DNA of 54,824 nucleotides from a virus, in IMG/VR virus record IMGVR_UViG_3300031602_000003, positions 1 to 54,824 of that record. One strand, 5' to 3'. The notes beneath the pieces are model-generated. The model was not told where the DNA came from, ran no database searches, and worked only from the letters and a program-made list of their open reading frames with translations. This document shows positions 1 through 54,824 of this stretch, piece after piece. Position 1 is the first letter of the stretch. Every line of letters begins with the position of its first letter. A program made the position numbers and the translations under genes.

Positions 1-162
1 AATTAACCCATTATCCTCTATGTCTGTCTCAAAACATACAGTTGGTACTGCGTTTGGGTATCCTGTACCTAATGAGACATTCATGAAGTCCTCTTTATTA
101 TCGGAATCTATGACATGAATGTCAGCACCATAGATAAGCTTCTTTCCTAAGTGAACTGTCAT
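1..162 (-). CDS. N-terminal part of an unidentified early protein (runs off the window)
   Basis: An open frame of 54 codons starts at an ATG at 162, 16 nt after the RNAP1-like stop, and continues past the left edge. It begins MTVHLGKKLIYGADIHVIDS. A GAGAAGGA stretch upstream can serve as ribosome binding site. In N4 the large RNAP subunit gene follows RNAP1, so this could be that gene, but the visible part ends before any polymerase motif. I do not recognise the family. Confidence 0.6.
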   Translation of the reverse strand, partial: MTVHLGKKLIYGADIHVIDSDNKEDFMNVSLGTGYPNAVPTVCFETDIEDNGLI

Positions 163-178
163 TTGATTAGAATCCTTC

Positions 179-1072
179 TCATTTTATTACCTCTCTCTTA
201 GTGAGATTAATTAAGGCTTTCTTATAGCTTGTTGATTGAATGTTTACTTCGTGACCTTGTGAATATACTCTGCCACGTTTATCAAACCTCCAGTTTAGAT
301 AGAAACAATTACCATAATTAATAAGATCACGATACACACGCCTAGAGCTGACTATCATTCTTAAGAAGTTGGTCATCTTTTCTGGTGTATCAATATCTTT
401 CTTAGGCTTTTCCTCTAATTCTAGAGTAGCTCTATCAAGACTCAAGGGTATCTTTGCCAAGATGTTTAACACATCTATGGCTTGGTATTCTTCATGGTGG
501 TTATTTGCACCAAGAATGACACTTTCATCATATGTAAGATAACCCCCTTGAGAGTTATTATTAATAACTTCTGGTTCACAGAGCATAGGTGGAAGAAACT
601 TCATAGAGGCTATCTTTTGAAGAGTTTCATCATCCACCTGTAAACAAGGCTCAATAAGTATGCTCCCTGTTTTACTATTCTTGGCTAAGATAATATTGTA
701 TAAGCCAGCGTCTTTAGACACTGCTAGTATCTCACTAGCTGTCTTAACATTATCCATGACATCAGGGAACTCAAATAGTGTTCCTATGCTCGCCGCTATT
801 GATTGAATAGGTCTTTGCCCAGTCTCACTCAGTATGTTTAATAACAACTCGTTGACTATCTCTTGTACTGGCACAGTACTTCTTAAGTGAGCTACTCTCT
901 TATTCTTACTGGCGTAGTATGGCTTAGTTAGATAAGTAATAATAGCTTTACTAATAGATCTGCTTACATCTTTAAGATCAGAAGCTTCTACCACTTCTCT
1001 TACTAACTTGCGTTTGTTCTTTCTTGAATACGTGTCTTCTATACCTTTTTGTCTATTTCTTGTTACTAACAC
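179..1072 (-). CDS. N4 RNAP1-like small subunit of split T7-type RNA polymerase
   Basis: This 297-aa protein resembles the N-terminal half of a T7-family single-subunit RNA polymerase, as in N4 RNAPII, where gp15 and gp16 together make one enzyme that transcribes middle genes. Near the C-terminus (about residues 258-290) is the block NWRFDKRGRVYSQGHEVN, matching the T7 DWRGR motif that contacts the RNA:DNA hybrid. Palm motifs A, B and C are absent, as expected if they sit on a partner. The start is GTG, chosen because AAGGAG lies 8 nt upstream. The gene stands alone behind a strong terminator (1221-1250) and a GNA-triloop hairpin (1119-1133), suggesting its own early promoter. Family assignment is from motif and context. 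Confidence 0.85.
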   Translation of the reverse strand: MLVTRNRQKGIEDTYSRKNKRKLVREVVEASDLKDVSRSISKAIITYLTKPYYASKNKRVAHLRSTVPVQEIVNELLLNILSETGQRPIQSIAASIGTLFEFPDVMDNVKTASEILAVSKDAGLYNIILAKNSKTGSILIEPCLQVDDETLQKIASMKFLPPMLCEPEVINNNSQGGYLTYDESVILGANNHHEEYQAIDVLNILAKIPLSLDRATLELEEKPKKDIDTPEKMTNFLRMIVSSRRVYRDLINYGNCFYLNWRFDKRGRVYSQGHEVNIQSTSYKKALINLTKREVIK

Positions 1073-1118
1073 AGTGTTTCTCCTTGTATGCTAATGTTAT
1101 GGATATAAGCCAAAAGAC

Positions 1119-1133
1119 CTTGCCGAAGGCAAG
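1119..1133 (-). promoter_or_regulatory. GAA-triloop DNA hairpin, candidate virion-RNAP early promoter for RNAP1
   Basis: The plus strand reads CTTGCC-GAA-GGCAAG, a perfect 6-bp stem with a 3-nt GNA loop closed by C-G. N4 virion RNA polymerase recognises such hairpins on the template strand, and the plus strand is template for the leftward RNAP1 gene. By the N4 rule (loop centre at -11) transcription would start near 1115, 43 nt before the GTG. The core GCCGAAGGC recurs at 5446-5454. A terminator role is less likely because no long U-run follows on the leftward RNA. Confidence 0.55.
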
Positions 1134-1220
1134 CTTTATAAGCTCTCTTGTATTGTTTTTTATACCTTAAAAAACTTAGGTTTTAGAGTTTTAATCACGC
1201 TTATGATTAAACCCATACTT

Positions 1221-1250
1221 AAAAAAGGGAAACCCATTTGGGCTTCCCTT
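1221..1250 (-). terminator. Rho-independent terminator after the 93-aa early gene
   Basis: Read leftward, an 11-bp stem (AAGGGAAGCCC / GGGTTTCCCTT, one G-T pair) with an AAAT loop is followed by six T. It lies 20 nt beyond the stop at 1271 and insulates that gene from RNAP1. Confidence 0.92.
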
Positions 1251-1270
1251 CTTAAATTGCTTTTGGTAAT

Positions 1271-1552
1271 TTATGCTACCAAGCGGGCACGTTTCTTGCC
1301 TGCTTTGAAATCATTGAATACACCTTTCAATGTGATTTCTAGATTTGGATTGATGCGAAGTGCATCAATTAAATCATTGAGATCGCTAAACTCTTCTCCT
1401 TTAGCGAGCTCTTCATACGCAAGAGGGATTCCCCCGATGCGTATAGACCGGCCGTCTAGGTCGGTGAAATTAATATTGTAGAAACCTTGAGTTTCTGCAT
1501 ATTCTTTTCCAGTTGTAGTTTCTACAACTGACACACTTTTATTTGTTCCCAT
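1271..1552 (-). CDS. Early protein of unknown function, 93 aa
   Basis: I do not recognise this protein. It is soluble, acidic in the middle and basic at the end (KAGKKRARLVA), which could contact nucleic acid. The ATG at 1552 has GAAAGGA about 8 nt upstream. It is preceded by a hairpin-rich non-coding stretch (1560-1856) and followed at once by a strong terminator, so it is probably a separate transcription unit or the end of the micro-protein operon. Confidence 0.75.
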   Translation of the reverse strand: MGTNKSVSVVETTTGKEYAETQGFYNINFTDLDGRSIRIGGIPLAYEELAKGEEFSDLNDLIDALRINPNLEITLKGVFNDFKAGKKRARLVA

Positions 1553-1559
1553 AATTATA

Positions 1560-1856
1560 TCCTTTCAGGATTTGTTGGGGATAAATACCACACCTCTTGG
1601 TGTGGGTGCTGGCGAATGCCATGCGCTAATAGCCAACCTCGTTGGCTGGGCGAACAGTAGTGAGCTCTCTTACTTGTGTAGAAGCAGAGCAATAGGCTCT
1701 GCGTCCACTTAAACAAACAAAACTTACTATGTGTTGTTTTGCTTCTTTTACAAAAGAAGCGCACAAGAGATTTGCTTGAGTACCTATCCAGTGGCCTATC
1801 GCCGGGTATTCGGCGAGAGGACACAAGGCAGGTACGATATGCTTATAGGTCAACAC
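1560..1856 (-). other. Hairpin-dense non-coding leader
   Basis: About 300 bp hold five perfect inverted repeats: 1588-1605 (CCACACC, 4-nt loop), 1631-1647 (AGCCAAC, 3-nt loop), 1684-1702 (GCAGAGC, 5-nt loop), 1741-1760 (GCTTCTTTT, 2-nt spacer) and 1798-1815 (TCGCCG-type stem, 6-nt loop). An open frame crossing it starts with GTG, has no convincing ribosome binding site and consists largely of hairpin arms, so I treat the stretch as structured non-coding DNA or RNA. No tRNA cloverleaf was found. Confidence 0.5.
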
Positions 1857-1931
1857 TTATGACCTATGTCTGTAAACAAGCAATATACTTAAGACAAGTA
1901 TAACAACTATTACTATTAGTGGCTCAGCCAT
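1857..1931 (-). CDS. 24-aa single-span membrane micro-protein
   Basis: The frame ATG(1931) to TAA encodes MAEPLIVIVVILVLSILLVY followed by RHRS: one hydrophobic helix with a short basic tail. AAAGGAAC lies 6 nt upstream of the ATG. It is the last of a chain of tightly spaced small genes starting at 3086. Function unknown. Confidence 0.6.
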   Translation of the reverse strand: MAEPLIVIVVILVLSILLVYRHRS

Positions 1932-1952
1932 AATAGTTCCTTTCATATATGT

Positions 1953-2066
1953 TTATATGTCAAAGTGAATGGCAAGCCATACACCGACTATGATTACGAG
2001 AGCGATAGATACTGCGACAGCACACATGATGTAGTCGCCGATTGACATTGGATCTAGTTCGATCAT
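1953..2066 (-). CDS. 37-aa single-span membrane micro-protein
   Basis: Begins MIELDPMSIGDYIM, then one hydrophobic helix (about residues 14-34), ending HFDI. AAGGA lies 8 nt before the ATG, and the start overlaps the stop of the upstream gene by 4 nt, so translation is probably coupled. Function unknown. Confidence 0.65.
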   Translation of the reverse strand: MIELDPMSIGDYIMCAVAVSIALVIIVGVWLAIHFDI

Positions 2067-2428
2067 GTTATTTTCCTTAGTTGTAGAACACTCCAGATGA
2101 AGGCTTCAAGCTGAGCTACTTCAGCTTTGCTCATCTTCCTAGGAGTGCACTCTTGGTTACCATTATTATTAGGAATCATATATGTATCTCCGTCATGCTC
2201 GAATAGGGCTTCGAACATAGCATCTATAGACATATGCATGGCCTTGAGTAAATCAGGGCTAGTGGTTGGTGCTATACGATGATCTACTGCTATTAGATAC
2301 ATGAAGATTGTTTCCAGATTACTCTGGGAACACCACTTGTATCTGAGCATTATTAAGCTCCACATTAGATTAGGGAACCACCAAAGGCGTTGAAGCCAAT
2401 TGGCGTCTATCATTTTATTGATTACCAT
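2063..2428 (-). CDS. Early protein of unknown function, 121 aa
   Basis: The start is set at the ATG at 2428 because a consensus AGGAGGT lies 5 nt upstream; an open frame extends further but without a ribosome site. The N-terminal third is rich in tryptophan (DANWLQRLWWFPNLMWSL); the C-terminal part is acidic to helical. It overlaps the genes on both sides by a few bases. No family recognised. Confidence 0.75.
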   Translation of the reverse strand: MVINKMIDANWLQRLWWFPNLMWSLIMLRYKWCSQSNLETIFMYLIAVDHRIAPTTSPDLLKAMHMSIDAMFEALFEHDGDTYMIPNNNGNQECTPRKMSKAEVAQLEAFIWSVLQLRKIT

Positions 2429-2544
2429 AAGTAACCTCCTGTTGTTAGTAAATGTACTCCAATGAATACATTTGTTAATGTTGCAATTACGACAGCGAGT
2501 ATGTAGCACCGAGTGGCTACATACTCTATTTGTTTATCAGTCAT
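2422..2544 (-). CDS. 40-aa single-span membrane micro-protein
   Basis: Begins MTDKQIEYVATRCYILAVVI, with a hydrophobic helix at residues 13-34, and ends GGYLW. AGGGGA lies 6 nt before the ATG. It sits between a zinc-ribbon gene and the 121-aa gene and overlaps the latter start by 7 nt. Function unknown. Confidence 0.65.
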   Translation of the reverse strand: MTDKQIEYVATRCYILAVVIATLTNVFIGVHLLTTGGYLW

Positions 2545-2547
2545 GAG

Positions 2548-2793
2548 TTATCCCCTAAATGACATGGGAGCAGGATCGAATACTAATGTATCCTCAACCA
2601 TTTCCCTATGTTCCTCATGCCTTAGTAAGGTTTTAAGCTCGTTGACACTACACTTATTGTCTGGGCAAGCCCAGCCATTTCGACTAGTGGATTGAATGAC
2701 CCCAGACACAAACTCTGAGATACATTCACAATAACCGCAGAGCTCACACATAGATGTATGCTCCCTGCAGTGGCTACATTTAATTTGAGCCAT
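2548..2793 (-). CDS. Zinc-ribbon-type small early protein, 81 aa
   Basis: Begins MAQIKCSHCREHTSMCELCG, with CxxC pairs at residues 6/9 and 16/19 and further cysteines (CEC at about 22-24, then WACPDNKC), enough for one or two zinc sites. GAGGAG precedes the ATG. It is the third of three consecutive small CxxC proteins. Such proteins in phage early regions often bind host factors or nucleic acid, but here that is inference. Confidence 0.75.
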   Translation of the reverse strand: MAQIKCSHCREHTSMCELCGYCECISEFVSGVIQSTSRNGWACPDNKCSVNELKTLLRHEEHREMVEDTLVFDPAPMSFRG

Positions 2794-2941
2794 TATAGTT
2801 CTCCTCTTTGAGGTTACATAATACTACGTCAGCATCACATTCAGTATCATTTGATACTTCTGCATACTCACAATGAAGTGGTTGAGTATACCCGTCACCG
2901 AGTAATGAACCACCACAACTTTCACATATATATTCAATCAT
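2780..2941 (-). CDS. Zinc-ribbon-like micro-protein, 53 aa
   Basis: Begins MIEYICESCGGSLLGDGYTQ; CxxC at residues 6/9 and cysteines at 24, 35 and 42 could bind zinc. The ATG overlaps the end of the upstream gene and the stop overlaps the next start by 14 nt. GGGAG lies upstream. Confidence 0.7.
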   Translation of the reverse strand: MIEYICESCGGSLLGDGYTQPLHCEYAEVSNDTECDADVVLCNLKEENYNGSN

Positions 2942-3086
2942 GATGGATTCTCCCATTAACGAACTCTTCTTGTTCTTTATAATAAAGTTCCATATCAGCT
3001 TGACGCTCGGTATGGCATTCTAAGCAAACAACCTCTTCTTCAATAAGAAGCTCATTGTTGCAATCATCACATTTACGTATTGTCAT
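2934..3086 (-). CDS. Zinc-ribbon micro-protein, 50 aa
   Basis: Begins MTIRKCDDCNNELLIEEEVV; two CxxC knuckles (residues 6/9 and 21/24, followed by His25) form a textbook four-cysteine zinc ribbon. The ATG at 3086 has AGGAG 7 nt upstream. It is the first gene of a run of seven small overlapping genes ending at 1857. Preceded by a TTAT-loop hairpin (3119-3136). Confidence 0.75.
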   Translation of the reverse strand: MTIRKCDDCNNELLIEEEVVCLECHTERQADMELYYKEQEEFVNGRIHHD

Positions 3087-3118
3087 ATTAATTCTCCTAT
3101 TATGACAGTTGTACTGTA

Positions 3119-3136
3119 GGCGACATTATTGCCGCC
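3119..3136 (-). promoter_or_regulatory. TTAT-loop hairpin upstream of the micro-protein operon
   Basis: GGCGACA-TTAT-TGCCGCC: a 7-bp stem with one A-C mismatch, 33 nt before the ATG at 3086. Two other hairpins with the same loop sit 27 and 31 nt before the starts of the next genes upstream (4189-4210, 3719-3742). No T-run follows, so it is not a classical terminator. Confidence 0.45.
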
Positions 3137-3148
3137 CACTAGTTATAC

Positions 3149-3688
3149 TTATCTTATGTTTGGACGATACACATTAGGCATAATCCAACCAGCACTGCCT
3201 GCACATTCTCTTTGTGAACGTGGAGATTTTGTAGCTTTATACTGATAAGGAGTAGCAAGCTCCTCGTGCTCGATTTCAGTAAGCTCCTCAGAAGAGATAA
3301 CGACACCTTCCCAAAGGTCTTCGCTAGATATAGTATCACGAAGTGATACCTCTTCCTGATGCTCCTCACAGGCGTGCATATCATTGAGCAACGCAATACG
3401 TTGCGGACAATCATGCGCCCACACTACATTGCGTGATGCCATAGACACGATAGTGCCTTTGGCTGTCACGAAGTACTTCTGGTTATCATAGCTACCAATA
3501 AAGCATTTACGTAATGCAGTTTGTTGAAGATGACCAGTACTAACAAGTTTATTCTTGTTAGAACCTTTCAAAGTAGGATTGATAAGACAAGTCTTCTCTT
3601 TGCTTACATCTACAGCTAAGTAAAGAGCTGATGGTGAATTCTTAGTACCAAAGCGAACCCAGTCGCCACTAACGATAGTATTTGTCAT
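3149..3688 (-). CDS. Early protein of unknown function, 179 aa
   Basis: No family recognised. The N-terminal half looks like a beta-rich fold (GDWVRFGTKNSPSALYLAVD); residues about 110-150 are strongly acidic (EEHQEEVSLRD, SSEELTEIEHEE); the C-terminus is basic. The ATG at 3688 has AGGAGAT 6 nt upstream. A GGA-triloop hairpin and a TTAT-loop hairpin lie just upstream. Confidence 0.75.
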   Translation of the reverse strand: MTNTIVSGDWVRFGTKNSPSALYLAVDVSKEKTCLINPTLKGSNKNKLVSTGHLQQTALRKCFIGSYDNQKYFVTAKGTIVSMASRNVVWAHDCPQRIALLNDMHACEEHQEEVSLRDTISSEDLWEGVVISSEELTEIEHEELATPYQYKATKSPRSQRECAGSAGWIMPNVYRPNIR

Positions 3689-3718
3689 AATTTATCTCCT
3701 ATATATGACATTGATGTT

Positions 3719-3742
3719 GAGTATCATTATTGATATTCAACA
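3719..3742 (-). promoter_or_regulatory. TTAT-loop hairpin upstream of the 179-aa gene
   Basis: TTGAGTATCA-TTAT-TGATATTCAA forms a 10-bp stem with one G-T pair, 31 nt before the ATG at 3688. If the GGA hairpin at 3746-3760 is a virion-polymerase promoter, its predicted start (about 3742) would place this hairpin at the extreme 5' end of the mRNA. Confidence 0.45.
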
Positions 3743-3745
3743 GAC

Positions 3746-3760
3746 GGCACAGGATGTGCC
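3746..3760 (-). promoter_or_regulatory. GGA-triloop DNA hairpin, candidate virion-RNAP promoter
   Basis: GGCACA-GGA-TGTGCC on the plus (template) strand: a 6-bp stem with the same GGA loop as the N4 P2 promoter hairpin. The closing pair here is A-T rather than C-G. It lies between the stop at 3767 and the start at 3688. Confidence 0.45.
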
Positions 3761-3766
3761 TTGGTA

Positions 3767-4162
3767 TTAATTACTTAACATAACCTCTAGGTCAGTCTGA
3801 ACAGACGTACCTAGGTCTGTAAACATAATACCATGTTTATAGACGAAGTGTTCCGCTGTAGGTTGTTCAGCATTGTCTTGGACAAATGCATCGAACATCC
3901 AGCGAAGAGCCGTAGAGTAGTCACCAGCGCCCGATTGGGTCACTTGTGATATGAGACTCATGAAACGAGCATCAAGCACTTTCAGTGCCTCTTCCTCTTG
4001 CGCTCTGAGTACTTCTCCTTCTGCTTGAAGGATAAGCATATCATCAAGAAACTGTTCTTCAGTTTCTGGCACACAATGCCTTGGTTTAAAGCCATGTATA
4101 TCTTTATATACATTTATGAAACACTCTTGCGAAGCAACGGATATTGGTGTTTGATTAGTCAT
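3767..4162 (-). CDS. Early protein of unknown function, 131 aa
   Basis: No family recognised. It is acidic, with a predicted long helix rich in E, A and Q (about residues 48-75). The ATG at 4162 has AGGAGA 7 nt upstream. Four hairpins lie between this start and the terminator at 4346-4388, so regulation at the DNA or RNA level is likely. Confidence 0.75.
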   Translation of the reverse strand: MTNQTPISVASQECFINVYKDIHGFKPRHCVPETEEQFLDDMLILQAEGEVLRAQEEEALKVLDARFMSLISQVTQSGAGDYSTALRWMFDAFVQDNAEQPTAEHFVYKHGIMFTDLGTSVQTDLEVMLSN

Positions 4163-4188
4163 GATATTCTCCTATGAATGACTATTAC

Positions 4189-4210
4189 TTTCTTGGATTA
4201 TTCCAAGAAA
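4189..4210 (-). promoter_or_regulatory. TTAT-loop hairpin upstream of the 131-aa gene
   Basis: TTTCTTGGA-TTAT-TCCAAGAAA: a perfect 9-bp stem, 27 nt before the ATG at 4162. Same loop and similar spacing as 3719-3742 and 3119-3136. A second hairpin, GTAAAGC-TAAA-GCTTTAC, lies at 4222-4239. Confidence 0.45.
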
Positions 4211-4274
4211 AGAAATGAAGAGTAAAGCTAAAGCTTTACACTTACCTCTACCCCCAACTCGTTGGGCCCTTAGT

Positions 4275-4328
4275 ATAAGATAGAGCGTGTGTAGTGGGTG
4301 CTTACCCACTATATACGTGCTCTCTTAT
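4275..4328. repeat. Long imperfect inverted repeat (25-nt arms, 4-nt loop)
   Basis: The arms 4275-4299 and 4304-4328 match at 20 of 25 positions with two more G-T pairs; the inner 8 bp (TAGTGGGT/ACCCACTA) are perfect. It sits in the untranslated gap between the terminator at 4346 and the gene starting at 4162, next to a CCCAAC-TC-GTTGGG hairpin (4253-4266). Confidence 0.6.
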
Positions 4329-4345
4329 AATGTGTGTGAGTGTGT

Positions 4346-4388
4346 AAAAAAAAAGGTACACTATATGCATCTTAGCATATAGGGTACC
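4346..4388 (-). terminator. Rho-independent terminator after the first early gene
   Basis: Read leftward, a 14-bp stem with one mismatch (GGTAC and CTATATGC arms, 6-nt loop) is followed by nine T. It begins 10 nt after the stop at 4398. Downstream early genes therefore need read-through or their own promoters. Confidence 0.92.
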
Positions 4389-4397
4389 TTTAGGGTT

Positions 4398-4661
4398 CTA
4401 TTCCTCTTTGGGAATAGGTTCCTTTGGAGCTTCAATTGCATCCACTTGATGCATATTGTTTAGCTCCGCCAGAGAGACCTGGCTCCACTTGGAGACATGT
4501 TGATCTGTCGTATCAACGACATTGTAGACGAGATCGCACATCTTCTGTGCGATGTTGGCTACAGACTTGTCGTTGGTAATGAGGATACCGCAGACGGCCT
4601 CTATGCCTTCTGTGGTAGCCGAGGAGATCGAGCTGATTGGAGCGAAGAGCTTATTAGTCAT
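4398..4661 (-). CDS. First early gene, unknown function, 87 aa
   Basis: The start is set at the ATG at 4661 (MTNKLFAPISSISSATTEGI) because AAGGA lies 7 nt upstream; an upstream in-frame extension lacks a ribosome site. The protein is helical and ends acidic and proline-containing (APKEPIPKEE). It is the first gene leftward of the 900-bp regulatory region. No family recognised. Confidence 0.7.
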   Translation of the reverse strand: MTNKLFAPISSISSATTEGIEAVCGILITNDKSVANIAQKMCDLVYNVVDTTDQHVSKWSQVSLAELNNMHQVDAIEAPKEPIPKEE

Positions 4662-4688
4662 GTTGAATTCCTTTATGAGACATGGCGT

Positions 4689-4705
4689 GAGCACGGAGTG
4701 ATCAC
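4689..4705 (-). promoter_or_regulatory. GGA-triloop DNA hairpin, candidate virion-RNAP promoter for the first early gene
   Basis: TGA-G-CAC-GGA-GTG-A-TCA on the plus (template) strand: a CAC/GTG inner stem with a C-GGA-G loop, one G-A mismatch, then an outer TGA/TCA stem. The predicted start, 11 nt left of the loop centre, is about 4685, giving a 24-nt leader with AAGGA. Confidence 0.45.
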
Positions 4706-4715
4706 TTGCCTAGGC

Positions 4716-4731
4716 AGCCAACTCGTTGGCT
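4716..4731. repeat. AGCCAAC..GTTGGCT hairpin, one of three related copies
   Basis: AGCCAAC-TC-GTTGGCT. A near-identical hairpin with CTC between the arms lies at 1631-1647 and a shorter one (CCCAAC-TC-GTTGGG) at 4253-4266. All three are in leftward early intergenic regions. Confidence 0.6.
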
Positions 4732-5193
4732 AGCTGTGTAGACGAACAGATAAATCCCCTCTTAGGGGGGGTTAGCTGTGAGTACTAGTCATGTATATAC
4801 TGTACTGACTTCGTATCTAAATTTTATTTTTCTGGAAAATGCTGATTTGTAAAAAAATTCTCATAAAAAAAAATATTGTGAATTTGTATAGAGCCACTAA
4901 CCATGCCACTATTTGTTGTTGTGAAGGGCGGGGTTAGTAAGTCTTGATGGATTTCTTATGCCACTATTAATAGACGCTCCTATATAGAGTTACTCTTGCC
5001 CCGCTGCGCGGCGCACCGTAATCTAATAGTCGCTACTTATAATAGGGGGTGTGGTTTGGGGTTGTTGTTGTAAGCGATCGCCGTTGTACGATGAACGAGT
5101 GCCCGCAGCGAAGCGAAGGTGCCGAGTGAGGGAAGTGCACAAGGTGAGAGCGTTTATTTGTATTGGTTTGTATTGTTTTGTATGGGTCTCTAT

Positions 5194-5265
5194 AAAACGC
5201 CCCTCCGGTGGTGAACTGCGCGAGTTACCAGCAGAGGGGGTTCCAGATCTTTAGGAGCACGATCG
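5194..5265 (-). ncRNA. Candidate short early RNA (promoter to hairpin with T-run)
   Basis: Starting about 7 nt beyond the -10 element at 5272-5277, the leftward transcript runs about 70 nt into a hairpin: outer stem CCCCTC/GAGGGG (5200-5205 and 5234-5239), inner stem GGTAACT/AGTTcACC with one bulge, then CG and TTTT at 5197-5194. This could be a small RNA or an attenuated leader. The U-run is short, so read-through is possible. Confidence 0.35.
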
Positions 5266-5271
5266 GAGGGA

Positions 5272-5299
5272 AGTATAGCAGAATATATAGGTTTGTCAA
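5272..5299 (-). promoter_or_regulatory. Near-consensus sigma70 promoter firing leftward
   Basis: Read leftward: TTGACA (perfect -35), 16-bp spacer, TGCTATACT (extended -10, with TATACT matching 5 of 6). It is the best host-type promoter I saw in the window. It points at the early genes, first across a hairpin at 5200-5239. N4 itself relies on virion RNA polymerase for early genes, so a strong host promoter here is notable. Confidence 0.7.
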
Positions 5300-5342
5300 A
5301 AAGAGGGAGTTATTCAGGAGTATGCAGTAGGGAAGTCGCCAT

Positions 5343-5371
5343 GTTATTGAGCGGCGGAGCCGGGAAATAAC
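5343..5371 (-). promoter_or_regulatory. GGA-triloop bipartite hairpin, best candidate virion-RNAP promoter
   Basis: Outer stem GTTATT/AATAAC, purine internal loop GAG/GGA, inner stem CGGC-GGA-GCCG on the plus strand. The loop and closing pair equal the N4 P2 core GCGGAGC apart from context, including a G at the -8 position. The plus strand is template for leftward early genes, so strand and direction agree with the N4 mechanism. Confidence 0.6.
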
Positions 5372-5438
5372 ACTGGATACTTTTCTACAAGCAACGAGTG
5401 TTTAGGAGGAGAAAACCATAGATCGAGAATGGTCGAAT

Positions 5439-5461
5439 GCTAGACGCCGAAGGCGGATAGC
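5439..5461 (-). promoter_or_regulatory. GAA-triloop bipartite hairpin, candidate virion-RNAP promoter
   Basis: Outer stem GCTA/TAGC, tandem G-A mismatches, inner stem CGCC-GAA-GGCG on the plus strand. It has the same architecture as 5343-5371 and shares the 9-mer GCCGAAGGC with the hairpin before RNAP1 (1122-1130). Confidence 0.55.
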
Positions 5462-5490
5462 GGTCTCTTATATTACTTAGTCTTATATAG

Positions 5491-5560
5491 GGTGCACCCA
5501 CGTGCACCCATGTGGGGTGCATTATACTGCACCTCTATAGACGTGCACTCACGTGCACCT
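5491..5560. repeat. GTGCAC repeat cluster (iteron-like)
   Basis: The palindrome GTGCAC occurs at 5492, 5502, 5543 and 5553: two pairs, each 10 bp apart, the pairs 51 bp apart, with related GGTGCA and TGCACC half copies at 5516 and 5527. A TGCACCC-ATGTG-GGGTGCA hairpin spans 5503-5521. Helical phasing suggests binding of a dimeric protein. The cluster lies just upstream of the rightward late block. Confidence 0.65.
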
Positions 5561-5647
5561 CACTTATATCATAAGTAATGTAGATAGGGGGTTGCTTTAT
5601 ACATATATGTGTAGTATGTTGGTCACATAACAAAGAAAGAACCCCTC

Positions 5648-5812
5648 ATGCTTATGATTAAAAACTACGTTACATTGGTTAGCGCAATATGCGCAACCGT
5701 GAGTCTTTATAGAACTGCCCGAAAAGCGAAGCAAGAATATGAATATGACGAGCTGACCCGCACCAAAACAATTGAAGAGAAATTTAGAATAAACACGGAG
5801 GAATTCAAATGA
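5648..5812 (+). CDS. 54-aa membrane-anchored small protein, first late-strand gene
   Basis: Begins MLMIKNYVTLVSAICATVSL, one hydrophobic N-terminal helix, then a charged tail (RKAKQEYEYDELTRTKTIEE). AAAGAA lies upstream, and the stop overlaps the next ATG by 4 nt (ATGA), indicating translational coupling. An internal ATG at 5654 is an alternative start. Function unknown. Confidence 0.65.
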   Translation: MLMIKNYVTLVSAICATVSLYRTARKAKQEYEYDELTRTKTIEEKFRINTEEFK

Positions 5813-6144
5813 TCATTCGCCACAATCTACCAAACAATAAGTTTACTAAGTTGGATCGAAGAGTATTTTCTAATAGTAAGATAAGTGATGGGGCCGTGAG
5901 GTTGTATGGTTACATGTGTAGTTTGCGGAATGGTGCTAACTTTAGTGACAAATACCTACTTACTGCGCTGAATATAAGTAAGAGAGCGCTGTATAACCGG
6001 AAGAAGGAGCTTAAAGAGGCAGACTTGATCTTAATAGACCAGATTAGCGCACGAGTTTATGTGGCTTATATTGGATATACTGATTTTACAGCTCGGCAGG
6101 TAAAGAATTTGTGGAAATCAGAGGAAGATCATGACACAAACTAA
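5809..6144 (+). CDS. Winged-helix DNA-binding protein, 111 aa
   Basis: The middle (about residues 18-85) reads as a helix-turn-helix of the winged type: DGAVRLYGYMCSLRNG, then SDKYLLTALNISKRALYNRK as recognition segment, then a wing ending in ARVYVAYIGY. Such domains occur in phage replication initiators and transcription regulators. Being at the head of the late strand beside the control region, it may act on the 4740-5640 sites; that is inference. GGAGGAATTC precedes the ATG. Confidence 0.7.
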   Translation: MIIRHNLPNNKFTKLDRRVFSNSKISDGAVRLYGYMCSLRNGANFSDKYLLTALNISKRALYNRKKELKEADLILIDQISARVYVAYIGYTDFTARQVKNLWKSEEDHDTN

Positions 6145-6355
6145 AAAAGGGAGTATGTTAGAAACAGTAACTAACACTTTTTCAGGAACTGTGGTAAGCT
6201 ATGTTCTGACATTAACGGTGATGCCCTTATTTGATATGCACCCCTCGTACAGTGATGCATTTGGGTTGTCTATTATATACACGATAGCTTCATTAATTCG
6301 AGGCTATATAATAAGAAGAGTGTTTAATAAGAGCAAAAATTCGTCAACCAAATAA
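6131..6355 (+). CDS. Two-span membrane protein (DUF7220-like)
   Basis: 74 aa with hydrophobic segments at about residues 20-36 and 44-58, followed by RRVFN and a basic tail. The pattern MLETVTNTFSGTVVSYVLT, then YTIASLIRGYIIRRVFN, resembles a small phage family with two transmembrane helices. It overlaps the upstream gene by 14 nt. The role in phages is unknown. Confidence 0.65.
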   Translation: MTQTKKGSMLETVTNTFSGTVVSYVLTLTVMPLFDMHPSYSDAFGLSIIYTIASLIRGYIIRRVFNKSKNSSTK

Positions 6356-6422
6356 TATTTAGCTTGCGTTAAGTGTAAAAACATAGATAAATAGGAACAC
6401 ACATTTATTTATAGGAACAATT

Positions 6423-6482
6423 GTGGCTAGAAAATACAACAATCCCATACCCCCTAAGAAAGAAGAGATTTATCATGGCTAA
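6423..6482 (+). CDS. Possible 19-aa peptide
   Basis: GTG(6423) to TAA encodes MARKYNNPIPPKKEEIYHG. AGGAAC lies 6 nt upstream and the stop overlaps the next start. Very short, so low confidence. Confidence 0.3.
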   Translation: MARKYNNPIPPKKEEIYHG

Positions 6483-6660
6483 AAAACCAACAGTACAAAA
6501 GATCACTCCTAAAGAGGTGGTAATGTCTGCCCCAATTCCGACACCTGAAGCACAGCCTATGACAGATAAAGAGCGTAGAGTTGCTAAAGTAATGGCAAAA
6601 CGCGCTGCAGCACAAGAACATAGAGCTGCTGCTGATGGTGATAGACACACTAGAAAATAA
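6475..6660 (+). CDS. Small basic protein of unknown function, 61 aa
   Basis: The start is set at the ATG at 6475 (MAKKPTVQKITPKEVVMSAP), with AGAAGAG about 8 nt upstream. Lys/Arg/Ala-rich, proline-containing N-terminus, probably disordered, with a helical C-terminal half (KERRVAKVMAKRAAAQEHRA). No family recognised. Confidence 0.55.
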   Translation: MAKKPTVQKITPKEVVMSAPIPTPEAQPMTDKERRVAKVMAKRAAAQEHRAAADGDRHTRK

Positions 6661-6681
6661 ACCTCAAAAGGACTAAATAAG

Positions 6682-7107
6682 ATGGCACAAGGCGACTTAA
6701 CAATTTTCAACGAAGCAAAGCTGGCGGTACTTAACGCTGTGCATGACTTCGACTCAGACACGTTTAAAGTGGCGTTTATTACTTCAACCCCGGTTGTAGC
6801 TCAAGCTACTCCTACTCTTGGTGATTACACTGAGTGTACGGCTGGTGGTAACTACTCGACTGGCGGCTTCGCAATGACTGCTGCAGCCCTTGCTGAATCA
6901 GGCGGGACAGTGACAGTTGATTTTACTACTGATATCTCAATGGTTAAACATGCGTCAAACCCTACAAATATATTTGCGGCCTTGATTTATAATAGCTCAA
7001 AATCTAATCAAGCAGTAGGATGGGTCGAAGTTGATACTTCCGGTGCTGATGGCTCAAGTGGCCTTATATCAGTAACCTGGGGCGCAAATCTATTTACACT
7101 AGCTTAA
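6682..7107 (+). CDS. Probable virion (fibre-associated) protein, 141 aa
   Basis: A beta-rich protein full of Thr, Ala, Ser and Gly, beginning MAQGDLTIFNEAKLAVLNAV and ending in a short strand (TWGANLFTLA). Similar small proteins accompany fibre genes in marine phages. It starts the fibre cluster (6682-10863), with AAAAGGAC upstream of the ATG. The structural assignment rests on composition and position. Confidence 0.6.
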   Translation: MAQGDLTIFNEAKLAVLNAVHDFDSDTFKVAFITSTPVVAQATPTLGDYTECTAGGNYSTGGFAMTAAALAESGGTVTVDFTTDISMVKHASNPTNIFAALIYNSSKSNQAVGWVEVDTSGADGSSGLISVTWGANLFTLA

Positions 7108-7117
7108 GGATTAGTCT

Positions 7118-8935
7118 ATGGCTGATATTAAACTCTCAGACCTGACCCTTAAAACTGGGAATATGGTTGCTTCTGATCTTGTGGAAATTACTGAAGGTGG
7201 TAATACTTCGAAATCAGTTACAGGTACGAAGATCATTGACATGGTTACAAGTGCCTCTGTCGTCACAGCTAATACTGCAAAGGTAACATACCCAAGTTCA
7301 GCTAGTACCAAACTGGCAGGCATTGAAGCTTCTGCAACAGCAGACCAGACAGATGCAGAGATAAGAGCTGCAGTTGAAGCAGCTACTGATTCCAACGTGT
7401 TTACCGATACAGACCACACTAAGTTGAATGCAATAGAAGCTAGTGCCACAGCTGATCAGACTAACGATGAGATTAAGGCAGCTATTGAAGCTGCGAGCGA
7501 CAGCAACACATTTACTGATGCAGATCATACAAAGCTAAATGCTATTGAGGCCAGTGCAGATGTGACTGATTCTACTAATGTTGTAGCTGCACTTACAGCA
7601 GGAACAGGAATTACTATTGCATCTAATGGTACTATTGCAGCAGGCCCACTTGCAGTAACAACAGTACAAGTAGCTAGTAGTGAGTCTGCACAGTTAGCTT
7701 TAACTGCTGAAGAGGGTGATGTTGTAGTTCGTTCTGATGAAGATAAAACCTACATGCACAATAGTGGCACGGCAGGAACTATGGACGACTACACTCTTTT
7801 GGCTACTCCAACAGGTGGTGTGAGCAGTGTAAATAGTGTTACAGGTACTGTGACTGCTGCACATATAGCAACCGCAGTTGAAGCAGCAAGTGGTTCAAAT
7901 ACATTCACAGATGCTGACCACACTAAATTAAATGCTATAGAAGCTTCAGCAGATGTGACTGATGCTACAAACGTAACTGCAGCTGGAGCATTGATGGACA
8001 GTGAGTTGGCTGGTATTGCTGCGGTAAAAGCAACCACAGGCACTTTCCTAACAGCCGACCAAAGTAAATTAGACGGAATAGCAGCAAGTGCCAACAACTA
8101 TGTTCATCCTAATCACTCTGGTGAGGTAACGTCTACTGCAGATGGTGCAACTGTAGTTGCTGATAATGTAGTTGATGAAGCCAATCTTAAAGTCTCCAAC
8201 TCTCCAACAAATGCATATGTTCTTACAGCTCAGTCTGGTGCAAGTGGTGGCCTAACCTGGGCAGAAGCTGCTGCAGGCGGTTATACAGCAGCTACTTCAG
8301 CACCTTCCTCTCCTTCCGATGGCGATCATTGGTTTGATACAGCTACAGGAATATTATATGTCAGGGTCGCTAGTAACTGGATAGATGTAAACACTGCTGC
8401 GTCTGGCCCAGCTGCTGCCGCTGCCACAGGTGGGTCTATGACACATGTTAGCACAGCAACAGTATCAGGAACTAGTACAGCCGAAGTTATTGTAGCAGTA
8501 GACAATACATATAAGACATATAAAATATATGCTTCATGGGAAGTACGGGCTGATAGTAATAGTAGTATTGAGCAGCGTTTCACAGATGGTGGTACAGCAG
8601 TAACAGATAACGCAGCTTACACAGGGGCTAGACAATATAATGGGGCAGGTAGTGCTGTAAATGGTAATGGTAAAATGGTGACAGCTTATCCTGATAGTAA
8701 TCTTCCAATAGCTTCTCAGGAATGGACAATTTTTATGGACGGTAATAATATAAAAAAAGTTATCTTTAGTTACGGAATTACAAGGGCTAATCAAGGTAGT
8801 TCTGTAGTTGCACAGGGTACTTTTTCTCCGCATAATTACAGTGCGAGTGGGAATATAGACGGTATTTCGTGGAAATCTCCTAACACTCAATTTAAAGCGG
8901 GTAGCACTTTCATACTTTACGGATTAGCAGAATAA
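7118..8935 (+). CDS. Tail fibre or appendage protein with internal repeats, 605 aa
   Basis: The N-terminal 60 residues (MADIKLSDLTLKTGNMVASD) look like a virion-attachment segment. Residues about 65-310 contain at least four copies of a unit with the core FTDADHTKLNAIEASA, typical of triple-stranded fibre shafts. Residues about 390-420 (SSPSDGDHWFDTATGILYVR) match a short fibre motif, and the C-terminal 170 residues form a beta-rich receptor-facing domain. AAGGA lies 7 nt before the ATG. Likely role: host recognition. Confidence 0.75.
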   Translation: MADIKLSDLTLKTGNMVASDLVEITEGGNTSKSVTGTKIIDMVTSASVVTANTAKVTYPSSASTKLAGIEASATADQTDAEIRAAVEAATDSNVFTDTDHTKLNAIEASATADQTNDEIKAAIEAASDSNTFTDADHTKLNAIEASADVTDSTNVVAALTAGTGITIASNGTIAAGPLAVTTVQVASSESAQLALTAEEGDVVVRSDEDKTYMHNSGTAGTMDDYTLLATPTGGVSSVNSVTGTVTAAHIATAVEAASGSNTFTDADHTKLNAIEASADVTDATNVTAAGALMDSELAGIAAVKATTGTFLTADQSKLDGIAASANNYVHPNHSGEVTSTADGATVVADNVVDEANLKVSNSPTNAYVLTAQSGASGGLTWAEAAAGGYTAATSAPSSPSDGDHWFDTATGILYVRVASNWIDVNTAASGPAAAAATGGSMTHVSTATVSGTSTAEVIVAVDNTYKTYKIYASWEVRADSNSSIEQRFTDGGTAVTDNAAYTGARQYNGAGSAVNGNGKMVTAYPDSNLPIASQEWTIFMDGNNIKKVIFSYGITRANQGSSVVAQGTFSPHNYSASGNIDGISWKSPNTQFKAGSTFILYGLAE

Positions 8936-8946
8936 AGGAAAATAAT

Positions 8947-9189
8947 ATGCAAAAATTAGTTAACGGAGTTGTTATAGACCTTACAGAAGCTGAAGAAGCA
9001 CAAAGGGTAGTAGACGATGAAGCAGCAGACGCAGAATATCTTTTAAACGGACATAAGGCGTTAAGGCAAGCTGCATACCCACCTATAGAAGATTACTTAG
9101 ATGGTATCGTTAAGGGTGACACTGCCCAAGTTGATAAATATATAGCTGATTGTGCAGCTGTTAAAACATTATATCCAAAAGGAAGTTAA
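8947..9189 (+). CDS. Small fibre-associated protein, 80 aa
   Basis: An acidic helical protein with QAAYPPIEDYLDGIVKGD near the middle and YPKGS at the end, a pattern common in short proteins next to tail fibres of marine phages, possibly assembly helpers. It sits 11 nt after the 605-aa fibre and abuts the next gene exactly (TAA then ATG). Confidence 0.6.
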   Translation: MQKLVNGVVIDLTEAEEAQRVVDDEAADAEYLLNGHKALRQAAYPPIEDYLDGIVKGDTAQVDKYIADCAAVKTLYPKGS

Positions 9190-10863
9190 ATGACAGCCTA
9201 TACATACAGCGGAAGTTTTCCTGGCAGTCCCCAAACTAACGATACATTAGTGATTAACAGTGTATCTTACACCTACTCGTCTAAAGGTGCTTGGGTTGTG
9301 ACGGGGGGTGGCCTTGAAGGTACAGCAGTATTATCTACTGGAGAATCTGGCGGCTCTAAATTATTAAGGGAAGACGGTGATGGCACTTCTTCATGGCAGA
9401 CAATAACAACAATCACTGGTGGACAGGCTTCTGCTATCACAGCCAATACAGCTAAGACAGGTATTACATCAGGACAGGCTTCTGCTATTGTGGCAAATAC
9501 TGCTAAGGATACCAATGTAGTTCAGACTACAGTATCAGGTAACGCAGGCACAGCTACTACTTTAGCAACCGCAAGAACGATTGCAGGAGTTTCATTTAAT
9601 GGCTCTGCTAGTATCTCTTTGAACAACAACGCCATTACAAACGGTGCAGGGTATACGACTAATGTAGGTGATATCACAGGTGTGACAGCAGGTAGTGGGA
9701 TGTCAGGTGGGGGTACTAGCGGTACAGTTACACTGACTAACTCATCTCCTAATGTTGTTCAGACTACGGTGTCTGGAAACGCAGGTACAGTAACTAATGG
9801 GGTTTACACTACAGGTACTCAAACTATAGGTGGTGTTAAGACTTTCTCTAGTAATGCCGTTTTCGGTGGTTCTGTCACAACGACAGCAGGAGGTACTTCA
9901 GGTGCAGCAGCAGTGGCTAACTTTGATGATGTTAGGATTGACAGTGACGCTCATTGTGGCCTTCAATTCTCAGGTGGTTCATCGGGTGAAATGCAAATAA
10001 GTTTTGGTGATGCTGGTGACCCCAATGCAGGGCGTATAAACTACCAAAACTCTAGTAATGAGATGCACTTTTTCACGAACGGTAGCCTCGCTTTTGACAT
10101 AGACAGCTCACAAGATGCCACCTTTGCAGGTACAATATCAGGGAACGGTTCAGGCATCACTACCCTCAACGGTTCTAATATATCTTCTGGTACAGTAGCT
10201 GCTGCGAGAGTAGCTACACTGAACCAAAACACTACAGGTTCTTCTGGCTCTTGTACGGGTAACGCTGCTACAGTTACTAATGGAGTATATACTACTGGAA
10301 CTCAGACTATTGGTGGTACAAAAACATTCTCTAGTAATGTCACTGTTAGCGGCACACTTAGTGTTCGCACAGCTATTGACCTAGCGGATAATGATATTTT
10401 GAGGTTTGGTTCTGGCGATGATGTAGAGTTTTTCTGTAACGGTTCACATATGTATACTGACTTGAATAGTGGTATTGGCAATTGGTACATCCGTGATGGA
10501 AGTAGTACACGATTTACGTTTAATGATAACGGATCATTTACAGCCACATCAAATATCACAGCGTATTCTGACCGAAAACTAAAAGCTAATCTTGAAGTTA
10601 TACCAAATGCGTTAGATAAAATATCGGCACTTACAGGTTACACGTATGACCGAATTGATATGGAGGGTGTAAGACAAAGTGGTCTTATTGCCCAAGACGT
10701 ACAGAAAGTGTTGCCCGAAGTTGTTGTCAATAATGTAGACCCTGAGACGAAAGAAGAAACATTATCTGTTGCCTATGGTAACATGGTCGGATTACTTATT
10801 GAGGCTGTAAAAGAACTTAACACTAAAGTGGATGACTTACAGAAACAACTAGAGGACAAGTAA
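9190..10863 (+). CDS. Tail fibre with C-terminal S74 intramolecular chaperone, 557 aa
   Basis: The shaft (residues about 60-400) carries repeats such as VVQTTVSGNAGT and GVYTTGTQTIGG, each present at least twice. The C-terminal 100 residues form an S74-type intramolecular chaperone domain: AYSDRKLKANLEVIPNALDK, then QSGLIAQDVQKVLPEVV and YGNMVGLLIEAVKEL. In that family Ser-Asp (here SDRK, about residues 457-460) is the autocleavage site that frees the folded fibre from its chaperone. Likely a trimeric receptor-binding fibre. Confidence 0.85.
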   Translation: MTAYTYSGSFPGSPQTNDTLVINSVSYTYSSKGAWVVTGGGLEGTAVLSTGESGGSKLLREDGDGTSSWQTITTITGGQASAITANTAKTGITSGQASAIVANTAKDTNVVQTTVSGNAGTATTLATARTIAGVSFNGSASISLNNNAITNGAGYTTNVGDITGVTAGSGMSGGGTSGTVTLTNSSPNVVQTTVSGNAGTVTNGVYTTGTQTIGGVKTFSSNAVFGGSVTTTAGGTSGAAAVANFDDVRIDSDAHCGLQFSGGSSGEMQISFGDAGDPNAGRINYQNSSNEMHFFTNGSLAFDIDSSQDATFAGTISGNGSGITTLNGSNISSGTVAAARVATLNQNTTGSSGSCTGNAATVTNGVYTTGTQTIGGTKTFSSNVTVSGTLSVRTAIDLADNDILRFGSGDDVEFFCNGSHMYTDLNSGIGNWYIRDGSSTRFTFNDNGSFTATSNITAYSDRKLKANLEVIPNALDKISALTGYTYDRIDMEGVRQSGLIAQDVQKVLPEVVVNNVDPETKEETLSVAYGNMVGLLIEAVKELNTKVDDLQKQLEDK

Positions 10864-11868
10864 ATGACACTACAGTCTTCAGGAGCAATTACCCTTGCAC
10901 AAATCCAAGCAGAGTTTGGAGGATCTAATCCTGCAAGCTTAAGTGAATACTATCGGGGTGGGTCGTATGTGCCGAACACAACTACAAACTCTAGTATTCC
11001 TACGTCTGGTACGATTACTATGTCAAACTTTTATTCAGGATCAAATGCAGCACCTGCATGGTCAATGGGTAACTTCTCAAGCCAAAGTAATAAAACACGT
11101 AATAGCTACTACTACTCTAACACATTAACAGCTTCATCTACTGGTACTGTTTCAGTATCTGCAGGAGGCACATCATCATATAAAAAATTCAAAGTAAATG
11201 GTGGAGGCTTAGTAACCTCAGCAAGTATAGCTAATGGTAATACCTTGCGTATGAGAATACGGGCCAGTGGTTCTTACTCTTCTACAGTAACAGGTACAAT
11301 AGCTGGTAATGGCAACACCTCTTCGTTCTCCGTAACCACAGGTGGTGCCCCTTCTCCTCCACCGCCTTCTCCACCGCCACCGACTAGTTCTTGTTTAGCA
11401 GCAAGTATGCCAATATTTATTCAAGGTGCGTCTGTAGAAGAAACAATTGGTGATCTGGTTGCAGGGGATCAAGTGACCTCCTTTAACTCACCAACCATAA
11501 TTGATGAAACTAATCCTAATTGGGAATCTTGGTCAGAAGACGATATCTCAGATGGATCTAATGTAGTAACAAGTGTTATTAGAGCAGATGCGTTTCTTGT
11601 TGGGCGGTATATTAGAATCAATGGACAGGTAGACTGTACAGAGCCGCATCCACTTCTAGTTCAAAGATCTAATCTTTGGCAGTGGATTAGGGCTAGTGCG
11701 TTAGTTGTGGGAGATAATTTGTATGGTATTGACGCTTCAGCAATTCCTATAACTTCTCTTGAAACAATTGACGGTCAATTACAGGTAGTTGATGTCGGTG
11801 CAGAAACCGTAGATACTTATTTTGCAGGTAAAATTGACGGTGTGTATATTCTTAACCACAATAAATAA
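10864..11868 (+). CDS. Fibre-like protein with SPPPP linker and C-terminal Hint (intein-like) domain, 334 aa
   Basis: The N-terminal part (MTLQSSGAITLAQIQAEFGG, then SLSEYYRGGSYVP) resembles marine-phage structural proteins and is followed by a beta-rich segment. Residues 163-173 are an extensin-like linker PSPPPPSPPPP. From Cys177 the sequence is a Hint domain: CLAASMPIF with IGDLVAGDQVTSF (block A), CTEPHPLLV and WIRASALVVGDNLYG (block B region), and VDTYFAGKIDGVYILNHNK ending His332-Asn333-Lys334. Known Hint domains shift the peptide bond before Cys1, so the domain may cleave itself off or attach the N-terminal part to another molecule. No C-extein remains beyond one Lys. Next downstream are a hydroxylase and a sulfotransferase. 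Confidence 0.8.
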   Translation: MTLQSSGAITLAQIQAEFGGSNPASLSEYYRGGSYVPNTTTNSSIPTSGTITMSNFYSGSNAAPAWSMGNFSSQSNKTRNSYYYSNTLTASSTGTVSVSAGGTSSYKKFKVNGGGLVTSASIANGNTLRMRIRASGSYSSTVTGTIAGNGNTSSFSVTTGGAPSPPPPSPPPPTSSCLAASMPIFIQGASVEETIGDLVAGDQVTSFNSPTIIDETNPNWESWSEDDISDGSNVVTSVIRADAFLVGRYIRINGQVDCTEPHPLLVQRSNLWQWIRASALVVGDNLYGIDASAIPITSLETIDGQLQVVDVGAETVDTYFAGKIDGVYILNHNK

Positions 11869-11881
11869 TAGTGGAATTTAA

Positions 11882-13231
11882 ATGCAAGTTAGAAATAATG
11901 TTACAGAAGAGTGGCATGGTTGGATTAAGGATAACGAGGGCTTAGATAAAACAGAGATGTTTAAAAGGCTTCTCGCTGAAGACTTTAATTTCATGTCAAT
12001 CAGTAAGGCGTTAAGCTTTGTTCCTACAGTCAATATGGAATGGTTTACTAACCCTGTTGTTGCTACTGGGGAATCAGAACCAATTGTTATTGCAGGAGGC
12101 ACTAAGATTGAGAATGATAAGATTGAGATGTGGGTTCTTGATGGGTTCTTAAATGAACAAGAGTGCAAGTCATTAATTAAAACCACTAAAAACAACATGA
12201 ATCCTTCTGGGGTAGACACACCAAATCCCTCTCCTGATATTAGAACAAGCAGAACGAGCTTTTCCGTTGGAGCATCATCTGAATTAGGTAAGAAGTTAGA
12301 ATGGCGTATATGCCAACTAACTGGATTAGATCCTAGACATGCTGAGACCTTGCAAGGTTGCCATTATGAGATAGGAGAAGAGTATAAAGAACATCCTGAT
12401 TTCTTCGATCCCTCCACTTCAAATAAAATAGGCAAACTAGGGCAGCGTAGTTACACAGTAATGATATATCTGAACGATGTAGAAGAGGGAGGAGAGACTG
12501 TTTTCCCTAAGTGTGGCATTTCATTAACACCTAAACAAGGAACGGTTGTTGTTTGGAACAACTTAAACTCTGACGGCAGTCTTAATCACAACTCTGTACA
12601 TATGGCAAAACCAGTGCTTAAGGGGGCTAAGACTATTATTACAAAGTGGTTTAGAACTAGCAAAGGGCTGCCTGTTTTCAGTGATATTACGGAACATGCA
12701 CCTAGATACACCGAAAAAGGTTTTGAGATAACTGCGCTATTTGACACACAATTTAAACGCATTACAGAGATTTACGAAGCCCATAAAAAAGATGAGCAGC
12801 CAGAGTCAGTCCCAAGATACCTTACTTCAGTTAACAACAACATACCTTCTACGGTCATGCCCTTCACAGAAGAAGAAGGTATGGAAATATCTGATATGGT
12901 TCAATCCCGATTAGAGGAGTGGGCCGGAGTAGAACTAGAACCAACTACCCAATATGGCTTCAGGGACTATAAGAGGGGAGCAGTGCTAAGTATTCATAGG
13001 GATAGGGAAAATACACACATTGTCTCCGCTATTATTAATATAGCACAAATTGTTGATGAAGAGTGGTATCTTAATGTTGAGGACTATTATAACCATAAAC
13101 ACGAAATAGCACTACAACCACAGTGTATGGTTTTTTATGAGGGACGTAATTTATTGCATGGCAGAGCCCAGCCATTTGAAGGTGATAGCTATGTTAATTT
13201 ATTTATACACTTTAAAGAAAAGGTGACATAA
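11882..13231 (+). CDS. Two-domain 2OG-Fe(II) oxygenase (prolyl-4-hydroxylase type), 449 aa
   Basis: Domain 1 (about residues 85-265) follows the prolyl 4-hydroxylase pattern: His171-Pro-Asp173 as the first iron ligands, YLNDVEEGGETVFP, distal His240 (SVHMAKPVLKGAK) and Lys250 for 2-oxoglutarate. Domain 2 (about 310-449) repeats the fold with His372-Arg-Asp374, distal His426 (NLLHGRAQPF) and a terminal strand SYVNLFIHF. The enzyme class hydroxylates proline or other side chains using O2 and 2-oxoglutarate. Two apparently intact active sites in one phage protein is unusual. The adjacent SPPPP linker is an obvious candidate substrate, by inference only. Confidence 0.85.
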   Translation: MQVRNNVTEEWHGWIKDNEGLDKTEMFKRLLAEDFNFMSISKALSFVPTVNMEWFTNPVVATGESEPIVIAGGTKIENDKIEMWVLDGFLNEQECKSLIKTTKNNMNPSGVDTPNPSPDIRTSRTSFSVGASSELGKKLEWRICQLTGLDPRHAETLQGCHYEIGEEYKEHPDFFDPSTSNKIGKLGQRSYTVMIYLNDVEEGGETVFPKCGISLTPKQGTVVVWNNLNSDGSLNHNSVHMAKPVLKGAKTIITKWFRTSKGLPVFSDITEHAPRYTEKGFEITALFDTQFKRITEIYEAHKKDEQPESVPRYLTSVNNNIPSTVMPFTEEEGMEISDMVQSRLEEWAGVELEPTTQYGFRDYKRGAVLSIHRDRENTHIVSAIINIAQIVDEEWYLNVEDYYNHKHEIALQPQCMVFYEGRNLLHGRAQPFEGDSYVNLFIHFKEKVT

Positions 13232-13235
13232 TATT

Positions 13236-13841
13236 ATGCTTTACTGTACGGGTGCTCCTAAATCAGGAACACATTTGCTTTTAAAGGCACTACGTTTGTT
13301 TGGAGACGATTGTCTTCAGGCAATCCATAGTCACAAAGACCATAACTTTCCGTGGGATGCTGTTGATAGGCGTGTACATATTATACGAAACCCTCGGAAT
13401 GTTCTTATAAGTTGGGCTAGATATCAGCATCTGCCCCGAAACGATGAGACAATTATTGGTAGTATGGATTATACCATTCAGCGTATGCGAGGACATTTCG
13501 GATGGATAGCAGAAGAACATTGTTTAACTGTCCGATTCGAAGAATTATTAACAGACCCTGGTGTGATTAAAAAAATAGGTGAGTACTTGGATAAACCTCT
13601 TATTAAGGGCCATTTTGAAGCACTTTGGGGAGGCACGTCCACGTTTACAAATGACCTAACTGACTGGAGGGACTTCTGGACTGTTGATGTGAAAAAAGCA
13701 TGGGTTGCAAAAGGTGGGGTTGAGATTGAAAATAAGATGTGCTATTTTAATGGGGATGAAAAAGTTTTAGAGAAAAGTAATGGTTATCAGTATACTGGTG
13801 CGCATCATTATCTTTCTAACTTACAAATAAAGGATAAGTGA
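13236..13841 (+). CDS. Sulfotransferase-like protein, 201 aa
   Basis: Residues 6-17 (GAPKSGTHLLLKAL) match the 5'-phosphosulfate loop of PAPS-dependent sulfotransferases, and residues 50-59 (IRNPRNVLISW) match the 3'-phosphate loop with Arg51 and Ser59. A C-terminal DWRDFWT resembles the region that closes over PAPS in this family. Shorter than many family members (about 250-300 aa). It starts 4 nt after the oxygenase stop, so the two are probably made together. Likely role: transfer of sulfate to a hydroxyl on a phage or host surface molecule; substrate unknown. Confidence 0.8.
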   Translation: MLYCTGAPKSGTHLLLKALRLFGDDCLQAIHSHKDHNFPWDAVDRRVHIIRNPRNVLISWARYQHLPRNDETIIGSMDYTIQRMRGHFGWIAEEHCLTVRFEELLTDPGVIKKIGEYLDKPLIKGHFEALWGGTSTFTNDLTDWRDFWTVDVKKAWVAKGGVEIENKMCYFNGDEKVLEKSNGYQYTGAHHYLSNLQIKDK

Positions 13842-13842
13842 A

Positions 13843-14391
13843 ATGGAAGGCCCACGCGTTACCCAAAATGGTGATACACGCATTACTGAAGCCAGTACTT
13901 TTCGAATTACTGAAGAGTATATACGCGTATGGGCGCTAACCCCTAACTCCGTCAGCCTGGGGGTAACCACAACAAGCCCAGAAGTAGCTTTTGATATAGC
14001 TGTTCTATCCGCGACAGCCAATCTAGTTACAAGTAGCACAAGTTCTGCAGTTATGGTTGATGTGGATGTAGATATTGTGTCCGCTACAGTAGCACTGTCA
14101 ACCACATCTGCTAATACCGTAGTGATTGTTGATATTGATGTTGAAGTCACTTCTATACCTCCTGCACTGGCTCTTGCCTCCTCAGATTCTTCAGTGGTTG
14201 TTGAAATAGATGTTGAAATAATAGCAACTTCAGATACATTAGGAATTACCCCCACAACTACAATAATAAGATTTGGGCCGATTCAAGTAACAGAGGGGTA
14301 TATAATGACAATACCTGTTCTTGATAGAGCTATTACTATTAAGAAGACAGACAGAAATATGGAATATTACACAAAAAGGAAGTCGCTATGA
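13843..14391 (+). CDS. Repeat-containing probable virion protein, 182 aa
   Basis: The N-terminus carries ITEASTFRITEEYIRVW. Residues about 48-150 contain three to four units with alternating hydrophobic and Asp residues, e.g. VMVDVDVDIVSATVALS, VVIVDIDVEVTS and VVVEIDVEIIATS, each about 33 residues. The pattern suggests stacked beta strands. AAGGA precedes the ATG. Likely structural; no family recognised. Confidence 0.65.
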   Translation: MEGPRVTQNGDTRITEASTFRITEEYIRVWALTPNSVSLGVTTTSPEVAFDIAVLSATANLVTSSTSSAVMVDVDVDIVSATVALSTTSANTVVIVDIDVEVTSIPPALALASSDSSVVVEIDVEIIATSDTLGITPTTTIIRFGPIQVTEGYIMTIPVLDRAITIKKTDRNMEYYTKRKSL

Positions 14392-14714
14392 TATATGTAT
14401 GGAAAGAACCCCTGGATCATACAGGAGATCACACATATGAGATAGATTTCACAAAAGAAATGACAGCGTTAAACACGACATTAAATGATGTCACTGTTAT
14501 CTTGGGAACAGCTGCTATTGCTGCAGGTCTAGAAGTGGATCATATTACCTTGGCAGATCCAGCAGTTAAAGTTTCTTTTAAATTTCGGATTCCTCTCGCT
14601 GCTAACCAAGTGTTTACAAAGACAGGCAAACCACTGGGAATGCAGGTAAGATACACTACAGCAAGTGGTGAAATAGACGCTTTTGAAGCAGCGGTGCATA
14701 TTAAAAACAAATAA
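14388..14714 (+). CDS. Probable minor virion protein, 108 aa
   Basis: A predicted immunoglobulin-like beta protein: a central hydrophobic stretch (VTVILGTAAIAAGLEVD), then KVSFKFRIP and MQVRYTTASGEIDAF strands. It overlaps the 182-aa gene by 4 nt, with AAAGGA upstream. Small proteins like this often sit between fibre and packaging genes. Assignment is by fold impression and position. Confidence 0.55.
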   Translation: MIYVWKEPLDHTGDHTYEIDFTKEMTALNTTLNDVTVILGTAAIAAGLEVDHITLADPAVKVSFKFRIPLAANQVFTKTGKPLGMQVRYTTASGEIDAFEAAVHIKNK

Positions 14715-14726
14715 ACGTGTTGAGTT

Positions 14727-14758
14727 TTACTATGTTAACACGTTATAGTAAGTTTTTT
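14727..14758 (+). terminator. Likely terminator between fibre and packaging genes
   Basis: Stem TTACTAT/ATAGTAA with an 11-nt loop is followed at once by G and six T. An alternative, mutually exclusive stem AACGTGTT/AACACGTT spans 14714-14744. The stem is AT-rich, so it may be weak or serve as an attenuator. Confidence 0.5.
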
Positions 14759-14779
14759 AATAACTGAGATATAACAACT

Positions 14780-15499
14780 ATGAGCGATGTACTCACCAAA
14801 GAGCAATTTATTAGGGTGCTGCCTAAAAAACTAAATCATGCTATTAGCGATTCTGTAATAGATCAGATAAATCAGATCACTGCAGACCCTATTATAAAAG
14901 AGAGTTTTAGGGAAAACATTCTTAGTTACACAAATGTAATGAAAGACGGCAAGTTCAAAATACAACAGTATATTGATGCGGTCAGATATGTTAGCCATAA
15001 ATTGTTTGGGTCATCCAATGTTGAAGCTTATACAAAGACCTTCCCAGATAGATATCAACGATTTTTAAATCAGGCAACGTCCCAAAAAGACATTGCTAGT
15101 TATGTGGCGTCTTACAATAAGACTAAGTTGGTCAATCTTATATTTGAGCAGACGCTTGTACCTACCCATATTCTTAATGCGGATATGTATCAGAAAGCGT
15201 TGAATGCACAAGCAGAGCTTATGATGACATCCAACAGCGATAAAGTAAGATCTGATGCTGCTAACAGTTTGTTAACTCATCTGAGAATGCCTGAAGCCAA
15301 TAAGATTGAATTAGACATATCTGTTAAAGAAGATAAGTCCATTACTGAGCTGCGTAACTCCACATTAGAGTTAGTGAAAACTCAAAGAGCTATGATTGTT
15401 GATGGAACAATGAATGCAAGAGAAGTAGCACACAGTAAGTTGCTAATAGCTGAAGACGACAGTATTCTAGACGCGGAGTACAATGATGTTAGCAACTGA
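14780..15499 (+). CDS. N4 gp69-like packaging-associated protein, 239 aa
   Basis: An all-helical protein directly upstream of and overlapping the large terminase (17 nt), the position of N4 gp69 and of small terminases in general. It has repeated Lys/Asn-rich helices and a C-terminal acidic end (LIAEDDSILDAEYNDVSN). DNA recognition for packaging is inferred from position and length only. Confidence 0.65.
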   Translation: MSDVLTKEQFIRVLPKKLNHAISDSVIDQINQITADPIIKESFRENILSYTNVMKDGKFKIQQYIDAVRYVSHKLFGSSNVEAYTKTFPDRYQRFLNQATSQKDIASYVASYNKTKLVNLIFEQTLVPTHILNADMYQKALNAQAELMMTSNSDKVRSDAANSLLTHLRMPEANKIELDISVKEDKSITELRNSTLELVKTQRAMIVDGTMNAREVAHSKLLIAEDDSILDAEYNDVSN

Positions 15500-17096
15500 T
15501 ATCGATAGTACTCTTGAGATTAAAACAGTAGAGCACTACGTCAATGATATTGTTTACGGTGCAGATGAGAAATATATTCCTGGTGATTTTGCCTTAGAAT
15601 TTATTAACTTTATAAAACTTGTTAACGGCGCCACTGGTGAAGAGAACCTAACGCCTGTGCTACACTTTAGAATGTTGGATCAGATAGCAGGGCAAAAGAA
15701 AAACATTGTAAACATGCTTTTCCGGGGAGCAGCTAAAACAACACTATTAGGTGAGTACCTATTCTTATATCTAGGGGTATATGGCGGGCTTCCAGATTTT
15801 GGTGATATAGACTTAGCACTATATGTCTCAGATAGTATTGAGAACGGTGTGAAGAATATGCGGAAAAACCTTGAGTTCCGCTATGAGAACAGTGAATTCC
15901 TTAAAGAGTACATTCCTTACACACGATTCACAGATGTGCGGTGGGAATTTAGAAACAAATCAGGTAATACCTTTGTAGTTAAGGGATACGGCGCTAAGAC
16001 AGGTGTTCGTGGATCCAAAGAAATGGGTAAGCGACCTGTATTGGCTATATTAGATGATTTGGTTTCAGATGAAGATGCTCGTTCTGCAACAATTATATCT
16101 TCGATTGAAGACACAGTCTACAAAGCTATCGATTATGCGCTACATCCTACAAAATCTAAAGTGATTTGGTCGGGCACACCCTTTAATTCAAAGGATCCTT
16201 TGTATAAAGCAGTAGAATCTGGTGCTTGGCACGTAAATGTATACCCGGTGTGTGAGAGATTTCCGTGCTCCGAGGAAGAATTCCGAGGGGCATGGGAAGA
16301 TCGATTCACTTATACATATGTGAAAGAAAAATATGACAAAGCTTCACGCGCAGGTAAAATTGACACATTTAACCAAGAGCTTATGTTGCGTATTATGTCT
16401 GATGAGGATAGACTTATTAGAGACTCAGATATAACTTGGTATGACAGAAAGTCTGTATTAGACTTTAAAGGAAGATTCAATTTTTATATTACTACTGACT
16501 TTGCTACTAGTGAGAGAACATCAGCTGACTTTAGCGTTATATCCGTATGGGCATACAACAATGTTGGCGACTGGTTATGGGTTGATGGTATCTGTGAGAA
16601 ACAACTTATGGATAAAAATGTAGATGACCTATTTAGACTAGCTCAGAAGTACAAGCCACAACAAGTAGCAATAGAGGTAACTGGACAGCAGGGAGGATTT
16701 GTCTCTTGGATCCAAAGAGAACAATTAGTCAGAAACCAGTATTTCACTATGGCTTCTGAAAATAATAATGGTAAACCCGGCATTAGGCCAAATACAAATA
16801 AAATGGTACGCTTTAATATTATGCTTCCAATGTTCAAACTAAATAAGATATTTTTTCCTGAGCAACGTAAAGATAGCCCAGAAATGGTAGAGTGTATTAA
16901 CGAACTTTCTCTCGCAGCTAAGGGTGGATTTAAAAGTAAGCACGATGATTTCATTGACACAATTTCAATGTTATCAAGCCTGTCTCCGTGGAAACCCTCT
17001 GAGTATGGGGAGATGGTTAGAGGGGATACTTCTGGCCTATGGGAGATGGATGAAGAAGAAGAAGGTAAAAATGATTTGGCTTCTTATATCGTTTAA
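15483..17096 (+). CDS. terL: Terminase large subunit (N4 gp68-like)
   Basis: 537 aa. The ATPase domain has a Walker A-like loop MLFRGAAKTTLLGEYL (about residues 79-94), Walker B RPVLAILDDLVSDED, and coupling segment VIWSGTPFNS. The RNase H-like nuclease domain has YITTDFATSERTSADFS (first Asp), QQVAIEVTGQQGG (middle acid) and KHDDFIDTISML (last Asp pair). The protein cuts and pumps DNA into the prohead through the portal. GGAG lies upstream of the ATG, and the start overlaps gp69. Length fits the N4 family. Confidence 0.93.
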   Translation: MMLATDIDSTLEIKTVEHYVNDIVYGADEKYIPGDFALEFINFIKLVNGATGEENLTPVLHFRMLDQIAGQKKNIVNMLFRGAAKTTLLGEYLFLYLGVYGGLPDFGDIDLALYVSDSIENGVKNMRKNLEFRYENSEFLKEYIPYTRFTDVRWEFRNKSGNTFVVKGYGAKTGVRGSKEMGKRPVLAILDDLVSDEDARSATIISSIEDTVYKAIDYALHPTKSKVIWSGTPFNSKDPLYKAVESGAWHVNVYPVCERFPCSEEEFRGAWEDRFTYTYVKEKYDKASRAGKIDTFNQELMLRIMSDEDRLIRDSDITWYDRKSVLDFKGRFNFYITTDFATSERTSADFSVISVWAYNNVGDWLWVDGICEKQLMDKNVDDLFRLAQKYKPQQVAIEVTGQQGGFVSWIQREQLVRNQYFTMASENNNGKPGIRPNTNKMVRFNIMLPMFKLNKIFFPEQRKDSPEMVECINELSLAAKGGFKSKHDDFIDTISMLSSLSPWKPSEYGEMVRGDTSGLWEMDEEEEGKNDLASYIV

Positions 17097-17137
17097 GGTA
17101 CTAATTAACAGACAGAAAACACACAGAGGACAAGTTT

Positions 17138-17839
17138 ATGCTACTTTCAGAAATATTTGACCAACTAACTCATGGGGAGCTTTCACAACTATCCATTGGT
17201 GGTGCAGCAAACGGGTCGATAGAGCAAAAAGACTATCCGATTGTAATATCCCATATAAATATGGCTTTAACAGAGCTGTATAAAAGGTTTCCAATTAAGA
17301 TTAGGGAAATCCAAATACAAGAATATGATAGCATAGGAATATACTATTTAGACTCTAAATACTCCACAATCACGGGTACGGCTGCTACGAAGTATCTTAT
17401 AGATAGTGTTGCATTTCCTTTCCAGGATGATGTGCTTAAGATTACAACTGTTTATGATGAGTTGGGTGTTGAACTCCCATTCAATAATATAAACGAGACT
17501 ACCTCAATAAACACTCGTGATTATAATTCCTTTGAAGTGTCTAACCCTGATAGTACGAAAGCACTCACTGTAGAGTATAGAGCTAACCATGTAATAATTG
17601 ACCCCACAGAATTAGATGCAACTACTGTTGATGTAGTATTGCCTCGAAGCTTACTAGAAGCTTTACTCAATTACGTTGCTTTTAGAGCATATGCTGCTAA
17701 TCCACCTATTGATGGGCAAGACCGCTCTGGCAATTACCTGCAGAAATTTGAAGCAAGCATCGCAAGAATAAGTCTTCTCGATTTAGTAAATGACAGTGAA
17801 AAGTTTAACATAAAGTTGGATAATAATGGATGGCCTTAA
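17138..17839 (+). CDS. N4 gp67-like head-tail adaptor, 233 aa
   Basis: The N-terminus (MLLSEIFDQLTHGELSQLSI, then HINMALTELYKRFPIK) closely follows the N4 gp67 pattern; gp67 is a virion protein of about 30 kDa. The middle is beta-rich and the C-terminal part helical, as in adaptor proteins. The gene follows the large terminase as in N4 and overlaps the next gene by 10 nt. AGAGGAC lies upstream. Confidence 0.8.
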   Translation: MLLSEIFDQLTHGELSQLSIGGAANGSIEQKDYPIVISHINMALTELYKRFPIKIREIQIQEYDSIGIYYLDSKYSTITGTAATKYLIDSVAFPFQDDVLKITTVYDELGVELPFNNINETTSINTRDYNSFEVSNPDSTKALTVEYRANHVIIDPTELDATTVDVVLPRSLLEALLNYVAFRAYAANPPIDGQDRSGNYLQKFEASIARISLLDLVNDSEKFNIKLDNNGWP

Positions 17840-20262
17840 AAAATCCGCAGACGTCTAATGTAGGCGGCGTACAGATACATGTTGACAGTGCATATGACAA
17901 CATAAAACTTGTAGCAGATAATATTACAGAGTTACTGGCCTTAGAAACTTATTTCAAAGAGATGAATGGGATCTATTTAGGTACGGCTACAGCTAATCCT
18001 ACAGTGCGTGGAGATTCGTCAGCACTTCAAAATGGAGATCACTATTACAATACAAGCTCTAAGCTACTCTATAAATATATTAGCGGCTCTTGGGTCTATA
18101 ACACTGTGTTCTATAATGAAGCAGATCTTAATGCCGCTGTCGGCACAGGCCCATTCAATATATGGCTCGCTTATGCTGATAATATATCAGGAACTGGGAT
18201 AAGCACCTTACCTTCGGGCAAAGAGTTTATTGGGTTTGCTGGTGGAAAGACTACTTCAACAGTAGATACTAGTGATCCTAGTGTTTTTACATGGACAGAT
18301 TTTAAAGGCGATACTGGCGCAGCAGGTAGTCAAGGGACTCAAGGGACAACCGGCACTACAGGTAATACTGGCACGACCGGAACTACTGGAACAACAGGTG
18401 CAACAGGAGCATTAGTGGTAGAAGCCCCACTTACACCTGGCAATGTAACAGTCAATGTTACTTCATCATATGTATTAGCTTCTTGGAGTCCCCCAGGATA
18501 TACAGGCCATGATTACACAAAGGTTTACCGAGCATCTTGGGATGGGACAGCCTCTGTTCCATCATCAGGAACATATTTAAAGAGTGCAAGAGGTGACATG
18601 GTTGACGGCTCAGTAGCAGCCAACTCATATTACTATTATTGGTTTTCTCATGTAAATGTTAATGGTGTGGAGTCTGGATTACATGCTGCAGGCGGAATAC
18701 AAGCACAAACACTAGTAGCCTTATCAAGCCAAACTGGGTGGGTTTCCACTGATAATTTAGATTCCACCTTAACAACTAAAATGGGACTAGTTGCAACTAC
18801 TGCTTCAGCTCTATCTGTTTTAACAGGCAATCATAGTACTGTTAGTTCAAACCTAACTACACTTACCAATAACCATAATGCACTTAATACAAATTACACA
18901 ACCTTAAATAATGCATATACTGCTACAGCTTTAGTTGTAGGCAATAACGCTGCGGGTTTGGTAATGTCAGTTGATGCTCAGGGAGCACACACTTTTTTCA
19001 AAACCAATGTGAATGGGCACATAGCCGGGTTTGGGCTGTCTAATACAGCGGCAGCTTCGACAGCCTCAGATGGCTCAAAACCTTCATCAGCTGTATCCCA
19101 ATTTGCTGTGTTAGCTGATGAATTCGTTATAGCAAATCCAGCCTCTTCTAGTGTCTCAGCCGCAAATATTCCTTTTCGAATATCTAGTGGAACCACCTAT
19201 ATAAAAGAGGCTTTTATTGAATCATTAACAGCAGCTAAAATATCTGCAGGTACAATAGCTACTCAAAACATCCTTATTGGAAGCAGCAACTTCGATATCA
19301 GTGGGGCCAAGTATGGTGCTGGTAAAGGGGCCTTAATTATTAATAATGGTACTCGTGATATTTTAAAGTTGGGTTACTTAAGTAGTTCTCTCGTAGGGCT
19401 TGAAATAGTAGATGATGCAGGAGCTACAATATTTAAGTCTGGTACAACTGTCGCTGCACATCTCCAAAACTCTGGCACTACTCCAGCAGACATTGGTTAC
19501 ACAGGTGCCTTAGACGCAAATAAAACCTTAAATACAAACGAACTGACTGATGGGGCCAACTTAGGGGGCACAGCTGCAATCGCAGGTGTGACTGGCGCAG
19601 GTGCTCTTGCTGAAATAGATTCAATTACTGTAGCTAATGCTGGAACATATATAGCAAGTGCCGCAATTACAGAAGCAATGATTGGTACACTAAGTGCAGC
19701 TAAAATAACTACCGGGACTCTGGCTGCTGGAAGAATAAATGCAGCAAGCCTTGCAGCCGATCTAATAACAGTAGATCACTTAGCAGCAAACTCAATTACA
19801 CTTGCTAATAATGCGCTTGCGACAGGAGCGGTTGCCACAGCAAAGGTAGCAGATAATGCTATTACTGAAATTAAAACGTCATACACTGCGTCTGCAACAC
19901 TTCCTACTAGTAAAGCAATGACCCAAACAAACACAATAACTTTTTCTTCTGTTGATGATTTTGACAGCATAGTGTTAATGTATTCTGGGCAAATGACCAC
20001 AGGAACAGGAAACAAAGAAAAAATAGAGGCCCAGTTTCAAAAAGCGGGAACACAGGTTTCTAGTGGGGAATCAGAAATCAACACAGGAGTTTTAGGGGAT
20101 ATAGATGTAGGGGGGCCTATGGCTTCCATGTCTTTTACTGATGCTTCCCCAGGAACTGGATCTAAGGTATATACTGTAAATGCACGAGTCAGCAGTGCTT
20201 CTCCAACTCAAACAGTAGTTATGTATTACAATCACTTTACTGCTATAGGGGTAAAAAAATAA
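17830..20262 (+). CDS. Tail protein with collagen-like, Fn3 and lambda-J-like C-terminal regions, 810 aa
   Basis: Residues 1-155 form a virion-proximal domain. Residues about 158-195 are some 12 Gly-X-Y triplets (GDTGAAGSQGTQGTTGTTGN and on), very rich in Thr and with no proline. Residues about 198-295 fit a fibronectin type III domain (SYVLASWSPPGYTG, YYYYWFSHVN). Residues 330-490 resemble the C-terminal fibre region of lambda J-type host-specificity proteins (GAHTFFKTNVNGHIAGFGLS, VLADEFVIANP, AAKISAGTIATQNI). The end is a beta-rich tip. It occupies the slot of the N4 tail sheath/appendage genes gp65-gp66. Likely host recognition. Confidence 0.8.
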   Translation: MALKNPQTSNVGGVQIHVDSAYDNIKLVADNITELLALETYFKEMNGIYLGTATANPTVRGDSSALQNGDHYYNTSSKLLYKYISGSWVYNTVFYNEADLNAAVGTGPFNIWLAYADNISGTGISTLPSGKEFIGFAGGKTTSTVDTSDPSVFTWTDFKGDTGAAGSQGTQGTTGTTGNTGTTGTTGTTGATGALVVEAPLTPGNVTVNVTSSYVLASWSPPGYTGHDYTKVYRASWDGTASVPSSGTYLKSARGDMVDGSVAANSYYYYWFSHVNVNGVESGLHAAGGIQAQTLVALSSQTGWVSTDNLDSTLTTKMGLVATTASALSVLTGNHSTVSSNLTTLTNNHNALNTNYTTLNNAYTATALVVGNNAAGLVMSVDAQGAHTFFKTNVNGHIAGFGLSNTAAASTASDGSKPSSAVSQFAVLADEFVIANPASSSVSAANIPFRISSGTTYIKEAFIESLTAAKISAGTIATQNILIGSSNFDISGAKYGAGKGALIINNGTRDILKLGYLSSSLVGLEIVDDAGATIFKSGTTVAAHLQNSGTTPADIGYTGALDANKTLNTNELTDGANLGGTAAIAGVTGAGALAEIDSITVANAGTYIASAAITEAMIGTLSAAKITTGTLAAGRINAASLAADLITVDHLAANSITLANNALATGAVATAKVADNAITEIKTSYTASATLPTSKAMTQTNTITFSSVDDFDSIVLMYSGQMTTGTGNKEKIEAQFQKAGTQVSSGESEINTGVLGDIDVGGPMASMSFTDASPGTGSKVYTVNARVSSASPTQTVVMYYNHFTAIGVKK

Positions 20263-20669
20263 TGAGAGCTGTTTTATACAACAAAACAACAGGGCAAGTT
20301 ACAGGGACGTTGACTACATCGGCCAAGTCTTTTGAAGAGGTGGACTCAACAGAAGACACAAACATAGGGCTTTTTGTAGGTGAGACAGCGGGATATCAAA
20401 ATTATGTAGATGTTACAAGCAACCCAGTAACTTTAGAAACCAAAGCAACGCTTGGTGCTGATTTTGATGCTATTACACTAACAGCTGCGGGAGATGGGTA
20501 TATTACTTTAGCTACACTACCTATTCCGTGCACAGTATATGTAGATGGCGTTACAACAGTAGTTAATGATGGTAGTTTTGAGTTTGACGCGGATACAGTT
20601 GGAGAATATAAAATTGTCGTAGATGAGCCAACTTTTACAAGAAAAGAATGGATTATAAATGCCAACTAG
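20262..20669 (+). CDS. Probable tail accessory protein, 135 aa
   Basis: A beta-rich protein, beginning MRAVLYNKTTGQVTGTLTTS and containing an immunoglobulin-like stretch with ITLATLPIPCTVYVDG and GEYKIVVDEPTF. It starts on the last base of the 810-aa tail gene stop codon and overlaps the next gene by 11 nt. Likely a small tail or fibre protein. Confidence 0.55.
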   Translation: MRAVLYNKTTGQVTGTLTTSAKSFEEVDSTEDTNIGLFVGETAGYQNYVDVTSNPVTLETKATLGADFDAITLTAAGDGYITLATLPIPCTVYVDGVTTVVNDGSFEFDADTVGEYKIVVDEPTFTRKEWIINAN

Positions 20670-20847
20670 ATTTACAGGAACAAGATCTGAAACAGAAGCC
20701 GAACGATACGCCCACAAAAAACATATTGTTTTAGGTTTATCAGCAGCTGAGATAGACTCCTATGTTGACACAAATGTGTCGACACTAGAGGAAGCGAAAA
20801 CAGTACTTAAATTAATGATTAAATTAATTAAAGCAAACGCGCAGTAA
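20659..20847 (+). CDS. Small helical protein of unknown function, 62 aa
   Basis: Begins MPTRFTGTRSETEAERYAHK and is otherwise helical with a basic C-terminus (KLMIKLIKANAQ). It overlaps the preceding gene. No family recognised; probably accessory to the tail. Confidence 0.55.
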   Translation: MPTRFTGTRSETEAERYAHKKHIVLGLSAAEIDSYVDTNVSTLEEAKTVLKLMIKLIKANAQ

Positions 20848-20853
20848 TTACAT

Positions 20854-21147
20854 ATGGAAATTTTTAGCCTAATACGTGATCTGGGACTCCCAATAGCAAG
20901 TGGCTTAGTTATGGGTTATTTCATATTTTTAGTTATGAAGCAATTAATGTCTGGCTTAGTTAGTGAAATACAAACAGTGCAAGCTATCTCTAAAATGCTA
21001 ATCACACGGGCTAGTATTATGAATAATGATATGATTCGTATAGACGTCAGTATATCTTCTGCGCTAAGATTACCAGTAGACTTAGGTAGAATTGCTAGAG
21101 CTGAAAACTTTGTAGAAGATGGCAAGATAGACGCAAGGCGTGATTAA
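20854..21147 (+). CDS. Small membrane protein A (paralogue of the next gene), 97 aa
   Basis: N-terminal hydrophobic helix in IRDLGLPIASGLVMGYFIFL, then an amphipathic helix. The pattern of one N-terminal span followed by a charged helix resembles the next gene (21147-21392) in both length and spacing (LGLPIASGLVMGYF against FGFPVVMAGGLGYF), suggesting a tandem duplication. Could be a holin-like or anchor protein; unproven. Confidence 0.6.
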   Translation: MEIFSLIRDLGLPIASGLVMGYFIFLVMKQLMSGLVSEIQTVQAISKMLITRASIMNNDMIRIDVSISSALRLPVDLGRIARAENFVEDGKIDARRD

Positions 21148-21392
21148 TGGATATTGTAAAACTAGTTTCTGAATTTGGCTTCCCGGTTGTCATGGCGGGT
21201 GGGTTGGGTTACTTCGTATACTTTGTATGGCAGACTATTACTAATGTGATAGACCCTGCAGTACAGGATATGAAAGTCACTATCATTAGACTTACAGATC
21301 AACTTAGGTTATTAGATCAAGATATGATACGCTTACAAGAGAAGCTTAATACTGCTTTGCAAATACAGGAGCAACACAAAGATGATATATAA
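21147..21392 (+). CDS. Small membrane protein B (paralogue of the previous gene), 81 aa
   Basis: Begins MDIVKLVSEFGFPVVMAGGL; one span at about residues 10-32, then a coiled-coil-like helix (LTDQLRLLDQDMIRLQEKLN). The ATG coincides with the end of the previous stop and the stop overlaps the CsgF-like start, so it belongs to the same operon. Confidence 0.6.
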   Translation: MDIVKLVSEFGFPVVMAGGLGYFVYFVWQTITNVIDPAVQDMKVTIIRLTDQLRLLDQDMIRLQEKLNTALQIQEQHKDDI

Positions 21393-21852
21393 TATGATAA
21401 GAGACATTCTTCTGACCATTGTCATACTTGGTGGGATAGCTTATGGTGTAGACGAAGCCTTCGCAGACAAAATGACGCACAAGTTTAAGTCCCCTTCCTT
21501 TAGTGGTGTGAACACTTCTAGCCACTATTTGACTATTGAGAACCAAGAGCACACTAGAGTTATGACAATTAAAGAAGAAGTGCAAGCACTGGTAGATGAA
21601 ATAGCGAGGGACAAAGACAATACAACATTGGCTCGTTTCGTCCGTAATCTAGAAAGCCGTGTTTATGCACAGCTGTCAAGACAAATGGTAGATAACCTTT
21701 TTGGGGAAAGCCCAAGTACATCAGGCACCATAGAGCTTGAAGGTAACACCATCTCTTACAGCAGTGATGGTGAATTTATAACATTAACGGTGGTTGACTC
21801 AGATGGAACTACGACTGACATTTCTCTGCCTATCGGCTCTTTTACTTTCTAG
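21382..21852 (+). CDS. csgF: CsgF-like curli assembly protein, 156 aa
   Basis: In curli systems CsgF plugs the outer face of the CsgG pore and helps nucleate amyloid. Here a signal-like segment ends near AFA-DK (about residues 27-30), and the mature start MTHKFKSPSFSGVNTSSHYL follows the conserved CsgF N-terminal insert (MTFQFRNPNFGG in E. coli) that threads into CsgG. A helix (LESRVYAQLSRQMVDNLF) and two strand blocks (TIELEGNTISYSSDG, FITLTVVDSDGTTTDI) match the rest of the family. Length is slightly above E. coli CsgF (138 aa). The 3' end overlaps the CsgG start. Confidence 0.88.
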   Translation: MIYNMIRDILLTIVILGGIAYGVDEAFADKMTHKFKSPSFSGVNTSSHYLTIENQEHTRVMTIKEEVQALVDEIARDKDNTTLARFVRNLESRVYAQLSRQMVDNLFGESPSTSGTIELEGNTISYSSDGEFITLTVVDSDGTTTDISLPIGSFTF

Positions 21853-22621
21853 TTGTGTTGCTTTTGATCAGCTTGATGATACGTACGAACAGAGACACAA
21901 AGCAGGCAGTACAGTAAAAGTCGATGAGCTACATTTAAAAGAATTAACTAACGCTCCCGCGCCAACGGTGAGGCCGGTGGTTGCGGTTTATAGCTCCTCA
22001 TTTACAGACCAAACTGGCCAACGGGCCAGTAACTCACAATTTGCATTGTTTAGCTCTGCAGTCACGCAAGACCCTGGAGCTTTGCTAGTAAGAGCGCTAA
22101 AGCACGCCAGTAATGGTAAGTTTTTCAGAGTAGTAGAAAGGGCTGGTCTTGATAATCTTACAAAAGAACGACAATTAATTCGTTCTGCTCGTGAGCAATT
22201 TAAAGAAACAACTAACCCATTACAGCCATTACTTTTTGCAGGCGTATTGATAGAGGGAGCAGTTATAGCATATGAAACCAATTTGACTACTGGAGGAATT
22301 GGTGCTAGGTATTTAGGTATAGGAAAAAGTGTTGAGTATCGTGAAGACAACGTAACCGTCTCTTTAAGATTGGTATCCGTTGCAACTGGCGAGATCCTAA
22401 TAGAAGCATTAACCCATAAGACCGTGTTTAGTTATGGTCAATCAGAGGATGTATTTATATTCTTGGAAGCGGGAACTGAATTGCTTGAAATAGAGAATGG
22501 TAATTCTCGTAACGAATCAGTAACCGTAAGTTTGATGATGGCAATAGAAGGCGCTGTCCTAGAACTTATCAATATAGGGTACGAAAGGAGCTTCTGGAAA
22601 CATGATAAAAAAATTAATTAG
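21803..22621 (+). CDS. csgG: CsgG-like outer-membrane secretion channel lipoprotein, 272 aa
   Basis: CsgG forms the nonameric outer-membrane pore of curli (type VIII) secretion. The start is set at ATG 21803 (a TTG lies 9 nt earlier): MELRLTFLCLSALLLSSC gives a lipoprotein signal with lipobox LSSC at Cys18. Family blocks are clear: VVAVYSSSFTDQTGQRAS, VVERAGLDNLTKERQLIR, LLFAGVLIEGAVIAYETN, GGIGARYLGIG, VSLRLVSVATGEILIEAL and a terminal GYERSFW. Length equals the bacterial family (277 aa in E. coli), so it looks intact. The signal peptide is encoded inside the end of the CsgF-like gene. Confidence 0.93.
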   Translation: MELRLTFLCLSALLLSSCVAFDQLDDTYEQRHKAGSTVKVDELHLKELTNAPAPTVRPVVAVYSSSFTDQTGQRASNSQFALFSSAVTQDPGALLVRALKHASNGKFFRVVERAGLDNLTKERQLIRSAREQFKETTNPLQPLLFAGVLIEGAVIAYETNLTTGGIGARYLGIGKSVEYREDNVTVSLRLVSVATGEILIEALTHKTVFSYGQSEDVFIFLEAGTELLEIENGNSRNESVTVSLMMAIEGAVLELINIGYERSFWKHDKKIN

Positions 22622-23327
22622 TGTTATATTCTTATTAACATTGGCTAGTGCCGCATATGCTCAAGATAATGAAATATATGTGGATCAATCTGGTGCAACT
22701 GCAAATATAGATTTTGAACAACTTGGTACAGGGAACCTTATTACAGGGCTTTCTGGAATATCAGGAACACCCACAGCGTTAGACCTTGACGGATCATCTA
22801 TGACGTTAGATATTAATATGATTGGCTCTACCAATAAGTTTCTCGGTGATATGTGGGCAGATACTTTTACTGGATTGTACAGCTTCACAGGCAGCACAAA
22901 TACATTTACAGTACAGATTGACCCAACTAACACCTATGGTGCTGACAGCAGCAACCAAAACGTGCAGGTTATAGGCAGTAGTAATACATTTGTCTTGAAT
23001 CAAGCAACCTCTGCCTTGGCAGACAGCTTAGACCTTGACTGGTTAGTGCAGGGATCAAATAATACAGTTACAGCAAACATTGATATTGATAACGCCACAA
23101 ACTTCCTAGACATAGATGGCTCCGACAATACTGTTACCTATGATGGTGACGGTGTTACCGCAAGTGCAGGTGGATACTTCTATTTAGACCACACTGGTGG
23201 CAGCAGGACTTTCAATGTCCAACAACAGAGTACATTAAATAATGACTGGGTTAAGATTAATTCTACTGGCTCTAATGGTACTGTCTGTGTCATTCAGAAC
23301 GACCAAGGCACAGCAGTCGGTTGTTAA
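22602..23327 (+). CDS. Secreted curlin-like repeat protein, 241 aa
   Basis: A classical signal peptide (MIKKLISVIFLLTLASAAYA, cut after AYA) is followed by VDQSGATANIDFEQLGTGN, reminiscent of curlin repeats. Six GS-x-N type turns recur every 25-35 residues: IGSTNKF, TGSTNTF, IGSSNTF, QGSNNTV, DGSDNTV and TGSNGTV. Two cysteines near the end (CVIQNDQGTAVGC) may form a disulfide. It is a plausible substrate of the neighbouring CsgG/CsgF pore. Whether it forms amyloid is unknown. AAGGAG lies 12 nt before the ATG. Confidence 0.75.
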   Translation: MIKKLISVIFLLTLASAAYAQDNEIYVDQSGATANIDFEQLGTGNLITGLSGISGTPTALDLDGSSMTLDINMIGSTNKFLGDMWADTFTGLYSFTGSTNTFTVQIDPTNTYGADSSNQNVQVIGSSNTFVLNQATSALADSLDLDWLVQGSNNTVTANIDIDNATNFLDIDGSDNTVTYDGDGVTASAGGYFYLDHTGGSRTFNVQQQSTLNNDWVKINSTGSNGTVCVIQNDQGTAVGC

Positions 23328-24351
23328 TATTGGTGGGGTATCTGAGTTAAACGGTACGGCGCGTATATTAAGAGGTAGGCCTTACGATGCTGAGTTGGAC
23401 TTTGCCATACAAAGTAATGATGAGGCTGTCACTACCAATGGTAGGATGGCTATTACATTTCTAGATGATAGTACTGTTCAGTTAACAGAGCACTCTCAAC
23501 TGTATATAGACGAATACATATATGATCCTGATCCAACTAAATCTAAGATGGCTCTTACGTTTGGGTTAGGTACTGCTAGGTTTATAACAGGTAAGCTTAA
23601 TAGAATATCAAAGCAGAACATTAAACTAAGAACACCTACAGCTAATATTGCTATACGAGGAACAGACTTCACTGCGACAGTAGATGAACTAGGGAGAAGC
23701 CTTATTATTCTTTTACCTGATGAGTTTGGTCTCTCAAGTGGGGAGATTGAAGTTGTAACTGCAATGGGCAGTGTCCTCTTAAGCAAACCTTTTGAAGCTA
23801 CTACAGTATCTGTATTTGAATCAGCCCCTAGTAAGCCTGTTATTCTAGATCTTACCTTAGATGGAATAGATAATATGTTAATCGTTTCTCCTCCTAAAGA
23901 AGCCGTAGAGCTAATAGAAGAGCGAAGTGCGCAGGCTGCTAATATCCTTGATTTTAATGGTTTGGATATGGATGTCCTAGCAGAAGACTTTTTAGGTGAG
24001 GATGAATTGGAGTTCACAGAGTTAGACATTGACTATCTTGATGGTAACTTCCTGGAAGACTTGCTTAACGTGCTCGATGCCCTTGCAGTTACTAAGCAGG
24101 AGGATGGGTTAGCCAGCTCAGGTGCTGTTAAAATTACAGGCACTGCTTTTGGGCAAGATAAAGATACACAAGTTACTTCATTCATAAATGGTGAAACACT
24201 AAGTATACAACGGAGTGTCAGTAACTTTGCGCAAATAGATGTTGACAAAACAGGAGGCTATACTGTTATATTCACCCAAGACGGTGTAACCAGAGCTATC
24301 ACCATTAATGGTGGTGGCACTAGCACAATAACAATGAGTCAGGGGGGCTAA
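23242..24351 (+). CDS. Secreted FecR-domain protein, 369 aa
   Basis: A signal peptide (MTGLRLILLALMVLSVSFRT, cut near TKA-QQ) is encoded within the last 86 nt of the curlin-like gene. Residues about 30-160 form a FecR-type domain: LNGTARILRGRPYDAELDFA, MAITFLDDSTVQLTEHSQL, and TPTANIAIRGTDFTATVDE. The remainder is acidic (EDFLGEDELEFTELDIDYLD) followed by a glycine-rich beta end. FecR domains occur in periplasmic sensors, and secreted FecR proteins often sit next to CHASE2 cyclase genes in bacteria, as here. Confidence 0.82.
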   Translation: MTGLRLILLALMVLSVSFRTTKAQQSVVNIGGVSELNGTARILRGRPYDAELDFAIQSNDEAVTTNGRMAITFLDDSTVQLTEHSQLYIDEYIYDPDPTKSKMALTFGLGTARFITGKLNRISKQNIKLRTPTANIAIRGTDFTATVDELGRSLIILLPDEFGLSSGEIEVVTAMGSVLLSKPFEATTVSVFESAPSKPVILDLTLDGIDNMLIVSPPKEAVELIEERSAQAANILDFNGLDMDVLAEDFLGEDELEFTELDIDYLDGNFLEDLLNVLDALAVTKQEDGLASSGAVKITGTAFGQDKDTQVTSFINGETLSIQRSVSNFAQIDVDKTGGYTVIFTQDGVTRAITINGGGTSTITMSQGG

Positions 24352-24680
24352 TGATAGGCTTGGCTTGCGGTGTAGCGCTGTCACTGCATGTAAATTTAAT
24401 GGATAGGGATTATAATAGTGTACACCCTTACTGCCAATATGAATCCGAAAAAAATTACATCGTTGGAGCATATTATAATTCTGTATACAGACCTAGTTAT
24501 TTTGTAGGATACAAATGGCACTTAAATGATGACACCTCAATAGATTATGTATTAGTACATGGTTATAAACAATACCCAATACTTCCGATAATTAAATTAA
24601 ATTACAAATATACATTTGTTATGCCTGCAGTAGACAATGACCAAGTTGGTATTGTTGTAGGTCTGGACTTCCAATTTTGA
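24351..24680 (+). CDS. Small predicted beta-strand envelope protein, 109 aa
   Basis: Begins MIGLACGVALSLHVNLMDRD, a possible short signal or anchor, followed by alternating aromatic strands (YIVGAYYNSVYRPSYFVGYK, then YKQYPILPIIKLNYKYTF) and a terminal GLDFQF typical of outer-membrane beta proteins. It is linked to the FecR gene by a TAATG overlap. Function unknown. Confidence 0.6.
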   Translation: MIGLACGVALSLHVNLMDRDYNSVHPYCQYESEKNYIVGAYYNSVYRPSYFVGYKWHLNDDTSIDYVLVHGYKQYPILPIIKLNYKYTFVMPAVDNDQVGIVVGLDFQF

Positions 24681-24700
24681 ATAATAAGTAATAGAAGCTA

Positions 24701-26461
24701 ATGAAAAAATATATAATTCTCATACTGATAGTTTTAAGTATACCGATAATAATGCAGAGCATTCCTACCGAAGTACTAAAGCTCAGAACTTTTGACGCAT
24801 TAGTTCAAACTCCCGCAAGTAGCGGAAATTTCATAGTCCTGAATATTACAGAAGATGATGTAGAACGAGAAGGAGGCTATCCATTCCCTCGTTACAGACT
24901 GGCTGAAATACACAAGAGCATTATGGAAAAGGGTGCGTTAGGGATTGGTTGGGTTATCTCATTTCCACAAGCAGATAGGTTGGGTGGGGACGTAGAATTT
25001 GCAAGAGAATTAATTACTAGTTCAAGTGTTATTGCGATGTTTGAGAATGGTAAAGGGATATATCCTACTCCGACAGGTACAGTTGTTAAGGGCGATAACA
25101 TAGGAGGGGTATTTACTACAGGTGTTAAGTCTAATATAGAGATCTTAGCCTCTAGTGCTCTTGAAGGTATTGCAATTGCTCCAACTGAGGTTGACAATCT
25201 AGTGCGGCGGATCCCCTTACTACTCAGAACACCCGATGGATGGATTGCCTCATTTGGAACACAAGTTCTAAAAGCGATAACCGGGTCACGAAGCTATATA
25301 ATAACTACAAATGAAAACGGTATTCAAGAGATAGCAGTTCGGGGTTTACCTCCTGTTAAGACCGACAGCTTAGGACGCAAATGGGTCAGTTGGGTTAAGC
25401 CAGAAGTAACTACATTGCAGGAAATGAATGTACAAGATAAGTATATATTTATAGGTGTAACAGCAAACGGCGTTATGCCTCAAATTGCAACACCTGCTGG
25501 ATTGCTAGAACCTCATTATATCCAAGCTGCATTAGCGGAATCTATGTTGATACAAAATAGTCCATATATTCCTGATTATGCTACAGCTCTTGAGCTAGGT
25601 ATATTTGTTGTATCTGTAACACTTGTGTGGATGACATTACATATACTAGGCATAACATGGGGGCTTCTATCAGCAGGGGCTGTTATGTCTTTAACAAGCT
25701 ACTTGGGCATACTGATGATACAACAAGGTTTGTTAATCGATGTATCTTGGGCAGTGATTAGTCAGTTTATCACCGCAACAATCGCTTTCTATCTTAGGTT
25801 TAGAGAGCAATATAAACTAAGGCAGCAGATTAAGAAACAGTTTGAGCATTACTTAGATCCCCGGCAAGTGAAACAATTACAAGATAAGCCAGAGCTGTTA
25901 GTTCTAGGTGGCGAGAAGAGGTATGCCACCTTTTTATTCACAGATGTGCGTGGATTCACTAGTATGTCAGAGTCTTTACCACCAGAACAAGTGACTTATA
26001 TAATGAATAAAGCTTTGACAGCGCAACAATATGCTGTGCAAAGTAATGGAGGTATGGTAGACAAGTATATTGGTGATGCTATGATGGCTATCTTTAATGC
26101 TCCCTTGGATCAAGAGGATCATGAAGAGTTAGCAGTACAGACAGCGTTAGATATAGAAAGTAATATGGTTGTTCTTAACGAAGAGTTAGAAGAACAAGGG
26201 CTACCAAAAGTAGTTATAGGTATAGGTATCAATAGTGGAGAGGCCGTCATAGGTAATATGGGCAGTGACACAAGGTTTGATTACACTGCTATTGGAGACG
26301 CTGTTAATACGGCAGCAAGACTAGAAAGCTCTACAAAAGAGCACGGTGTTGACATATTAATAGGAGAGTCTACTGTTAATAAGATATCCCGCAACTGTGA
26401 GTACGTTGGAAGCATAAAAGTAAAAGGTAAACGTAAGGCGTTAAAAGTTTATACTATTTAG
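24701..26461 (+). CDS. CHASE2-domain class III adenylate cyclase, 586 aa
   Basis: An N-terminal membrane helix (residues 4-20), a CHASE2 extracytoplasmic sensor (about 25-290, with LRTFDALVQTPAS, PFPRYRLAEIHKSI, KYIFIGVTANG), two or three membrane helices (about 295-365), a linker, and a class III cyclase catalytic domain (405-585). Metal-binding Asp415 is in FTDVRGFTSM and Asp459 in DKYIGDAMMAIFNAP; IGDAVNTAARLE holds the transition-state Asn/Arg. Lys456 and the Thr-rich YTAIGD favour ATP. It would make cAMP inside the host in response to a periplasmic signal. It looks intact and lies downstream of the FecR and CsgG genes. Confidence 0.88.
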   Translation: MKKYIILILIVLSIPIIMQSIPTEVLKLRTFDALVQTPASSGNFIVLNITEDDVEREGGYPFPRYRLAEIHKSIMEKGALGIGWVISFPQADRLGGDVEFARELITSSSVIAMFENGKGIYPTPTGTVVKGDNIGGVFTTGVKSNIEILASSALEGIAIAPTEVDNLVRRIPLLLRTPDGWIASFGTQVLKAITGSRSYIITTNENGIQEIAVRGLPPVKTDSLGRKWVSWVKPEVTTLQEMNVQDKYIFIGVTANGVMPQIATPAGLLEPHYIQAALAESMLIQNSPYIPDYATALELGIFVVSVTLVWMTLHILGITWGLLSAGAVMSLTSYLGILMIQQGLLIDVSWAVISQFITATIAFYLRFREQYKLRQQIKKQFEHYLDPRQVKQLQDKPELLVLGGEKRYATFLFTDVRGFTSMSESLPPEQVTYIMNKALTAQQYAVQSNGGMVDKYIGDAMMAIFNAPLDQEDHEELAVQTALDIESNMVVLNEELEEQGLPKVVIGIGINSGEAVIGNMGSDTRFDYTAIGDAVNTAARLESSTKEHGVDILIGESTVNKISRNCEYVGSIKVKGKRKALKVYTI

Positions 26462-26472
26462 AGGAAACGAAC

Positions 26473-26853
26473 ATGTTAGCACAATTAATCGGCCCAGTAG
26501 CAGGACTACTAGATAAGTTCATACCTGACAAAGATCAAGCAGCAGCATTGGCACATGAGATAGCCACGATGTCTGAGAAACATGCTAATGAATTGGCTAA
26601 GGGGCAGCTTGAAGTAAACAAGGCTGAAGCTCAATCAGGCTCTCTGTTTATTGGAGGCTGGCGTCCCTTTGTTGGCTGGGTATGCGGTATAGGGCTTGCT
26701 TATAATGTCATACTGTCGCAGTTTCTAGCTATATGGTTTGAAGTACCTACTGTGGATCCTAGCTTGCTAACACCAGTACTTATGGGTATGTTAGGAATGG
26801 GCGCTATGAGAAGTTACGAAAAGAAAAACGGTGTTGCCAAGGAAAAGAAATGA
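26473..26853 (+). CDS. Three-span holin (GTA-holin type), 126 aa
   Basis: After an amphipathic N-terminus (IPDKDQAAALAHEIATMSEK), the hallmark VNKAEAQSGSLFIGGWRPFVGW leads into hydrophobic segments at about residues 63-84, 88-98 and 96-113, with a basic tail (KKNGVAKEKK). This matches the three-TM holin family of gene-transfer agents and phages. It starts the lysis cluster. GAGGAAAC lies upstream. Confidence 0.82.
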   Translation: MLAQLIGPVAGLLDKFIPDKDQAAALAHEIATMSEKHANELAKGQLEVNKAEAQSGSLFIGGWRPFVGWVCGIGLAYNVILSQFLAIWFEVPTVDPSLLTPVLMGMLGMGAMRSYEKKNGVAKEKK

Positions 26854-27113
26854 AAATATCATTTACAAAACATGCTAACTCTTTAGGAGAGACTTACTTG
26901 GAACATTTAGCCTCAGCTTTATTATACGCATGTACTATAGCAGCAGCGTTTGTAGTGTGCTTAATACATGCCTTCTTGCCGTTTCTATTTGAGAACACTG
27001 GTGGAGAGATGATTAATCGCCTATCCGACAATATAAACAAAAGAACAAAACAAAACTGTGCATGTTCTACAGCACCTAAGAAGAAAAGGAAAAAAAGCAA
27101 TGCCCCAAGGTAA
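26850..27113 (+). CDS. DUF6356-like membrane protein, 87 aa
   Basis: The pattern FTKHANSLGETYLEHLASAL, a single membrane span with a conserved HAFLPFLFENTGGEMI turn, and a basic Lys/Arg-rich tail match a small family found beside phage lysis genes. It overlaps the holin by 4 nt. The family role is not established; accessory to lysis is plausible. Confidence 0.7.
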   Translation: MKISFTKHANSLGETYLEHLASALLYACTIAAAFVVCLIHAFLPFLFENTGGEMINRLSDNINKRTKQNCACSTAPKKKRKKSNAPR

Positions 27114-27297
27114 AGGTACATATGGAACTACAAGAGGTAGACCCCCTAAGAAGAAGCCTAGCGTAAGAAGTATACATCAAGCAGGTGCTCTCGGTAATCT
27201 TAAAAACCCAAAGACAGGTAAATCTACTTACCCAGAGTCTTTAAAGGCCGGGAAAGCTGCAACAAGAAAAAAACCTGTGCGTAAAAGACCAAGATGA
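27100..27297 (+). CDS. Small basic protein, 65 aa
   Basis: The start is set at ATG 27100 (MPQGKGTYGTTRGRPPKKKP). Strongly basic, Gly/Lys/Pro-rich with RGRPPKKK, an AT-hook-like motif that could bind DNA, though many phages carry similar short proteins near lysis genes. It overlaps the flanking genes by a few bases. Confidence 0.65.
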   Translation: MPQGKGTYGTTRGRPPKKKPSVRSIHQAGALGNLKNPKTGKSTYPESLKAGKAATRKKPVRKRPR

Positions 27298-27716
27298 GCA
27301 ATCTACTTATTCAACAGCTTAAACGCCATGAGGGTATGAAGCTAAAGCCATACAAATGTACCGCTGGAAAGCTCACAATTGGAATCGGCCGTAACTTAGA
27401 TGATGTAGGTATATCTGAGGATGAGGCGGAAACACTCTTACACCATGATATTATAGAGGCTACAAACCAACTTTTGTCGGCCTTCCCCTGGATGGGCAGT
27501 CTCAATGATGCACGAATAGGTGCAATGATTAACTTTACATTCAATGTCGGTATTGGCACAGTAAAGAAGTTTAAAATTACATTAGAGCATCTAAAGAATA
27601 ACGCCTTTGAAGAGGCGGCAACCGAGATGTTAACTTCTCGTTGGAGTGAGCAAGTAGGTGCTAGAAGTATAGAAATAACTGACCAAATCCGCACAGGTAG
27701 ATGGAAGATTATATGA
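27294..27716 (+). CDS. Endolysin, T4-type lysozyme (GH24), 140 aa
   Basis: Catalytic Glu13 lies in LKRHEGMKLKPYK. The usual Asp is Cys (YKCTAGKLTIGIGRN), an accepted variant of the E-8-D/C-5-T triad, with Thr in KLTIGIG. A helical C-terminal lobe (MINFTFNVGIGTVKKF) completes the fold. No signal peptide, so export relies on the holin. Cuts peptidoglycan glycan strands. Confidence 0.9.
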   Translation: MSNLLIQQLKRHEGMKLKPYKCTAGKLTIGIGRNLDDVGISEDEAETLLHHDIIEATNQLLSAFPWMGSLNDARIGAMINFTFNVGIGTVKKFKITLEHLKNNAFEEAATEMLTSRWSEQVGARSIEITDQIRTGRWKII

Positions 27717-27865
27717 TGTTCTCCATACTTCTGAAGAAGTTTAAAAAACTATTTGCAAAATATTTATTGATTGGTGTGCCCGCTTGGGTTATCTATGAAG
27801 AGGTAAAGCACTTTTTTAACCCCCAACAAGTAGGTGAAGTTGTATGTCCGAAACTAAAGAAGTAA
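27713..27865 (+). CDS. 50-aa membrane-associated small protein
   Basis: ATG(27713) to TAA encodes MMFSILLKKFKKLFAKYLLI, a basic then hydrophobic N-terminus, continuing GVPAWVIYEE and ending CPKLKK. It overlaps the endolysin by 4 nt and the next gene by 22 nt. Possibly part of the lysis set; function unknown. Confidence 0.6.
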   Translation: MMFSILLKKFKKLFAKYLLIGVPAWVIYEEVKHFFNPQQVGEVVCPKLKK

Positions 27866-28146
27866 GCCCGATGGAAAAACATGTACGGACGGCACTAGCT
27901 ATACTAATCACAGGGATGTGTTTTTGGATTATAGACACACTGGCTAATCAGACAATACAGACAGCGGTACTAAGTGCCAAAATGGACTCAATACAGCTAG
28001 ATATCGCAGAGCTAAAAGAGAATAGTAAAACTTATGTTAGTTTAAGCGCGGCAGCAGACGCGCATAATATAATCAATCATAGGCTTGATCAATTGAATCT
28101 ACAAGTGAGAGCAGTAGAGCTAACTAATACAAAATCTGGCTCTTAA
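27844..28146 (+). CDS. Spanin-like single-span coiled-coil protein, 100 aa
   Basis: One membrane helix (about residues 17-34, LAILITGMCFWIIDTLA) followed by a helical periplasmic-type region (AKMDSIQLDIAELKENSK, then HRLDQLNLQVRAVELT). This layout fits an inner-membrane spanin, and the position between endolysin and portal supports a lysis role, but no outer-membrane partner was recognised. Confidence 0.55.
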   Translation: MSETKEVSPMEKHVRTALAILITGMCFWIIDTLANQTIQTAVLSAKMDSIQLDIAELKENSKTYVSLSAAADAHNIINHRLDQLNLQVRAVELTNTKSGS

Positions 28147-28166
28147 CTTAATTAAGGTATTTATTT

Positions 28167-30347
28167 ATGGCAATAGAAGAAGAATTAAAGCTCAATAAAG
28201 GGGAATCTGAGGACGACACTAGTAACAATCAGATGACTGAGTGGGATAATGAGCCTACAATAATAGATCTTAAACAAGATATTACAGACGCATCAAGTGA
28301 TGTATCTGCGCATGTCAGTAAAGTAGACAAGTGGCTAGAGAACCTGAATATAACAGGACAAGCTGTAGTAACTAATGGCAAAGGCCGTTCTAACATAGTT
28401 CCCAAACTTATTCGTAAGCAGGCAGAGTGGAGGTATGCTTCGTTAAGTGAGCCTTTCTTAGCCACTAGTGATATCTTTGATGTGGATCCTATCACGTATG
28501 AAGATAAGAAAGCTGCAGAGCAGAACGCGCTAGTACTTAATAATCAATTCAATACAAAGATAGATAAAACTAAGTTTGTTGATGAGTATGTCCGAACCGC
28601 CGTAGATGAAGGCACCGTAATTGTAAGAGTTGGCTGGGACTTCGAAGAGGAAGAAGTTGAAGTAGAAGTGCCAGACTATGATTTTGAAGTGACACAAGAT
28701 CCTGCTGAAGTACAACAAGTAGAACAAGCATTACAAGACTCCCAAGAAAACCCACAAGCACACGAAGGCCTAGCTCCTGAAGTACAACAAGCTATGCAAT
28801 TGTCTGCACAACAGGGTCAACCGATAATTCCTGTGCAAATTGGGTCTCACACAGAAACACAAATAAAAACAATTAGAAACCACCCGACACTAGAAGTATG
28901 TAACTATAAGAATATTTCTATAGATCCTACAGCAATAGGTGACTTGTCTAAAGCTTCCTTCCTGTCCTACACTTTTGATAGTTCTAAGGCAGAACTTAAG
29001 AGAGACGGTAAGTACAAGAACTTAGATGATATCATTGTTGATGATAATTCTGTATTAGCTGCGCCGGATACTGACACAGATACTAGTGGCGGTGCTTCGT
29101 TTACATTTAATGATGAGCCTAGAAAAAGGCTTACTGTTGTGGAGTATTGGGGCTTCTGGGATATTCACGATGATGGGACAGTTGCCCCGATTGTGGCTGC
29201 TTGGGTTGGGAAAACATTAATACGTTTAGAAGAGAATCCTTATCCAGACCAGAAAATCCCATTTGTCATTGCACAATACTTACCTGTGCGTAGATCCCTA
29301 TATGGTGAGCCTGATGGCGAGCTACTAGAAGATAACCAACGTATAGTGGGGGCTGTTACCCGTGGTATGATTGATACTATGGGCCGCTCTGCTAATGGAC
29401 AACAAGGTATTCGTAAAGACGCCTTAGATATTACTAATAAGCGTAAGTTCGATAAAGGACTTGATTATGAGTTCAATGGTAGTGTCGATCCTAGGGTAGC
29501 ATTTCATATGCACACTTACCCTGAAGTTCCACAATCTGCGCAATTCATGCTTGGCTTACAAAACAATGAAGCAGAGAGCCTTACAGGTGTTAAAGCTTTT
29601 AGTTCTACTGGTATTACAGGTGCTGCACTAGGTGAGAATGTCGGTGGCATTAAATCAGCTATGGATGCAGCCTCTAAAAGAGAGTTAGGTATTCTCCGCA
29701 GATTAGCTACAGGCATTAAAGAAATAGGCCGTAAAATTATTAGTATGAATGGCGAGTTTCTTGATGAAGAAGAAATAGTTAGAGTTACTAATGATGAGTT
29801 TGTTCCTGTTAAGAGGGATGACCTAGCAGGTAACTTTGATCTACGCCTATCTATTAGTACTCCAGAAGCAGATGAATCTAAAGCCAAAGAGCTTGCCTTT
29901 ATGCTTCAAACTACAGGTCAGACTATGGGGCCAGAGTTCTCAAAGATAATATTGAGTGATATAGCTAAATTACGTAAGATGCCTGATTTAGCTAAAAGAA
30001 TATCTGACTATGCACCACAACCAGATCCTCAAGCACAAGAGAAAGCTATGCTTGAGATAGAACTATTAAAAGCACAAATTGCTACTGAAATGTCTAAAGC
30101 TAATGAGAACAATGCTGAAGCTGAATTAGACAAAGCCAAGATTGGCAACTTACAGAGTGACACTGACTTAAAAGATTTGGATTTCCTAGAACAGGAATCC
30201 GGAACCAAGCAAGCGCAACAAATGCAATTGCAAAGCGAGAAAGCTAAGAAAGATTTACAGGGCAATCTTATTCAACAATCTGAAAAGAATCAGTTTGATA
30301 GAGAAGAGAATAGATTCGCTGCAAATAGTTCCGCTAATTCTCTTTAA
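28167..30347 (+). CDS. Portal protein (N4 gp59-like), 726 aa
   Basis: Length is close to N4 gp59 (about 760 aa). The N-terminal region includes KLIRKQAEWRYASLSEPFLA; the middle has EYWGFWDIHDDGTVAPIV and VGAVTRGMIDTMGRSANGQQ, typical of this portal family. The C-terminal 100 residues are a long helical barrel-type stretch rich in Glu/Gln/Lys (AQEKAMLEIELLKAQIATEM). The dodecameric portal is the DNA entry point. AAGG lies upstream of the ATG. Confidence 0.88.
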   Translation: MAIEEELKLNKGESEDDTSNNQMTEWDNEPTIIDLKQDITDASSDVSAHVSKVDKWLENLNITGQAVVTNGKGRSNIVPKLIRKQAEWRYASLSEPFLATSDIFDVDPITYEDKKAAEQNALVLNNQFNTKIDKTKFVDEYVRTAVDEGTVIVRVGWDFEEEEVEVEVPDYDFEVTQDPAEVQQVEQALQDSQENPQAHEGLAPEVQQAMQLSAQQGQPIIPVQIGSHTETQIKTIRNHPTLEVCNYKNISIDPTAIGDLSKASFLSYTFDSSKAELKRDGKYKNLDDIIVDDNSVLAAPDTDTDTSGGASFTFNDEPRKRLTVVEYWGFWDIHDDGTVAPIVAAWVGKTLIRLEENPYPDQKIPFVIAQYLPVRRSLYGEPDGELLEDNQRIVGAVTRGMIDTMGRSANGQQGIRKDALDITNKRKFDKGLDYEFNGSVDPRVAFHMHTYPEVPQSAQFMLGLQNNEAESLTGVKAFSSTGITGAALGENVGGIKSAMDAASKRELGILRRLATGIKEIGRKIISMNGEFLDEEEIVRVTNDEFVPVKRDDLAGNFDLRLSISTPEADESKAKELAFMLQTTGQTMGPEFSKIILSDIAKLRKMPDLAKRISDYAPQPDPQAQEKAMLEIELLKAQIATEMSKANENNAEAELDKAKIGNLQSDTDLKDLDFLEQESGTKQAQQMQLQSEKAKKDLQGNLIQQSEKNQFDREENRFAANSSANSL

Positions 30348-30357
30348 TTAAACCGAA

Positions 30358-30378
30358 TCTCTTCCCGTAAGGGAGAGG
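30358..30378 (+). other. Bulged hairpin with GTAA tetraloop
   Basis: TCTC-T-TCCC-GTAA-GGGAGAGG between portal and the next gene. There is no T-run, so it is more likely an mRNA processing or stability element than a terminator. Confidence 0.45.
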
Positions 30379-30398
30379 ACACAGAAGGACTATATACT

Positions 30399-30740
30399 AT
30401 GAGAAATAACTCTGAATCAGAGACTATTGAGCTGACTATTGAGCAAGCAAAAAACTTAATCAAAAGAGGCGAGTCTTTAAAAAAACTTTACAATAACAAA
30501 GACTTTAAAAATGTAATCTTAGAAGATTACTTTAAAGATAATGCAATACGTTTAGTGCATCTTAGAAGTGATCCTAACTGCCAAACAGATGAAATTCAAG
30601 GCAACATCTTACGTGAGATGGATGGCGTTGGCTCACTGAAGAAATACTTTAATGTTATTTTGGCTTTAGCATCAAGAGCAGAGCAGGACTTAGCAGCAGC
30701 AGAAGAAGCCCGTGAGGAAATAGCTGCAGAGGAGCTGTAA
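30399..30740 (+). CDS. N4 gp58-position protein, 113 aa
   Basis: An all-helical protein beginning MRNNSESETIELTIEQAKNL, with a conserved-looking core KNVILEDYFKDNAIRLVHLR and an acidic Glu/Ala-rich end. It lies between portal and the scaffold-like gene as in N4. It ends one base before the next ATG. Function unknown; virion assembly is inferred. Confidence 0.65.
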   Translation: MRNNSESETIELTIEQAKNLIKRGESLKKLYNNKDFKNVILEDYFKDNAIRLVHLRSDPNCQTDEIQGNILREMDGVGSLKKYFNVILALASRAEQDLAAAEEAREEIAAEEL

Positions 30741-30741
30741 G

Positions 30742-31935
30742 ATGGCAAACACTGAAACACAAAGTGATCAATCATTCTTAGATGCTTCAGATGAAGCAAT
30801 GATGGAAATGGCCCCTCCTGCTCTAGAAGAAGAAGAAATTGAAGAGGCGCCAATTGAAGAGGATACAGGCGATGATACTACAGAAAATAATGAACATACT
30901 GAAGAACCTGCTTCTGATACTGAAGAACGACACGATACTTCTGATGAGGTATCTGCGGAAACAGACGAAGAGGATAGTGTCTTATCTCAGGACGATGATA
31001 CAGAGATAGATGAAGATAAAGAAGTTGCACAAGATACAACTTTTGACAATGCTGAAACTACAGACGAAGAAACAGATGCTGCCAATGATGAGGCAGACCC
31101 TGTTGGCAAGATAGATTACAAGGCTGAGTATGATCGTATAATGGCACCATTTAAAGCTAATGGTAAGACTATGCAACTAGACAAAGCCGAAGATGTAATT
31201 CAGTTAATGTCTATGGGAGCTAACTATAATCAAAAGATGAGAGCGCTAAAACCTAATCTTAAGATTATGAAAATGCTTGACAACAATAACTTACTAGACG
31301 AAAGTAAGCTGAACTACTTAATAGACCTGGATAAGAAGAACCCAGATGCTATTACTAAGTTACTCAAGGACAGTGGTATAGACCCACTCAATGTTGATGT
31401 AGAAGAAGATTCTAAGTATAAGACTAACAATGCTTACACTGTTAGTGACAAAGATGTAGAACTTGATACTGTGTTAGAGGAAATTCAACACTCAACTAGT
31501 TACCAAGAAACAATTGATGTCATAAGCAACAAGTGGGACGAGCCTAGTAAAAGAATCATTTTAGACGACCCAAATATTATACGTGATATTAATGCTCACA
31601 TCGCAGATGGTGTATATGCAGAGATTATGACAGTAGTAGATAGGGAACGAGTTTTAGGTAAACTTAACGGTGTACCGGATATTACAGCTTACAATCGAGT
31701 AGGTGAACATATGCAAGCTAATGGGATGTTTAAAGCGCAACAAACTACCCCAGCCGCCACTACAAATGTTAAACCAGTCGAAAATAGTAAGAAGATAGAT
31801 CCAAAGCTCAACAAAAGAAAACTAGCTGCAGGAGGCACTAAAAGTGCTCCATCTAAGAAAGGCAGATCAGACTTCGATCCACTAGCCCTATCAGATGAAG
31901 AATTTGAAAAGCTTTCTGTTAATGATTTTAAATAA
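30742..31935 (+). CDS. Scaffold-like protein (N4 gp57 position), 397 aa
   Basis: The first 130 residues are extremely acidic (EEEEIEEAPIEEDTGDDTTE and on), followed by a helical core (MAPFKANGKTMQLDKAEDVI) and a basic C-terminus (KRKLAAGGTKSAPSKKGRSD). Acidic N-terminus and basic C-terminus just upstream of the capsid gene are typical of scaffolding proteins that guide prohead assembly and are then released. AGCTGTAAG and an adjacent stop precede the ATG. Confidence 0.72.
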   Translation: MANTETQSDQSFLDASDEAMMEMAPPALEEEEIEEAPIEEDTGDDTTENNEHTEEPASDTEERHDTSDEVSAETDEEDSVLSQDDDTEIDEDKEVAQDTTFDNAETTDEETDAANDEADPVGKIDYKAEYDRIMAPFKANGKTMQLDKAEDVIQLMSMGANYNQKMRALKPNLKIMKMLDNNNLLDESKLNYLIDLDKKNPDAITKLLKDSGIDPLNVDVEEDSKYKTNNAYTVSDKDVELDTVLEEIQHSTSYQETIDVISNKWDEPSKRIILDDPNIIRDINAHIADGVYAEIMTVVDRERVLGKLNGVPDITAYNRVGEHMQANGMFKAQQTTPAATTNVKPVENSKKIDPKLNKRKLAAGGTKSAPSKKGRSDFDPLALSDEEFEKLSVNDFK

Positions 31936-31952
31936 CTAAGGAGTGACCACTA

Positions 31953-33464
31953 ATGGCACGTATTTATAATGATCCCGCAGGAGGATCAGAAAGCACAGTA
32001 GGTAATCAATTACGTACTGACTATTACCAAAAAAAGGCTCTTATCGAAGCTAAAAAAGAGCAATACTTCGGCCAAATGGCTGATACAACATCCATGCCTA
32101 AGAACATGGGAAAGACGATTAAGCTCTATCATTATTTACCTCTACTCGATGATGCAAACATCAACGATCAGGGTCTAGATGCTGCTGGCGCTACAACAAA
32201 CCAAGACTGTACAGTCGTAGTTACTATGTCTGACGGTTCTTTGCCTAATATTAATCTAGCAAACTCAGTTGGCAACGCTGCTCACTTTGTTGGTCTAGGT
32301 GCTGATGCTGCAGCTGCTAAAGCTGACGTTATCGTACATGTAAACGCATGGATGGAGCAGCTTGCTGTTGCTGGAGGCCTGGCTGTGTCACTTGTTGGAT
32401 CTTCTGCAGCTCTTAAGTTTGCTGACGGTGTTAATAGCACTGATGGTCTTGCTTACGTTAAAGGCTTCCGCTTTAAGACTAGCGCAGGCACAACTATCGA
32501 AGCTACTGCTACTCTTACTTCTCAACCTGCTTATGGTAACCTATATGGTTCATCTCGCGATGTTGGTACGATTACTGCGAAACTTCCTGCTCTTTCTGAG
32601 TCAGGTGGACGTGTTAACCGTGTTGGCTTTAAGAGGCGTGAGCTTGAAGGAACTATTGCTAAGTTCGGTTTCTTTGATGAGTATACACAAGAGTCTATGG
32701 ATTTTGATACAGACTCTGAATTGCAAATGCATATCAATCGTGAAATGATCAATGGCGCTAACGAGATTACTGAAGACGCTCTTCAGATCGATCTTCTTAA
32801 CGGTGCTGGTGTTGTTCGCTTTGGTGGCGTTGCTACTCAAACAAGTGAAATTACTGGTGTTGCCGCTACTAAGTCTGTTGTGTCTTACAACGACCTAATG
32901 CGTCTATCTGTAGATCTTGACAACAACCGTTGCCCTAAGAATACCAAAATTATTACTGGTACTCGTATGGTCGACACTAAAACTATTAACGCTGCTCGTT
33001 ATATGTATGTAGGTGCTGAACTTGTACCTGCTCTTAAAGCAATGGCTGATAGTTTCTCAAACCAAGCATTCATGTCAGTAGAGAAATATGCTGATGCAGG
33101 TAATGTCGCTAATGGTGAAATTGGTTCTATCGACCAATTCCGTATTATCGTTGTTCCTGAAATGATGCGTTGGGAAGGTGCTGGTGCTGCTGAAGGTACT
33201 AACGCCGGTTACCGTGCTACTGGCGGTAATTATGACGTGTATCCAATGCTTGTTGTTGGATCTGAGTCATTTACTACAATTGGTTTCCAAACTGACGGCA
33301 AGACTGTTAAGTTTAAAATCAAACATGCTGCACCGGGTTCAACTGAATCTTATGCATCAGACCCATACGGCGAAACTGGCTTCATGAGTATCAAATGGTA
33401 CTATGGATCTCTGATTCTACGTCCAGAGCGCATTGCTCTGATTAAAACTGTTGCCCCTTGGTAA
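31953..33464 (+). CDS. Major capsid protein (N4 gp56-like), 503 aa
   Basis: The block [20 protein letters not shown], then [20 protein letters not shown] and [20 protein letters not shown], is diagnostic for the N4-type capsid protein. It is about 100 residues longer than N4 gp56 (about 400 aa); residues roughly 80-185 ([20 protein letters not shown] to [11 protein letters not shown]) look like an inserted beta-rich domain. AAGGAGT lies upstream, and a strong terminator follows. Confidence 0.92.
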
Positions 33465-33483
33465 TAGTTATTTAACCTAAGAG

Positions 33484-33507
33484 CCCTCCCCCAACGGGGG
33501 AGGGTTT
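33484..33507 (+). terminator. Strong terminator after the major capsid gene
   Basis: CCCTCCCCC-AAC-GGGGGAGGG, a perfect 9-bp GC stem with a 3-nt loop, followed by TTTCTCTCTT. It lies 20 nt past the capsid stop and would raise capsid mRNA relative to the genes downstream. Confidence 0.92.
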
Positions 33508-33538
33508 CTCTCTTAAACATATAATGGAAGAAAAAGTT

Positions 33539-34144
33539 ATGACTATCAACACAGACCAAATAGCAGAATCAACTGTACCTGCACAAGACGAATTGACAGT
33601 ACTAAAAGCGCGTGCAGCTACTCTCGGAATTAAACATCATCCTTCAATAGGATTAGATAAGCTGAAAGCTAAAGTAAACGGTGCTCTGTCAGACACCCCA
33701 ACAGAAGTTGCGGAAGATATTATGAATGAAGACCAAGGTGTCTTAAAAGAACTAGCAGACATTCCTGAAACCGAACTACAGATGATCAGTAGATTGCGCC
33801 GTGAAGCTACACAGCTCCAACGTGTCGTCATTGCCTGTATGAACCCACAGAAGAAAGAGTGGGAAGGTGAAATTTTCACAGTAGGGAACAGCGCTGTAGG
33901 ATCTATTAAGAAGTACGTGCCTTTTAATAATGATGAAGGGTGGCATGTTCCAAAAATGCTCCTAAACATGATTACAGAACGTAAGTGCCAAATATTTGTT
34001 AATGGCAAAAACCACAAAGGCCAGTCAGTCAAAGTGGCTAAATTAATCAATGAGTTTGCTATACAATACCTCCCTGCATTAACTGGGGAAGAGTTAAAAG
34101 ATTTAGCTCAAAAACAAGCAATGTCTCACGCTATAGACGCATAA
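33539..34144 (+). CDS. N4 gp55-position protein, 201 aa
   Basis: The start is set at ATG 33539 because GGAAG lies 8 nt upstream; an ATG at 33524 lacks a ribosome site. The protein has a short LEM/SAP-like helical segment (LKARAATLGIKHHPSIGLDK) and then a domain with MNPQKKEWEGEIFTVGNSAV and FVNGKNHKGQSVK. It lies between capsid and gp54-like genes, as in N4. Virion role inferred. Confidence 0.7.
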   Translation: MTINTDQIAESTVPAQDELTVLKARAATLGIKHHPSIGLDKLKAKVNGALSDTPTEVAEDIMNEDQGVLKELADIPETELQMISRLRREATQLQRVVIACMNPQKKEWEGEIFTVGNSAVGSIKKYVPFNNDEGWHVPKMLLNMITERKCQIFVNGKNHKGQSVKVAKLINEFAIQYLPALTGEELKDLAQKQAMSHAIDA

Positions 34145-34162
34145 CCATAAGGTAACAGCACC

Positions 34163-35074
34163 ATGTCAACTATTTCAACTGCCCATCTCACTGAACAAGA
34201 CCTCGAAGGCACAGGCGTCTTCGATATATTAATGGATGCTACGAAGCAGCATATTAAAACAGAGTTTGATGCAAATAGGGTGACTGGTGCTGATTACGCC
34301 CAATTATATTCAACAGCTATCACAAATGTGTTGCAACAAAGTATTGCTTTTCTTTTGAATAAAGAAATTAATGATAAGCAAGCAGATTTGTTAACAGCAC
34401 AAATATCTAAGTTAGTCAAAGACGAAGACCTAGTAGATCAACAGATACTACAGAGCGTACAACAAACAGAGCTACTAGAGGCCCAAGTAAGTTTAGCTTA
34501 TGCACAGATACAAGACACAGTGAATATTAAAGACGTTTCAACTACTGTTACTGGTTTGGTGAGTCGTCAAAGACTACAAACAGAAGCAGAGACAGCACTT
34601 GTAGGTACACAGAAAAATGTAGCCCTTGCGCAGATCCTTGATAATGTCACAACTACTCCTGGTGTCGTAACAGGTTCTATAGGCGCTCAGAATGCGGCAG
34701 TTACTGCACAGAAAGCCAACGTAGTCTCTGAGAACGCTAACATTGGTAAAGCAGGACTAAAAATAGATGCTGAGAAATCACTACTAGTACAGAAAACGGT
34801 ATCCGAATTAGCTCAAACAGAGGATGATGCTACAGGTACTGGTGGATCCCTCAATGAAGGTTTGATCGGCAAACAGAAACTGCTTTATGTAGCACAGACA
34901 GACGGCTTTGCTAGAGATGCAGAACAAAAGTTTGCTAAGATTGCGTCAGACATGTGGGCAGTTGCTTACACAGTTGAAGGGACAACCTTTGGGTATCCTG
35001 CAGGTTGGTCAGGCGCAGACATCAATACCATACTCAATAAGGTGGCAACAGGAATAGGCGTTTCGACTGGATAA
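34163..35074 (+). CDS. N4 gp54-like virion protein, 303 aa
   Basis: An Ala/Gln/Thr-rich, almost entirely helical protein (SIAFLLNKEINDKQADLLTA, then repeated AQISKL/AQVSLAYAQI) with a C-terminal AEQKFAKIASDMWAVAYTVE. Size fits N4 gp54 (about 30 kDa), a virion protein. It appears to have no cysteine, like the four genes that follow. Confidence 0.75.
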   Translation: MSTISTAHLTEQDLEGTGVFDILMDATKQHIKTEFDANRVTGADYAQLYSTAITNVLQQSIAFLLNKEINDKQADLLTAQISKLVKDEDLVDQQILQSVQQTELLEAQVSLAYAQIQDTVNIKDVSTTVTGLVSRQRLQTEAETALVGTQKNVALAQILDNVTTTPGVVTGSIGAQNAAVTAQKANVVSENANIGKAGLKIDAEKSLLVQKTVSELAQTEDDATGTGGSLNEGLIGKQKLLYVAQTDGFARDAEQKFAKIASDMWAVAYTVEGTTFGYPAGWSGADINTILNKVATGIGVSTG

Positions 35075-35084
35075 GGGATAACCA

Positions 35085-37382
35085 ATGGTACAAGCAATAT
35101 CGGTCAATACTTCAGTGCAGGAAGTGTTTAATGGATCCGCTCCAGATAGAAAAAGTAATCTAATTGCAGCTATTATAGGTGGTTGGGATATCCCAATAAC
35201 TCTTGTGCAAGACTTATCTCGTGGAGCTGAATTTACAGAAAAGTCTGAAAGGTACTATGATTTAGGCGCAGCCTCAGAAAAAATTGGACTGCCTATTCCG
35301 TTTAATTTTTCAGCCTCTGATGAAACCGAGTTAGAGTATAGGCCTGCAGTTAAATCAATTATTGCTGTAGAAGATAGTATCTCTGACGAAAATAACATCA
35401 TAATATTCGATTTAGAAATTACATATGTAAATAAGTATCGGCTTCTGCAAGAAGCCGTACAGGATATGGCCACCTATCTTTTACCATCACAAAGCTTTCA
35501 AGCTAACGATGCATACTATCCTTTAACAAATGGTACCCCTAGGTGGACTAGTACTTCAGACACATCTCTAGATATAGAGTTATCTCCTGAGTGGTCTAGA
35601 TCGTATAGTAGTATGCCTGCTGATATAAACGTCAGTACAAATATACCTTATAAAGCTGGAAACACCGTCTATGTAACTGCACGTTATTATTATAAATTAA
35701 ATACCCCAGGAAAATCTGGGCAAGATAATGTCACTTACCTACGAACATGGAATTATCAAAATGATACAAGTAGTGTGGCACCATATGCCTCTATTAATGT
35801 AGATACTTCACTTATACAGGGTGGGGAGTTCTACCCAATTCTTCCATTTAGAATTAATGGGGTTTGGGCCGAAGATAGCCCATACTTCAAGGACACATTC
35901 CCTACTATTACAGCCACAATGCTTGCTGTGGGTCTCGGATATGAAGACTTGAAGAAAGCAGTTAATCCTGAGAATGCTCCGGGCTGGACATCAAATGATA
36001 TGCCCTTAGAAGATTTAGATGATGCCGTGTTATTATTTGGGGTGGATATGTCTCTTGATGAGGATATATTTAATAGATATCTTTTCCAAGCGTTCCTGTC
36101 TTACCACTACAGCTTAGCAGGTGCTACTCAAGCTGAATGGTATACTTGGAGAAACAATAGTAGTTGGGAAACCTTAAACAGACCAAGGAATATGATTGAA
36201 ATACGCACAAGTACTTTGGTCTTTAGGCTAGAGTATCAGTGGTCAAGTGTGCAAGTAAGAACAGGTAATATATCTACAGACTCGCTCTACAGTGCTACAT
36301 CTAATTTACCTAACCAACCGGGAACAGTAAATCCTGTTACAGAGCCTGCATCTACTGCGGGGCAAGTAGTAAGACTACAGCATGAGGGGACAGAGTACGA
36401 GGGTTCCCAAAGTGGTATCCATAGAGAAGATAGGTTAGTCTTAAGAAAGCCCCTCGGCACTAGTACAACACAATATATAGAGGTAGTAGTGTTTGGGTTG
36501 AATGGAATATATGACGTACAGCGCAATGGCTGGCAAGAAGAGGGCCAGTTTAGGGTGTTTATGTATGGGGACAGAAATTGGAGTAATGGCAACATGGTGT
36601 TGCCATTAAGCCGAGACTTTGTAAGGAAATTTAATAAAGAAGATGAAGAAGAAATCTTATATAGAACCCTGCAGATCATGCTCTATGCGTCCAATGTGCA
36701 CAGCCTTGGGTTTTTTCAAAGCAATCTGTTTAAATTTGGCTTCTTCATATTTCAGATAATTACAGCATTTATACCTATGGTAGGATTTGCGAATGCATAT
36801 TTAAGTGCTGTTGCCACTGAAGGATTTAAAGCAGCAACATGGGCGGCACTTGTAAAAGGGTTTGAGAAATTAGGGGAACTACTTGTTCTGACTATTAAAG
36901 TTGGTGTAGTCTCATTTATGGCAATAGAGATATTTGGTATGGATGTTGGTCTTGTAATGTATGCAGCTATAACAGTAATAGCTGGATATGCATTAATAAG
37001 TGAAACAGCTGTTCTAGGGTTAACTGCAGTAGAACTAGCAACTGCTGCCCATGCAGTAGATCTAGCAGTTAATCTTCATATTACTAAAAATTATATGGAA
37101 CTTTCAGATGATATCAAAGATTACGATAAGTCTTTAAAAGAAAAACAAGACGCAATGAAGGATGAAGTAGATGGGTTAGGTGTTGATTATACTCTAAGTA
37201 GTATATCAATTATCCGGGCGCCTCAAAAGAACGAAGCTAACGAAACAGTAACAGGATTCTACAATAGGACTATACTTACTAAGAATGTAGGTGTATTGTC
37301 TCTGTTAGCTGTACAAACAGCGGTATCAGGTAAACTTGAATTACCTTTACCAGATTATAATCTAGGAACGAGGTACGCATAA
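35085..37382 (+). CDS. Large virion protein with a C-terminal membrane-like region (N4 gp53 position), 765 aa
   Basis: Residues 1-530 are beta-rich and tail- or fibre-like (SRYYDLGAASEKIGLPIPFN-type strands, many Tyr/Trp). Residues about 545-680 contain four hydrophobic segments (FGFFIFQIITAFIPMVGFAN, LLVLTIKVGVVSFMAIEIFG, LVMYAAITVIAGYALI, AVLGLTAVELATAAHAVD). Such segments suit a protein that inserts in the host membrane during DNA entry. Gene order matches N4 gp53. No cysteine was seen. Confidence 0.65.
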   Translation: MVQAISVNTSVQEVFNGSAPDRKSNLIAAIIGGWDIPITLVQDLSRGAEFTEKSERYYDLGAASEKIGLPIPFNFSASDETELEYRPAVKSIIAVEDSISDENNIIIFDLEITYVNKYRLLQEAVQDMATYLLPSQSFQANDAYYPLTNGTPRWTSTSDTSLDIELSPEWSRSYSSMPADINVSTNIPYKAGNTVYVTARYYYKLNTPGKSGQDNVTYLRTWNYQNDTSSVAPYASINVDTSLIQGGEFYPILPFRINGVWAEDSPYFKDTFPTITATMLAVGLGYEDLKKAVNPENAPGWTSNDMPLEDLDDAVLLFGVDMSLDEDIFNRYLFQAFLSYHYSLAGATQAEWYTWRNNSSWETLNRPRNMIEIRTSTLVFRLEYQWSSVQVRTGNISTDSLYSATSNLPNQPGTVNPVTEPASTAGQVVRLQHEGTEYEGSQSGIHREDRLVLRKPLGTSTTQYIEVVVFGLNGIYDVQRNGWQEEGQFRVFMYGDRNWSNGNMVLPLSRDFVRKFNKEDEEEILYRTLQIMLYASNVHSLGFFQSNLFKFGFFIFQIITAFIPMVGFANAYLSAVATEGFKAATWAALVKGFEKLGELLVLTIKVGVVSFMAIEIFGMDVGLVMYAAITVIAGYALISETAVLGLTAVELATAAHAVDLAVNLHITKNYMELSDDIKDYDKSLKEKQDAMKDEVDGLGVDYTLSSISIIRAPQKNEANETVTGFYNRTILTKNVGVLSLLAVQTAVSGKLELPLPDYNLGTRYA

Positions 37383-37975
37383 TGGCATTCGGTGATAATA
37401 CGAGCATTGCATCAGACTTTGCAGGGGGCACGGACACAAAGGGACTATTTAAGAGATACGCTGAAATTAATAAAAATCCCGGAGACAGGTCATTTGCGTC
37501 TAGAATTATTAATCCTGATGGAATTCCAGGTAATGGTGATATATTCAGTACAAACCCTTTTGGGAAGTCTGGTTTATTTGGAGAAGAGGGGTTTTTCTCA
37601 GCAGGGAACCTAGGGAAATATGGTGATTTAGCAAAAGGCGCTGCAGGATTGTTTAATGCTTATAATGCAAATAGACAATTTGGGTTGGATAAACAAAAGC
37701 AAGCTTTTTTCCAAGAAGCTACTACTAACCAACTTAATAATAATGTACTGCAAGCTAATAAAGATGACGGCAACAAGCTTGCCTTTAATCTCAATAGAGA
37801 GGCTGCTAATATAGCTGACGGCTATGTACCGCCACCGAATCAGTATCAAGGGGCGTATAATGCTACAGGATTCCAAACGCTTGGAAATACGCCTAAAGAT
37901 GAAAGTCTTTACGGCCCTTCCTCTGGACTAGGAAGTGTAACGCAAAAAGAGTACCCACGAAGAGCTCTTACATAA
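37382..37975 (+). CDS. Internal virion protein (N4 gp52 position), 197 aa
   Basis: A Gly/Asn/Phe-rich, low-complexity protein (KSGLFGEEGFFSAGNLGKYG) with a helical middle and an unstructured C-terminus. Its ATG shares the last base of the previous stop. N4 gp52 is a small virion protein, of similar size. No cysteine was seen. Confidence 0.65.
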   Translation: MAFGDNTSIASDFAGGTDTKGLFKRYAEINKNPGDRSFASRIINPDGIPGNGDIFSTNPFGKSGLFGEEGFFSAGNLGKYGDLAKGAAGLFNAYNANRQFGLDKQKQAFFQEATTNQLNNNVLQANKDDGNKLAFNLNREAANIADGYVPPPNQYQGAYNATGFQTLGNTPKDESLYGPSSGLGSVTQKEYPRRALT

Positions 37976-38019
37976 TTTAATAGACAATAAAACTACTAAC
38001 TAATATCTAGGAACATATC

Positions 38020-40992
38020 ATGGCATTTAAACCTATCTCGATTGCACAGCCTGCTAATAGCTTGCGTAGCTCTAATGCTTTAAGCGAAGCAGTGACGGCT
38101 GCAGGACAAACTTTTAGTGAGCTGGGGAATAAATACCAAGGCTTTAGAGATACTGATAATCTATCAAACTTCAAGCAGGAGTTTCAGGGCTTAACTCCAG
38201 AAGAAGTAGACGCAAAACTAGCTAACGGTACTGATTATCAAGATAAATTTAATTTACGTGATAGTGTGTATAACACCGCTGCTAATGCATTGCCTGAAGA
38301 AGCTGTTACATACCAGGCTTTGCAGGAAAAAAATCAAAGCAACAATGTAATGAAAGACATTAATGGCCTATTGCAAAAAGGCGAAAATAATGAGGCTATG
38401 GAGCTATGGGGCAATTTTGGTGGTAATGTACAGGCTAACGCCGCAAATGAAGGTTTCATTGATAAGCTAACAGGGATGAGAACCGCTGCACAGACAGAGG
38501 ATATCAAAGGGAAGCTTGGATACGTCAATCTTAAAGACTATCAGGCAAACATAGAAGCCAGTAACTCTGTTAATGCCGTGACAGCTCTTGACGCAAATAT
38601 AGCAGAGAGCCCTGATTTAGCCGGCCTTGTAGAACTCAATGAAAATAATCGAGCTGTCCTAACATCAGAGGGTAAAAAATTACCTAAAGATCAACAGGAG
38701 ATGTTACAGGGTGTACTAAAGAATATTGATAATGATATAACCGAAGCTGGGCAAGTTAATCCTCATTCACAAGTAGCAATGAGAAAACATTTAAAAGAGC
38801 AAGTAGAGGCAGCCAATCCACAGCTGACCCCCAGTGAAGTCGAGACTCAAGTAAATGGCTTATTAGAAATTAATACGGCAGCTACTACCAACAGCACTAA
38901 TGAACTCACAAAGATAGAAGATGATTTAAAAGTCTATGACAGGCTTCAATCAACAGATATTGCAGCTAAAAGAGCTAGTCTAGCTCTAGAGGTAAGTCTT
39001 AATCCTTCTGTATTGCCTGATTCTGCTGCAGCTAAACTAGCCAACGAAACTGCACTTGTAGAGTACATTGGGGGAGTAAGTTCCACTGATGGGCAGGCGG
39101 CAGCACAAGAGAAAACAGACGCGATGCTTTTAGCTGGTTGGACTGAGGGCGAAGTGATGCTTTTTCTAAAGAAAGCCTCAGACAAAGGAGATGATTCTTC
39201 GTTTGCGTGGAGACAAGACAAAGAAATAATATCAGGTAGAATGGATGATATTGCTGCTGAGTTTTTAAAAAGAAAAGTAAAGGAAAATGATCCTGCTGGC
39301 TTAAACCAAATAAAACAGTTTAATGAAGAAAACACTCGGAGTATCTCTGCAAAGCAACAAGCTCTGTCACTTCAAGAGGCCGCATCTGGACAAAAAAGAG
39401 ATGACGAAGAATTTAGGTTACAGCAAAAATACATAACAGAGCGTGGTGGAGATGGTTTGGGTAGGGGCGCTTCGCCGTTTGCTAAACGCCAACGCAATGC
39501 TCGGTTTAAAGGAAAACCTAATCCAACGGAAGACGCAAAGTTTATAAAAGGGTCAGTACCACCTAAAGACACACAGGTGGATGTTAGTGGCCCTTCTCTT
39601 GAAGAGATAGCGAAAAAGGAAGAAGCTAAGGCAGCTGCAACCATAGCCAAAGCCACCGCTGCAGCCTCTAAAGCAGCGAATTCTAACGACCCGGTGGTAG
39701 TAAAAGCTGCTGCTGATAGGACAACAGCTATAGAGCGTCAGTTAAAAAGTGAGGGGTACGCCCCAAGACAGATGAGTGAAGAAGACGTAAAAGCTCTTCC
39801 TCGATATCAAGAGATAAATGCTGAGATGGAAGAGGCAGACACTGCTAAAAAAGCAGCGGCCTTAAAGAAAACTACAGAAGCGGACGCCCCAGTTATTGCA
39901 AAAGAGCAAAATGTTGCAACTCAGATAGCTGCTTTTGTAAAAAAGAACCCAGCTGCAATGTTCAGTCCAAGATATTCTAAAGAGGTAATGAAACCTTTAA
40001 GAGCTATGGTCGAAGACATAGGCCCAGGCTACATTAAAAGAAAGGTCAGAGAGCTATTGACTGGGAATCAGTCAATGGGTGTTATTGATATGCTGACTAG
40101 AGGCTCTGCCGCAGAAGACATGCTTTCTGCAGAAGACAGTCCATTCAAAGAAATTGCTAAAGACAAGGGAACCATTAGTGCTATCAAATCATTTCTCAAC
40201 ACGGAAAGAAAAGCTGCTAAAAAGGCTCTAATACTGGCTGCTCCTCCTTTACTCAAAATTGGGAACGATGTACCTACACGTTTACGTAGTCGGACAAATA
40301 TCTTTGGTGGTGCTAATCTTGTGCCAGAGAATGAGCGCCTTACTAAAACAGCTCGTGCGGAATTAATAAAGAATAGAAAATTCCATAGAGAAAATCCTGT
40401 ACCGACAACAAACGATACAGGGAGTAATACATTAGAGGCGGCGAGTAGCGCTGTCAAAGTGGCACAAGCCACTGATATTACAATAGACAGCGCGGCTGCC
40501 CGATATCAAAGTGAGTATCATGGCAAAAAATATGCCAATGCTCTTGAGAAGGAGGCTGCAACACAGAAAATACGTGTCAATATGGCTGCCATCGATAGAA
40601 ATGATGGGTCGATGAAGAACCAAGCTGAGATTACAAAGCTGGCTGTAGCGGCGGCTGATGCATTTCCCGGTGTTGACGCTAAACAAGTAGTAAGAACAGC
40701 TATGGCAGAGAGTGGTGGTAAAACGGGAGTTGTTGATCATGGAAATGATCAAACAATAGGGACTTTCGGACTACAAATAGCCACTATTAAAGATCTTATT
40801 AATAATGACAACGGAGGTAAAATCTTTGGTGACAAATCTAAAAAGATTCTAGAGAGTGTTCCTATTAAGCTTGCGGACATCTTAAGTATGCCCCGTGATA
40901 AAATGACTGAATTTTTCATTGGCAATTTACAAATAGCTGCACTATTCTCAGCCGCAGTCTACGGAAGAAAAGTAACCAACCAGAAGGTATAA
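38020..40992 (+). CDS. Ejected virion protein with C-terminal lytic-transglycosylase-like domain (N4 gp51 position), 990 aa
   Basis: Mostly helical, with Ala/Lys/Glu-rich coiled stretches (IAKKEEAKAAATIAKATAAA). The last 110 residues look like an SLT domain: VVRTAMAESGGKTGVVDHGN with a Glu in AESGG as probable catalytic residue, then TIGTFGLQIATI. Such domains open peptidoglycan during ejection. It lies 45 nt after the previous gene and 7 nt before the virion RNA polymerase. No cysteine was seen. Confidence 0.75.
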   Translation: MAFKPISIAQPANSLRSSNALSEAVTAAGQTFSELGNKYQGFRDTDNLSNFKQEFQGLTPEEVDAKLANGTDYQDKFNLRDSVYNTAANALPEEAVTYQALQEKNQSNNVMKDINGLLQKGENNEAMELWGNFGGNVQANAANEGFIDKLTGMRTAAQTEDIKGKLGYVNLKDYQANIEASNSVNAVTALDANIAESPDLAGLVELNENNRAVLTSEGKKLPKDQQEMLQGVLKNIDNDITEAGQVNPHSQVAMRKHLKEQVEAANPQLTPSEVETQVNGLLEINTAATTNSTNELTKIEDDLKVYDRLQSTDIAAKRASLALEVSLNPSVLPDSAAAKLANETALVEYIGGVSSTDGQAAAQEKTDAMLLAGWTEGEVMLFLKKASDKGDDSSFAWRQDKEIISGRMDDIAAEFLKRKVKENDPAGLNQIKQFNEENTRSISAKQQALSLQEAASGQKRDDEEFRLQQKYITERGGDGLGRGASPFAKRQRNARFKGKPNPTEDAKFIKGSVPPKDTQVDVSGPSLEEIAKKEEAKAAATIAKATAAASKAANSNDPVVVKAAADRTTAIERQLKSEGYAPRQMSEEDVKALPRYQEINAEMEEADTAKKAAALKKTTEADAPVIAKEQNVATQIAAFVKKNPAAMFSPRYSKEVMKPLRAMVEDIGPGYIKRKVRELLTGNQSMGVIDMLTRGSAAEDMLSAEDSPFKEIAKDKGTISAIKSFLNTERKAAKKALILAAPPLLKIGNDVPTRLRSRTNIFGGANLVPENERLTKTARAELIKNRKFHRENPVPTTNDTGSNTLEAASSAVKVAQATDITIDSAAARYQSEYHGKKYANALEKEAATQKIRVNMAAIDRNDGSMKNQAEITKLAVAAADAFPGVDAKQVVRTAMAESGGKTGVVDHGNDQTIGTFGLQIATIKDLINNDNGGKIFGDKSKKILESVPIKLADILSMPRDKMTEFFIGNLQIAALFSAAVYGRKVTNQKV

Positions 40993-40999
40993 TCCACTG

Positions 41000-43900
41000 A
41001 TGCAAGATTTCAGCTCACAAGCTCGATTAAATGACGCTATACAACGTAATCAGCCAGAGGTGGGAAACGCTACTTCTAAGCTGAATAGTGGTATTGCTCG
41101 CAATCAATCCAGCCTTAATGCAGCTATGGCTAAGATAACTGATGGCATAGCTAGAAACGCTCCTGACATTAATCAAGCTACAGCCAAACTAAATAATGGC
41201 ATAGCACGAAATCAGGCAGCAATAGGCGGCTTAATCCCTGCAACAAAGTCAGAAGAAAAAGCAGCACGACTGCCAGAACAGCGCCAAGTTAAAGCTGCAA
41301 GTCTAGGTGAACGTAGTGTGAGCAAGCAAGCAATGCTTACCAATAAGCAAGCAGCGCGGCCATTTCAGGCGCTGGCTCCAAGAGCCCTTGATTCAGACTC
41401 TCTTACAGGTAATAGCACAGTGGATCAGTTTGCCGATGTTCCATTAGGGCTTGCTAAGAATGCTGTAATGGGTGTTCGTATGATTACTGATGCTTTCGGC
41501 GCTAGTAATGAAACCTCTGATATGCTCCAAGGGTATGAAGAGGAAATTGGGAAATTAATGAGTGCGCAATATAATAAAGATGCGCAAGAAATGGAACGTA
41601 TACGCACAGAGGCTATAGGCAAAGGATCATGGGAAGGTGTTAAGGCGGGTATACATGCACTAAGTGTAGCTCCTATAGACACAATAATTGGTGCATTAGG
41701 TACTGCCGCTCCAGCGATTATTGCAGGTGCGGCTGTCACATTAGGCGCCCCAGTGGTAGGCCTTGGGGTTGCAGCAACTGCTACAGTGGGCTCTGCTGTA
41801 GCATTAGGCACAGGCGCCTTAATGGGGGCTGGTGTTACTAAAAGCGCAATATATGAAGCAACTGCAGACGCTTTTAAAGAACAAGGGGTTCCTAAAGAAG
41901 AAGCAGAAGCAATAGCTACAGAGGCCCAAGAATATGGAGGCGAAAATACTGACTCTATTCTTACAGGTGCAGCATTAGGTTATATTGCTACTAGATTTGG
42001 TATTGACCCAAAGCTTGTGAGTGGTGCTTCGAAACTTGTTGCTTCGAAACTTGCTGCTAAAGAGGCAGCAGAAAAAATAGCTAAAAAGATTGCTGAAGAA
42101 GGCACCAAAAAAGGTGCTTTAAAAAAACTAGCTAAAGATGCAGTAGAGGAGGGTATCCCAGAAGCATTTCAGGGAGGCCATGAAGTATTTGCAGGTAATC
42201 TGGCCAAGCAAAGAGAAGGCATTGATACGGACTTATCAGAAGGTGTGGCTTTTGGCGCAACTCTTGAAGGATTTGCAGGGGGTGGTGTAGGTGTTGGCGG
42301 AGGAGGTATTGGGCTTACTGCAAGAACTGCTGTTGATGGAGTTAAAGGCACTATCAATGCAGGCAAGAAAACAGTAAAGGGTGTTAAGAAAGCTAAAGCA
42401 CAGATATTTGGGGAAGATAAATCTGGTAAAAAAGGCACATTCCAACAAATCAAAGAAGGTGTTATTGATATTGCAAATACTGCTGCTGATTTTGTTGCAG
42501 AAGGCAAAGCCGCAGTTAAAGATGCTGTTAAAGTAGAAGCAGAAGTTAAGAGTGATAGATCTGTTGAAGAGGCTATTCAAGAAGATAATAAAGATCTCAC
42601 AGCAAGAGAGAAGGTGGATGTCGCAACCCATAAGTCTGTAAGACCGGGCAAGGATGCTTCACCAGCAGAAGTACTAACCTTTAGAGACAATGCGATGAAT
42701 GCATTGCTGCAGTATTATACAGAGTTAAAAGACAGCCGTGATGCACTGATCTCTGATCCTGATGCAGCAACAGTGGATCCTGATCAAAAGAAGGCTTACA
42801 AGTTCCAAGAGGGAATGAATGTTATACTGGCTCGTATGAATGAGCTAGGCGCTGTTATTCAAGAAGAAGGGACTGAGGCCACACAGTTTAATACAATTTT
42901 GGATTCGATTAAAGAGCACAAAGAAGTGCCAAGTGAAATTGCTTTAATGCTAGGTACTACAGGTGGGCAAGGACTTACTACTGAGGAATTAAAGAAAGCA
43001 CAGTTAGAATTGCCTTTTGATGCTGACCAAACAGCTACAGTTGAGAATCAAATTGCTATAAATGACACAGTTTCAAAAGCATATAAGACTAACGCAGAAA
43101 CCAATAAAGATAATAAAAGAGCAGAAGAAGTAAGCTTGGAGATTATTGATGGTTCAAGTAAGAATGCTGGCTTTAAAACATACCACCAAAGAATTGTAAT
43201 TGGCGTAAAGACTGGTTCTCTGGTTGTAGCTAATAAAGCGTATGAAGGATTACAGTCCTTTGTAAAACTACAGCAAACTAAGTTGGCTGCTTTTCAAGAA
43301 GTTAGTAATTTAGGTGATAAATTAGCAAATGACATCGGTAACAAAGCTGTAAGAAAACAGTATAATGCAGCTAAGGCAGCATTAAAAAAGAATCACAAAT
43401 TTACTTTCTTGCACAAAGGAGGCCTTGTGAAAACTATGGCCTTGATCCAAGCAGAGGTTACTGCAGGGCAGGCTATAGCTAAACAAGCCAAACATATCCT
43501 AAAGACCGGAGCGAAGGTTGGCAGTACATCACAAAGCGGCGGAGCCGCTGTAGTGAATGATACAGTCCCAGCAGAGCTTCGGGAGTTAGTTGACGGACAA
43601 AAGAAAACTTTTGCTGCTCTAGGCAGCACAAAAGCCAAATTAAAGAAACTTCTTGCAAAAGCTGAAAAAGCGTTTGAAAAAGATAAGGAGTCTTTGGATA
43701 ATAAAGTAAATGTTCTAGCCTTAAAAGAAATGCTGGGCATAATTAAAGTATCTGAAAAGTCTACAGATAACGACACTGTTCCTCCAACAGCAAACCTAGA
43801 AACACAGTATAGTGATGCTGTGACAGTCTTACTTGCTCTCACTGCTGAGCAGAAGAAGCATATAGTAGATAAAGATGGATCTCGTATCCTAAAAGGGACT

Positions 43901-46900
43901 TGGGAAGGCATCTATGAATTTATAGAAGCACAAAGCAAGACTGACGTAAAACAAGAAGACAGTATGCAAAGCATTGTTGACTTTGTTAAAGATGACCTTC
44001 CTGGTTTACTAAAAAGCTTCCAGAAGTCCAAGGGTGACGAAGCAACAGTTATAAAAGAGGCTGATGCAGTCAACCCGCCGGTTGAACCGGGCGGGGAGAC
44101 AAGCCCAGCCGTAGCTTTGAGAACTATGGTGAAGCTTAGAAGAGATATAACGAAGCTAGTACAAATAAAGAAAAAAACCCCAGAGCAACAAAGTGCGTTA
44201 AACGCAAACTTCGTAGAACACAGAGCTCGTTACAAGAGAGCAGAAAAGTATTTAAAGACTATTAAGATTACTCCAATAATCCAAGGGCTAATGGACAAAA
44301 TAACGGAGGCCTCAGACGCAAAGAAATCTGACTTTGCTTCGAAAAGTAATTTGATGGCTAGAATAGAGGGCGACACGCTATATCAAAAATGGCTTAAAGG
44401 TAATCCTACGCCCACTGTAAATAGCAAGAAAACTAACACCGAGAATAAATTTAAAAAGAAATATAAAGGCAAGCCTAAAAAAGAGCTAACATTGCTTGAA
44501 ACACTAAAGAAGAAGTTCCAAGTAAAATCAGGGGTAGCTAAAAGAAAGCTTGCAGTAGCGAGCTTTAAATTATCTGCTGCGAATATATATGTTGGTCGCG
44601 CACAAAACTCTATTCTTATGAAAATTATAGAAGGAGAGCTTGACTCAGGCAACAATGGGGTAGCATACGATTCTGATGATGTAGTTTTTGTAGGCACAGA
44701 TACAGGTAAGGGGGCCAACAGTCCTATTAGTAATGAGAAGTTTACTGGTGTATATAAAGAACTAGACCTAGCTATGGAAGCAGGCGCTAGTATCATAACT
44801 GATTGGAATGGTATCACTCCCGCAGAGATAGCGGTGGCAGCGATACTTACAAAGAATGGTTATACTGCAGAGCAAGTTGTAGACCCAACAACTGTTAAAG
44901 ATAACCTTACTCCTATTAGCTACAGCAAGTGGACTAAGACAGAGGAGATTATTACTAACAAGCAAGAGTCTCTTAAAAATGAGAGTTTTAACTTAACTGA
45001 ATCTATCTTGGAAGAGGGCGGTAAGGATTTTGACGTACCTGCTGATTCTCCTGTTAAAAGTAGAGGTACTGCTCTAGGCAATCTATTTAATAAGCGACCT
45101 AAGTCTGATACAAAGCTATTTTCAAATGTACTCCATACAGTTAGGAACTGGGCTACAAGAGTAGAAGGTAATGTAGAGAAGCTTAATCCTCAGCTAAATA
45201 AAAAAGAGCTGAAAATGGTTGAGAACTTTTTAGAATTTAATAAAAAGATGACCGACATTTACACAATTGAAACAGTGCAGGATGGTAAAACTGTACTTCC
45301 TTTGCTTGAGCCTTTTAAAGATGAGCAACAAAGAGAGTTCAAAAGAGGCAATGTAATACAATTGTTTTACACAGAAAAGGCCGATAGCCTGATAGGAAAA
45401 GATAAGCCAAGTATTGATTTGATGGATCCAAATGTAATTACCCAATTAAATGCAGTGTTATACAGATGGATGGGTACTTTTGGTAAGGGCACGCTCCGCA
45501 GTACTAAATCAGATGTACAACAAATATTCGGAATTAGAAAATCTAAACTCACTCCAACAGATGAAATGTATGATTTAGTTGGTGAAGAGGGTACATCCTT
45601 TATTACGACAGCAGAAAATCTAGGTATGGATGCATTAGCATCTTTGGGTTTAAGCCCTAAAGAGAGTACAGGAGAAACCTTTGAAAGTAAAACTGCTCAA
45701 GCACTCGGAGCATTAATGTTAAACGCCGGGTTACAAAGTAACTTGTTAGAAATGAATAGTGTTGCTAGAAAGGATATCTCTGACCTAACAGCTAGGTTTA
45801 ACAAGGCCATTGGTATTGATACTAATGATGAAACTTCGGATCTCACTCTTGCAGCTGTGCCTGACCCAAAATTCGCAGGAATAGGGATAAGAAGATTTAT
45901 ACGTGTAGCCAGTCAATTTAAGAAAATAGGTGAGACAGAGGCGGACAGTGATACAGAAGTCGTAAGTAGTGCCGTGCAAGGGTATATTGACAACTATAAG
46001 CTTGGGTCGGACGCCTTTTCTAATCTGTTTGGGTTATCTAAATCCGCTAAAGCACCCTCACTTAAGCCACCATTCATGCAGAATATCGCTCGAACATTAG
46101 GCAACAGCGGGTTGCCTGTTCCTAATTATATAAGAGAAATTCTTTATAAACACAGCCAACAAAAGCATCAGCTTAATGATACACATAGAGCCTTTATGAA
46201 GTTTCCCTTGAATATGCAATTTAGAATGCTTGGTGGTATAGAAAATCTAAGCAACTTACATGTTTCCCGTAGAATGGCTGTTAGAGCGCAAAATGAAGAG
46301 ATTCGTAGATTCCTAGATGGAATGAATACATTTGTTACCACACTTGAGGAAAACCCAAATAAGCTCAATACTGAGTTCTTTTTTACACACGATGTGTGGG
46401 TTAATGCTCGTGTGGGAATCAAAGAAACCATTATGAATCCTCAAGCTAACAAAGCTGCTAGAGCAATGGTGTCTGTGAGTGATGCAGAAACCGAAATGGA
46501 TTTAACAAGCACAGCCGCCAAAGACGTTAGCAATGTACAAGTGTTTTTGTTAGGTATTGCAGAAGTGTTAGGGGTTAACACTAAGCAGAGCAATGATGCG
46601 GATGTGATTCAAGAGTTGCATGATGTAACTAAGAGTAAAGAGTTAAAAACAGCATTGGCTATATTAAAGGATAACTACAGGAATCCAAATAGAGCAATGT
46701 CTATTAAGCAATTAGATGCTGTGTCAACCTCGATTACCAAACTAGGTAAAGGTGCTGCAGGGCTATCTGGATTAGTTGCATATGCACAATATGAAGCAAC
46801 CCAAGAAGATATAGCAGCTAAAGTGGCTAATGCGGGTAAATTTATAACCTCTCTTAGTATAGAGATAGATGGTAGAAATAATGGTGTTGCACATGCTAAT

Positions 46901-49900
46901 ATTCAATTAGGATATAATGAATCTGGCGAGACAGAAGGTGGGACACGCACTAAGGTAATGAATCAAACTGGTTTGTATGAGCCTGGGAGTGACTTTAAAA
47001 GTGCCAATGATTTCCTTTCCTCACCTGCAAATTTGGATGTATATGAGGACGTTGCTACAAAAGTACAAAAGGAAGTTACTAACACACTAAGTGTGGCGCT
47101 TGCAAAATCCAATACTGAGGCGATCTCTGGAGGAGAGAGCACAACAGAACAAAGAAAGTACGCCGAACTACTAGCAGTAAGTGGCCTTGTCGAAAGTTTT
47201 GTTAAAGATTCATTGAGCAAAGAGAGCGAAGAAGAAGTAGGCACTGTTAGCAAAGGAGATAGGGAAGACACCAAAGACACTGTAATTCAGTTCGTTTATG
47301 GAGCAGGGGTAAAATCAAGAACAGCATCATTTCTAAATAAAGCAATAAATGCAGTCTATAAAAAAATAGAAGACACGAGCATTATTAAAAATGGCAAGGT
47401 GACAGGAGCTAAGAACAGCGAACTGGGTGTCATCATTAATCATTTACGGGCTCTGTCTGGAGACCCAGATTTAACTATCCCAACGGATGGTGCAAAGCAC
47501 TTAGATTTTATGTTTTCAACGAAGTTAGAGTTAGTGTTTTTACAGAGGGTCAAAGAGCTTTATGGTAAAAATATAAATACAGCACTAACTAGCAACTTTA
47601 ATCAAATCATTAAGGAAAGAAAAAAAGTCACCCAGCTTCACGAAGCAATTGGGGAAATGTTTTTGGCTGCCTATCAAACAGAGTTAATGGAACTAAGAAT
47701 TAAGAAAGGCACAAATGTAACTAAGGGCGACATTAAAGGCATTATAGACAAGTTAGATAAAGCGGGCTTACTTCCTAAAATGACCACAGCAATTAGTGGT
47801 AGAAGGGATTCAGTTAAAGATAGAACTGGTGCCATGCTTTGGAGCCTACAAAAAGCTGCTTATAGAGATTCTAATGATCTGTATAAAAAAGAGGTTGCAA
47901 GTCTAAGAGCCCAAAATACAACGCAAAGCTTAATAGATGCGAGTATCTTAGAGGATGTTGCAAAAAAGCTTATAAGAAGCAAAGATAACGTACAGTTTTA
48001 TCGTAATGGTGCGGGCTCAATTAATAATACCTCCTCTATAAATGACGGTACAATTAAACAAGGTGAAAATGTCAAACAATTTTCCTTAAACCCAAAGCAT
48101 ACTTCATATGAAGCACGATCTCATAAAGCACTGGTGTTTTTAATTCATAGTATAGATTCTTTTAATATGTATGAGATGTATGACACACCTGTACCTATGA
48201 TTGGTGTACATGATGCTATTATGCTTGGAGTTAAAGACGTCCATGCTGGGACGAAGGTAGCTAATGACTCTTTCTGGCGATCCAATAAAAACTTTAATAT
48301 TAAGAAGGCTGCTCTAGAAGATTATAATCTAACTCTAGAAAGCTTTAAAGAGTACCAAGAAAGTAAAGGAACTAGCACACCAATACTGAATGACCCAGAG
48401 TTGATAGATAGGGTTGATACAAAAGTGGCCAATATGCTAAATAAAACTAAATATAAGTGGGCTATGAATAACTCAATAGATAATCTAGCCCATGAAATAG
48501 AGCTTTTTGAAGAGAATGGGGGGATTAGCAATCAATTCGGAAATGGCAAGGTAGAGGTAGACGAATCGGAAGACCTTGGCTCACCAACTAGTGCAAGCAT
48601 TGATAATGCTGACTCAGAAGAGATAGCCACAATAGCTCGTGAAAGTGAAGAAGAGGCCATAAAACTAAGTGCGGATATTCATTGGCAAGCAGCGCTAAGT
48701 CACGGGATTATTGCTGGGTTTGACGCAAACAATGAATTAAGTATTCTTCAAGAGCCTGACAATGAAGTAGGCAAAACATGGTTAGCTAGTGGAGAAAATA
48801 AGCAACTGCTTTTTGATGCGGTGGAGCTTGTTGATATGAACGACCAAATGAAGTTGATGTTTAAAACAGTTCTTGGATCAGCCCCTAATACTACAATCGA
48901 CCCTAATAAATTCTTGGCTACGGAGTCTTGGACTATAACCGGCGAAGATACACTCAGTTTGTTTGACACACTTGGTGATGTTAACTATGGAAATAAGTCT
49001 GAAAACTCAGCGCATCAAACATACATGAGAAAGCTGCTTATTGACTTAGGTGTCAGTAAGGCTATTGATGGTATGAAAGTGCGGCTAAAGAAAGCTGGAG
49101 ATGAGACTGAGGGTAAATACATCATTCGTAAAGATGGTTCACAAGAGATACTAATCCAATCAGCTTCTGCAGCCTCTGTGAATGGCATAAGAATGTCTAC
49201 ACAGGAAACGTATACACATGAGATACTTCATGCTATCTCCCAGGCTGCTATCAACGGCAGCAGCGATGCTGCAAGATTCTTACAAGGGTTATTTGATGAA
49301 GTAAGAGGGAACTCTGAATTAGATTTCAGAATGTTCCTTAATGACTACAACGATACAACTAATCTTCAGGAAGTTAATGAGGCTAAAAGAAGATACAATT
49401 ATATCTTTAATAATACTGCTTCACGCATTGTAAGCCATAGGGATGTCTATACTACTGAGCCACACACGCACAAAAGAAATGACCACCTGCACGAGTTCTT
49501 CGCTCTTGGCTTGTCTAACGAAAACTTTATGACGGCGCTGTCTAAAGTAAAAAGCAAGAAGAAAGTTAAAGGGAAAGATAGAACTTTCTTTGATAAATTT
49601 ATTGATTTACTTACCGTCTTTGTAGGGCTCTTTAATAAGCAGTTCGTTGATGCTAAAAATCTTGACATGAGCCAACAATTACGTTTTGTTGCTCAAAAGT
49701 TTGCTGAAATAGAGGGTGGTGCTAAAAACAAAATAAGCTTAGCTAATAAAGCATTCACATTTGCTAATGATGAAGTTATTGCTAGATCTGTTAATTTTAT
49801 TACGAAAGGTGTTAAAGGCGCTGCTGATAGTAAGTTTATAGTTGAGAATAAATATAAAACTGTAAGAACAGTAGGCGGCATTGTATCTAAGTTTAAGTTT

Positions 49901-52561
49901 TCTAACTGGGATAGGTACACTGAAGTTATAGCAGGTGTTCGTAGAAGAATGGGTGTTAGTGCCGAAGGTTTGCTTTCTAGCTTATACAGAGAGATCCGGG
50001 GAGTAACCCCTGACGCTAGATTCTGGCATCAACTATTATCATACTCTAATAAGAAATTGGATCAGCAACATAAAGCAATTGATAACTTCACTCGTGAAGA
50101 TGTATTGACAGCATACAAAACAAAGTTCAGTGATTCTGTTAGTGAGTCATTAACTAAGACATTGGTACGCACAGACATATCTGTATTGGATGCTGATTAT
50201 TCCATGAAAGAGATGGAAGGCTTTATGGAAGAAGACAGTAAGAAGCTTTTTGCTGAGGTAGATAGTATTGAAGACTTTATTAAAGCTAATTATGACCCAG
50301 AGGTAAGTAATTGGTATTTAGCACACTCGGAAAGCTTGGCTAATCTTATGGTAAAAGGAAGAATGACCCAAGTAGATACACTAGGTAATGCGCATAATAT
50401 TGCAATGATGTACGAGAGTGGTTTTAACCGTAAGGTTAAGCATCCTGAAGGCGGATTTGATAAAACGTCTGCTCTACTAGATAATCTTATTACTTTGCGT
50501 GCATTGATCAAAACACCGAAGTCCCATAAGAAAGCAACGCTTGATGTAATGAAAACTGAAAACTACAGGGATGAGACAGCAGGTGGCATCTTCTTTACAA
50601 TACAGTTGCTCAAAGAAAATAAAAAACAATCCTTAGACCAACTTTTTGAAGGTAAAAAAGAAATGGTACGAAAAGGGTTTTCTAAAGAGATATATAATGA
50701 AAATATTTCTATGCAATTTGGCTCTATAGCAGACGAAGAAGAGATGATGAAAGATGGCTTTTTGAAAGTATCTGATTCTAATCTAAAACTAGACGCTGCT
50801 CATAAGGGCATGGATGGCTTAGTGATGTATGTAAATAAAAATTCTCAAAACACAGCGTACCAAAGATCTATCATTGCTATTAACCAAGAGAGATTTATAG
50901 GTAACGATTTGACCGGCATTAGCCAACAACGTGGTGTGGGTGATCCTGCTAAAGCAGCCCAAATACAGTTTAATCAACTTAGGGCTATCAAACGTAGACA
51001 AAGACAAGCCATATTAGATGGTACTTCTGTACCTATAGATACAGCGGAGAATAACTTAGTTGTTCCTATTAATAGAGAAGACGGAACTATATCTGGATAC
51101 AGATATGTAATGGAAGAATCCACTAAGGATGCTATTCTTGAAAGAGATAATTCTCTTGAAAAGGTGTTGGGCAAGATGGAAGCCGGGATTAGTGATAAAG
51201 TAGCGGCTAGATCTATTAACAACACTGTTGTAAAGACTTTGTATACTGAGTTTAAAGAGACTTTCTCTACTGCAGATAAAGGCCACTTTGTTAAGATTGG
51301 GCCTAACTCCACTAACAAGCACCACAGAGAAATATATAGAATGCTTCCTCAACCTATGAGAAGACAAATAAAAGATGTGTTCGGAACAGATCATCTTTAT
51401 GTTAGGGGTGAGATTGTGGATCTTGTGTTTGGTAGACGTAAGTTCTCTATAACAGATATTGGCAAAACAAATGATACTTCTGTTGAAAGAGGTATATTTG
51501 GTAATACAGCACAGTTACTTCTTAATCGACCAATGATGCGATCACTTGAGAACTTTGTGCAAGATGTGTACAAAATTGTAAAAGATATTATTGTTATCAA
51601 GTCCTTTGTAGTGCTTAGAGATAATATTCTTAGTAACACTGCAATGCTGATGATGAGAGGTGTGTCTTTCAGACAGATATTAGCTGACTATAAGGAGGCT
51701 TCTTTAGCGCTCAAAGACTACAAAAAGTATACAAGAGAGCGTCTAAAGCTTGAAAAAAAGATTAAGACATTAGGCCAAAGTAAAAGCTCTAATCGCATTC
51801 TAGCCCTCCCTACCCAGAGAGCTAAAGATGCTGCTATTGCGGTAATTGATCGCTCTATTGCTTCAATTGAAGGAGATTTAACTATTGTAGAAGAAAGGTT
51901 GGCTACAAATGCAGTAACTGAACTGTCTGAAGCAGGAGTACAACAAACCATTGTGGAGGATGTTGTGCTTGAGGATAGTAAATCTAATCTTAAAAGTAAT
52001 TTAGAGAAGAGGTTGGCTCCTGCTGCTGCTTATGTACCAGATGTTTTTAAAACCATTGGTAAAAATATATTTGTGACGCAGGATACAGGTCTATACAAAG
52101 CATTAAGAGATGTTACTCAAATAAGTGATTTTGTTGCCAGATACTCATTGCATCAGCATAATTTAAAGAATGGTGTGAGCTCAAAAGACTCTATTGGGGA
52201 TGTGGTGGAGTCGTTCATTAACTATGATCCGCTAACACATAAGTATATTCAATGGATGAATGATATGGGTTTCTGGATGTTTACTAAGTTCTTTATCAGA
52301 ATACAATCCATTCTTGTAAAACTCATGGTTGGCAGACAAGACAGTAAAGGGCGCTCTATTAAAGGAAATCCTGCGGGCATTCTAGCATTCTTAGCAGTTA
52401 ATATGCTAACAATAGATGTACCTACTGTTTATGACGCTTCTCTTATTGGAGAAGACTCTATTGAAAATAGATTTCATTGGAATATCGCTGGAAATGCTTG
52501 GGATCAGGCCTTTGGAGGCGTGGTGACCTCAAGCATTCCAGAGTTTATATCTAGTCAGTAG
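41000..52561 (+). CDS. Giant virion RNA polymerase (N4 gp50-like), 3853 aa
   Basis: N4 carries its polymerase in the capsid and ejects it to transcribe early genes. Here T7-type motifs lie mid-protein: the TxxGR-like block FTHDVWVNARVGIKETIMNP (Asn1802, Arg1804), motif A EIDGRNNGVAHANI (Asp1957), motif B DREDTKDTVIQFVYGAG (Arg2088, Lys2092, Tyr2100) and motif C IGVHDAIML (Asp2405). The Lys-to-Tyr distance of 8 equals N4 vRNAP. Residues about 8-75 are four copies of a 19-20 residue repeat ending in GIARNQ. An HEILH motif (2740-2744) with Glu2832 downstream suggests a metallopeptidase-like fold after the polymerase domain. It is longer than N4 gp50 (about 3500 aa) and appears free of cysteine. 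Confidence 0.93.
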   Translation: MQDFSSQARLNDAIQRNQPEVGNATSKLNSGIARNQSSLNAAMAKITDGIARNAPDINQATAKLNNGIARNQAAIGGLIPATKSEEKAARLPEQRQVKAASLGERSVSKQAMLTNKQAARPFQALAPRALDSDSLTGNSTVDQFADVPLGLAKNAVMGVRMITDAFGASNETSDMLQGYEEEIGKLMSAQYNKDAQEMERIRTEAIGKGSWEGVKAGIHALSVAPIDTIIGALGTAAPAIIAGAAVTLGAPVVGLGVAATATVGSAVALGTGALMGAGVTKSAIYEATADAFKEQGVPKEEAEAIATEAQEYGGENTDSILTGAALGYIATRFGIDPKLVSGASKLVASKLAAKEAAEKIAKKIAEEGTKKGALKKLAKDAVEEGIPEAFQGGHEVFAGNLAKQREGIDTDLSEGVAFGATLEGFAGGGVGVGGGGIGLTARTAVDGVKGTINAGKKTVKGVKKAKAQIFGEDKSGKKGTFQQIKEGVIDIANTAADFVAEGKAAVKDAVKVEAEVKSDRSVEEAIQEDNKDLTAREKVDVATHKSVRPGKDASPAEVLTFRDNAMNALLQYYTELKDSRDALISDPDAATVDPDQKKAYKFQEGMNVILARMNELGAVIQEEGTEATQFNTILDSIKEHKEVPSEIALMLGTTGGQGLTTEELKKAQLELPFDADQTATVENQIAINDTVSKAYKTNAETNKDNKRAEEVSLEIIDGSSKNAGFKTYHQRIVIGVKTGSLVVANKAYEGLQSFVKLQQTKLAAFQEVSNLGDKLANDIGNKAVRKQYNAAKAALKKNHKFTFLHKGGLVKTMALIQAEVTAGQAIAKQAKHILKTGAKVGSTSQSGGAAVVNDTVPAELRELVDGQKKTFAALGSTKAKLKKLLAKAEKAFEKDKESLDNKVNVLALKEMLGIIKVSEKSTDNDTVPPTANLETQYSDAVTVLLALTAEQKKHIVDKDGSRILKGTWEGIYEFIEAQSKTDVKQEDSMQSIVDFVKDDLPGLLKSFQKSKGDEATVIKEADAVNPPVEPGGETSPAVALRTMVKLRRDITKLVQIKKKTPEQQSALNANFVEHRARYKRAEKYLKTIKITPIIQGLMDKITEASDAKKSDFASKSNLMARIEGDTLYQKWLKGNPTPTVNSKKTNTENKFKKKYKGKPKKELTLLETLKKKFQVKSGVAKRKLAVASFKLSAANIYVGRAQNSILMKIIEGELDSGNNGVAYDSDDVVFVGTDTGKGANSPISNEKFTGVYKELDLAMEAGASIITDWNGITPAEIAVAAILTKNGYTAEQVVDPTTVKDNLTPISYSKWTKTEEIITNKQESLKNESFNLTESILEEGGKDFDVPADSPVKSRGTALGNLFNKRPKSDTKLFSNVLHTVRNWATRVEGNVEKLNPQLNKKELKMVENFLEFNKKMTDIYTIETVQDGKTVLPLLEPFKDEQQREFKRGNVIQLFYTEKADSLIGKDKPSIDLMDPNVITQLNAVLYRWMGTFGKGTLRSTKSDVQQIFGIRKSKLTPTDEMYDLVGEEGTSFITTAENLGMDALASLGLSPKESTGETFESKTAQALGALMLNAGLQSNLLEMNSVARKDISDLTARFNKAIGIDTNDETSDLTLAAVPDPKFAGIGIRRFIRVASQFKKIGETEADSDTEVVSSAVQGYIDNYKLGSDAFSNLFGLSKSAKAPSLKPPFMQNIARTLGNSGLPVPNYIREILYKHSQQKHQLNDTHRAFMKFPLNMQFRMLGGIENLSNLHVSRRMAVRAQNEEIRRFLDGMNTFVTTLEENPNKLNTEFFFTHDVWVNARVGIKETIMNPQANKAARAMVSVSDAETEMDLTSTAAKDVSNVQVFLLGIAEVLGVNTKQSNDADVIQELHDVTKSKELKTALAILKDNYRNPNRAMSIKQLDAVSTSITKLGKGAAGLSGLVAYAQYEATQEDIAAKVANAGKFITSLSIEIDGRNNGVAHANIQLGYNESGETEGGTRTKVMNQTGLYEPGSDFKSANDFLSSPANLDVYEDVATKVQKEVTNTLSVALAKSNTEAISGGESTTEQRKYAELLAVSGLVESFVKDSLSKESEEEVGTVSKGDREDTKDTVIQFVYGAGVKSRTASFLNKAINAVYKKIEDTSIIKNGKVTGAKNSELGVIINHLRALSGDPDLTIPTDGAKHLDFMFSTKLELVFLQRVKELYGKNINTALTSNFNQIIKERKKVTQLHEAIGEMFLAAYQTELMELRIKKGTNVTKGDIKGIIDKLDKAGLLPKMTTAISGRRDSVKDRTGAMLWSLQKAAYRDSNDLYKKEVASLRAQNTTQSLIDASILEDVAKKLIRSKDNVQFYRNGAGSINNTSSINDGTIKQGENVKQFSLNPKHTSYEARSHKALVFLIHSIDSFNMYEMYDTPVPMIGVHDAIMLGVKDVHAGTKVANDSFWRSNKNFNIKKAALEDYNLTLESFKEYQESKGTSTPILNDPELIDRVDTKVANMLNKTKYKWAMNNSIDNLAHEIELFEENGGISNQFGNGKVEVDESEDLGSPTSASIDNADSEEIATIARESEEEAIKLSADIHWQAALSHGIIAGFDANNELSILQEPDNEVGKTWLASGENKQLLFDAVELVDMNDQMKLMFKTVLGSAPNTTIDPNKFLATESWTITGEDTLSLFDTLGDVNYGNKSENSAHQTYMRKLLIDLGVSKAIDGMKVRLKKAGDETEGKYIIRKDGSQEILIQSASAASVNGIRMSTQETYTHEILHAISQAAINGSSDAARFLQGLFDEVRGNSELDFRMFLNDYNDTTNLQEVNEAKRRYNYIFNNTASRIVSHRDVYTTEPHTHKRNDHLHEFFALGLSNENFMTALSKVKSKKKVKGKDRTFFDKFIDLLTVFVGLFNKQFVDAKNLDMSQQLRFVAQKFAEIEGGAKNKISLANKAFTFANDEVIARSVNFITKGVKGAADSKFIVENKYKTVRTVGGIVSKFKFSNWDRYTEVIAGVRRRMGVSAEGLLSSLYREIRGVTPDARFWHQLLSYSNKKLDQQHKAIDNFTREDVLTAYKTKFSDSVSESLTKTLVRTDISVLDADYSMKEMEGFMEEDSKKLFAEVDSIEDFIKANYDPEVSNWYLAHSESLANLMVKGRMTQVDTLGNAHNIAMMYESGFNRKVKHPEGGFDKTSALLDNLITLRALIKTPKSHKKATLDVMKTENYRDETAGGIFFTIQLLKENKKQSLDQLFEGKKEMVRKGFSKEIYNENISMQFGSIADEEEMMKDGFLKVSDSNLKLDAAHKGMDGLVMYVNKNSQNTAYQRSIIAINQERFIGNDLTGISQQRGVGDPAKAAQIQFNQLRAIKRRQRQAILDGTSVPIDTAENNLVVPINREDGTISGYRYVMEESTKDAILERDNSLEKVLGKMEAGISDKVAARSINNTVVKTLYTEFKETFSTADKGHFVKIGPNSTNKHHREIYRMLPQPMRRQIKDVFGTDHLYVRGEIVDLVFGRRKFSITDIGKTNDTSVERGIFGNTAQLLLNRPMMRSLENFVQDVYKIVKDIIVIKSFVVLRDNILSNTAMLMMRGVSFRQILADYKEASLALKDYKKYTRERLKLEKKIKTLGQSKSSNRILALPTQRAKDAAIAVIDRSIASIEGDLTIVEERLATNAVTELSEAGVQQTIVEDVVLEDSKSNLKSNLEKRLAPAAAYVPDVFKTIGKNIFVTQDTGLYKALRDVTQISDFVARYSLHQHNLKNGVSSKDSIGDVVESFINYDPLTHKYIQWMNDMGFWMFTKFFIRIQSILVKLMVGRQDSKGRSIKGNPAGILAFLAVNMLTIDVPTVYDASLIGEDSIENRFHWNIAGNAWDQAFGGVVTSSIPEFISSQ
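41024..41230 (+). repeat. Tandem 19-20 residue repeats at the vRNAP N-terminus
   Basis: Units read RLNDAIQRNQPEVGNATS, KLNSGIARNQSSLNAAMA, KITDGIARNAPDINQATA and KLNNGIARNQAAIGG: a heptad-like amphipathic motif with invariant I-x-RN. It may be an ejection or capsid-binding signal. Confidence 0.75.
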
Positions 52562-52742
52562 TCTTGTTTTTCCTTGTCTTTTTTTCGGCAGGGAAAACAA
52601 GTACTGTTATGGCCAAAAAGCCTACAATAACTGTAGTGGCTAAGGCAAGCATTGGGCCAATGATAAATATTGCAAATAAAATTGATCCAATTGTTATAAT
52701 TATTCCAATTACACTTAGGCTCTCAAATATTTTTTTAAACAT
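52551..52742 (-). CDS. Two-span membrane protein, 63 aa
   Basis: Hydrophobic helices at about residues 8-27 and 29-48 (SVIGIIITIGSILFAIFIIG, then MLALATTVIVGFLAITVLVF) with a basic tail KKTRKNKTTD. The start is ATG 52742, 2 nt after the upstream stop; GGAG lies upstream. The 3' end overlaps the vRNAP 3' end by 11 nt (convergent). Function unknown. Confidence 0.65.
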   Translation of the reverse strand: MFKKIFESLSVIGIIITIGSILFAIFIIGPMLALATTVIVGFLAITVLVFPAEKKTRKNKTTD

Positions 52743-52744
52743 CA

Positions 52745-53041
52745 CTAGGCTCCAAATAGACTAGAGTCGTCTGTTGGTTCTTCGGCAGTTTCTTTTGTAG
52801 CTTTTGTTTTTACAAAAGGTAAGTCGAATTGATCCACATTCTTTAGATTTATGGATTCAACAGGCGTTGCTGTTAAAGTGACATCTGGGCTCATAATGCT
52901 TACAACAGCTGTATTGCCATTAGCACCTCGGCCTGCGGTGAAAGCTACTTCCACATGTTTTCCATCAAGGTTGATTCCTTGGTGAGATACGTATTTTTCT
53001 AGAGCATGATTTATCTCTGTATTATTTAGTGTGATATCCAT
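52745..53041 (-). CDS. Small replication-cluster protein of unknown function, 98 aa
   Basis: The N-terminal half is helical (MDITLNNTEINHALEKYVSH), the middle resembles a short beta domain (HVEVAFTAGRGANGNTAVVS), and the end is acidic and ends TDDSSLFGA. The SSB upstream ends in a similar TSSLFANA, suggesting a shared C-terminal docking tail. The gene lies 12 nt after the RuvC-like gene and belongs to the leftward replication operon. Confidence 0.65.
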   Translation of the reverse strand: MDITLNNTEINHALEKYVSHQGINLDGKHVEVAFTAGRGANGNTAVVSIMSPDVTLTATPVESINLKNVDQFDLPFVKTKATKETAEEPTDDSSLFGA

Positions 53042-53053
53042 CGTGTTTCCTTG

Positions 53054-53530
53054 TTAAGATTTAAATGTTTGGCTTGCATAGTGTGCAACCATTAAGGCAT
53101 CGCTTTTACCGTCTTGTAAGCCTCCCTTTGAGCCTCTAATAGAGGCATCAGGATAGAGGCGGTCACATATACTAGCCACTTCGTTCTTAATAGCTTTGCC
53201 CTTGGTTTTTACACCTACAAACTTTTGCCATACTTTAGGAGTTACTAAGCCTACTGATAATCCCACCACTTGTGGTATTACATTTACTCTTTCGACATTA
53301 CGTCCAAAGCTAAAGTTAGACTTGGCTGACATTCCAAATAAAGTATGCACATCTTCTATCATAACTACGGGAATATCAAAGCGATTTTTAGCGGAAGTGA
53401 GCCATTCAGCGATATCTTTTGGCTTTTCTACATTTGAGTAAAATTGCACATCTTTTGTGCTGGGAACTAAAAGGCAATAATACCCTTTAGCTCCCGGATC
53501 ACATGCAATATATGCTATAGGCTTATTCAT
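53054..53530 (-). CDS. RuvC-like Holliday-junction nuclease, 158 aa
   Basis: RNase H-fold motifs in order: IAYIACDPGAKGYYCLL (first Asp), VVMIEDVHTLFGMSAKSNFS (Glu), and the late acidic pair DGKSDALMVAHYA. The pattern with GRNVERV between matches phage RuvC-like resolvases that trim branched replication DNA before packaging. It starts in the last base of the SSB stop. Length fits the family (about 160 aa). Confidence 0.85.
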   Translation of the reverse strand: MNKPIAYIACDPGAKGYYCLLVPSTKDVQFYSNVEKPKDIAEWLTSAKNRFDIPVVMIEDVHTLFGMSAKSNFSFGRNVERVNVIPQVVGLSVGLVTPKVWQKFVGVKTKGKAIKNEVASICDRLYPDASIRGSKGGLQDGKSDALMVAHYASQTFKS

Positions 53531-54273
53531 TAAGCGTTAGCAAATAAGCTTGAGGTTGCTGCGGGCGTAGCTGCTGTCGGTGTGCCGACAGAAGGTGCGG
53601 CTGCGTTACCACGGCCTGTTTTTGATTTGTCAGGATATGCTCCTTCAAATTTCTTCGCCCATTTGGTAGTGAAAACACCTTCGTTAGCACCTGCTTTAAC
53701 TTCGGTTGCTGTTAAGCCAGCAGCGTTCCAGAATTTGTCAATGACGTTTTCGTCTTTAACTTCACCATTTGGAACCCATTTACCAGAGCCATTGTCAGTC
53801 ACTTTATCAACTGTTTGTTTAATGATACCTGCTAGGATTTCTTTACCTAGAAGGTCACTAATCACTGCTGTTTTTTGTGGAATTTCTGCTTTAGCATCAA
53901 AGTCCCAACGGTTCACAACTTTTTCTACTGTTTCTACAGCATTCATTTTTGTTTTAAGAACAGCTTCAGTGAGTGATTCAGCTAATTTGTACCCTGGAAG
54001 ATACTGTTTCTTGCCTTTAGCATCAATGTAAGTGCTTTTGTTACCTTTGGCATCTCCGCTTGAGATCCAAATTACTTGACGTACGTTTGAGCCACTATCA
54101 ACACCTGTTAAATGCAGGTTTAATGAAAGAGCGCCTCTTGCTGATTGATCAATGTAAGCTAGTTCGATATTCATGCGATGAAGACCTGAGTCAACTAGAA
54201 ATGATCCGCCTCCAACTGAGTCTTTGTCACTTTGGATGTCGTCATTTGATTCAAGATTACTTAGTAAAGACAT
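53530..54273 (-). CDS. Single-stranded DNA-binding protein (N4 gp45-like), 247 aa
   Basis: The N-terminal domain has the pattern FLVDSGLHRMNIELAYIDQS, then GALSLNLHLTGVD and YIDAKGKKQYLPGYKLAE, typical of the N4/T7-type SSB family. The C-terminal part is an Ala/Pro/Thr linker ending TSSLFANA, the expected docking tail. N4 gp45 also activates host RNA polymerase at late promoters, so the same could hold here. GGAGACAT precedes the ATG. Confidence 0.82.
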   Translation of the reverse strand: MSLLSNLESNDDIQSDKDSVGGGSFLVDSGLHRMNIELAYIDQSARGALSLNLHLTGVDSGSNVRQVIWISSGDAKGNKSTYIDAKGKKQYLPGYKLAESLTEAVLKTKMNAVETVEKVVNRWDFDAKAEIPQKTAVISDLLGKEILAGIIKQTVDKVTDNGSGKWVPNGEVKDENVIDKFWNAAGLTATEVKAGANEGVFTTKWAKKFEGAYPDKSKTGRGNAAAPSVGTPTAATPAATSSLFANA

Positions 54274-54300
54274 AATGTCTCCTTTATATTTAGGTTAATA

Positions 54301-54824
54301 TTATTTGTAATAACTGTGCAAGCGGTCAATGACCAATTGTACATCGTTATCAATGTAGGTTTCATCTATAGTCCACATGCCCATAGAGCTTCTTATGGCT
54401 TCGTCCACTGTCTCTTTAGTGAGCTGTGTTTGGAACACATACTTAAAGCCTAACGCCTCCTCTTGAGGTGTTATGTTCAGAAGATCTGACTTGTATTCTT
54501 CTAGAACTTTTGTTGGCACTTTTTTTGTGCTTATTACGGTTGAAAAGAAACTTTCAATACCGTTATTCATGAGAGAGCCTTTTACTTTTACTTTGGTCTC
54601 TCTATCCAAAGTTTTCTCATCCATCACTGTAAGTGTATGACCGATGAAGATAATATTTTTAGTTGACTTTGCTACATACTGACTCATCAATACTTTGAAG
54701 AATTGGGCGTATTCGCCCCATGCTTTCATTGTATTTGCTGATGTTAATACGTGAACAGATTCAAACATATCCATAGCGAATGTAAGACTATCAATAACGA
54801 TAGTATGGATATTTTTATGTTTCT
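54301..54824 (-). CDS. RecA-like ATPase, C-terminal part (N4 gp44 position)
   Basis: The frame runs off the right edge; the visible part is about 174 codons. It contains a Walker B-type strand IHTIVIDSLTFAMDM, a following IIFIGHTLTV strand, and a C-terminal helical region. This is the nucleotide-binding core of RecA/Sak4-like phage recombination ATPases. It lies upstream of the SSB in the replication operon. Confidence 0.72.
   Translation of the reverse strand, partial: KHKNIHTIVIDSLTFAMDMFESVHVLTSANTMKAWGEYAQFFKVLMSQYVAKSTKNIIFIGHTLTVMDEKTLDRETKVKVKGSLMNNGIESFFSTVISTKKVPTKVLEEYKSDLLNITPQEEALGFKYVFQTQLTKETVDEAIRSSMGMWTIDETYIDNDVQLVIDRLHSYYK

Follow-up and report, generated by a model that had tools for sequence, protein, structure and literature searches.

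A predicted prolyl 4-hydroxylase encoded beside a proline-linked Hint fibre in a marine N4-like phage

The locus described here combines a fibre gene with an extensin-type proline linker, an oxygenase gene and a sulfotransferase gene, and thus raises the question of whether the linker is the substrate of the neighbouring oxygenase and whether the three genes form one modification pathway. The initial annotation proposed that the linker prolines are hydroxylated and then sulfated, or that the enzymes act on a host surface polymer. The window, i.e., the whole stretch of DNA analysed, is a 54.8-kb virus record assigned to a marine N4-like phage (schitovirus). It encodes a giant virion RNA polymerase of 3853 aa (phrog_2206), an N4-type portal (phrog_1216) and a major head protein (phrog_1357), the combination that defines schitoviruses, along with a terminase.

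The cassette comprises three open reading frames of 334, 449 and 201 aa, all on the + strand, separated by 13 and 4 nt and located 3' of two tail-fibre genes. The adjacency of the three genes, recorded in the initial annotation, was confirmed, and a second contig, recovered from another metagenome, shows 2 mismatches to the window over 12,162 positions, which rules out an assembly artefact. The features of the locus are as follows.

9190..10863, + strand: tail fibre with a C-terminal S74 endosialidase-type chaperone domain (Peptidase_S74, 8.6e-15; PHROG tail fibre families), 5' of the cassette
10864..11868, + strand: Hint fibre of 334 aa, with a short fibre N-terminus (residues 1–60), a domain at 61–160, the proline linker and a C-terminal Hint domain ending in HNK
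11341..11391, + strand: proline linker GGAPSPPPPSPPPPTSS, read from the sequence; aligned with poly-Gly in contigs L262 and L263
11392..11868, + strand: Hint domain of the BIL kind (Cys177, Thr259/His262, His332-Asn333, terminal Lys334; profile search and Foldseek)
11882..13231, + strand: two-domain 2-oxoglutarate/Fe(II) oxygenase of 449 aa (Pfam, PHROGs and structure matches)
12107..12664, + strand: oxygenase domain 1, prolyl 4-hydroxylase type (H171, D173, H240, K250; substrate-site residues R121, S123, E155, Y168, R189, W256)
12806..13228, + strand: oxygenase domain 2, labelled "ferrochelatase" in PHROGs (phrog_2954), with the pattern HRD...H-G-R; a probable further 2OG oxygenase
13236..13841, + strand: PAPS-dependent sulfotransferase of 201 aa, with PKSGT (5'-phosphosulfate loop), IIRNPRN...S (3'-phosphate site) and an invariant His31
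13843..14391, + strand: conserved next gene (MEGPRVTQNGDTRITE...), syntenic with L262 and L263

The Hint fibre starts with a short N-terminus common to many phage tail proteins. The linker is followed directly by Cys177, which opens the Hint domain, and the protein terminates in NHNK. Among all called genes of the window, the linker's SPPPPSPPPP is the sole segment with at least six prolines in 20 residues, and runs of four prolines occur nowhere else in the window. Extensins carry many SPPPP repeats. The linker, having only two SPPPP blocks, resembles a single motif of an extensin, and the fibre would not, on that count, be classed with the extensin-type hydroxyproline-rich proteins.

The Hint domain of the window fibre itself has no Pfam or NCBIfam match; its close relatives match PT-HINT with scores under the cut-off of that family. 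A profile of the Hint family retrieves BIL and intein structures (2lwy, 7e-10), and the predicted fold resembles BIL domains, inteins and the hedgehog autoprocessing domain (Foldseek matches 6y75, 2lwy and 1at0), the model having pLDDT values of about 70–93 in the Hint part and low confidence in the N-terminal 173 residues. Together with the linker sequence, these matches bear out the earlier description of an extensin-type linker followed by a C-terminal Hint domain. In addition to the fold, the domain contains the N-terminal Cys (Cys or Ser in Hint domains), the TxxH of block B and the His-Asn of block G. All three close homologues have Lys334 directly after the Asn, a position that varies in more distant Hint fibres. 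BIL domains are set apart from canonical inteins by the lack of a nucleophilic +1 residue, and they mainly cleave rather than splice (PMC7664689); the lysine after the Asn thus indicates that the window domain is of the BIL kind. Canonical intein splicing was rejected, the +1 residue not being Cys, Ser or Thr and the C-extein being missing from a protein that ends in HNK.

Cys177, Thr259, His262, His332 and Asn333 are unchanged in all three close homologues in the alignment, two of which diverge by 26 and 53% over the Hint domain, and the same residues are found again in most of the distant members. This conservation suggests that the domain is functional, and self-processing of the fibre is predicted with good confidence. 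It also weighs against the domain being an inactive relic that is a mere part of the fibre tip, a reading consistent with the Lys in place of Cys, Ser or Thr at +1 and with an activity that is only predicted, and one which we regard as unlikely. If functional, the Hint domain is expected to cleave or transfer the fibre immediately after the linker, a consequence that the initial annotation did not take into account. In BUBL1 BIL2 of Tetrahymena, the best structural relative, the upstream domain becomes joined to lysine side chains by isopeptide conjugation (PMC8616854), so that both release and conjugation of the fibre are possible.

The oxygenase (PF13640, 1.6e-14) was initially annotated as a double prolyl hydroxylase, a description that is supported for its first domain. 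The closest known structures by sequence are the prolyl 4-hydroxylases (P4H) of Bacillus anthracis (3e-30) and Chlamydomonas (P4H-1, 4e-22). With a model of domain 1 whose pLDDT is mostly above 80, Foldseek ranks the (Ser-Pro)5-bound algal P4H (3gze) first, and the leading matches are all peptidyl prolyl hydroxylases. The iron ligands His143, Asp145 and His227 of Cr-P4H-1 and its proline-positioning residues Glu127, Arg161, Tyr140 and Trp243 (PMC5684110) correspond to H171, D173 and H240 and to E155, R189, Y168 and W256 of domain 1, respectively. The presence of the double-stranded beta-helix fold, the HxD...H iron site, the 2-oxoglutarate Lys (K250) and the proline-positioning residues makes domain 1 look like a genuine peptidyl prolyl 4-hydroxylase, as predicted from sequence and model. 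The term does not extend to domain 2 (residues 309–445; phrog_2954, 1e-15), which has the HxD...H-x-R pattern common to other members of the phrog_2954 family in the alignment and matched no prolyl hydroxylase of known structure. Its model is poor (pLDDT about 30–60), and it is probably a second 2OG oxygenase. The fused two-domain architecture was also found in another contig (L172).

A natural comparison is offered by L262 and L263, which were found by the Hint-family search (three-member alignment) and are distinct podophages by their remaining structural genes. Both have the order of S74-type fibre, in the position equivalent to that of the window, Hint fibre, sulfotransferase and then the same next gene as the window. 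Their linkers are poly-glycine (TTGGGGGGGGGTTSC and APSGGGGGGGGKKC), and neither the cassette nor the remainder of either contig contains the oxygenase, the contigs being fragments of 11 and 14 kb. Identity between the window and L262 amounts to 79/100 positions (79%) in the pre-linker domain and 116/156 (74%) in the Hint domain, vs. 3/11 in the linker. The absence of both the proline linker and the hydroxylase from syntenic loci with homologous flanking domains is strong circumstantial evidence, short of proof, that the two were gained or lost as a pair, with the sulfotransferase not co-varying; this co-variation represents a single evolutionary event seen in three homologues, the 11- and 14-kb Gly-linked contigs being incomplete. 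The linkers of the more distant Hint fibres retrieved are likewise Gly-rich or mixed, and their loci encode no prolyl hydroxylase, so that the glycine linker is probably the ancestral state.

We favour, with some reserve, the prediction that the linker prolines are hydroxylated by the co-encoded oxygenase. The hydroxylation half of the initial proposal is supported by the enzyme type, peptidyl-proline hydroxylase with a fold nearest to the (Ser-Pro)5-binding algal enzyme, and by the replacement of the proline linker with poly-Gly exactly where the hydroxylase gene is missing. Bacterial relatives of the enzyme point in another direction: going by the titles and descriptions of entries 5v7y and 4iw3, prolyl hydroxylases of this fold bind and modify EF-Tu, which speaks against a linker substrate. 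The target could accordingly be a host protein such as EF-Tu, modified for host takeover, and the proline linker a stiff spacer of independent origin. Many phage relatives are located in non-structural regions, where they adjoin asparagine synthase and replication genes (L149, L150) or lie amid cellular-type metabolic genes (L005). The window oxygenase, however, is encoded within the tail-fibre module, flanked by two syntenic genes and right behind the sole Pro-rich protein of the window, and the Gly-linker relatives lack it, so that a host-protein target appears rather improbable.

Wider surveys bear on linker hydroxylation in both directions. A scan of viral contigs for SPPPPSPPPP returned mostly antisense matches to Gly-rich genes or out-of-frame matches, and about four credible structural proteins. 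In a second phage (L060), the gene for a fibre carrying an SPPPP tail is followed 0.8 kb downstream by that for a same-family 2OG oxygenase. A prolyl-hydroxylase-family 2OG oxygenase is thus found near 2 of about 4 credible SPPPP proteins (the window and L060), compared with 1 among about 178 further loci (p = 0.001; p = 0.03 when the window is omitted), a post hoc association with small counts that is statistically weak because only about four credible structural cases exist. Contigs L132 and L239 contain SPPPP stretches with no hydroxylase in the available sequence, that of L132 ending at the SPPPP gene. Among 80 prolyl-hydroxylase loci surveyed, no general association with Pro-rich fibres was detected, and most phage loci of this family have no SPPPP protein within about 7 kb, so the family must have other substrates as well. 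At some prolyl-hydroxylase loci, PAPAP-type proteins are encoded several kilobases away on the opposite strand.

The third gene was correctly recognized as coding for a PAPS-dependent sulfotransferase. Its product matches PF00685 (2.8e-5, slightly above the curated cut-off), and its PKSGT, IIRNPRN and DLTxWxDxW motifs are conserved among relatives; sulfate transfer is predicted from the PKSGT loop and the R...S 3'-phosphate site. Relatives are few among viral contigs, and a search of the phage collection returned none; in genome_contigs there were pattern matches, none of which was confirmed. The sulfotransferases of L262 and L263 are 64 and 59% identical to that of the window, in loci with neither prolines nor hydroxylase. 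L278 and L279, two contigs that carry tail-sheath or neck genes of myovirus type, encode a 72%-identical sulfotransferase 3' of other tail fibres, with neither Hint domain nor hydroxylase beside it. In schitovirus and myovirus contigs alike, the gene is always located right after the last fibre gene.

The retention of the gene in L262 and L263 means that hydroxyproline is not a necessary acceptor. The adjacency of the genes in the window is consistent with the full pathway of the initial annotation, in which the newly formed hydroxyls of the linker would be sulfated by the neighbouring enzyme; the sulfotransferases kept without prolines or hydroxylase, both in the Gly-linker relatives and behind other fibres, make that sequence of events very improbable. 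We know of no precedent for sulfated hydroxyproline. Sulfation of hydroxyproline was dropped as the main reading, and the three genes do not amount to a single pathway, since the sulfotransferase occurs without the proline linker and the hydroxylase. The enzyme behaves, as far as gene content indicates, as an independent, mobile gene linked to fibre tips, and its substrate is more probably a host surface polymer or another site on the fibre. Modification of a host surface polysaccharide, leading to receptor masking or superinfection exclusion, or of a host metabolite, by a host-range gene travelling with tail fibres between host-sharing phages, has in our estimate slightly less than an even chance. 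It is suggested by the 72%-identical genes positioned right behind the last fibre in each case in schitovirus and tail-sheath-bearing myovirus contigs. The nearest non-viral database relative (27–34% identical), encoded on a Pseudosulfitobacter plasmid in a cluster of KDO and glycosyltransferase genes, mildly favours a surface polysaccharide. The location in the fibre operon would also be compatible with the fibre as the target, sulfated on tyrosines or serines, for instance.

In the following scheme, gene content, domain make-up, catalytic residues, synteny and co-variation are observed directly, and the modification and cleavage steps are predictions. The cassette would be a modular fibre unit, in which the fibre brings along a C-terminal Hint processing domain of the BIL type and is followed by a sulfotransferase. 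In the window lineage, a glycine linker of 10–14 residues would have been replaced by the extensin-like SPPPPSPPPP rod, and a P4H gene lies between the Hint fibre and the sulfotransferase. Domain 1 would 4-hydroxylate linker prolines, producing a stiffer polyproline-II stalk, as suggested by enzyme type, adjacency and co-variation; domain 2 might conceivably modify the same residue or a neighbour. The Hint domain, given its intact residues and the BIL precedent, could form a thioester at Ser176-Cys177, resulting in release of the fibre or in transfer of its C terminus to a nucleophile, for instance the amine of a lysine. Independently of hydroxylation, the sulfotransferase would modify a polymer of the host surface or a different site on the fibre. 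It is a speculative and doubtful extension of this scheme that the hydroxyproline-stiffened fibre is covalently handed, via the Hint thioester, to an amine on a virion or host molecule in a "two-enzyme-free" attachment, the linker and hydroxylase having been acquired together.

In some marine viromes, prolyl 4-hydroxylase genes rank among the most abundant auxiliary genes, and their viral use "remains cryptic" (PMC9301287). The present comparison names one candidate substrate of about 10 residues in the virus's own fibre, making the question of phage prolyl hydroxylase function testable. If hydroxylation takes place as predicted, hydroxyproline would occur in a bacteriophage virion protein, contrary to a 2012 study that assumed its absence, bacteria and viruses being without the enzyme (PMC3368898). 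The analysis also highlights intein-like processing domains at phage fibre ends and sets the sulfotransferase apart as an independent, mobile, fibre-linked gene.

A viral prolyl 4-hydroxylase with peptide substrates has been reported for Chlorella virus PBCV-1 (Eriksson et al., 1999, cited in PMC9301287); what is new, on the basis of gene content, is that a bacteriophage encodes such a predicted enzyme together with a co-varying candidate substrate, located at a predicted BIL cleavage site. Like the window enzyme, the PBCV-1 protein (5c5t) is virus-encoded, has the same fold and is proposed to act on Pro-rich proteins of the virus itself. The peptides used in the PBCV-1 work were reportedly Pro-rich repeats from its proteins. 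PBCV-1 differs in being a eukaryotic giant virus, its enzyme is less similar to domain 1 (26% in the fold alignment), and neither a Hint fibre nor an adjacent substrate gene figures in that account. Chlamydomonas P4H-1 (3gze, 2jig) shares with domain 1 the fold (top Foldseek match), iron ligands and proline-positioning residues, and its substrates are Ser-Pro-rich cell-wall proteins whose Ser-Pro repeats resemble the phage SPPPP. Unlike this eukaryotic enzyme of the secretory pathway, the window enzyme comes from a phage, carries a second oxygenase-like domain and a helical N-terminal domain in the same chain, and adjoins one candidate substrate. The Bacillus anthracis prolyl hydroxylase (3itq, 5v7y), the closest solved sequence relative of domain 1 (3e-30), is in contrast cellular and single-domain, and is reported, in the title of 5v7y, to modify EF-Tu.

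BIL domains, including Tetrahymena BUBL1 BIL2 (2lwy, 6y75), resemble the window domain in the Hint fold, the catalytic Cys, His and Asn and a +1 residue other than Cys, Ser or Thr; the window domain is distinguished by its place at the extreme C terminus of a fibre, with one residue after it and almost no C-extein. Homologous Hint domains also occur at the ends of the collagen-like virion fibres of jumbo phages (Phage NCTB, Erwinia phages and Salmonella phage Sen-NF), which differ from the window fibre in having collagen repeats, Gly-rich or Ser/Thr linkers and a variable +1 residue. In Sen-NF and Y3 a prolyl hydroxylase is present but encoded far from the Hint fibre, unlike in the window. Pelagiphages of the HTVC023P type (PMC9599517), like the window phage, have a 2OG oxygenase beside the phrog_2954 family and close to tail genes; there, the 2OG oxygenase and the "ferrochelatase" are separate genes, whereas in the window they form one fused protein.

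The phage family phrog_2954, named "ferrochelatase," includes the phage sequence L152, gp67 of Pelagibacter phage HTVC023P (L154) and the following domain of the window:
12806-13228, plus strand: second domain of the oxygenase.
Alignment revealed that the family has an HxD...H-x-R pattern in common with 2OG oxygenases, and in the window this domain and a prolyl hydroxylase form one fused protein. Because of this pattern and fusion, the sequences render doubtful both the name "ferrochelatase" and the iron-metabolism reading that rests on it. Beside the distal His of the same domain, an Ala-to-Thr change at residue 429 of the oxygenase (window 13166) is one of only two differences that separate the window from the sister contig, which comes from another metagenome.

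In another phage, L060 (2214-4590), the gene for a fibronectin-type fibre with a Cys-bearing SPPPP tail is followed first by an acetyltransferase-like gene and then by the gene for a 2OG oxygenase that belongs to the prolyl-hydroxylase family. Several phage loci (L174, L175, L176, L177, L182, and L228) carry, about 4-5 kb from the prolyl hydroxylase and on the opposite strand, a PAPAP/PEP/PPPP-repeat protein; such proteins are possibly other substrates of phage prolyl hydroxylases. Salmonella phage Sen-NF and Erwinia phage Y3 (L149, L150) combine collagen-Hint fibres with a prolyl hydroxylase, which adjoins asparagine synthase, the fibres being distant. In jumbo phages (L026, L027, L028, and L265), BIL/Hint domains form the C-terminal ends of several virion proteins, some of them containing collagen repeats; L265 has three consecutive Hint genes, with small collagen fibres.

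The window, a schitovirus, additionally contains two genes of another kind:
21382-21852: CsgF of curli/type VIII secretion (PF10614, 1.4e-15).
23242-24351: FecR-domain protein (PF04773, 4e-10).
The presence of CsgF and a FecR-domain protein in this schitovirus resembles pelagiphages, for which type VIII secretion genes have likewise been reported (PMC9599517).
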